Below, in pieces: positions 1 through 33,815 of a stretch of 33,815 nucleotides of DNA. The stretch is from positions 1-33,815 of the forward strand of contig JAAYMO010000067.1 in assembly GCA_012521375.1 (NCBI GenBank). Direction: 5' to 3'. The notes below the pieces were generated by a model. The model was given only the letters and a program-made list of their open reading frames with translations, was not told where the DNA came from and searched no databases. Within the stretch, counting starts at the first letter, position 1, and each line of letters begins with the position of its first letter. The DNA is from Clostridiales bacterium. GTDB taxonomy: Bacteria > Bacillota > Clostridia > Lutisporales > Lutisporaceae. Made by a program: the position numbers and the translations under genes.

Positions 1-1195
1 AATAAACTCATATATTAAACAATTACTAGAAAAGGATTATTTGCTATCCCATATTTATATAAAAGGAGAAATTTCAAATTTTAAAATTCATACCTCAGGG
101 CACGCATATTTTTCTTTAAAAGATAAGCGATCAAGAATAAAATGTGTAATGTTTAAAAGCAATCTATCTAGAATCAAATTTTTACCAGAGGAAGGCATGC
201 AGGTTATAGTTAGAGGTTATATATCTATTTATGAAAAAGATGGCCAATATCAATTATATGCAGAAAGTCTTATTGCTGATGGCGCAGGAGAGCTGTATAA
301 AGCGTATGAACAGTTAAAAAAGAGATTGGAAAAAGAAGGGTTATTTGCAATAGAGGATAAAAAATCTTTACCATTGCTACCAAAAAGCGTGGGTGTTGTG
401 ACCTCTTTTACGGGAGCTGCTATTAAAGATATAATTTCTGTTGGCAGGAGAAGAAATCCTAATATAGACATATATTTATACCCTTCTCTAGTTCAAGGAG
501 AAAAAGCTGCCACGGAAATAGCAGAAGGTATAAATTTTTTTAATAAATTCAATAAAGTAGATGTTATAATTGTTGGTAGAGGAGGCGGTTCTATAGAAGA
601 ATTATGGTGTTTCAATGAAGAAATTGTTGCAAGAGCTATATATAAATCTAAGATACCAGTTATATCAGCTGTAGGTCATGAAACAGACTTTACCATAGCA
701 GATTTTGTAGCGGATGTTAGAGCTGCTACACCGTCAGCTGCAGCAGAGTTAGTTTTTCCTGACAAACAACAGTTAGCATTATATATAAAGAAAATACAAA
801 GCAATTTATATTCTTCTATGCTATCATTTTTAAGAAATAAAAAAGTAATATTGAGGGAGTTGACAGCAAGGAGTTCTTTTAAGCATACTGAGACTAGAAT
901 ACTTAATTATAGGCAATCATTAGAAAATATGAAAGAAAGTTTGGATGATACAATAAAATATTTAATAAAAAATCATCGCAATACTTTATATTTATACAAT
1001 GAAAAACTGAACATTTTAAATCCAGCTTCTTATTTAAATAGAGGTTATGCTTATGTTAAAAAAGAAAAAACAGGAGAATTAATAAATACGATTAAAAAAA
1101 TAAAAGAAGGAGATATTTTAAATATTTATTTTAAAGATGGTTATGTATCGTCTTCAGTAATTTCAATTTGTAAAGGGGATAAAAATGAGCAGTGA
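1..1195 (+). CDS. xseA: Exodeoxyribonuclease VII large subunit (5' partial)
   Basis: Large subunit of exonuclease VII, a cytoplasmic nuclease that degrades single-stranded DNA from both ends into oligonucleotides. The reading frame is open from base 2, giving 397 residues, and about ten N-terminal residues are probably missing at the window edge. An N-terminal OB-fold is recognisable (IKGEISNFK, then SGHAYFSLKD). The catalytic core carries VGVVTS, the glycine-rich VGRGGGSIEEL and AVGHETDFTIADFVADVRA, all typical of XseA. The apparent TTG at 41 lies inside the conserved N-terminal sequence, so it is not the true start. The last 11 bases overlap xseB, so the two subunits are probably translationally coupled. 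Confidence 0.96.
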   Translation, partial: INSYIKQLLEKDYLLSHIYIKGEISNFKIHTSGHAYFSLKDKRSRIKCVMFKSNLSRIKFLPEEGMQVIVRGYISIYEKDGQYQLYAESLIADGAGELYKAYEQLKKRLEKEGLFAIEDKKSLPLLPKSVGVVTSFTGAAIKDIISVGRRRNPNIDIYLYPSLVQGEKAATEIAEGINFFNKFNKVDVIIVGRGGGSIEELWCFNEEIVARAIYKSKIPVISAVGHETDFTIADFVADVRAATPSAAAELVFPDKQQLALYIKKIQSNLYSSMLSFLRNKKVILRELTARSSFKHTETRILNYRQSLENMKESLDDTIKYLIKNHRNTLYLYNEKLNILNPASYLNRGYAYVKKEKTGELINTIKKIKEGDILNIYFKDGYVSSSVISICKGDKNEQ

Positions 1196-1418
1196 ATTAA
1201 GTTTTGAAAAAGCTATGGAAAGACTTGAAGAAATAGTAAATCATTTGGAGAGTGGAGATTTATCTTTAGAACAAGCACTAGAGGTTTATGAAGAAGGAGT
1301 AAAACTATCTTTATACTGTGACACTAAACTAAATGAGGCAGAAGGAAAGATTATAAAAATAGCAAATGATAATAATACCTATAGAGAAATAGAGATGGAT
1401 AAAGAAATAAAGGAGTAG
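1185..1418 (+). CDS. xseB: Exodeoxyribonuclease VII small subunit
   Basis: Small subunit of exonuclease VII; in the enzyme several small subunits bind each large subunit. The 77-residue length is normal, and the sequence has the family pattern SFEKAMERLEEIVNHLESG followed by LSLEQALEVYEEGVKL, an amphipathic helical hairpin. It starts at an ATG preceded by AAAGGGGAT inside the end of xseA, with an 11-base overlap. Its stop lies three bases before ispA. The xseA-xseB-ispA order is the usual one in Firmicutes. Confidence 0.95.
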   Translation: MSSELSFEKAMERLEEIVNHLESGDLSLEQALEVYEEGVKLSLYCDTKLNEAEGKIIKIANDNNTYREIEMDKEIKE

Positions 1419-1421
1419 ATT

Positions 1422-2303
1422 ATGAATCTAAGTGAATATATAAAAAAATACAGTGATTTAATTGAGGAAAACTTAGCTTTGATATTTAATAATGATAATA
1501 ATCTACCTATAATTGAAGATGCTATGAAATACAGTCTACTTAAAGGAGGGAAAAGAATTAGGCCTCTTCTTACCCTTATGGTATGTCGATTGTTTGATGG
1601 TTCAATAGAAGAGGTTATTCCGTATGCATGTAGTATAGAAATAATTCATACCTATTCTCTTATTCATGATGATTTACCTGCTATGGATAATGATGACTAT
1701 AGAAGAGGCAAGTTATCAAACCACAAAGTATATGGAGAAGGTTTTGCATTATTGGCCGGAGATGCTTTATTAAATATTGCATATGAAATATTGCTTAATG
1801 ATATACATAAAAATCCAACGAAAGAAAGAATTAAAGCCGCATATACAATTAGCAAGGCTGCAGGACTAGAAGGGATGATAGGCGGTCAAGCAATGGATCT
1901 ATATTATGAAAATAAAAATATTGAAATTGAAAAATTAAACCAGATGCATAGTAAAAAAACTGGTGCGTTGATTAAGGCTTCTTTAGAAGTTGGGGCTATA
2001 TTATCTAAAGCTGGGGAAGAAGATTATAGAAGAATAAGCATATTTGGAGAAAATCTCGGTAAAGCATATCAAATTTCTGATGATATTTTAGACGTAATAG
2101 GTACAAAAGAGAAAATGGGGAAAACTATTGGAAAAGATGCTAAAAGTAATAAATCAACTTTTGTGACACATTTTGGCTTAGATCAGTCAAAAAGGATACT
2201 GATTGATACCGTCAATAATGCGAAAAAAGCTATTGAACAGTATGGTACCAAGGCAAACTTACTAATAGAATTAGCTGATTTTGTAGCATACAGGGATATA
2301 TAA
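1422..2303 (+). CDS. ispA: Farnesyl diphosphate synthase (polyprenyl synthetase family)
   Basis: Condenses isopentenyl diphosphate with allylic diphosphates to make farnesyl diphosphate for quinone, undecaprenyl and other isoprenoid synthesis. The 293 residues include GGKRIRP near the N-terminus, the first aspartate-rich motif DDLPAMDND (residues about 83-91) and the second, DDILD (about 220-224). The two extra residues inside the first motif and the aromatic Tyr five positions before it fit the bacterial short-chain (C15) type, though chain length is only inferred. It starts 3 bases after xseB with SD AAGGAG. Its metabolic partner dxs follows two genes on. Confidence 0.93.
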   Translation: MNLSEYIKKYSDLIEENLALIFNNDNNLPIIEDAMKYSLLKGGKRIRPLLTLMVCRLFDGSIEEVIPYACSIEIIHTYSLIHDDLPAMDNDDYRRGKLSNHKVYGEGFALLAGDALLNIAYEILLNDIHKNPTKERIKAAYTISKAAGLEGMIGGQAMDLYYENKNIEIEKLNQMHSKKTGALIKASLEVGAILSKAGEEDYRRISIFGENLGKAYQISDDILDVIGTKEKMGKTIGKDAKSNKSTFVTHFGLDQSKRILIDTVNNAKKAIEQYGTKANLLIELADFVAYRDI

Positions 2304-2315
2304 AGGGGGATATTC

Positions 2316-2759
2316 TTGAATTTTTTTATAGGGATTGCTCAAAATAAAGCATTGATATCAAGCCTTACAGCCTGGTTTCTTGCCCAGTTTTTAAAAATAT
2401 GCTTTACACTTTACAAAGATAAAAAACTGGATATTACAAGATTTGTCGGTTCAGGAGGCATGCCAAGTTCCCATACATCCTTTGTTACTGCTTTAGCTAC
2501 TTCAATAGGTAAATTAAATGGCTGGAATTCAACATCTTTTGCTATAGCTCTATGCTTTGCTCTTGTGGTTATGTATGATGCTGCAGGAGTTAGAAGGGCT
2601 GCGGGCAATCAGGCAAAAGTTTTAAATATAATCATTAAAGATATAGCGCAGCATAAGCCGTTGGGGGAAGAAAAGCTTAAGGAGCTTATAGGACATACAC
2701 CAAAGGAAGTATTAGCAGGTGCTATTTTGGGGATTATTATTTCAAATTTATTAATATAG
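2316..2759 (+). CDS. DUF212 / divergent PAP2-family membrane protein (YuiD-like)
   Basis: A 147-residue membrane protein resembling B. subtilis YuiD, a DUF212 family distantly related to PAP2 phosphatases. Visible features are an N-terminal hydrophobic helix, the conserved stretch GSGGMPSSHTSFVTAL, a central hydrophobic segment ending in MYDAAGVRRAAG, and a C-terminal helix. The SSH and AGVRRAAG motifs recall acid phosphatase/haloperoxidase active-site motifs, but the substrate is not known. The start is TTG, supported by SD AAAGGGGG seven bases upstream. It lies between ispA and dxs, so a link to polyprenyl phosphates is possible but is only inferred from context. Confidence 0.85.
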   Translation: MNFFIGIAQNKALISSLTAWFLAQFLKICFTLYKDKKLDITRFVGSGGMPSSHTSFVTALATSIGKLNGWNSTSFAIALCFALVVMYDAAGVRRAAGNQAKVLNIIIKDIAQHKPLGEEKLKELIGHTPKEVLAGAILGIIISNLLI

Positions 2760-2781
2760 AATTAAAAAGGCAGGTTTGACA

Positions 2782-4671
2782 ATGTACAAATACTTGGATA
2801 AGATTAATAGCCCAGAGGATTTAAAAAAAATAAAAAATTATTCAGAATTAGAAGAAGTCTGTCAGGAATTAAGAGATTATATAGTAAATGTAGTATCAAT
2901 GAATGGCGGTCATTTGGCTTCAAATTTAGGTGTAGTTGAGTTAACTGTAGCATTACATAGAGTTTTTGATTCTCCGAAGGATAAAATAATCTGGGATGTA
3001 GGTCATCAATGTTATGCTCACAAAATAATAACAGGACGAAAAGATAATTTTAAAACTCTTAGGAATTTTGGAGGTATAAGCGGCTTTCCAAAAACAACTG
3101 AGAGTATTCACGATATTTTTGAAACAGGTCATAGTAGCACATCTATATCAGCAGCTTTAGGTATGGCAAAAGCAAGGGATTTAGAAGGAGAAGATTATTC
3201 TGTCGTGGCGGTTATTGGCGATGGTTCTTTAGGCGGTGGTTTAGCACTGGAAGCATTAAACAATGCCGCAAACCTGAATACAAACATAATATTAATTTTA
3301 AATGATAATGAAATGTCTATATCAAAAAATGTAGGAGGACTAAGCACTTATTTAGGAAGACTAAGAACAGAAAAACTATATTTTAAATTTAAAAGAGAAT
3401 TGGAATTTGTATTGAATAAAACTCCAGTAATAGGAGAAAGACTTTATAAAATGGCTTCTAAATGTCGTGATAGATTTAAATATTTAATAGTCAACGGTAT
3501 AATATTTGAAGAATTGGGTTTTAAATATTTCGGACCAATAGATGGCCATGAAATTAAAACTATGGAAAGAATTATATCAAATGCTAAGGACTATAAAAAA
3601 CACCCTGTTTTGATCCATGTAATAACAAAAAAAGGTAAAGGTTATAAAATTGCTGAAGAAAATCCGGAAAAATTTCATGGTGTTAGTCCCTTTAATATAA
3701 ACACCGGAGAGCCATTAAAAAATACTAAAACTAAATCATTTTCTACAATTTTTGGTAATAAGATGATTGAATTGGCCGATAAATACCCTAAAATTCTTGC
3801 AATTACTGCTGCTATGCCTGATGGTACTGGATTAAAACAATTTGCAAAAAAGCACAGGAATAGATTTTTCGATGTGGGAATTGCAGAGCAACATGCAGTT
3901 ACTTTTTCTGCGGGCTTAGCTAAAGGTGGTTTTAAGCCGATTTTTGCCGTATATTCTACATTTCTCCAGAGAGCTTATGATCAAATCCTTCATGATGTAT
4001 GTTTGCAAAATATTCCTGTTATATTCGCAATTGATAGAGCGGGATTAGTAGGACAAGATGGTGAAACTCATCAAGGTATTTATGATATATCTTATCTTAG
4101 AAGTTTACCCAATATTACCATTATGAGCCCAAAATCAGGAAAAGAATTAGAAGATATGTTGGAATTTGCTTTAGGGATAAATGGGCCTGTTGCAATTAGA
4201 TATCCGAAAGGAGAAGCCCCAAATTTCAATTTTGATGGTACACCAATTGAGTATGGTAAAGGTGAAATATTATTTGATGGTAATGATGGGATAATCATAG
4301 CCGAAGGAACTATGATATCCAATGCTATAAATTTATGCAAACTATTGAAGAATAATAATATAAATATGACATTAGTAAATATCAGATTTATAAAACCTTT
4401 AGATGAAAATTTACTAATTAAATTAGCTGACAAATCATTACCAATATACACATTGGAAGATAATGTGTATGAAGGAGGATTTGGTAGCAGTATATTAGAA
4501 TTCTATAATAAGAATTCAATAAAAGTAGATATAAAAATATTTGCCCATAGTAAAGGAATAATAACACATGGGACAGTACATGATTTGATGAAGATGGAAA
4601 AGCTTGATACAGATAGTTTATACCGAAAGATAATGTCGGACGTAAAGGTGATAAAAAATGAAACAAAATAA
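2782..4671 (+). CDS. dxs: 1-deoxy-D-xylulose-5-phosphate synthase
   Basis: First enzyme of the MEP isoprenoid pathway: a thiamine-diphosphate enzyme that joins pyruvate and glyceraldehyde 3-phosphate. About 629 residues, the normal length. Visible are NGGHLASNLGVVELTVALH, WDVGHQCYAHK, the ThDP-binding segment GDGSLGGGLALEALNNA, DNEMSISKNVG, the central GIAEQHAVTFSAGLA and a transketolase C-terminal domain. I prefer the ATG at 2782 because MYKYLDKINSPEDL is where homologues begin and AGG at 2772-2774 is well spaced; an in-frame TTG lies at 2776. The 3' end overlaps tlyA by 14 bases. Confidence 0.95.
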   Translation: MYKYLDKINSPEDLKKIKNYSELEEVCQELRDYIVNVVSMNGGHLASNLGVVELTVALHRVFDSPKDKIIWDVGHQCYAHKIITGRKDNFKTLRNFGGISGFPKTTESIHDIFETGHSSTSISAALGMAKARDLEGEDYSVVAVIGDGSLGGGLALEALNNAANLNTNIILILNDNEMSISKNVGGLSTYLGRLRTEKLYFKFKRELEFVLNKTPVIGERLYKMASKCRDRFKYLIVNGIIFEELGFKYFGPIDGHEIKTMERIISNAKDYKKHPVLIHVITKKGKGYKIAEENPEKFHGVSPFNINTGEPLKNTKTKSFSTIFGNKMIELADKYPKILAITAAMPDGTGLKQFAKKHRNRFFDVGIAEQHAVTFSAGLAKGGFKPIFAVYSTFLQRAYDQILHDVCLQNIPVIFAIDRAGLVGQDGETHQGIYDISYLRSLPNITIMSPKSGKELEDMLEFALGINGPVAIRYPKGEAPNFNFDGTPIEYGKGEILFDGNDGIIIAEGTMISNAINLCKLLKNNNINMTLVNIRFIKPLDENLLIKLADKSLPIYTLEDNVYEGGFGSSILEFYNKNSIKVDIKIFAHSKGIITHGTVHDLMKMEKLDTDSLYRKIMSDVKVIKNETK

Positions 4672-5476
4672 AAAAAGGTTGGATGTTTTGTTAGCTGAAA
4701 AAGGGCTGGCTGAAAGCAGGGAGAAAGCCCGGGCAATGATAATGTCCGGGATTGTTTATGTTGATAATAATAAGATTGATAAGCCAGGAACTAAAGTTGA
4801 TGAAGAATCAAGTGTTGAGATAAAAGGAAATGCTTTGCCTTATGTAAGCAGAGGAGGCCTGAAATTAGCTAAAGCTATTGAAGAATTTGGAATAGACTTA
4901 AGTGGGATGATCGCAGCAGACATTGGTGCTTCTACTGGAGGTTTTACGGATTGCATGCTGCAAAATGGAGCATCAAAAGTATATGCTATAGATGTTGGTT
5001 ATGGTCAATTAGCATGGAAATTAAGAACCGATGAGAGAGTAGTTGTTATGGAAAGAACCAATATAAGATATGTAACACCGGAAGAGATGCCTGAACAATT
5101 AGATTTTGCAGCAATTGATGTATCTTTTATTTCATTAAAAAAAGTACTACCTTCTGTTCTAAAGCTTTTGAAGGATACATCACAACTAGTATGCTTGATT
5201 AAACCACAATTTGAAGCAGGCAGAGATAAAGTAGGGAAAAAAGGAGTAGTAAGGGATAAAGCGATTCACATGGATGTGATAGAGGATATTTGTAATTTTT
5301 GCCAGAATCAATTACATCTAAGTTTAAAAGGTTTAACTTTTTCTCCTATCAAAGGTCCAGAAGGAAATATTGAATATTTAGTTTTTTTTGATAAAAAGTC
5401 GGAACAAGTTAAATTCAGCGTTTTATATCAAAAAATAATAAATATTGTTAATAAAGCTCATGAATATTTTAAATAG
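4658..5476 (+). CDS. tlyA: TlyA family rRNA methyltransferase (YqxC-like)
   Basis: Predicted S-adenosylmethionine-dependent 2'-O-methyltransferase of rRNA; the family was historically called hemolysin A. An N-terminal S4 RNA-binding domain (RLDVLLAEKGLAESREKARAM, residues 6-60) is followed by an FtsJ/RrmJ-like Rossmann domain with DIGASTGGFTDCML (SAM loop), AIDVGYGQLAWKLR, AAIDVSFISLKKVLP and LIKPQFEAGRDKVGKKG. The 272-residue length is typical. The ATG start overlaps the end of dxs, with SD AAAGGTG, suggesting coupling. The dxs-tlyA pair is conserved in Firmicutes. The exact rRNA target in this organism cannot be told from sequence. Confidence 0.92.
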   Translation: MKQNKKRLDVLLAEKGLAESREKARAMIMSGIVYVDNNKIDKPGTKVDEESSVEIKGNALPYVSRGGLKLAKAIEEFGIDLSGMIAADIGASTGGFTDCMLQNGASKVYAIDVGYGQLAWKLRTDERVVVMERTNIRYVTPEEMPEQLDFAAIDVSFISLKKVLPSVLKLLKDTSQLVCLIKPQFEAGRDKVGKKGVVRDKAIHMDVIEDICNFCQNQLHLSLKGLTFSPIKGPEGNIEYLVFFDKKSEQVKFSVLYQKIINIVNKAHEYFK

Positions 5477-5572
5477 ATTAACAAAAAATATGGATATAAT
5501 TTCATAATTAATGTAAAATTAATATATACATTTGATGATGATGAAATAATTAATGATGGATGGTGTTTGTAT

Positions 5573-6445
5573 TTGTCAAGAATAGGCATTATACCAAACT
5601 TGAGTAAAGACAACAATTTACATTTAACAGAAAGTATTACAAAGTGGTTGCTTGATAATAATCAGGAAGTTTTGATTAATAACGGCATTGCTATAAAATT
5701 AGGTAAGCCAGAACTTGGCACCAAAAATGAGGATATATATATGAATAGTGACTTTATTATTGTCTTAGGAGGTGACGGTACTTTACTTAATATTGCTAGG
5801 CAATCAGCATACTATGAAGTACCATTGTTTGGAATAAATTTAGGCCATTTAGGTTTTTTGACTGAAGTAGAAGCTGAGGAGATGTTTCCTGCCCTTGAAA
5901 AGCTTATAAAAGGGGAATATGAAATAGAGAAAAGAATGATGCTTGAAGCAACTGTAGAAACTGATAATATACAAAAGGAGAAATCTGTAGCATTAAATGA
6001 TATTGGAATAACAAAAGGTCCCTTTTCTAGAATTATAAGGATGGGTATTTATATCAACGATGATTTTGTTGATTTATATTCTGCTGATGGAGTCGTCATA
6101 TCAAGCCCAACAGGCTCGACAGCTTATTCATTATCTGCTGGAGGCCCAATTGTGAGTCCTGATGTAGAAGTTATGATAGTTACCCCAATATGCCCCCATA
6201 TACTACATTCCAGATCTATTGTAGTGTCAAATAATGATGAAGTGAAAGTTGAGGTTTGTAATAATAATAATGAGGTTATGCTGACAGTAGATGGGCAACA
6301 AGGGTATAAACTAAAGGCTGGTGATATTGTAACTGTAAGACAAGCCCAATGTTATACTAACCTTGTAAAGCTAAGAGATAGAAACTTTTTTCAAGTGTTA
6401 AGAAAAAAAATTTCTGAGAAATGGGACTCAAAAGAAAAATATTAA
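5573..6445 (+). CDS. nadK: NAD kinase
   Basis: Phosphorylates NAD to NADP with ATP or polyphosphate in the cytoplasm. About 290 residues with the family hallmarks: GGDGTLL (the catalytic Asp near residue 68), [21 protein letters not shown] and [20 protein letters not shown]. There is no in-frame ATG at the 5' end. I prefer TTG 5573 (MSRIGIIPN) because GGATGG at 5558-5563 lies 9 bases upstream; TTG 5567 would be only 3 bases from it. It follows a 96-base gap after tlyA and is 16 bases from argR. The tlyA-nadK-argR-recN order is common in clostridia. Confidence 0.93.
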
Positions 6446-6461
6446 TAATGGAGGGAGCTTA

Positions 6462-6911
6462 ATGAAAATTTCCAGGCATGCGAAAATACTTGAGATTATT
6501 GACAACAATATTGTTGAAACTCAAGAAGAATTAGCTGATTTGCTGAAAAAGTCGGGTATCAATGTAACTCAAGCTACCGTATCCCGAGATATCAAAGAAT
6601 TAAGACTGATTAAAGTTCTCACAGAAGATGGCAGATATAAATATGCAGCTATGAAAGAACAAGATAGTATGCTTAACGAAAGACTATATAAAGTATTTGC
6701 GGAAACAGTTTTAACTATAGACTATACTGGTAACATAATAGTGATTAAAACTTTTCCTGGAGCTGCTAATGCGGCGGCAGAAGCCTTAGATGCTTTAGAC
6801 CTTAAAGAGGTGGTAGGTACAGTAGCTGGAGATAATACAATTTTTGTTCTCATAAGATATGAAGAAAATGTTTTACCAGTAATGGAAAGGTTTAAGAAAA
6901 TGATGAAATAG
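6462..6911 (+). CDS. argR: Arginine repressor ArgR/AhrC
   Basis: Arginine-responsive hexameric transcription factor that represses arginine biosynthesis and can activate catabolism. The 149 residues give an N-terminal winged helix with recognition region [18 protein letters not shown] (about residues 35-52) and a C-terminal oligomerisation/arginine domain with [15 protein letters not shown] and [14 protein letters not shown], matching the family GTxAGD(D/N)T core. The SD GGAGGGAG precedes the ATG. It lies 9 bases upstream of recN, as in B. subtilis (ahrC-recN). I did not find a convincing ARG box in its immediate upstream sequence. Confidence 0.94.
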
Positions 6912-6920
6912 GTGAAATCT

Positions 6921-8615
6921 ATGCTTCAGGAATTATATATCAATAATTATATTATTTTTAATAAGGAAAAAGTTAGATTTACAGAAGGTTTCAATGTAAT
7001 AACAGGTGAGACTGGGTCAGGAAAATCAGTTATCATAGATGCTATTGGAGTTCTATGTGGCGGTAAACTGAGTAAAGATGATATAAAAACAGGTGCGCAA
7101 AAAGCGGTTATTCAAGGCCTTTTTATTATAGATAATGACACTTCTGAAATAGATGAGAAGCTTATTGATATTGGTATAAATCCAGAAGAAGATAAATCTA
7201 TTTTAATACAAAGAGAAGTAAACTTATCTGGCAAATCTTTTTGCAGAATAAATGGACAGACTGTTACTTTAACTATGTTAAGAACTGTAGCCCCTTTATT
7301 GATGGATATTGTAGCTCAGAATGAGCACCAGATATTATTCAAACCCTCTATGCATATTAAACTATTAGATAGTTTTGGTTCTGATGAATTCAATAGTAAA
7401 TTAAAGGAATTATATCAGTTGGTAAATAACATAAAAGATATGGAAGGCAAACTTCAGGACCTGTATGGAACGACACAAGAAAGAGAGAGAAAACTTGATT
7501 TACTAAAATATCAAATCGATGAGATAGAAAAAGCAAATCTATATCCCGATGAATATGACAAACTTATTAATAGAAAAAATATTTTAAATAATAGCGAAAA
7601 ATTATATAATTATGCTTCTGAAATTTATAAAGATTTATTTCAAGATTATATAAATAATAGAAGTGTTTTAGATGTTATAGGCAACTCTTTGGAATTAATT
7701 GAAGATATTTGCCAAATTGATGAATCGCTACATGAATACAGGGATTGTATAGCAGATATCTATTTTAAATTAGAAGATTTAAAGATTCCTTTAAGACAAT
7801 ATCGAGATAATATTGAATTTGATAGTGGGGAAATACAAGCAGTAGAAGAAAGGCTAGATTTAATAGATAAACTTTCAAGAAAATATGGAAGTACTATTGA
7901 TAAAATACTAGAATTCAAATTAGAGGCTATTAAAGAATATGAAGAACTAAAAAATAGTGAGACAGTAATAAAAGAATACGAAGATAATATAGGACTTATG
8001 AAGAAGAAATATAGCGATATAGCTTTTTATATCTCAAATAACCGCTATCGATTGGCAAAGATGCTCGAGAAAGCAGTGGAAAAAGAATTGAGAGATTTAA
8101 ACATGGTTGGCGCTAAATTTTTGGTAAATGTGAAAACTGATAAAGAGAAAATTAGCAAAGATGGTATCGATGTTGTTGAATTTATGCTTTCTGCAAATCC
8201 TGGCGAGCCAGAAAAGCCACTGATAAAAGTTGCGTCAGGAGGAGAAGTCTCTAGAGTGCTGTTAGCAATTAAATCTGTTTTATCTAGGTTTCAAAAGCAT
8301 GAAAGTATAATATTCGATGAGATTGACGCAGGGATAGGCGGTCATACGGCTAATGCAGTAGGAGAAAAATTGCGAAATATTTCAAAAAATATACAGACTA
8401 TATGTATAACTCATTTGCCACAAATAGCATGTTTAGCAGATAATCATATTTGTGTGAGAAAATACATCGAAGAAAAAAATACATATTCAAAAATAATAAA
8501 TTTAGAAAATAATGAAAGAATAAATGAAATTGCGAAGATGATAGCTCTAGGTGATGATTCGAATTTTTCATTAAATATGGCAAGAGAGTTAATTGATAGT
8601 AAAAAGGCTTTATAA
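6921..8615 (+). CDS. recN: DNA repair protein RecN
   Basis: SMC-like ATPase that acts early at DNA double-strand breaks. About 564 residues: Walker A GETGSGKS near residue 30, long coiled-coil arms with KLDLLKYQIDEIEKANL in between, ABC signature VASGGEVSRVLLAIK and Walker B SIIFDEIDAGIGG in the C-terminal half, then CITHLPQIA. I choose ATG 6921 (MLQELYINNY) because homologues begin there and AGGTG at 6910-6914 is 6 bases upstream; a GTG at 6912 is in frame but overlaps that SD. The stop codon lies inside the terminator stem at 8601-8628. Confidence 0.94.
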   Translation: MLQELYINNYIIFNKEKVRFTEGFNVITGETGSGKSVIIDAIGVLCGGKLSKDDIKTGAQKAVIQGLFIIDNDTSEIDEKLIDIGINPEEDKSILIQREVNLSGKSFCRINGQTVTLTMLRTVAPLLMDIVAQNEHQILFKPSMHIKLLDSFGSDEFNSKLKELYQLVNNIKDMEGKLQDLYGTTQERERKLDLLKYQIDEIEKANLYPDEYDKLINRKNILNNSEKLYNYASEIYKDLFQDYINNRSVLDVIGNSLELIEDICQIDESLHEYRDCIADIYFKLEDLKIPLRQYRDNIEFDSGEIQAVEERLDLIDKLSRKYGSTIDKILEFKLEAIKEYEELKNSETVIKEYEDNIGLMKKKYSDIAFYISNNRYRLAKMLEKAVEKELRDLNMVGAKFLVNVKTDKEKISKDGIDVVEFMLSANPGEPEKPLIKVASGGEVSRVLLAIKSVLSRFQKHESIIFDEIDAGIGGHTANAVGEKLRNISKNIQTICITHLPQIACLADNHICVRKYIEEKNTYSKIINLENNERINEIAKMIALGDDSNFSLNMARELIDSKKAL

Positions 8616-8628
8616 AGTCTTTTTTTTT
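8601..8628 (+). terminator. Terminator overlapping the recN stop codon
   Basis: Ten-base stem (8601-8610 with 8615-8624, one G-U pair) and a TTAT/ATAA-type turn, running into an unbroken T tract to 8628. The recN stop TAA at 8613-8615 lies in the turn, so the last codons of recN form the hairpin. It separates recN from spoIVB. Confidence 0.75.
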
Positions 8629-8749
8629 GGTCATAATTATTCACTGTAAATTATTTAATAGAATAATGGGACTATGAAATAGGAAAATTAAATTTAGAGA
8701 AAGAAAATTGAAGGGCGAATTCTTCTGGGGAAACAGGAGAGTGAAGCTT

Positions 8750-9916
8750 TTGCAAAAATTTAAGGGAAACAACCTTTGGATGAGTGTAATATCCTTTTTT
8801 ATTTTATGTTTAATTTTTTCAGGATTTTCATTGGTGGCATCGAATCTATTCGAAAATTTGTATGTAGAACAAGGAGATTTAAAAATTTTTAGTTTTTTGT
8901 CAAAAAACAATAAAATTCCAAACACATTATCAAACATTGAGGTGATTCCTTCTGGGGAATCAATAGGAGTAAAGATTGAATCGAAAGGAGTATTGGTTGT
9001 TGGGCTATCCACAATTACAGATATAAATGGAAAAAAAGTTTGCCCTGCAGCAGATAGTGGTTTCGCAGTCGGTGATAAAATAATAAAAATAAATGGGAGA
9101 AAAATCGAAAATGAGAAAGATATTATTGAGATTATAAATGAAGAAGGTAATAGAAATAACAAGGTTACAGTATCTATTGAAAGAAAAGGAAAACCAATTG
9201 ATCTGATAGTTATACCTGTACAAAGCATTGAAGATAGATTATTTAAGATAGGTTTATGGGTTCGAGACAATATCGCTGGAGTAGGAACTATGACTTTTTA
9301 TGAACCTAATACTGGAATGTTTGGAGCTTTAGGCCATGGTATTACAGATGTAGATTCAGGGGTCCTGATAGATATTGATAAAGGAAGTATTTTAAAAGCA
9401 AAAGTGATAAGCATACAAAAAGCAAAAAAAGCTGCTCCTGGAGAGATTGTTGGATTATTTGCTGAGAGTCATGGATTATATGGTAGAATTTTAAAAAATA
9501 CTAAATTTGGTATTTATGGAGTATTAGATAAACAAAGGATAGATCATAGAAAACCAACAATACCAGTTGCCTTAAAATACCAAGTTAAAGAAGGATCTGC
9601 AAAAATACTAACAACTATAGAAAATAATAAAGTTGAAGAGTTTGATATTGAAATTCTAAAAATATTTAGACAGCAAAACATTAATTCTAAAAGCATGATA
9701 ATAAGGGTTACAGACAAAAGGCTTATTGAAAAAACGGGAGGCATTATTCAAGGAATGTCTGGTAGCCCTATTATTCAAAATGGTATGCTTGTAGGAGCAG
9801 TAACTCATGTACTGATAAACGATCCTCTAAAAGGATATGGTATTTTTGCAGAATGGATGTTAAAGGAAACAGATATTAATGAACCTTTAGATTATAAAAA
9901 GGCTGCAGGACAATGA
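8750..9916 (+). CDS. spoIVB: SpoIVB peptidase (sporulation signalling protease)
   Basis: Serine protease of the S55 family. In B. subtilis it is made in the forespore, is secreted into the intermembrane space and triggers pro-sigma-K processing. Visible features are an N-terminal membrane/signal segment (SVISFFILCLIFSGFSLVA), a PDZ domain (residues about 90-165, with PAADSGFAVGDKIIKINGRKI) and a peptidase domain with His196 in GALGHGITD, Asp322 in RVTDKRL and Ser337 in GMSGSP. The Asp-Ser spacing of 15 matches my recollection of B. subtilis. I prefer TTG 8750, with AGGAGAG at 8735-8741 eight bases upstream. GTG 8741 and TTG 8708 are in-frame alternatives with poorer SD spacing. It directly precedes spo0A, the universal arrangement. 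Confidence 0.94.
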   Translation: MQKFKGNNLWMSVISFFILCLIFSGFSLVASNLFENLYVEQGDLKIFSFLSKNNKIPNTLSNIEVIPSGESIGVKIESKGVLVVGLSTITDINGKKVCPAADSGFAVGDKIIKINGRKIENEKDIIEIINEEGNRNNKVTVSIERKGKPIDLIVIPVQSIEDRLFKIGLWVRDNIAGVGTMTFYEPNTGMFGALGHGITDVDSGVLIDIDKGSILKAKVISIQKAKKAAPGEIVGLFAESHGLYGRILKNTKFGIYGVLDKQRIDHRKPTIPVALKYQVKEGSAKILTTIENNKVEEFDIEILKIFRQQNINSKSMIIRVTDKRLIEKTGGIIQGMSGSPIIQNGMLVGAVTHVLINDPLKGYGIFAEWMLKETDINEPLDYKKAAGQ

Positions 9917-9926
9917 AAAGTAATAC

Positions 9927-9955
9927 AAAACGGTATATGCATACCGTTTTTTTTT
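9927..9955 (+). terminator. Rho-independent terminator after spoIVB
   Basis: Perfect 10-base stem (9927-9936 with 9941-9950), four-base ATGC loop and a T tract to 9955. It begins 11 bases after the spoIVB stop and insulates spo0A, which has its own promoter. Confidence 0.9.
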
Positions 9956-10032
9956 GAAAAATTTGTTGTTCTTTATGGTAAATTATTGTCTCAATTTGTT
10001 TGAATTTTATGAACGATAATTGGTATTAAATA

Positions 10033-10061
10033 GCAGGAAACAGATTTACTTTGTCGAATAA
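10033..10061 (+). promoter_or_regulatory. Sigma-H-type promoter of spo0A
   Basis: GCAGGAAAC at 10033-10041 matches the sigma-H -35 pattern RnAGGAwww at all but the last base. GTCGAATAA at 10053-10061 matches the -10 pattern RnnGAATww fully. The gap is 11 bases, in the normal range. This fits the known sigma-H control of spo0A in B. subtilis. The predicted transcript starts around 10067, leaving a leader of about 25 bases that contains the SD AAGGAGG at 10080. Confidence 0.7.
10050..10058 (+). promoter_or_regulatory. 0A box (Spo0A binding site) upstream of spo0A
   Basis: TTTGTCGAA at 10050-10058 is an exact match to the 0A-box consensus TTTGTCRAA, 35 bases before the spo0A start. It overlaps the -10 region of the sigma-H-like promoter, so bound Spo0A would be expected to block rather than activate that promoter. 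Confidence 0.7.
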
Positions 10062-10092
10062 CTATTTAGACTAATTATAAGGAGGAAAGTTA

Positions 10093-10899
10093 ATGGACAT
10101 TAACAAGGTTAAAATACTAATTGCAGATGATAATAAGGATTTTTGCAGTATTTTGTGCGAGTATTTAGAAATGCAAGATGATTTTGAAGTGGTTGGTATG
10201 GCAAAGGATGGGATTGAAGCTCTAGATTTAATAACCTCTAAACAGCCAGATATTGTAATTTTAGATATTATTATGCCGCATCTAGATGGTTTAGGGGTGC
10301 TAGAAAAGCTTAATAATATGAATTTAGAAAAAGTTCCAAAAATAATTGTTCTTTCTGCTGTAGGACAAGATAAGATCACACAAAAATCTTTAGCTTTAGG
10401 TGCAGAATATTATGTAGTAAAACCTTTTGATATGGACGTATTTGCCAAGAGGATAAGGGAGTCTATGGGTTTAATATCACCAGTTGCAGATAAGAAGGTT
10501 ATAATGCAGTCATCTTCTATCAGTATATCCTCTAATACAACTGGTCAAGATCTAGAATCTGCAATTACTGGAATAATTCATGAGATAGGTGTTCCAGCCC
10601 ATATAAAAGGTTATATTTATCTAAGAGAAGCCATAACCATGGTTGTAAATAACATGGAACTACTTAGTGCAGTAACTAAAGAACTCTACCCTTCAATAGC
10701 CAGAAAATATAACACTACTTCAAGCAGAGTAGAAAGAGCCATAAGACATGCAATAGAGGTTGCTTGGGGTAGAGGAAGGGTTGATGTAATTAATAATCTA
10801 TTTGGTTATACTATACATAATGACAAAGGAAAGCCTACCAACTCAGAGTTTATAGCTATGGTGGCAGATAAACTCAGACTTGAGATGAAAATAAGTTGA
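10093..10899 (+). CDS. spo0A: Stage 0 sporulation response regulator Spo0A
   Basis: Master regulator of sporulation entry, activated by phosphorylation. The 268 residues have an N-terminal receiver domain with Asp12/Asp13 in the acidic pocket, phosphoacceptor Asp58 in [13 protein letters not shown] and the conserved Lys in VVKPFD. The C-terminal Spo0A DNA-binding domain follows a linker at about residues 130-150 and includes [30 protein letters not shown], the recognition-helix region conserved across endospore formers. The ATG has a strong SD (AAGGAGG). It is transcribed as a single gene between two terminators, with sigma-H-like and 0A elements upstream. Confidence 0.97.
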
Positions 10900-10904
10900 T
10901 AACA

Positions 10905-10957
10905 TAAATGTGATTGCTGGATAAATTACAGATATACAGCAATCACATTTATTTTTT
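10905..10957 (+). terminator. Strong terminator after spo0A
   Basis: A perfect 15-base inverted repeat (10905-10919 with 10937-10951) with a 17-base loop is followed by six T. It starts six bases after the spo0A stop. Confidence 0.88.
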
Positions 10958-11150
10958 GAAAAATATTTAAGAAAAATCATTCTGACATTGTATTCTAAAG
11001 TCTTCTATATGATAAAGAGAATGTTTAAATTTTAGATAAATACTCTTTTAAGGTGATATTTTTTTCAGGAATATTGTTCAAAATATATATTAGATCTGAG
11101 ATTCTACCAATAAAATATATGCTTTTTTTTGTGTAAATTTTTATCATTAT
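10958..11150. other. Gene-free AT-rich spacer between spo0A and nudF
   Basis: The gap between spo0A and nudF is 324 bases (10900-11223). After the terminator and before the nudF promoter I see only AT-rich sequence. There is no ORF with a credible SD, no clear hairpin and no recognisable riboswitch. An SD-like AAGGTGATAT occurs near 11050 without a following reading frame of any length. A small RNA cannot be excluded by eye. Confidence 0.5.
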
Positions 11151-11178
11151 TTGATACCTCCGAATTTAGTGCTACAAT
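11151..11178 (+). promoter_or_regulatory. Sigma-A-type promoter of nudF
   Basis: TTGATA (11151-11156) and TACAAT (11173-11178) are separated by 16 bases, about 45 bases upstream of the nudF ATG. It is the best vegetative promoter match in this gap and could also drive spoIIM and xerD by read-through, since no terminator separates nudF from spoIIM. Confidence 0.55.
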
Positions 11179-11223
11179 ATTATATGAAACAATTATGAAA
11201 AAATTCATTTATGGAGTGATATA

Positions 11224-11751
11224 ATGAATATTATTGAAAAAAGTATCAAAAGAAAAAATTTGTTTGAAGGTAAAATTGTTAAATTAGATGTTGAAACAGT
11301 ATTATTACCTAATGGCAATACTGCTGAAAGAGAAATAATTAGACATCCAGGGGCAGTAGCTATATTGCCTATAGACTCTTACGAAAACATATATTTTATT
11401 AAACAATTTAGAAAAGCTATCGACGATGTGTTGATTGAAATTCCAGCTGGTAAATTGGAACAAGGAGAAGATCCATATCAATGTGCATTGAGGGAATTAC
11501 AGGAAGAAATAGGTTTTACCTCTAATAAACTCACACTAATAAACACTATTTATACATCTCCTGGCTTTGCCGATGAAATAATATATATTTATAAAGCAGA
11601 AGAGCTCATAATAAGTCAGCTAGAAAAGGATGACGATGAATTTATTGATGTTTGCAAATTTCATAAAAATCAAGCTTTTAACATGATAAAAAACGGAGAA
11701 ATAAAGGACGCTAAAACTATTGTTGCTTTGTTAACAGCTTTCAAACTCTAG
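11224..11751 (+). CDS. nudF: NUDIX hydrolase, probable ADP-ribose pyrophosphatase
   Basis: Predicted to hydrolyse ADP-ribose to AMP and ribose 5-phosphate. The 175 residues contain a complete Nudix box from Gly76 to about residue 98: G-x5-E-x7-REL-x-EE-x-G, read as GKLEQGE, then RELQEEIGF. The preceding IEIPAGKLE and following TSPGFADEIIYIYKA are typical of the ADP-ribose pyrophosphatase subgroup. It starts at an ATG with SD TGGAGTGAT. nudF sits upstream of spoIIM in B. subtilis as well. Substrate assignment rests on family resemblance only. Confidence 0.88.
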   Translation: MNIIEKSIKRKNLFEGKIVKLDVETVLLPNGNTAEREIIRHPGAVAILPIDSYENIYFIKQFRKAIDDVLIEIPAGKLEQGEDPYQCALRELQEEIGFTSNKLTLINTIYTSPGFADEIIYIYKAEELIISQLEKDDDEFIDVCKFHKNQAFNMIKNGEIKDAKTIVALLTAFKL

Positions 11752-11752
11752 A

Positions 11753-11781
11753 GAATATTATAGCTAACTCAGGCATATATT
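11753..11781 (+). promoter_or_regulatory. Sigma-E-like promoter of spoIIM
   Basis: GAATATT at 11753-11759 matches the sigma-E -35 consensus KMATATT fully. CATATATT at 11774-11781 matches the -10 consensus CATACAMT at six of eight positions. The gap is 14 bases, within the sigma-E range. The gene downstream, spoIIM, is sigma-E dependent in B. subtilis. The predicted start, near 11788, falls in the loop of the hairpin annotated at 11768-11809. Confidence 0.5.
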
Positions 11782-11809
11782 TTAATGAAAATGTGGACAA
11801 ATGCCTGAG
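11768..11809 (+). promoter_or_regulatory. Hairpin covering the upstream edge of the spoIIM SD
   Basis: CTCAGGCAT (11768-11776) and ATGCCTGAG (11801-11809) form a perfect 9-base inverted repeat with a 24-base loop. The 3' arm takes in the GAG that begins the SD GAGGGGG (11807-11813). There is no T tract, so it is not a terminator. A transcript reading through from nudF contains both arms; one starting near 11788 contains only the 3' arm. Confidence 0.6.
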
Positions 11810-11822
11810 GGGGATGATAACC

Positions 11823-12455
11823 TTGTTCACAAAGTTGAATTATATGATAATTAAACATATAAAAGAGAATAGCTTTTTCTACTTAGGATTTATTTTACTA
11901 TTTTCTGTTGGCATAAGTCTTGGCGCTTATTGGGTAACCAATGTTTCAATTGAAACCAAGGAACTTCTAATAATGTATCTTAATGGCTTTTTTAATTTTG
12001 CTGAGGGAAAAATATTTAATAATTCAGCTATATTTAAAAGCTCATTTATAAACAATATAATTTCAATATTACTATTGTTAATATTTGGTTTTACATATGT
12101 AGGAATAATATTTTCACCTATTTTAACTATTTTTAGAGGTTTCTGTTTTGGTTTTTCAATAGCATTTTTGGTGGAAAGTTTCGGGAGAAAAGGGTTAATA
12201 TTTTCATTAGTATCTTTATTGCCTCATAATATTGTTTTAATCCCAAGTACTATTTTTTTATGTTCAGTTTCTTTGCAATATAGTTTATTTTTGCTAAAAT
12301 CCAGAAATGAAAAAAGATATGAAAATAAAAGACAGAGTTTTATTAATTACATCTTTTCGTTTATATTAGGTATGGTTCTAGTTGTACTCTCAACTGTAAT
12401 AGAATCATATATAACCCCTGTTTTCATTAAAAGCATATCCTCCTTTATACAATAA
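11823..12455 (+). CDS. spoIIM: Stage II sporulation protein M
   Basis: Integral membrane subunit of the SpoIID-SpoIIM-SpoIIP complex, which drives peptidoglycan remodelling during engulfment in the mother cell. About 210 residues with several hydrophobic helices (near SFFYLGFILLFSVGISLGAYW, NNIISILLLLIFGFTYVGII, FRGFCFGFSIAFLVESFG, FIFSFILGMVLVVLST). The FRGFxxGF and LPHN segments fit the SpoIIM/DUF95 fold. I prefer TTG 11823, nine bases after GGGG. ATG 11814 abuts the SD and GTG 11793 has none. The gene lies between nudF and xerD as in B. subtilis, with a sigma-E-like promoter and an SD hairpin upstream. Confidence 0.87.
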   Translation: MFTKLNYMIIKHIKENSFFYLGFILLFSVGISLGAYWVTNVSIETKELLIMYLNGFFNFAEGKIFNNSAIFKSSFINNIISILLLLIFGFTYVGIIFSPILTIFRGFCFGFSIAFLVESFGRKGLIFSLVSLLPHNIVLIPSTIFLCSVSLQYSLFLLKSRNEKRYENKRQSFINYIFSFILGMVLVVLSTVIESYITPVFIKSISSFIQ

Positions 12456-12502
12456 TATTAAAAAGGGAATGTAGTAAATTTTTCATACTATGGAGGATTT
12501 TT

Positions 12503-12532
12503 TTGCTTTATGTTGAATATGTAAAAAGATGA
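12503..12532 (+). CDS. Possible nine-residue leader ORF before xerD
   Basis: TTG at 12503 opens a nine-codon frame (MLYVEYVKR) with a well-placed SD, GGAGG at 12492-12496. Its TGA overlaps the ATG at 12529, the first in-frame start of xerD, as ATGA. It may serve translational coupling or be a chance reading frame; I cannot assign a function. The SD GGAGGAT is complementary to ATCCTCC at 12437-12443 near the end of spoIIM. Confidence 0.25.
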   Translation: MLYVEYVKR

Positions 12533-12552
12533 TTAAAAAAGGGGACAAAGAA

Positions 12553-13434
12553 ATGACATATTTAGAAGCTTTTTCTCATTATTTATGTAAAGAGAGAAAA
12601 CTAAGTCAAAATACATTAGAATCTTATATTAGAGATGTAAGGATGTTTTGTACATATTTACAAAAACGTAAGCTTTCTATAGAGAACGTAACAAAAACAA
12701 TTATAATAGCATATATTATTTTTTTGCAGAAGGAAGGAAGGACAACTTCTACAATATCTAGACATATGGCTTCATTGAGGTGTTATTTTAATTACCTTGT
12801 GGATAATAAATATATTAAAACTAATCCAACGCTAAATTTAGAATCTCCTAAGGTAGAAAGAAAATTACCATCGGTATTAACTAAACGAGAGGTTGAAAAG
12901 TTATTGGAACAACCTGATTTAAATGATGTAAAAGGTGCAAGAGACAAGGCTATGTTAGAGCTTTTATACGCTACAGGAATCCGTGTTTCAGAATTGATTT
13001 CGCTAAATATTGATGATATTGACATAGAAAATGGCTTATTGTTTTGTAAGAATAGTAGCGGAAAATCAAGAACCATACCTATAGGTACATATTGTCTAAA
13101 ATATATTAAACTTTTCTTAAATGAATACAGGGATGAGTTAAACCCATCTGATGATGAAAAAGCATTGTTTCTGAACCTGCATGGAGAGAGAATGACAAGG
13201 CAAGGATTTTGGAAAATAGTCAAATATTATACTCAAAAAGCAAATATAAATAAATCAATTACACCTCATACATTAAGACATTCATTTGCCGTACATTTAA
13301 TAGAAAATGGAGCAGATCTCCAATCGTTACAGGAAATGTTAGGACATTCAGACATTTCAACAACTCAAATATATAGCAAAATTAACAATACAAGAATTAG
13401 GGAAGTATATAATAGGACACATCCAAGGGCTTAA
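12553..13434 (+). CDS. xerD: Tyrosine recombinase XerD
   Basis: Site-specific recombinase that resolves chromosome dimers at dif, with XerC or alone depending on lineage. About 293 residues: an N-terminal SAM-like core-binding domain (residues 1-90, SQNTLESYIRDVRMF), then the catalytic domain with Arg144 in TGIRVSEL, His239 and Arg242 in HTLRH, His265 in LGHSD and the nucleophile Tyr274 in IYSKI. All catalytic residues are intact. ATG 12553 has AGGGG eight bases upstream; ATG 12529 is an in-frame alternative overlapping the small leader ORF. The position after spoIIM and before deoB matches B. subtilis ripX/xerD, arguing against a mobile-element integrase. Confidence 0.92.
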   Translation: MTYLEAFSHYLCKERKLSQNTLESYIRDVRMFCTYLQKRKLSIENVTKTIIIAYIIFLQKEGRTTSTISRHMASLRCYFNYLVDNKYIKTNPTLNLESPKVERKLPSVLTKREVEKLLEQPDLNDVKGARDKAMLELLYATGIRVSELISLNIDDIDIENGLLFCKNSSGKSRTIPIGTYCLKYIKLFLNEYRDELNPSDDEKALFLNLHGERMTRQGFWKIVKYYTQKANINKSITPHTLRHSFAVHLIENGADLQSLQEMLGHSDISTTQIYSKINNTRIREVYNRTHPRA

Positions 13435-13448
13435 TGCCCTTTAGTTTT
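13425..13448 (+). terminator. Weak terminator overlapping the xerD stop
   Basis: AAGGGC (13425-13430) pairs with GCCCTT (13436-13441) around a five-base loop that includes the TAA stop of xerD; TTAGTTTTT-like sequence follows. The stem is short and the T tract interrupted, so it may only attenuate read-through into deoB. Confidence 0.5.
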
Positions 13449-13466
13449 TAAAATGGAGGATTTGTT

Positions 13467-14645
13467 GTGATAAATAGAGTTATAATAATAGTTTTAGATA
13501 GCTTAGGTATAGGCTATTTACCTGATGCCCATAAATATGGCGATGAGGGCAGCAATACATTAGGAAATATTGCGAAAAATTATAAAGATTTTAGAATAGA
13601 TAATATGGTTAAGCTTGGAATTGGTAATATTGAAGGCATGAATGATATCATAGAAAGTATTTGTAATCCTATAGGCGCCTTTGGCAGAGCGGCAGAAGCC
13701 TCTTATGGGAAAGATACAACAACAGGACATTGGGAAATTGCAGGCCTTATTCTATCAAAACCTTTTCCAACTTTTCCAAAGGGCTTCCCTGATGAATTGA
13801 TTGAATCCATAGAAAAATCAATTGGTATGAAAACCATTGGTAACGAAGTTGCTTCAGGTACTGAAATCATTAATAGATTAGGAGATTTACATGTTAAAAC
13901 AGGAATGCCAATTATATATACATCAGCAGATAGTGTTTTACAGATAGCCGTCCATGAAGAAGTGATAGAACTGGAAAAACTTTATGAAATTTGTAAAATA
14001 GTTAGAGAAATAATGACCGGTCCTTACGGCGTTGGAAGAATAATTGCAAGACCTTTTATCGGCAAGTCAGGCCAGTATAAACGGACTGAAAATAGAAAAG
14101 ATTTTTCATTAAAACCTATTGGTAAAACTGTGCTAGATTATATAAAAGAAGAAGGTTTGGATGTAATAGCTATAGGCAAAATAGAAGATATATTTGCTTC
14201 TCAAGGTATTACCATTTCTGTTCATACAAAAGATAATATGGATGGTGTAGAAAAAACTATAGAATTTATAAAAAGTGAAAATAATGGTTTGATATTTACT
14301 AATTTAGTTGATTTTGATATGTTATATGGACATAGAAATGATGTTATTGGATACGGCAATGCTATTATGGAATTTGATAAAAGATTGCCTCAAATAATGG
14401 AGACTATGAAGGATGATGATGTATTAATTATAACTGCAGATCATGGTTGCGATCCTGTAACACCGAGTACAGATCATTCGAGAGAATATATACCTATTTT
14501 AATATATGGTAATAAAATCAAAAGTAATGTTAATCTTGGCACAAGAGATTGTTTCTCTGATATAGGAGCAACAGTATTGGATTTGCTAAATATCCAAGGC
14601 AAAATTGAAGGCATATCATTTAAATCATTAATACTCAGGGAGTGA
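13467..14645 (+). CDS. deoB: Phosphopentomutase
   Basis: Interconverts (deoxy)ribose 1-phosphate and 5-phosphate, linking nucleoside phosphorolysis to the pentose phosphate pathway. The 392 residues belong to the alkaline-phosphatase superfamily: VIIIVLDSLGIGYLPDA at the N-terminus (metal Asp), KDTTTGHWEIAG with the phosphorylated Thr, LVDFDMLYGHRND, and the C-terminal metal motifs ITADHGCDPVTPSTDHSRE. It starts at GTG 13467 with SD ATGGAGGA. It heads a nucleoside-salvage cluster with two pnp genes and pdp whose products (pentose 1-phosphates) are its substrates. Confidence 0.95.
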   Translation: MINRVIIIVLDSLGIGYLPDAHKYGDEGSNTLGNIAKNYKDFRIDNMVKLGIGNIEGMNDIIESICNPIGAFGRAAEASYGKDTTTGHWEIAGLILSKPFPTFPKGFPDELIESIEKSIGMKTIGNEVASGTEIINRLGDLHVKTGMPIIYTSADSVLQIAVHEEVIELEKLYEICKIVREIMTGPYGVGRIIARPFIGKSGQYKRTENRKDFSLKPIGKTVLDYIKEEGLDVIAIGKIEDIFASQGITISVHTKDNMDGVEKTIEFIKSENNGLIFTNLVDFDMLYGHRNDVIGYGNAIMEFDKRLPQIMETMKDDDVLIITADHGCDPVTPSTDHSREYIPILIYGNKIKSNVNLGTRDCFSDIGATVLDLLNIQGKIEGISFKSLILRE

Positions 14646-14651
14646 TTAAGA

Positions 14652-15473
14652 TTGAACAATATAAATGAAATGATTTTAGAAGCTCAAAATTATATTGAAT
14701 CCAAATTGAAAGAAAAACCTGAAATAGGCCTAATATTAGGTTCAGGTTTAGGAGTATTAGGAGATAGGGCTGAAAAAAGAAATATAATAGATTATGTTGG
14801 TATACCCAACTTTCCAATTTCAACTGTAGAAGGACATATGGGAAGGTTTGTATTTGGTGAAATAAGCGGCAGAAAAGTTGCCATCATGCAAGGCAGGTTT
14901 CATTTTTATGAAGGATATGGCATGAAGGAAGTTGTATTTCCCATTTGGGTTATGAGATCTCTTGGTATAAAAAAGTTGATTGTAACAAATGCTTCTGGTG
15001 GAGTAAATATTAATTTTTCACCTGGAGATTTGATGTTGATAACTGATCATATAAATTTTATGGGAACTAATCCGCTTATTGGACCCAATATCTATTCTAT
15101 GGGCGTTAGGTTTCCAGATATGTCAAATGCTTATTCTAGTAGAATGAAAGATTTGATTATAAAGATTTCTAATGAATTAAACATTCCTATAAAATTAGGA
15201 GTATATGCTTCTATGACGGGACCAGCTTATGAAACACCGGCGGAAATAAAGATGCTAAGGATTTTGGGGGCAGACGCCGTAGGAATGTCAACGGTTCCTG
15301 AGGTAATTGCAGCAAATCATGCAGGAATGGAAGTTGTCGGTATATCTTGTATAACTAATATGGCAGCTGGTGTATTGGATAAACCTTTAAGTCATGAAGA
15401 AGTTATTAAGACTGCAGAAGAAGTAAAAGATAAATTTTTAAGATTATTAGTTGAAATTATAAAATACTTTTAA
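14652..15473 (+). CDS. punA: Purine nucleoside phosphorylase 1 (trimeric type)
   Basis: Phosphorolyses purine (deoxy)nucleosides to base and pentose 1-phosphate. The 273 residues show the trimeric PNP fold: LILGSGLGVLGD (phosphate loop), VEGHMGRFVFG, MQGRFHFYEGY, ITNASGGVNINFSPGDLMLI and GADAVGMSTVPEVIAANHAGM. The base-contacting residues are the canonical pair: Glu194 in GPAYETPAE and Asn236 in SCITNMAAG, equivalent to human PNP Glu201 and Asn243, so 6-oxopurine nucleosides (inosine, guanosine) are expected. It starts at TTG 14652 with AGGGAGTG eight bases upstream, seven bases after deoB. Confidence 0.92.
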   Translation: MNNINEMILEAQNYIESKLKEKPEIGLILGSGLGVLGDRAEKRNIIDYVGIPNFPISTVEGHMGRFVFGEISGRKVAIMQGRFHFYEGYGMKEVVFPIWVMRSLGIKKLIVTNASGGVNINFSPGDLMLITDHINFMGTNPLIGPNIYSMGVRFPDMSNAYSSRMKDLIIKISNELNIPIKLGVYASMTGPAYETPAEIKMLRILGADAVGMSTVPEVIAANHAGMEVVGISCITNMAAGVLDKPLSHEEVIKTAEEVKDKFLRLLVEIIKYF

Positions 15474-15485
15474 GGAGGATATAAA

Positions 15486-16322
15486 GTGAATTATATAGAT
15501 AGAATTGATGATGCATATGATTATATAAAAAAACTATTACCTTCTAAACCCCAAATCGGAATTATATTAGGTACAGGTTTAGGTACATTGGCAGATTATA
15601 TAGAAAATAGAATAATAATAGACTACAAAGATATTCCTCAATTTCCTGTATCTACCGTTGAAGGCCATGCAGGTCGATTCATTTTTGGTGATTTAGAAGG
15701 CAAAAAGGTTTTGGCTATGCAGGGTCGTTTTCATTATTATGAAGGTTATTCCATGAAAGAAGTGACTTTACCTGTAAGAGTCATGAAAAAAATAGGCATT
15801 GATATCCTTATTATAACCAATGCTTGTGGTGGATTAAATGATGCCTTTTCTCCTGGAGAATTGATGCTGATAAAAGACCATATAAACTTAATGGGAGACA
15901 ACCCATTGATTGGTCCGAATCTATCAGAATTTGGACCTAGATTTCCTGACATGTCTCAAGTCTATAATCCTGAGCTTATTGAGATATGTAAAACTGTGGC
16001 TTCAAGACTAAATATTACTATTCGTGAAGGGGTATATGCTGCAATAAGCGGTCCTTATTACCAATCAAAAGCTGAGTTAAGAATGCTTATCAAGATAGGT
16101 GCCGATGCTGTAGGAATGTCTACAATTCCTGAAGCTATTGTAGCTAGACACTGCAATATAAAAGTTTTAGGACTATCTTGTATAACCGATATGGCTTTAC
16201 CGGACACCTTGGTTTCTTTAACTCATGAAGAAGTCCTTAGAGTAGCCGAATTAACTAAACCTAGATTTATCAATCTTTTAAAGCAGTTTATAAAAGAGGT
16301 GGGGTTTAATGAGGGCTTATGA
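15486..16322 (+). CDS. Purine nucleoside phosphorylase 2 (divergent paralogue)
   Basis: Tandem paralogue of the preceding gene (278 residues) with the same fold and phosphate-binding motifs: LGTGLGTLADY, VEGHAGRFIFG, MQGRFHYYEGY, ITNACGGLNDAFSPGELMLI and GADAVGMSTIPEAIVARH. The base-binding residues differ: GPYYQSKAE has Gln193 in place of Glu, and SCITDMAL has Asp235 in place of Asn. Asp at this position is found in methylthioadenosine phosphorylase, and in PNP variants it favours 6-aminopurines, so adenosine-type or methylthioadenosine-type substrates are plausible. This is inference. GTG start with strong SD TAAGGAGG; the 3' end overlaps pdp by 14 bases. Confidence 0.88.
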   Translation: MNYIDRIDDAYDYIKKLLPSKPQIGIILGTGLGTLADYIENRIIIDYKDIPQFPVSTVEGHAGRFIFGDLEGKKVLAMQGRFHYYEGYSMKEVTLPVRVMKKIGIDILIITNACGGLNDAFSPGELMLIKDHINLMGDNPLIGPNLSEFGPRFPDMSQVYNPELIEICKTVASRLNITIREGVYAAISGPYYQSKAELRMLIKIGADAVGMSTIPEAIVARHCNIKVLGLSCITDMALPDTLVSLTHEEVLRVAELTKPRFINLLKQFIKEVGFNEGL

Positions 16323-17610
16323 TATAATTCTAAAAAAGAGAAACGGATATGAATTGACGAAAGAAGAAATTGATTTTTTTATTGAAGGAATAATGGATGG
16401 AAGCATTCAAGATTATCAAGCATCTGCTTTATTGATGGCAATATATTTTAATGGATTAACCAATAAAGAAACATCACTGTTAACTATGGCTTTAGTAAAC
16501 TCAGGGGAAATATTAGATCTTTCTTCTATCAATGGTATAAAAGTAGATAAGCATTCAACAGGAGGCGTAGGAGATAAGATAAGCTTGATAGTTATACCTT
16601 TGGTTGCATCTGCTGGTGTACCTGTTGCTAAGATTTCAGGTAGGGGATTAGGCCATACTGGAGGTACAGTAGATAAGCTTGAAGCAATACCGGGGTTTAG
16701 AACGGATTTAGATAAAGAAACATTTATCAACAACGTAAACAAATATAAGATGGCCATTGTCGGACAAACACATAATCTTACACCAGCAGATAAAAAGCTT
16801 TATTCACTAAGAGATGTTACTGCGACAGTTGATAGTATCCCATTAATCGCAAGTTCCATCATGAGCAAAAAAATAGCTTCAGGAGCAGATTGTATTGTAC
16901 TAGATGTAAAAGTTGGATCTGGGGCTTTTATGAAAAAAATAGATGAAGCAATTCTGCTCGCAGAAACAATGGTGAATATAGGTAAGTCATTGGGCAAAAA
17001 AACCATAGCTATAGTATCAGATATGAATCAACCTCTTGGTTATGAGATAGGAAATAGCAATGAAGTAAGAGAAGCTATAGAAGTATTAAAAGGAAAAGGT
17101 GCAGAAGATGAAATATATATTGCTTTGACTATAGCTTCTTATATGGCAATTTTAGGTGGTGCCTTTAATGATTTTGATAAAGCATTTAAATATATGGAAA
17201 AGGCAATAAAGACAGGTGAAGGACTTAAATATATGAGAAAATTGATAACTATACAAGGTGGAGATCCGAATATTATTGACAATCCAAATATTTTACCTCA
17301 GGCAAAAAATCACATAGAAATAAAATCAGATAAAGATGGATATATAAATTCTATTAATGCAGAGTGTATAGGAGTTGCCGCTATGTTACTTGGTGCGGGA
17401 AGATCTAAGAAAGACGATTTAATAGATTATGGAGCAGGCATAACATTAACGAAAAAAGTTGGAGATAAAGTAAAGAAAGGTGATACCATCAGCATTCTTC
17501 ATACCAATAAAGAAAAGTGGGATGATGTCAAAAGTATTATAAAAGATGCCTTTAATATAGATAAAATTAAAATTAAGCCGTCGAAATATATTTATAAGAT
17601 AATAGATTAA
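16309..17610 (+). CDS. pdp: Pyrimidine-nucleoside phosphorylase
   Basis: Cleaves uridine, thymidine and deoxyuridine with phosphate to give the base and pentose 1-phosphate. The 433 residues contain an N-terminal helical domain (YELTKEEIDFFIEGIMDG, QASALLMAIYFNGL), the signature KHSTGGVGDKISL, ISGRGLGHTGGTVDKLEAIPG and SRDVTATVDSIPLI-like segments (here SLRDVTATVDSIPLIASSIMSKK), and a C-terminal domain with VGDKVKKGDTI resembling a lipoyl-like hammerhead. It starts at ATG 16309 with SD GAGGTGG inside the end of the second PNP gene. No terminator follows before dacF. Confidence 0.95.
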   Translation: MRAYDIILKKRNGYELTKEEIDFFIEGIMDGSIQDYQASALLMAIYFNGLTNKETSLLTMALVNSGEILDLSSINGIKVDKHSTGGVGDKISLIVIPLVASAGVPVAKISGRGLGHTGGTVDKLEAIPGFRTDLDKETFINNVNKYKMAIVGQTHNLTPADKKLYSLRDVTATVDSIPLIASSIMSKKIASGADCIVLDVKVGSGAFMKKIDEAILLAETMVNIGKSLGKKTIAIVSDMNQPLGYEIGNSNEVREAIEVLKGKGAEDEIYIALTIASYMAILGGAFNDFDKAFKYMEKAIKTGEGLKYMRKLITIQGGDPNIIDNPNILPQAKNHIEIKSDKDGYINSINAECIGVAAMLLGAGRSKKDDLIDYGAGITLTKKVGDKVKKGDTISILHTNKEKWDDVKSIIKDAFNIDKIKIKPSKYIYKIID

Positions 17611-17633
17611 AACTATTACTGATACTGAGTTGC

Positions 17634-17662
17634 GAATAACAATCCTCCTAAAGGGAATTATA
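17634..17662 (+). promoter_or_regulatory. Forespore (sigma-G-like) promoter of dacF
   Basis: GAATA at 17634-17638 matches the sigma-G -35 GHATR. AATTATA at 17656-17662 matches the -10 CATnMTA at six of seven positions. The gap is 17 bases. In B. subtilis dacF is transcribed in the forespore by sigma-F and sigma-G. The predicted start, near 17669, falls within the loop of the SD-masking hairpin at 17641-17687. Confidence 0.45.
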
Positions 17663-17687
17663 AAAATAAAATAACTATAGGAGGATT
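17641..17687 (+). promoter_or_regulatory. SD-masking hairpin upstream of dacF
   Basis: AATCCTCCTA (17641-17650) is a perfect 10-base complement of TAGGAGGATT (17678-17687), which is the whole SD of dacF (ATG at 17693). The loop is 27 bases and there is no T tract. In mRNA continuing from pdp the SD would be buried. A transcript beginning at the sigma-G-like promoter would lack the 5' arm and leave the SD free. Confidence 0.75.
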
Positions 17688-17692
17688 CTTTA

Positions 17693-18859
17693 ATGGGAAA
17701 GATGAGGAGAAAGATATATAGTATAATATTAATTTTGGCTATTATGACCATAAACTTGCTTGTTTTAGTTAATAGTGATAATGAAATATCATTAAATTGT
17801 AAATCGGCACTGCTTATGGAAGCATCATCAGGGACAATAATATATGAAATGAATTCTCATGAAAAATTAGAACCTGCTAGCGTTACTAAAATAATGACTA
17901 TGTTACTTACTATGGAAGCATTACAATCTGGAAGGATTACATTAGAAGATAAGGTGATTATTAGTAACAAAGCAAGTAAAATGACCGGAACTTGTTTATT
18001 GTTAGAAGAAGGAGAAGTTAGAACAGTCAATGATTTATTGTTAGGAATTGCAGTTGAATCAGCAAATGATGCGAGTGTAGCTATAGCAGAGCATATTGCA
18101 GGAAGCGAAGAAGAGTTTGTAAAAATGATGAACAATAAAGCAAAAGAATTAGGAATGAGTGACACGGTTTTTATGAATTGTCATGGTCTTCATGATGAAG
18201 GACATGTTACTTCTGCTCATGATATTGGAATAATGTCAAGGGAATTGTTAAAACATGAAAAGATTTTCGATTATATATCAATATATATGACTAAAGTAAC
18301 TGTAGGAAAGAAGAATAATGTAGTAAGAGAATTGGCCAACAAAAATAAGATGGTTAGATTTTACGATGATGTGGATGGCATAAAAACAGGGTATACAGAA
18401 AAGGCAATGTATTGTATATCAGTAACTGCAAAAAGAAATAATATGAGATTAATAAGTGTTATTATGGGCGCTCCAAGTACTGGTTCAAGAAATAATGACG
18501 CAAGAAAACTATTGGATTATGGTTTTGCTAACTTTTCTACATATTCAATTGGTAAAAAAGGAGATATTATAAAAACTATAAAAGTTTCAAAAGGGAATAA
18601 GGATAAAATAAATGTTATTCTCGATAATGATATTAATGTACTAGTAAAAAAGGGAGAGGAAAAACAGATTGAACGAAAATTAATTTTGCCCGATAAATTG
18701 TCAGCCCCTATATTTAAAGGAGATAAACTTGGCGAAATAGAGGTTTTGAAAGATGGTGAAAAAATACAAAGCATATCTCTGATTGCTCAAGAAGATGTTG
18801 CAAAAGCTACTTTTCTCAATAATATATATAAAGCTATAAGATATTGGATTGATAATTAA
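17693..18859 (+). CDS. dacF: D-alanyl-D-alanine carboxypeptidase (DacF-type)
   Basis: Penicillin-binding protein of family S11 that removes the terminal D-Ala of peptidoglycan stem peptides; in B. subtilis DacF acts in the forespore to adjust cortex cross-linking. The 388 residues include an N-terminal signal/anchor (residues 5-26, hydrophobic) and the three penicillin-binding motifs: Ser63-V-T-Lys66, Ser123-A-N and Lys231-T-G. A C-terminal beta domain and an amphipathic tail follow. It lies directly after the nucleoside genes, as in B. subtilis, and the leader carries an SD-masking hairpin with a sporulation-type promoter inside. The sporulation role is inferred from position and leader. Confidence 0.9.
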   Translation: MGKMRRKIYSIILILAIMTINLLVLVNSDNEISLNCKSALLMEASSGTIIYEMNSHEKLEPASVTKIMTMLLTMEALQSGRITLEDKVIISNKASKMTGTCLLLEEGEVRTVNDLLLGIAVESANDASVAIAEHIAGSEEEFVKMMNNKAKELGMSDTVFMNCHGLHDEGHVTSAHDIGIMSRELLKHEKIFDYISIYMTKVTVGKKNNVVRELANKNKMVRFYDDVDGIKTGYTEKAMYCISVTAKRNNMRLISVIMGAPSTGSRNNDARKLLDYGFANFSTYSIGKKGDIIKTIKVSKGNKDKINVILDNDINVLVKKGEEKQIERKLILPDKLSAPIFKGDKLGEIEVLKDGEKIQSISLIAQEDVAKATFLNNIYKAIRYWIDN

Positions 18860-18871
18860 GATTTAATCTTT

Positions 18872-18903
18872 AAAAGTAATGTCTCTGGCATTACTTTTTT
18901 TAT
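18872..18903 (+). terminator. Terminator after dacF
   Basis: Perfect 10-base stem (18872-18881 with 18889-18898), seven-base loop, then a T-rich run. It closes the nucleoside/dacF cluster. Confidence 0.85.
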
Positions 18904-18914
18904 TATTTTAATTG

Positions 18915-18923
18915 TGTTATAAT
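18915..18923 (+). promoter_or_regulatory. Extended -10 promoter of the M50 protease gene
   Basis: TGTTATAAT (TGn plus perfect TATAAT) at 18915-18923, about 49 bases before the TTG start. The -35 position falls in the T run of the preceding terminator and is poor, consistent with an extended -10 promoter. It probably serves the protease-scpA-scpB group. Confidence 0.5.
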
Positions 18924-18971
18924 ACCAAATATGAATCTTTATAGTATAGTAATTTGAAAGGATGATATTGT

Positions 18972-19598
18972 TTGCCCGGAATTGATGTTTTAAGTTTACT
19001 CTATAGATTACCTGCAGTGTTTATAGGTTTTTCATTTCATGAATTTGCACATGCTTATGTAGCCAACTTACTAGGTGATGACACTGCAAAATTAAGGGGC
19101 AGAATGACATTAGATCCTATGGCTCATATTGATCCCATAGGGATTATTATGTTAATAATATTTCGATTTGGTTGGGCTAAACCTGTTCCAATAAACCCTT
19201 ATAATTTCAAGAATAGAAAAAAAGGCACTATCCTTGTTTCACTAGCAGGACCAGTTATGAATTTTTTTATTGCTTTTATAACATTGCTTATTTATATGAC
19301 AATTTATTATAGATTAGGTTTTATGAATAAGATAATTGAGAACATACTGATTAATATTTACTTTATAAATATTGGGTTAGGTATATTTAATTTAATTCCA
19401 CTCCCACCTTTAGATGGTTCAAAGATACTTGCGGGTTTCTTACCTAACAAGGTAGAATATAATTTTTTTCGTTATGAGCAATACTTTTACATATTATTGA
19501 TTTTACTTATTTTTACTAATTCCATTAATTATATATTAGGTCCTATGTTTTATTTTGTAGAAAGAACAATTTCTTATTTAGTCAGCTTTTTCTTTTAA
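18972..19598 (+). CDS. Site-2 protease family (M50) membrane metalloprotease
   Basis: Intramembrane zinc metalloprotease homologue of 208 residues with five or so hydrophobic segments. Zinc-binding HEFAH occurs in the first helix (FHEFAHAYVANLLGDD) and the third ligand motif NLIPLPPLDGSKIL in a later one. The RLRGRMTLDPMAHIDPIG-type segment (here AKLRGRMTLDPMAHID) is typical of the YwhC-like small S2P subgroup found next to scpA in many Firmicutes. There is no PDZ domain, so it is not the RseP or SpoIVFB type. The start is TTG 18972 with GAAAGG ten bases upstream. Its substrate is unknown. Confidence 0.88.
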   Translation: MPGIDVLSLLYRLPAVFIGFSFHEFAHAYVANLLGDDTAKLRGRMTLDPMAHIDPIGIIMLIIFRFGWAKPVPINPYNFKNRKKGTILVSLAGPVMNFFIAFITLLIYMTIYYRLGFMNKIIENILINIYFINIGLGIFNLIPLPPLDGSKILAGFLPNKVEYNFFRYEQYFYILLILLIFTNSINYILGPMFYFVERTISYLVSFFF

Positions 19599-19622
19599 AA
19601 CTTAATATCGGTGGTAATAGAA

Positions 19623-20339
19623 ATGTCAATAAATATTAAACTCGAAGTATTTGAAGGCCCTTTCGAATTGCTTTTTCACTTAATTGAAAAAGATAAAATA
19701 GATATATATGATATACCAATAGCTAAAATCACTGCACAATATATTAATTATATAAAAATGATGCAAAGTTTAGATATTGATTTAGCAAGTGAATTTTTAG
19801 TTATGGCTGCAACTTTACTTGAAATTAAGTCCAAAATGCTACTGCCCAAAACATCTAAGGAAGATGAAGTCCAAGAGGAAGATCCAAGGGAAGACCTTGT
19901 GAAAAAGCTACTTGAATATAAAGCTTATAAGGATATATCGGCAATACTTAAGCAAAAACTTATGGAGAATGAAAAGGCTCTATGTAAAGATTCTAGTTTA
20001 GCTGATGAAATAATCGACTCTTTTGCATTGCCTGATAGACTTTCAATTGAAATTTTAATGGACAAGTTTAAAGAACTGATGAATAAAAAGCAATCCCATA
20101 AGGACCTTGAGAATAACAGAATATATAGAGATAATATAACTGTTGAAGATAAAATGGTGGAGGTATTAAAAGCATTATCGTTAGAGAAAACAGTTTATTT
20201 TGATGATTTAATAATGGAATGCATAAATAAACTGGAGGCCATTATAACTTTTCTTGCCATACTAGAACTTATAAAGCAAAGAAGAATTTATGTAGAACAG
20301 ACTAACAATTTTGATAAAATTATTGTTAGGAGAAGATAA
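19623..20339 (+). CDS. scpA: Segregation and condensation protein A
   Basis: Kleisin subunit of the SMC-ScpA-ScpB condensin that organises and segregates chromosomes. About 238 residues: the N-terminal SMC-neck-binding part (LEVFEGPFELLFHLIEKDKIDIYDIPIAKIT), a central helical EFLVMAATLLEIKSKMLLP segment, an acidic linker and a C-terminal winged helix (FLAILELIKQRRIYVEQ). I prefer ATG 19623, eight bases after GGTGG; GTG 19611 in the same frame has no SD. It is followed five bases later by scpB. Confidence 0.94.
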   Translation: MSINIKLEVFEGPFELLFHLIEKDKIDIYDIPIAKITAQYINYIKMMQSLDIDLASEFLVMAATLLEIKSKMLLPKTSKEDEVQEEDPREDLVKKLLEYKAYKDISAILKQKLMENEKALCKDSSLADEIIDSFALPDRLSIEILMDKFKELMNKKQSHKDLENNRIYRDNITVEDKMVEVLKALSLEKTVYFDDLIMECINKLEAIITFLAILELIKQRRIYVEQTNNFDKIIVRRR

Positions 20340-20344
20340 GGTAT

Positions 20345-20860
20345 ATGGATATCAAAAAAATTAAAGCTGCTATTGAATGTATGCTATTTGTCTCAGGTGA
20401 TCCAGTTTCGCTAAAAGATCTTTCTGCTGCTTTAGCAATAGATCAAAGCACTTTGAAAAAAATAATCAATCAATTGATTGACGATTATAAAGATATTACT
20501 AGGGGTATTAAAATAGTGGAAATAAACAATAGTTATCAGTTGTGTTCAAAAACAGAACTATATGAATTTGTAGAAAAACTATTGAAACCTAAAGCTAAGA
20601 TTGGTTTGTCTCAAGCTTCTCTAGAGACTTTATCTATAATAGCATATAAACAACCTGTAACAAAGTCTGTAATCGATTCAATCAGAGGAGTTAAATCCGA
20701 TGCTTGTATTGCAAGACTATTGGAAAAGGATATGATAAAAGAAGTAGGACGTATGGATGGACCTGGAAGGCCAATTTTATATGGAACTACAAACACTTTT
20801 TTAAGATTATTTGGTCTGAAGAATATAAATGAGCTTCCACCAATTAAAGATTTGTTTTAA
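20345..20860 (+). CDS. scpB: Segregation and condensation protein B
   Basis: Winged-helix partner of ScpA in the SMC condensin. The 171 residues include two winged helices: IKAAIECMLFVSGDPVSLKDLSAAL at the N-terminus and LSQASLETLSIIAYKQPVTKSVIDSIRGV with RLLEKDMIKEVGRMDGPGRPILYGTTNTFLRLFGL at the C-terminus, the most conserved part of the family. The ATG has a modest SD (ATAAGG). The stop codon lies at the base of a terminator hairpin. Confidence 0.94.
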   Translation: MDIKKIKAAIECMLFVSGDPVSLKDLSAALAIDQSTLKKIINQLIDDYKDITRGIKIVEINNSYQLCSKTELYEFVEKLLKPKAKIGLSQASLETLSIIAYKQPVTKSVIDSIRGVKSDACIARLLEKDMIKEVGRMDGPGRPILYGTTNTFLRLFGLKNINELPPIKDLF

Positions 20861-20897
20861 GAATAATGCGTGACACGTATTATTCTTAATTTTTTTG
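20859..20897 (+). terminator. Terminator after scpB
   Basis: Thirteen-base stem with one G-U pair (20859-20871 with 20875-20887), three-base loop and a T tract to about 20896. It begins at the scpB stop codon. Confidence 0.88.
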
Positions 20898-20939
20898 GCA
20901 AAATATTTCAAGAAATATAAACCATTTGGAGGAATAATT

Positions 20940-21629
20940 TTGCTTTTTTTTATAATAATGTGTATACTCTTTATAATATCAGTTATAACAGTTGTTTTAT
21001 ACAATTCTGATATAAAACTAAAAATTCTATATAAAAAAACGTATGAATGTGATATTGTTACAATCAATTTATCAGGTTTCTATGAAATTATCAGGTATGA
21101 AATAGAACTGCCAACCAAAGAATTATTATATAAAATAAATGAATATAGTGTAAAATTAGAAAAGCGAAAAATAATAAAAAATAAAATAAAGTTAAAAAAA
21201 CCTGAGACAATAGATGAGTTTATTGATATTATTGAAAAATATAAGAAAGAATATCTGCAAAAGAAGAATGAAATTAATTATATACTAAAGAAGATGACTT
21301 TTTATGATTTGTCTTTGAATATAAAATATGGATTATTAGATGCGTATTTAACAGGAATATTATATGGTTTTATATATATGATCTTAATAAATATTGTTGC
21401 TTATATAAAAACATATTATCATTTAGATTTAAGAAGAATTTATATTAAACCGATTTTCAATGAAAATGTATTTGAAATGGAATTCAATTGCATAATTGCC
21501 ATTAAGGTAGGAGATATTATAACTGGATTGAAAATGTTTATAAATTCTTCAAGAGGAAGTGAGATAGATGGAACAATCTATAGAAGGCCTTATGAAAACA
21601 ACTATGGAAAATATAAAAGAGATGATTGA
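20940..21629 (+). CDS. DUF2953 domain protein (YtfI-like)
   Basis: A 229-residue protein of unknown function resembling B. subtilis YtfI. A single N-terminal hydrophobic segment (FFIIMCILFIISVITVVLY) is followed by a highly basic, Lys-rich middle. A second hydrophobic stretch near residues 140-160 precedes a C-terminal region with the DUF2953 pattern VFEMEFNCIIAIKVGDIITG. The open frame extends upstream to 20895, but TTG 20940 has a perfect SD, GGAGG seven bases upstream. The gene overlaps the ytfJ-like gene by 62 bases, an arrangement conserved with ytfI-ytfJ, so a sporulation or germination role is likely by association. Confidence 0.8.
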   Translation: MLFFIIMCILFIISVITVVLYNSDIKLKILYKKTYECDIVTINLSGFYEIIRYEIELPTKELLYKINEYSVKLEKRKIIKNKIKLKKPETIDEFIDIIEKYKKEYLQKKNEINYILKKMTFYDLSLNIKYGLLDAYLTGILYGFIYMILINIVAYIKTYYHLDLRRIYIKPIFNENVFEMEFNCIIAIKVGDIITGLKMFINSSRGSEIDGTIYRRPYENNYGKYKRDD

Positions 21630-21945
21630 CGTAAACACAGTGGTAGGTAATCCAGTTGAAACTTCTGATGGTACTGTTATAATACCGATTTCTAGAGTTG
21701 GATTTGCATTTGTATCTGGAGGAGGAGATGTACTAGGAAATAATGAAGAAAATTCTAAAAGTTTTGCAGGAGGAAGTGGCGCAGGTGTAACTGTAAGTCC
21801 TGTGGGGTTTCTTTCGATAAACCAAGGTCAATTAAGAATGATACCAGCTAGCTTTAATACAGCTTTAGATAGAGTTATCGATTTAATACCTAGATTTATT
21901 GATAAGATTGAGAAGAGAAATTGTAAAAATCAAAATAATATGTGA
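21568..21945 (+). CDS. ytfJ: GerW/YtfJ family sporulation protein
   Basis: Small 125-residue protein of the GerW (YtfJ) family; in B. subtilis the homologue is made in the forespore and is needed for normal germination response to L-alanine. The N-terminus IEGLMKTTMENIKEMIDVNTVVGNPVETSDGT and the glycine-rich centre VGFAFVSGGGD...SFAGGSGAGVTVSPVGFL are characteristic. It begins with an ATG inside the DUF2953 gene (62-base overlap in another frame), so the two are translated from the same message. Confidence 0.9.
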   Translation: MEQSIEGLMKTTMENIKEMIDVNTVVGNPVETSDGTVIIPISRVGFAFVSGGGDVLGNNEENSKSFAGGSGAGVTVSPVGFLSINQGQLRMIPASFNTALDRVIDLIPRFIDKIEKRNCKNQNNM

Positions 21946-21979
21946 AAATAAATATTTTTTTACTTTTATTAGTTTAACT

Positions 21980-22024
21980 AGAGGCTTCCTTTATTATTAA
22001 AATACTTTTAAAGGATGCCTCTAT
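21980..22024 (+). terminator. Terminator-like hairpin after ytfJ
   Basis: Arms 21980-21993 and 22009-22022 pair over 13 of 14 bases (one T-T mismatch) around a 15-base loop. The T tract is poor (ATTATGTT), so termination efficiency is uncertain. The 3' arm overlaps the -35 of the next promoter. Confidence 0.6.
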
Positions 22025-22035
22025 TATGTTATAAT
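22007..22035 (+). promoter_or_regulatory. Promoter of the MazG-like gene
   Basis: TTTAAA (22007-22012), 17 bases, then TATAAT (22030-22035) with TG at 22027-22028 giving an extended -10. The start codon is 54 bases downstream with SD GAGGAGG. Confidence 0.6.
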
Positions 22036-22088
22036 AGTACAAATATTAATGGTATATAATGCCATAGTTTTTCTTTGAGGAGGATTTT

Positions 22089-22487
22089 ATGGATTTAAAG
22101 AGTGCGGTAGAATTGATATGGGAGAATAGAAAATATTCAACCGACGATCCTAAAGAAGTAATGAGCCACTTGAATGAAGAAGTAGCAGAATCTCTAAAAG
22201 CTCTTTTAAAAGGAGATACAGATAGAGCTAAAAGAGAATTAGAGGATGCTTTATCTTGTTTATTCATTGCTCTAAAAATATTTGATATAGACATTGAAGA
22301 AGCAATTAAACATCAAGTTGTGCAAATGAAAAAAAGAGTTGGCAATGTAATGATACTTAAGAATGATAAAGTAGAAATCTATGTAAATGGTATTTTAAAA
22401 GGCGGATGGTCAATATGGGGGAGTGATGATATTAAAGAAGCAGAAAAAATAGCCAAAGAGTTTGGATGTAAAATAATAAAGAGTTAA
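22089..22487 (+). CDS. MazG-like nucleotide pyrophosphohydrolase with C-terminal extension
   Basis: Predicted all-alpha NTP pyrophosphohydrolase. The metal-binding pattern is complete: EEVAE (EExxE) at about residues 30-34 followed by ELEDA (ExxD) at about 51-55. The catalytic part covers about residues 1-85. The last 45 residues (KVEIYVNGILKGGW, then a short helix with DIKEAEKIAKEFGCKI) look like a small separate alpha/beta module that I do not recognise. The substrate is unknown; house-cleaning of modified NTPs is the usual role. The start is ATG with GAGGAGG seven bases upstream. Confidence 0.75.
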   Translation: MDLKSAVELIWENRKYSTDDPKEVMSHLNEEVAESLKALLKGDTDRAKRELEDALSCLFIALKIFDIDIEEAIKHQVVQMKKRVGNVMILKNDKVEIYVNGILKGGWSIWGSDDIKEAEKIAKEFGCKIIKS

Positions 22488-22490
22488 AGA

Positions 22491-22518
22491 TTGACATCTA
22501 TTGTAATAGTATTATATG
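22491..22518 (+). promoter_or_regulatory. Possible promoter of the second carboxypeptidase gene
   Basis: Perfect TTGACA at 22491-22496 just after the MazG-like stop, then TATATG at 22513-22518 after 16 bases. The -35 is strong and the -10 weak. Confidence 0.4.
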
Positions 22519-22563
22519 TATCATTCTGTCAATAATAAACTAAAAAGAAGATGGAGTGGTAAT

Positions 22564-23682
22564 ATGATACGCACAAAATTTTATTTTTTTGTTTTGCTTA
22601 TATTTATTATATTAATAAATACTATTCACGCAGATGTAGTTGATATAAATGCTAAAGCCTATATACTTATGGACGTGAGTACAGGTAGAGTATTATACGG
22701 AAAAAATGATAATATCAAGCTTCCTATGGCTAGTACAACAAAAATTATGACAGTTATATTAGCAATAGAAAGCGGAAGGTTAGATGAAATTGTTACTATA
22801 AGTAGAAATGCTTCAATTCAAGAAGGTTCTTCCATATACTTAAAAGAAGGTGAAAAGATTAAGTTAGAAGATTTACTATATGCCGTTATGTTACGATCAG
22901 GTAATGATGCTTCAGTAGCAGTAGCAGAACATTTATGTGGTAGTGTTGAAAAATTTGCAGAACTAATGAATAAAAAGGCAAAGGAAATTGGTGCTTACAA
23001 TACAAACTTTACGAATCCCCATGGACTGCCTGATGAAAATCACTATACTACTGCATATGATCTGGGGTTAATTACGTGTTACGCTTTAAAAAATAATAAA
23101 TTTTCTGAGATTGTTAAAACAAAAAAGAAAACAATCCCAGGACCAGCAGAAGAAGATTGGGATAGAGTGATGACTAATAAGAATAAAATGTTATGGCAGT
23201 TCGATGGCGGTGATGGCGTAAAAACAGGCTATACAAAAAAAGCCGGAAGGTGTCTTGTAGCCTCTGCAACACGCAATAATTGGCAACTTGTTTCTGTAGT
23301 GTTAAACTGTGCCGATATGTGGAATGTTTCATCCCAACTATTAGAATATGGATTCAATAATTACAAAAAAATACACGCTATAGACAAAAATGTTCCCTAT
23401 AAACATATTAAAGTTCAAAAAGGAAAAAAAGAAATCACAGGAGTATATCCTGAAGATGATTTATATATTCCAGTGAAGATAAATGGTGAAGAGGAAGAAC
23501 TATCATTTAAAGATAATATAACAATGTATGCAAAGGCTCCGATTTATGAAAACCAAAAAGCTGGTCAACTGGAAGTATATATTGATAATACTTTAGTAGG
23601 AAAAATTGATTTAATATATAGAGAAAATATCGAGCCTACTAGCATTATATATTACATCAAGAAGATTCTAAAAACTTTATAA
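22564..23682 (+). CDS. D-alanyl-D-alanine carboxypeptidase (second, DacB-type position)
   Basis: S11-family penicillin-binding protein of about 372 residues, a paralogue of the dacF product. A signal peptide (residues 1-23, hydrophobic, ending near IHA) is followed by Ser57-T-T-Lys60, Ser112-G-N and Lys220-T-G. SGN here contrasts with SAN in DacF. A C-terminal beta domain and a basic amphipathic tail for membrane attachment follow. I prefer ATG 22564 (GGAGTGG upstream, clean signal peptide) over the ATG at 22516. B. subtilis has dacB downstream of scpAB; whether this is a dacB or dacA orthologue cannot be decided by eye. Confidence 0.9.
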   Translation: MIRTKFYFFVLLIFIILINTIHADVVDINAKAYILMDVSTGRVLYGKNDNIKLPMASTTKIMTVILAIESGRLDEIVTISRNASIQEGSSIYLKEGEKIKLEDLLYAVMLRSGNDASVAVAEHLCGSVEKFAELMNKKAKEIGAYNTNFTNPHGLPDENHYTTAYDLGLITCYALKNNKFSEIVKTKKKTIPGPAEEDWDRVMTNKNKMLWQFDGGDGVKTGYTKKAGRCLVASATRNNWQLVSVVLNCADMWNVSSQLLEYGFNNYKKIHAIDKNVPYKHIKVQKGKKEITGVYPEDDLYIPVKINGEEEELSFKDNITMYAKAPIYENQKAGQLEVYIDNTLVGKIDLIYRENIEPTSIIYYIKKILKTL

Positions 23683-23705
23683 CCTAGAAAAAAGGGGGTC
23701 TCATA

Positions 23706-24146
23706 TTGGTTAGTGTAAGAAAAGCTATAACTGATGACATTGATAATATAATTAATTTTTTATCATCTATGGGATATAGCAATCAAGAAATATATAAAGA
23801 CAAAGATTATTTTGTGTATTATGAAAATAATTCATTATTAGGATGTGGAACAGCTTATTCTATAAAAGAATACTGTATTATAGATGATATATTTGTGGAT
23901 GTGGACCATCGTAGAAATAAAATAGGAACAGCTTTAGTAAAAACAATATTAAATTTTTACGAAGTGAAAGGGGTCAAAATCGCATTTGTTTCCGATAGTT
24001 GTCGCGAGTTTTGGGAAAGTTTAGGCTTTACAGTTTATATGTGGGATAAATTACCCGATTTAATTAAAGATATAACTGATTTGAATAGAAGTACTAATTC
24101 GTTATTTTACGTAAATTTAGAAGGTTATTTTAAAGATTGTTGCTAA
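23706..24146 (+). CDS. GNAT family N-acetyltransferase
   Basis: A 146-residue acetyltransferase of the GNAT fold. The acetyl-CoA loop is recognisable as IFVDVDHRRNKIGTALVKTIL, in which the usual RxxGxG/A reads RRNKIGTA, with Lys in place of the first Gly. The C-terminal beta strand motif CREFWESLGFTVYMWDKLP fits the family. The start is TTG 23706 with GGGGG about seven bases upstream. The substrate is unknown, and the altered pyrophosphate loop might weaken cofactor binding. Nothing in the neighbours points to a pathway. Confidence 0.8.
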   Translation: MVSVRKAITDDIDNIINFLSSMGYSNQEIYKDKDYFVYYENNSLLGCGTAYSIKEYCIIDDIFVDVDHRRNKIGTALVKTILNFYEVKGVKIAFVSDSCREFWESLGFTVYMWDKLPDLIKDITDLNRSTNSLFYVNLEGYFKDCC

Positions 24147-24188
24147 ATTTTAACACTTACAAATAATAAGCTTGAAAAGTTTAAATTT

Positions 24189-24216
24189 TTGTTTAATAAT
24201 ATCTAATAATTATAAT
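24189..24216 (+). promoter_or_regulatory. Promoter of the carboxyltransferase gene
   Basis: TTGTTT (24189-24194), 16 bases, then a perfect TATAAT (24211-24216), only about 20 bases before the ATG, leaving a short leader with SD AGGGGG. Confidence 0.45.
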
Positions 24217-24235
24217 ACATAGGGGGAAATATATT

Positions 24236-25633
24236 ATGACTAAAATAAAAATAACAGAAACTGTATTAAGAGATGGTCATCAGTCCCTTATAGCTACCAG
24301 AATGAAAACTGAAGAAATGCTACCAATTCTTGAAATAATGGATGAAGTTGGGTACCATTCTTTAGAAATGTGGGGCGGTGCAACCTTTGATTCATGTTTA
24401 AGATTCTTAAATGAGGATCCATGGGATAGGCTGAGAAAAATAAAAACTAAATTAAAGAAAACAAAGCTCCAGATGCTGCTTAGAGGACAAAATATACTTG
24501 GCTATAAGAATTACCCTGATGATGTTTTGGTTGAATTTATAAAGCGTTCTCTAGCCAATGGTATTGATATAATTAGAATTTTTGATGCTTTAAATGATTT
24601 AAGAAATATTGAAAAAGCAATAGAAATTACAAAAAAATATGGAGGTCATGCCCAGGGAAGTATTGTGTACACGATAAGTCCAGTCCATAATATAGAACTA
24701 TATGTTTCTCTAGCTAAGAAAATTGAAAATATGGGCGCAGACTCGTTATGCATTAAGGATATGTCTGGGTTGATTACACCTTATATGGCATATAGTTTAG
24801 TAAAAGAATTAAAGAAAAACATTAATATTCCAATACAATTACATAGCCATTATACCAGCGGAATGGCATCAATGGCTTATTTAAAAGCAATAGAAGCTGG
24901 AGTAGATATGATAGATACAGCAATATCTCCTTTTGGCTTAGGCACATCCCAGCCAGCAACGGAACCTATTGTAACAGCATTAAAGAATACAGAGTATGAT
25001 ACGGGTTTGGATATAAATTTACTAAATAAAATCGCGGAGCATTTTAAAGCTATTAGAGAAGAATATATAGAACGAGGAATCCTGAATACCAGTGTTTTCA
25101 ATGTTGATACAAGAGTATTATCTTATCAGATTCCTGGTGGAATGATGAGCAATCTTTTATCACAATTAGCTGCTCAAAATGCTACTGATAAATTTGAGGA
25201 TGTTTTAAAAGAAATACCCAAGGTAAGAGAAGATTTGGGTTATCCTCCTCTTGTAACACCTACCAGCCAAATTGTAGGTACTCAAGCAGTATTTAACGTA
25301 GTGCTAAATGAAAGATACAAGATGATTCCATCAGAAGTAAAAGCCTATGTAAAAGGTCAATATGGCAAGCCGGCAGTTGAGATTTCTGAAGAGATAAGAA
25401 AAAAAATAATAGGTGACGAAGAAGTTATAACTGTTAGACCGGCGGATTTATTGCCACCTCAATTAGAAAAATATAGGGAAGAGATTAAAGAGTACTACGA
25501 GCAAGAAGAAGATGTTTTAACGTACGCTTTATTTCCTCAAGTAGCTTTAAAATATTTTAGTTTAAGAAAAGCCAAAAAATATGGGATAGACGAAGATCTT
25601 GTAAATAATAAAGATATGACTTATCCAGTTTAA
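24236..25633 (+). CDS. Oxaloacetate decarboxylase alpha / pyruvate carboxylase subunit B-type carboxyltransferase
   Basis: Biotin-dependent carboxyltransferase of 465 residues that moves CO2 between carboxybiotin and pyruvate/oxaloacetate. A TIM-barrel HMGL-like domain has the metal Asp in ETVLRDGHQSL, the carbamylated Lys in CIKDMSGL and the metal His pair in LHSHYTSGMA. A conserved C-terminal carboxyltransferase domain follows (GGMMSNLLSQL, VTPTSQIVGTQAVFNV). The protein ends without a biotinyl domain: there is no AMKM or MKM motif. A separate biotin carrier and either a sodium-pump beta subunit or a biotin carboxylase must be encoded elsewhere. I therefore leave OadA versus PycB open. Confidence 0.88.
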   Translation: MTKIKITETVLRDGHQSLIATRMKTEEMLPILEIMDEVGYHSLEMWGGATFDSCLRFLNEDPWDRLRKIKTKLKKTKLQMLLRGQNILGYKNYPDDVLVEFIKRSLANGIDIIRIFDALNDLRNIEKAIEITKKYGGHAQGSIVYTISPVHNIELYVSLAKKIENMGADSLCIKDMSGLITPYMAYSLVKELKKNINIPIQLHSHYTSGMASMAYLKAIEAGVDMIDTAISPFGLGTSQPATEPIVTALKNTEYDTGLDINLLNKIAEHFKAIREEYIERGILNTSVFNVDTRVLSYQIPGGMMSNLLSQLAAQNATDKFEDVLKEIPKVREDLGYPPLVTPTSQIVGTQAVFNVVLNERYKMIPSEVKAYVKGQYGKPAVEISEEIRKKIIGDEEVITVRPADLLPPQLEKYREEIKEYYEQEEDVLTYALFPQVALKYFSLRKAKKYGIDEDLVNNKDMTYPV

Positions 25634-25636
25634 GCC

Positions 25637-25667
25637 TTAAGCCCCTGCCATTAGTTCAGGGGCTTAA
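25637..25667. terminator. Bidirectional hairpin between convergent genes
   Basis: Perfect 11-base inverted repeat (25637-25647 with 25657-25667) with a nine-base loop, located between the carboxyltransferase gene and the convergent minus-strand gene, whose stop codon lies in the right arm. There is no good T tract on either strand, so it may be a weak terminator or an RNA 3' end protector. Confidence 0.6.
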
Positions 25668-26302
25668 CACTTAACATGAAGATATATTTTTATACCATTA
25701 TCACAACAGATTTTAATTACTTTTACTCTTGAATTTGGTTTTATATTTTTACCACATTTTAAACAAATATAATTATTGTTATATATTCTATCAAAGTATA
25801 GTTCAGTAGGCAGAGAACCATATTTATTCCAGCTTTTCCATCCAGTTTTGCAATACTTTACTCTATTAGTATAATCAGCATAAACCCATTTTAATAATCT
25901 TTTTAAATGAAAAGGATACTTTGTATATATAATAAAATCTCTTGGTAATCCAAGGTTTATTGAATACTCTTCAAATGTTTGTTCAATTTTAGATTGGAGA
26001 GGGTCATGAATTTTTGTAGAAATAAATCTGTAGTTATGCTTTTTTAAATATTTTCTTGTATCTTCAAACATGTAACCTTGACATATTTCTATATCTTCAT
26101 TTTTGTCAACTTTTAATTTATTAAGAGCATTTTTTACTATTTTAGTAGCATAATATTGATAATTTTTATTTTTAAAATTTTCTTCGTTATATAGAATTGG
26201 TGGTATTATTTCGTAATAATATTCTCCTGTTTCACAACGCAGTGCAGCGATACATGTACCACCTATTAAGCTGCCGCTTCCTGCATCATCAATTTGTATC
26301 AT
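25664..26302 (-). CDS. Conserved-looking protein of unknown function with C-terminal Cys/His cluster
   Basis: The only minus-strand gene in the window, 212 residues, supported by ATG with AGGTG five bases upstream. I do not recognise the family with certainty. The N-terminus MIQIDDAGSGSLIGGTCIAA followed by a strand with GEYYYEIIP resembles the first strands of an RNase H-like fold (acidic residues after strand 1, then a hairpin); this is a structural guess. The C-terminus has Cys180-x2-Cys183, Cys199-Cys200 and His209-x2-Cys212, consistent with a zinc-binding treble clef or ribbon. The middle is Lys/Tyr-rich with KRLLKWVYADYTNRVKYCKTGWKSW. No transmembrane segment or signal peptide is visible. 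Confidence 0.7.
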   Translation of the reverse strand: MIQIDDAGSGSLIGGTCIAALRCETGEYYYEIIPPILYNEENFKNKNYQYYATKIVKNALNKLKVDKNEDIEICQGYMFEDTRKYLKKHNYRFISTKIHDPLQSKIEQTFEEYSINLGLPRDFIIYTKYPFHLKRLLKWVYADYTNRVKYCKTGWKSWNKYGSLPTELYFDRIYNNNYICLKCGKNIKPNSRVKVIKICCDNGIKIYLHVKC

Positions 26303-26381
26303 TTTTTCACCTGCAGTTCATATAAGATAATATTATATTATATGAAAATAAGCTAATTACTAAACATAAGGAGGTATTTAT

Positions 26382-27146
26382 GTGAAAATATTAGTATCTA
26401 ACGATGATGGAATAAATTCTGAAGGAATATATAAACTTGCAAAAGAATTAACTAAACTAGGTAAAGTTATAGTTGTTTCTCCCGAATCAGAAAGAAGTGC
26501 TAGTGGACATTCTATAACTATGCATAAACCCTTGAGAAGCAATAGAGTTGATTTTTTTGGTTCTGATATAGAAGCCTGGAGTATAAATGGCACACCTTCT
26601 GATTGTGTAAAGTTTGCTTTGGAAGTGTTAGCAAAAGGAGAAATTGATTTAGTAGTTTCGGGTATTAATAAAGGTCCCAATATGGGAACAGATGTATTGT
26701 ACTCAGGAACAGTATCAGCAGCTATAGAAGGGGCATTATATGATAAGCCATCAATAGCATTTTCATTATGCTGTAATGAAAAATGCAATTTTGATACAGC
26801 TTCTGTTCTTGCAGCTGATATTTGCAAAAAACTATACTCTTTTGGTATAGAAAAAGATACTGTAATAAATGTTAATATTCCATATTGTCCTATAGAAAAG
26901 ATTAAAGGAATAAAAATAACAAAGTTAGGTGTAAGGAAATATAAGAATAGTTTTGTTAAAAGAAAAGACCCAAGAGGAAGAAGCTATTATTGGTTAGCAG
27001 GTGAACTTGATGAAGTAGAAGATAATGAAGATACTGATATTAGAGCAATAAAAGACAATTATGTATCAATTACGCCAATAAAGATTGATTTAACAAATGA
27101 AGAAATATACAAAAAAATGAAAGAAAAAGACTGGGATTTATTTTAA
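26382..27146 (+). CDS. surE: 5'/3'-nucleotidase SurE
   Basis: Metal-dependent nucleotidase that dephosphorylates nucleoside 5'- and 3'-monophosphates. The 254 residues contain the N-terminal metal motif SNDDGINSEGI (Asp8-Asp9), SPESERSASGHSIT with the metal Ser, GTPSDCVKFAL, and SGINKGPNMGTDVLYSGTVSAAIEG, all diagnostic. GTG 26382 is the start, with AAGGAGG seven bases upstream; the ATG two bases earlier is followed immediately by TGA in its own frame. It is transcribed divergently from the minus-strand unknown gene and ends at a long hairpin. Confidence 0.94.
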   Translation: MKILVSNDDGINSEGIYKLAKELTKLGKVIVVSPESERSASGHSITMHKPLRSNRVDFFGSDIEAWSINGTPSDCVKFALEVLAKGEIDLVVSGINKGPNMGTDVLYSGTVSAAIEGALYDKPSIAFSLCCNEKCNFDTASVLAADICKKLYSFGIEKDTVINVNIPYCPIEKIKGIKITKLGVRKYKNSFVKRKDPRGRSYYWLAGELDEVEDNEDTDIRAIKDNYVSITPIKIDLTNEEIYKKMKEKDWDLF

Positions 27147-27158
27147 ACCTGTTTTTTA

Positions 27159-27219
27159 AAAATTAACAAAGCCTTTTCATAAATATAAGGATTATATGAA
27201 AAGGCTTTGTTAATTTTTA
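27159..27219. terminator. Very long perfect hairpin after surE
   Basis: A 24-base perfect inverted repeat (27159-27182 with 27196-27219) with a 13-base loop. Both ends of the stem are A/T runs, so it can act as a terminator; on the plus strand the T run is the end of the right arm. Confidence 0.8.
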
Positions 27220-27278
27220 TGAAAAAATGATTGATTATTGCAATAATTTCATTTATATTATATACTAAAAATGAAGGC

Positions 27279-27332
27279 AAAATTGCATTATTTAGTACTA
27301 AAAATAAAATATGAAACAAAAATTGCAATTTT
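27279..27332 (+). repeat. Repeated AAAATTGCA element in the kor leader
   Basis: AAAATTGCA occurs at 27279-27287 and again at 27319-27327, 40 bases apart. The second copy continues as a palindrome, so TGCAATTTT at 27324-27332 is also complementary to the first. The arrangement could be a pair of operator sites or a hairpin with a trailing T run just upstream of the SD GGAGGAG (27341). Confidence 0.4.
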
Positions 27333-27353
27333 TTTAATAAGGAGGAGACGTTA

Positions 27354-27560
27354 ATGAATAATAATGAGACCGTGACTGAAAAACTAGCTGTCAATGAAAA
27401 TTGGTGTAAAGGGTGCGGTATCTGTGTTAAATTCTGTCCCAAAAATGTACTAATAGTAGAGAACGAAAAAGTTAAAATTGTTGACATTGAAAAATGCATA
27501 CAATGTGGGCTTTGCGAACTTAGGTGTCCTGATTATGCTATATATGTAAGGGGGAAGTAA
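27354..27560 (+). CDS. korD: 2-oxoacid:ferredoxin oxidoreductase delta subunit (2[4Fe-4S] ferredoxin)
   Basis: A 68-residue ferredoxin-like subunit with two cluster motifs: CKGCGICVKFCP and CIQCGLCELRCP, enough for two [4Fe-4S] clusters. It is the electron-transfer subunit of the four-subunit 2-oxoacid oxidoreductase encoded with the next three genes. The ATG has SD AAGGAGG. The next gene starts two bases after the stop. The small size and leading position (D-A-B-C order) match clostridial kor clusters. Confidence 0.9.
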   Translation: MNNNETVTEKLAVNENWCKGCGICVKFCPKNVLIVENEKVKIVDIEKCIQCGLCELRCPDYAIYVRGK

Positions 27561-27561
27561 A

Positions 27562-28695
27562 ATGAAATCTAAAGCAAGATTGATGCAAGGTAATGAAGCG
27601 TGTGTAGAAGGAGCAATCGCGGCAGGAATGAAATTTTTTGCTGGATATCCTATAACACCTTCTACGGAAGTAGCAGAAATTGCTGCTGAAAAATTACCTC
27701 TCGTCGGAGGAAAATTTATTCAGATGGAAGATGAAATCGCAAGTATGGCTGCTATTATTGGAGCTTCATTAGCAGGCTCAAAAAGCATGACTGCTACAAG
27801 TGGTCCTGGATTCTCGCTTAAGCAAGAAAATCTAGGCTATGCATCTTTAGCTGAAGTTCCATGTGTAATCGTAAATGTACAGAGAAGTGGTCCAAGCACT
27901 GGGCTTCCAACATCACCAGCACAAGGAGATATAATGCAGGCTCGTTGGGGCAGCCATGGCGATCATCCAGTTATTGCATTGACTCCTTCTTCTGTAAGAG
28001 AAACTTTTGATCTCACAATAAAAGCTTTTAATCTATCTGAAAAATACAGGGTTCCTGTAATATTACTTATGGATGAAATAATTGGTCACATGAGGGAAAG
28101 GGTGGAGCTTCCAGAAATTTCAGAAATCGAAATAATTGATAGAAAGAAACCTACTGTTAGCAGAGAAAAATACTTACCTTATAAAGCTGATGATGATTTA
28201 ATACCACCTATGGCTTATTATGGAGATGGTTATAGATTCCACGTAACTGGGTTAGCTCATGATGAAACTGGTTTCCCAACCAACAATCCAGCAATTGCCG
28301 ATAAATTATACAGAAGACTGCTAGATAAGATAGAACTTCATAAAAATGAAATAATTGAATGGGAAGAACAATGTACAGATGATGCGGATATAGTCATTAT
28401 ATCTATAGGTGGCGTTTCTAGAGCAGCCGATACTGCAATGAAGCAATTAAGACAAAAAGGAGTTAAAGTAGGAACATATAGGCCTATTACTGTATGGCCT
28501 TTCCCAGAAAAGAGACTTATAGAACTAGCAGATAAAGTAAATACATTTGTGGTTGCAGAGATGAACCTTGGACAAATGGCTTTGGAAGTTGAAAGAATTA
28601 TCAAGGATAAAGCGGAACTCATAAAAGTAAATAAGGTTAATGGAGAAGCTATATATCCTGAAGAAATAATAGAAAAAATAGAGGAGGTGCTCTAG
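27562..28695 (+). CDS. korA: 2-oxoacid:ferredoxin oxidoreductase alpha subunit
   Basis: Alpha subunit (377 residues) of a ThDP-dependent enzyme that oxidatively decarboxylates a 2-oxoacid to its acyl-CoA, reducing ferredoxin. Visible motifs are GNEACVEGAIAAGMKFFAGYPITPSTEVAE, QMEDEIASMAAIIGASLAG, TATSGPGFSLKQE and VNVQRSGPSTGLPT, all typical of the KorA/VorB subfamily. The 2-oxoglutarate form is likeliest given glutamate dehydrogenase nearby, but a branched-chain 2-oxoacid form cannot be excluded from sequence alone. SD AGGGGG lies eight bases upstream. Confidence 0.9.
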   Translation: MKSKARLMQGNEACVEGAIAAGMKFFAGYPITPSTEVAEIAAEKLPLVGGKFIQMEDEIASMAAIIGASLAGSKSMTATSGPGFSLKQENLGYASLAEVPCVIVNVQRSGPSTGLPTSPAQGDIMQARWGSHGDHPVIALTPSSVRETFDLTIKAFNLSEKYRVPVILLMDEIIGHMRERVELPEISEIEIIDRKKPTVSREKYLPYKADDDLIPPMAYYGDGYRFHVTGLAHDETGFPTNNPAIADKLYRRLLDKIELHKNEIIEWEEQCTDDADIVIISIGGVSRAADTAMKQLRQKGVKVGTYRPITVWPFPEKRLIELADKVNTFVVAEMNLGQMALEVERIIKDKAELIKVNKVNGEAIYPEEIIEKIEEVL

Positions 28696-28696
28696 T

Positions 28697-29515
28697 ATGC
28701 CTAGTGCAATAGTAAGCGAATATTTTAGAACCAATAAATTACCTCAAATATGGTGTCCCGGATGCGGTCATGGAATCATAACAAGAGCAATAACAGTAGC
28801 AATTGATAAGTTAGGTTTAGATAGAGATAAAATTTGTATTGTATCTGGTATAGGATGCTCTTCAAGGGCACCAGGATATATGGATTTTGATACACTTCAT
28901 ACAACCCATGGTAGAGCATTAGCATTTGCAACAGGGATTAAAATGGCTAATCCTGATTTGAAGGTAATAGTTATTACAGGTGATGGTGATGCCACAGCAA
29001 TAGGAGGTAATCATTTAATCCATGCTTGTAGGAGAAATATAGATATTACAGCTATAATTTATAACAATAATATTTATGGAATGACTGGTGGACAATATTC
29101 TCCTACTACTCCTAAATTTGATAAAGGGACTACAGCTCCATATGGTAATGTAGACAAAGCTTTTGATATTCCTGCTTTGGCTGCGGCTGCTGGTGCCACA
29201 TATGTAGGAAGATCCACAGCATATCATACACAGCTTTTGATTTCTCTTATAGAAAATGGAATAAAGAATGAAGGATTTTCTTTGATTGAAGCTATTAGTG
29301 TATGCCCTACTTATTACGGTAGAAAAAATAAAAAAGGATCAGCAGTGGAAATGTTAGAATGGCAAAAAAATCATGCTGTAAATATTGCAGCAGCTTCAAA
29401 AATGGCACCTGAATCTTTAGATGGAAAGTTTTTAATAGGAGAATTTAAAAATAGCCCAGAACCAGAGTATACAAAAGAATATCAAAAGATTATAGATATG
29501 TTTAAGAAGGAGTGA
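28697..29515 (+). CDS. korB: 2-oxoacid:ferredoxin oxidoreductase beta subunit (ThDP-binding)
   Basis: ThDP-binding beta subunit, 272 residues. The N-terminus has WCPGCGHGIITRA. The ThDP/Mg motif is GDGDATAIGGNHLIHACRRN followed by IIYNNNIYGMTGGQYSPTT, where GDG...NN marks the cofactor site. The start ATG is one base after the korA stop with SD GAGGAGGTG in the end of korA, so coupling is likely. It must work with the alpha, gamma and delta subunits of this cluster. Confidence 0.92.
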   Translation: MPSAIVSEYFRTNKLPQIWCPGCGHGIITRAITVAIDKLGLDRDKICIVSGIGCSSRAPGYMDFDTLHTTHGRALAFATGIKMANPDLKVIVITGDGDATAIGGNHLIHACRRNIDITAIIYNNNIYGMTGGQYSPTTPKFDKGTTAPYGNVDKAFDIPALAAAAGATYVGRSTAYHTQLLISLIENGIKNEGFSLIEAISVCPTYYGRKNKKGSAVEMLEWQKNHAVNIAAASKMAPESLDGKFLIGEFKNSPEPEYTKEYQKIIDMFKKE

Positions 29516-29521
29516 AAGAGA

Positions 29522-30058
29522 ATGGAAATGTATGAGGTCAGATTGAGCGGCTCTGGAGGACAAGGACTTATCACAGGAGGAATTATTTTAGCAGAAGCAG
29601 CTATTCTTGATGGAAAAAATGCTGTTCAAACCCAATCCTATGGTCCTGAAGCCAGAGGTGGGGCTAGTAAAGCTGAAGTAATAATATCTACTGAAAAGAT
29701 AGACTTTCCCAAAATAAGAGATTGTGATATATTTCTATCTTTAACTCAAAAATCTTTTGACCAGTATGGAAAAAATGTTAAAGATAATGGAATTATAATT
29801 GTGGATGAATCTATAGATACTAAGAGTGAGAATAAAGTAATATACTCATTGCCGATACTAGATACAGCTCATAATGTATTAGGCAAACCAATGGTAACCA
29901 ATATTGTTGCTCTTGGTGTTATAGCTGCAATAACAAATGTTGTGTCAAGAAATGCACTAGAAGAAGCTGTACTAAATCGTGTACCAAAGGGCACCGAAGA
30001 TTTAAATAAAAAAGCTCTGGAGATGGGATATTCTATTGGAAAAAAAGCTATCAAATAA
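29522..30058 (+). CDS. korC: 2-oxoacid:ferredoxin oxidoreductase gamma subunit
   Basis: Gamma subunit (178 residues) that completes the complex. RLSGSGGQGLITGGIILAEAA at the N-terminus and QTQSYGPEARGGASKAEVIIS are the family signatures, and NIVALGVIAAITNVV follows in the C-terminal part. It starts six bases after korB with SD AAGGAG. It ends 15 bases before the RpiR-type regulator, which probably shares the transcript. Confidence 0.9.
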   Translation: MEMYEVRLSGSGGQGLITGGIILAEAAILDGKNAVQTQSYGPEARGGASKAEVIISTEKIDFPKIRDCDIFLSLTQKSFDQYGKNVKDNGIIIVDESIDTKSENKVIYSLPILDTAHNVLGKPMVTNIVALGVIAAITNVVSRNALEEAVLNRVPKGTEDLNKKALEMGYSIGKKAIK

Positions 30059-30073
30059 TGGGGTTAGAACAAC

Positions 30074-30928
30074 ATGAGTGAGAATCAAGATTTAATGAAG
30101 AATATTCAAGTTAATTTTCATAAATTGAGCAAAGGCCAAAAAATGATAGCCCAATATATCATGGAAAACTACGATAAGGCTGCTTTTATGACTGCTGCTA
30201 AGCTAGGCGAGATGGTTGGAGTAAGCGAATCTACTGTGGTTAGATTTGCTAATGTATTAGGTTTTAATGGTTATCCGCATATGCAGAGAGAGCTTCAAGA
30301 AATGTTAAGAACGCGTTTGACGACGGTTCAAAGGATAGAAATGGCTGTAGATTATTCTAATGAAGAAAATACAATAAAAAAAGTCATAAAAGCAGATATA
30401 GATAATCTAAGGATGACTATGGAAAGTATAGACATAAATATTTTTGAAGAAGCTGTAAAAGCTATTATACAAGCAAAGCATATATATATAGTTGGTATGA
30501 GAAGCTCCACAACATTAGCAGATTTTTTAGCATTCTATCTCACTTTAATTAGAAGTAATGTGCAATCAACTAGCCGTTCAGTTTCAGATATATTTGATAT
30601 GCTTTTTAGAGTAAATAAAGACGATCTAGTAATAGGAATTGGTTTTCCCAGATACTCTTCGAAAACTATAGAAGCTTTAGACTATGCAAAATCACAAGGT
30701 GCTAAAGTTCTTGCTATTACCGATAGCCTATTATCACCATTAGTATCTTATGCTGATTATACACTTACAGCCAAAAGTAACATGGAATCTTTCGTAGATT
30801 CTTTAGTTGCCCCATTAAGCTTGTTAAATGCATTGATTATAGCTGTTGGTATTAAAGAGAAAAGAAAAGTATCATCAAATTTCAGTAAACTTGAAGACAT
30901 ATGGAAAAAGTATAAAGTTTATTCTTAA
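30074..30928 (+). CDS. MurR/RpiR family transcriptional regulator
   Basis: A 284-residue regulator with an N-terminal RpiR helix-turn-helix domain (LSKGQKMIAQYIMENYDKAAFMTAAKLGEMVGVSESTVVRFANVLGF, residues about 17-63, described here only by its position and the recognition part SESTVVRFANVLG) and a C-terminal SIS domain (AIIQAKHIYIVGMRSSTTLADFL; IGIGFPRYSSKTIEALDYAKSQGAKVLAITD). SIS domains usually bind phosphosugars. Its place after korC suggests that it controls this cluster or simply ends the operon; the effector is unknown. A strong terminator follows. Confidence 0.87.
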   Translation: MSENQDLMKNIQVNFHKLSKGQKMIAQYIMENYDKAAFMTAAKLGEMVGVSESTVVRFANVLGFNGYPHMQRELQEMLRTRLTTVQRIEMAVDYSNEENTIKKVIKADIDNLRMTMESIDINIFEEAVKAIIQAKHIYIVGMRSSTTLADFLAFYLTLIRSNVQSTSRSVSDIFDMLFRVNKDDLVIGIGFPRYSSKTIEALDYAKSQGAKVLAITDSLLSPLVSYADYTLTAKSNMESFVDSLVAPLSLLNALIIAVGIKEKRKVSSNFSKLEDIWKKYKVYS

Positions 30929-30940
30929 TTTACAGGTTAT

Positions 30941-30988
30941 AAACAAAGTCTTTCTATAATAAACGTGTATAGAAGGACTTTGTTTTTA
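30941..30988 (+). terminator. Terminator after the RpiR-type gene
   Basis: Stem of 18 bases with one T-G pair (30941-30958 with 30968-30985), nine-base loop, then T-rich sequence. It closes the kor cluster. Confidence 0.88.
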
Positions 30989-31028
30989 TTATGTATATGT
31001 AAAAAAATAACTAAAAGAGTTAAATTAT

Positions 31029-31132
31029 TATAATTATTAGGAGGATTTCAGAAAAAAATATAGAATATGTTATTTGCTAATTAAAATATTAGTTAATCAA
31101 GAAATTTAGAGCAGGTTTACTGCTTTAAATTT
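31029..31132 (+). promoter_or_regulatory. Leader region of gdhA with -10 box, orphan SD and hairpin
   Basis: A perfect TATAAT at 31029-31034 lacks a good -35. AGGAGG at 31039-31044 is an SD with no start codon at proper distance; the nearest frame, from ATG 31065, has only five codons. A 13-base hairpin with one G-U pair (31102-31114 with 31120-31132, five-base loop) lies 12 bases before the true SD AGGAGG at 31145. It has no T tract, so it is probably an mRNA-stability or regulatory element rather than a terminator. Confidence 0.45.
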
Positions 31133-31162
31133 AATATATGATATTAGGAGGTCTATTAAAAT

Positions 31163-32416
31163 ATGGCACACCAAGATAATTTAAACCCTTATTTGAACGC
31201 ACAGAAACAGGTTAAAGAGGCGTGTGACAAGCTAGGTTTAGAGCCGGTTGTTTATGAGATTTTAAAGCAACCTTTAAAAGTTCTAGAAGTTGCCATACCT
31301 GTAAAAATGGACGACGGCACAGTAAAAGTATTCACAGGTTACAGAGCGCAGCATAACGATGCTGTGGGTCCTGCAAAGGGGGGTATTAGATTTCACCCTA
31401 GTGTAACGAGGGAAGAAGTAATGGCCTTATCTATCTGGATGACATTTAAATGCTGCGTCACAGGTATACCTTATGGAGGAGGTAAAGGTGGCGTAATAGT
31501 AGATCCTAGCACTTTATCAGAAGGTGAATTAGAAAGGTTGTCAAGAGGATATATTGACGCAGTATACAAAATATTAGGCGAACAAGTGGATATTCCAGCT
31601 CCTGATGTCGGTACTAATGGTCAAATAATGGCTTGGATGGTTGATGAATATAACAAATTAGTGGGAAGAAGTGCACTAGGAGTTATTACTGGAAAGCCAG
31701 TGGAATTTGGTGGCTCAAAAGGTAGAACTGCTGCTACAGGCTTCGGAGTAGCAGTTACAGCAAGAGAAGCAGCTAAGAAATTAGGAATCGATTTTAACGG
31801 TGCAACTATTGCACTACAAGGTATAGGCAATGTTGGCAGTCATACTGGATACAACATGGAAAAACTAGGTGGTAAGGTCGTTGCCGTATGTGAGTGGAAC
31901 GGTTCTGTCTATAAAGAAGATGGGTTTGATATGCATGCATTAGTAGATTATATGAGAAAGAATAAGACTTTAGTTGGTTTCCCAGGTTCAAAAGAAATAA
32001 CAAGGGAAGAATTCTTCTCATTACCAGTAGATATACTAGTTCCTGCAGCATTAGAAAATCAAATAACTGGAGAAGTAGCAGAAAAAATACAAGCTAAACT
32101 GATTTGTGAAGCAGCAAATGGACCAACTACACCAGATGGAGATGAAGTGATTAATAGAAGAGGAATATTATTAACACCTGATATACTTACAAATGCAGGC
32201 GGAGTGACAGTTTCATACTTTGAGTGGGTACAAAATCTATATGGATATTACTGGACAGAAGAAGAAATTGAAGAAAAAGAAGAAAGAGCAATGGTTGATG
32301 CGTTTAATGCCATTTATAAAATTAAAGAAGAGTATAATGTTCCAATGAGAACTGCTGCATATATGCATTCTGTTAAAAAAGTTGCTGCAGCAATGAAAGT
32401 AAGAGGATGGTATTAG
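31163..32416 (+). CDS. gdhA: Glutamate dehydrogenase (Glu/Leu/Phe/Val dehydrogenase family)
   Basis: Oxidatively deaminates glutamate to 2-oxoglutarate with NAD(P). The 417 residues match the hexameric clostridial/thermophile type: YRAQHNDAVGPAKGGIRFHP (substrate Lys), YGGGKGGV (catalytic Lys region), PAPDVGTNGQIMAWMVDEY, the Rossmann motif GIGNVGSHTGYNMEKLGGKVV, and EAANGPTTPDGDEV and NAGGVTVSYFEW near the C-terminus. In the Rossmann domain the acidic residue in VVAVCEW after strand 2 would favour NAD, which is an inference. It is a single-gene unit between terminators, close to the 2-oxoacid oxidoreductase that could use its product. Confidence 0.95.
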   Translation: MAHQDNLNPYLNAQKQVKEACDKLGLEPVVYEILKQPLKVLEVAIPVKMDDGTVKVFTGYRAQHNDAVGPAKGGIRFHPSVTREEVMALSIWMTFKCCVTGIPYGGGKGGVIVDPSTLSEGELERLSRGYIDAVYKILGEQVDIPAPDVGTNGQIMAWMVDEYNKLVGRSALGVITGKPVEFGGSKGRTAATGFGVAVTAREAAKKLGIDFNGATIALQGIGNVGSHTGYNMEKLGGKVVAVCEWNGSVYKEDGFDMHALVDYMRKNKTLVGFPGSKEITREEFFSLPVDILVPAALENQITGEVAEKIQAKLICEAANGPTTPDGDEVINRRGILLTPDILTNAGGVTVSYFEWVQNLYGYYWTEEEIEEKEERAMVDAFNAIYKIKEEYNVPMRTAAYMHSVKKVAAAMKVRGWY

Positions 32417-32424
32417 AAGTAAAT

Positions 32425-32469
32425 AAATTAAGGCCTGTTCTAAACAATTTAGAACAGGCCTTAATTATT
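32425..32469 (+). terminator. Terminator after gdhA
   Basis: Perfect 19-base inverted repeat (32425-32443 with 32447-32465) with a three-base CAA loop, followed by ATTT. The stem centres on GGCCTGTTCT and its complement. It is the most stable hairpin I can see in the window. Confidence 0.88.
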
Positions 32470-32559
32470 TGCACAGTCCTTATAATATTTTTATAGAGGT
32501 ACATTATAATACTATGATATAATAATTATTATAAATTCTTCAACTAAGGAATGAGTTAA

Positions 32560-33796
<1,237 letters not shown>

Positions 33797-33815
33797 CTGA
33801 TTATAAATTTACATT

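Follow-up and report, generated by a model that had tools for sequence, protein, structure and literature searches.

A candidate promoter-dependent translational insulator in the dacF leader of a Lutispora-like bacterium

Sporulation genes are often found within vegetative operons or downstream of them, a position in which they have to be kept silent without a terminator. How this may be done is a question raised by the dacF locus described here, which lies in a 33,815-nucleotide stretch of DNA (the window) from a Lutispora-like genome of the same genus as G001. A deoB-like gene, two purine nucleoside phosphorylase genes (punA) and pdp occupy positions 13467..17610 on the forward strand, recognised from their ORFs, from Pfam matches (Metalloenzyme, PNP_UDP_1 twice, Glycos_transf_3/PYNP_C) and from NCBIfam, which identifies the pdp product as a pyrimidine-nucleoside phosphorylase. 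They are followed on the same strand by the spore-wall gene dacF (17693..18859), an ORF with Pfam Peptidase_S11 and PBP5_C matches that encodes a serine D-Ala-D-Ala carboxypeptidase of 388 amino acids, its ATG start codon at 17693 being separated from the pdp stop at 17610 by an intergenic gap of 82 bases. A terminator scan finds an intrinsic-terminator-like hairpin 3' of dacF (18872..18898, forward strand) and no terminator-like site on that strand between 17610 and 17693, in agreement with the original prediction that pdp and dacF are not so separated. The vegetative nucleoside-salvage genes deoB-punA-punA-pdp are the presumed source of read-through into dacF.

Here, we propose from sequence and folding predictions that the dacF leader is likely to act as a promoter-dependent translational insulator, by which read-through mRNA would be silenced and sporulation mRNA left free. 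Read-through from deoB-punA-punA-pdp would yield an mRNA with both arms of an inverted repeat, the upstream arm of which would pair with the dacF Shine-Dalgarno sequence (SD) and block ribosome loading. During sporulation, forespore sigma F and/or sigma G would initiate downstream of a promoter whose spacer is that same arm, and the resulting mRNA, without the arm, would be translated into DacF. Such a layout would provide cell-type-specific translation and take up little sequence, since promoter spacer and RNA mask are one and the same short stretch.

The inverted repeat and the promoter around it

The masking (anti-SD) arm, AATCCTCCTA (17641..17650, forward strand), and the sequestered arm, TAGGAGGATT (17678..17687, forward strand), which holds the dacF SD AGGAGG at 17679-17684, are exact reverse complements over 10 bp, as had been claimed down to the coordinates and letters. 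Without gaps the repeat extends to 17638-17653 and 17675-17690 with 88% complementarity, its 10-bp arms lying 27 bases apart. The pattern TCCTCC-N18-48-GGAGGA occurs at two places in the window against 0.03 expected per shuffled window, the second (12438-12497) being without a good gene start. That second repeat lies in the stretch from the end of spoIIM to xerD, and its GGAGGA precedes only a 4-codon ORF. Genome-wide, where the tests were pattern searches plus a few stretches only, TCCTCC-N18-48-GGAGGA was found at eight places, mostly within coding sequence, and CCTCC-GGAGG at 31 places compared with 23 for a reversed control pattern, so mild an enrichment that the pattern by itself proves little. 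A search of Rfam returned no match above gathering score, the sole hit being sraA (23.3 bits, where the gathering score is 56), which lies outside the element.

The arm is embedded in a putative sporulation promoter with the layout GAATAAC-N12-GGGAATTATAA, where GAATAAC (17634..17640) forms the -35 element and GGGAATTATAA (17653..17663) the -10 region, both on the forward strand, and the arm sits between them. From the position of the -10 region we infer a transcription start at 17668..17671 (forward strand), within the loop; as the arm is upstream of the -10 region, transcripts from the dacF promoter cannot contain it, whatever their exact start. The sequence thus has the makings of a stage-specific promoter whose transcript omits the 5' strand, and the earlier placement of the predicted start downstream of the masking arm is in keeping with this. 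The same prediction had called this a sigma-G-like promoter, with GAATA (17634-17638), 17 bases and AATTATA (17656-17662); these elements are present, but an assignment to sigma G only is less apt than a dual sigma F/G promoter or one of sigma-F type, with GG upstream; these readings fit the sequence best because sigma F promoters in Clostridioides difficile are distinguished by a conserved G on the upstream side of the -10, and sigma G promoters by an A on its downstream side (PMC3789822). In C. difficile, dacF is a forespore gene dependent on both these sigma factors. When the genome was searched for sigma-F-type promoters of this kind, it gave 26 matches, not above a reversed control, and among them dacF alone had an SD-matched spacer when read by eye.

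Folding of both transcript forms, which had been suggested as a check, is consistent with masking in the long form. The minimum-energy fold of a 121-base leader (-19.2 kcal/mol, z = -2.1) and that of a 92-base leader (-15.6 kcal/mol) both have the two arms paired, and the SD is thereby predicted to pair with upstream sequence in the long transcript. The computed mean unpaired probability of the SD is 0.00 in the long transcript and 0.98 in the predicted short one, with opening energies of 9.7 and 2.4 kcal/mol, respectively. Among the window genes tested, none equals dacF in SD opening energy (11.3 kcal/mol) or in the strength of its upstream-SD duplex (-16.4).

Conservation and covariation in the dacF family

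The promoter is kept in all 18 members of the dacF family, each leader having GNATAAC (17634-17640 in the window), 12-13 bases and a -10 region resembling GGG.AA.ATA (17653-17662), with G009 lacking the GGG. A spacer-SD/start duplex of -12.8 kcal/mol or below is predicted in 17 of the 18. The exception, G014, has a duplex of only -2.6 and, between pdp and dacF, a 19-bp terminator hairpin that ends in a T tail. Two further members (G007 and G015) hold a good arm despite a terminator-like hairpin, judged by eye, before dacF, so the two devices do not strictly exclude each other. In several relatives the -35 bases ATAAC also pair with GTTAT at the start codon, and in G005 the -35/spacer and SD/start regions form 17 consecutive pairs.

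The original prediction had proposed looking for compensatory changes in related genomes, and these were found with arm and promoter conserved. In alignment A1, a 12-pair stem has 85% standard cells and six two-sided compensatory cells, compared with 42-55% standard cells for slid versions of the stem, and its covariation score was reached in none of 500 shuffles. Compensatory pairs include CCTCCTGC/GCAGGAGG in G007 and AATCCTCCC/GGGAGGATT in G009, and G-U changes also occur in the family stems. A within-family SD swap test gave p=0.28 for all members and p=0.04 outside the genus, a weak test because the SD hardly varies.

Might the hairpin mainly terminate or attenuate read-through transcription, the SD forming its 3' strand and the T-rich gap between SD and start its U tract, with masking as a secondary effect? 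Runs of T directly after the stem in some relatives (GGAGGGTTTTTTC in G011, GGAGGGTTTTT in G003) would suit this, as would dacF leaders of other clades (L195, L200, L227) in which a terminator-like hairpin with a short loop has the SD for its 3' strand. The window itself, on the other hand, has a loop of 27 nt between arms that are followed by CTTTAATG, does not present the short-loop, GC-rich hairpin plus U tract of an intrinsic terminator and gives no call in the terminator scan, and we regard termination as an unlikely main role. The dacF SD of L244, another distant leader, likewise overlaps a terminator-like hairpin: as in L195, L200 and L227, it supplies the 3' strand of a hairpin that has a short loop and T-rich sequence behind it.

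Precedents in phage T4 and Bacillus subtilis

The switch proposed for dacF has well-known relatives in phage T4, where the long early transcripts of gene e (lysozyme), I-TevI, soc and 49 hide the ribosome-binding site (RBS) in a hairpin, and late transcripts, from a late promoter located there, begin inside the 5'-strand region and are translated (PMC3014915, PMC2988022). In both systems a hairpin hides, or at dacF is predicted to hide, the RBS of the long transcript and the promoter lies inside the 5'-strand region; the T4 cases involve phage late promoters and are experimentally shown, whereas dacF involves sporulation sigma factors and is predicted.

A second precedent, named in the original prediction and found to be real, is sigG of B. 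subtilis, for which earlier work cited in PMC5942855 describes a read-through hairpin proposed to block translation that cannot form in mRNA from the gene's own promoter. There, sigG is a sporulation gene ending an upstream unit (spoIIGA-sigE), as dacF does behind pdp, but its hairpin spans 20 or more base pairs, compared with an arm of about 10 bp inside the -35/-10 spacer, and its upstream operon is itself sporulation-specific, whereas the genes upstream of dacF are vegetative. Unlike B. subtilis sigG, the family's own sigG leaders, read by eye, have no comparable consistent arm, and its spoIIR and gpr leaders, read likewise, have no consistent one. Also in B. subtilis sigG, a short RBS hairpin hides the SD by upstream pairing and lowers translation (PMC5942855); this resembles dacF in the masking of the SD and differs in that it forms in, and damps, the own-promoter mRNA, which at dacF would be without the arm. 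A search of open-licence papers found no report of such a leader at dacF, in line with the original prediction.

Recurrence in other clades and other sporulation genes

Beyond the family, the arm recurs in some clades. A helix score of at least 22 is reached by 11 of 18 family dacF leaders, 6 of 69 other dacF leaders and 1 of 119 other genes, and SD opening against dinucleotide-shuffled upstream sequence gives p<=0.05 in 13/18 family members, 20/86 from other families and 10/110 controls (a random subset), the remaining five family leaders not being above shuffles. In 93 dacF leaders with a recognisable promoter from 38 clades, compared without phylogenetic weighting, spacers pair better with their own SD than with swapped ones (6.84 against 5.73, sd 0.26; permutation p=2e-4, also without the Lutispora-like 18-member family), and outside that family 18 of 75 leaders reach -10 kcal/mol or below compared with 10.8% of swapped pairs, figures that are exploratory because it was only after reading the leaders that we fixed, by hand, the promoter threshold (score 6), the named clades to be added and the -10 kcal/mol cut. 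The genomes include many fragmented assemblies, terminators were called heuristically and start codons were picked automatically, with the distant leaders L189, L193, L220 and L230 probably mis-started. Strong arms outside the family occur in f36 (ATAACATCCC/GGGATGTTAT), f37, f16, f41, f49, f4 and the Oscillospiraceae MAG L106; the arm lies just upstream of the -35 instead in L022, L174, L044, L046 and L060, and is absent from the dacF leaders of Clostridium-like f40, f7 and most of f21 and f22.

A second gene with this layout came from the genome pattern search, an M23-peptidase gene between minE and a site-2-protease-like gene, the arrangement expected of spoIVFA-spoIVFB and hence termed spoIVFA-like. 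In all five Lutispora leaders, GNATATTT or GCATAATT is followed by CATATATATT, in what reads, by the sigma-E consensus, like a sigma-E promoter, and TTATCCTCC in the spacer pairs with GGAGGATAA; predicted duplexes range from -16 to -20 and SD opening energies from 10.6 to 13.1 kcal/mol (5/5). These are L306 (G000:C238, minus strand, just upstream of 12765) and L307-L310, with TATCCTCC in the spacer complementary to the gene's SD. The scan found no terminator before the Lutispora spoIVFA-like genes; in other genera six leaders carry a called terminator and the others gave no call, and duplexes there are weaker, L312 and L313 reaching about -14.

The layout is seen a third time at spoVT, which follows mfd and a peptidyl-prolyl-isomerase-like gene: a spacer with CCTCC or ACCCTC in a GTATAA/GCATAA-type promoter is present in all five Lutispora and in G011 (L359 at G000:C117, 14450-14560, and L360, L361, L363, L365 and L375). 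Duplexes in these six are -14 to -16; in the leaders compared from other genera the arm is absent and values are -0.5 to -3.8. The genome that the window comes from has an imperfect spoVT match, with a modest predicted SD opening (3.5). Like dacF, both spoIVFA and spoVT lie behind vegetative genes; as it was pattern searches that drew attention to them, their enrichment does not amount to a formal test.

These comparisons bear on two further explanations. The complementarity could be chance, or an inherited pyrimidine-rich spacer without function, and the high conservation inside the genus (which makes members non-independent), the five leaders no better than shuffles and the 31 against 23 genome-wide places lean that way; the cross-clade swap test, the single such helix among 119 control genes, the compensatory changes in the family stem and the layout shared by three sporulation genes make it quite improbable. 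The repeat could instead act at the DNA level, as the operator of some factor that regulates the sporulation promoter, its match to the SD a by-product, since it overlaps the promoter and is conserved together with it. We give this very little credence, as the arms are far apart, covariation across clades tracks each gene's own SD flanks, and spoIVFA and spoVT have the same layout with different sequences and different promoter types.

A promoter-dependent translation switch, as originally proposed, is the best-supported reading, given predicted accessibility, covariation and recurrence across clades and in two further genes. The mechanism itself has known precedents in T4 gene e/I-TevI and in B. 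subtilis sigG, and judging by sequence it appears to gain new members in dacF, spoIVFA and spoVT; the dacF case is of note because it recurs in dacF across clades and reaches other sporulation genes. More tentatively, spore formers may have repeatedly placed an SD complement in the sporulation-promoter spacer of genes ending vegetative operons, with promoters for several different sigma factors (F/G at dacF and spoVT, E at spoIVFA), as a general, evolvable insulation replacing terminators, a possibility to which we lean rather less than halfway. Were it general, read-through RNA over dacF, spoIVFA or spoVT in transcriptomes would not imply protein. L. thermophila, a cultured species whose strain DSM 19022 has a 12-bp arm, lends itself to a direct test.

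Leader hairpins of other kinds were also seen at sporulation-related genes. In L343 (G000:C138, minus strand), a long, imperfect hairpin in the leader encloses the SD of a gene that by eye resembles the CotF family of coat proteins. In the window, a short hairpin at 8719-8742, ATTCTTCTG-GGGAAA-CAGGAGAGT, covers the likely spoIVB SD, with an SD opening energy of about 10 kcal/mol, and the same hairpin is present in most spoIVB leaders of the family.
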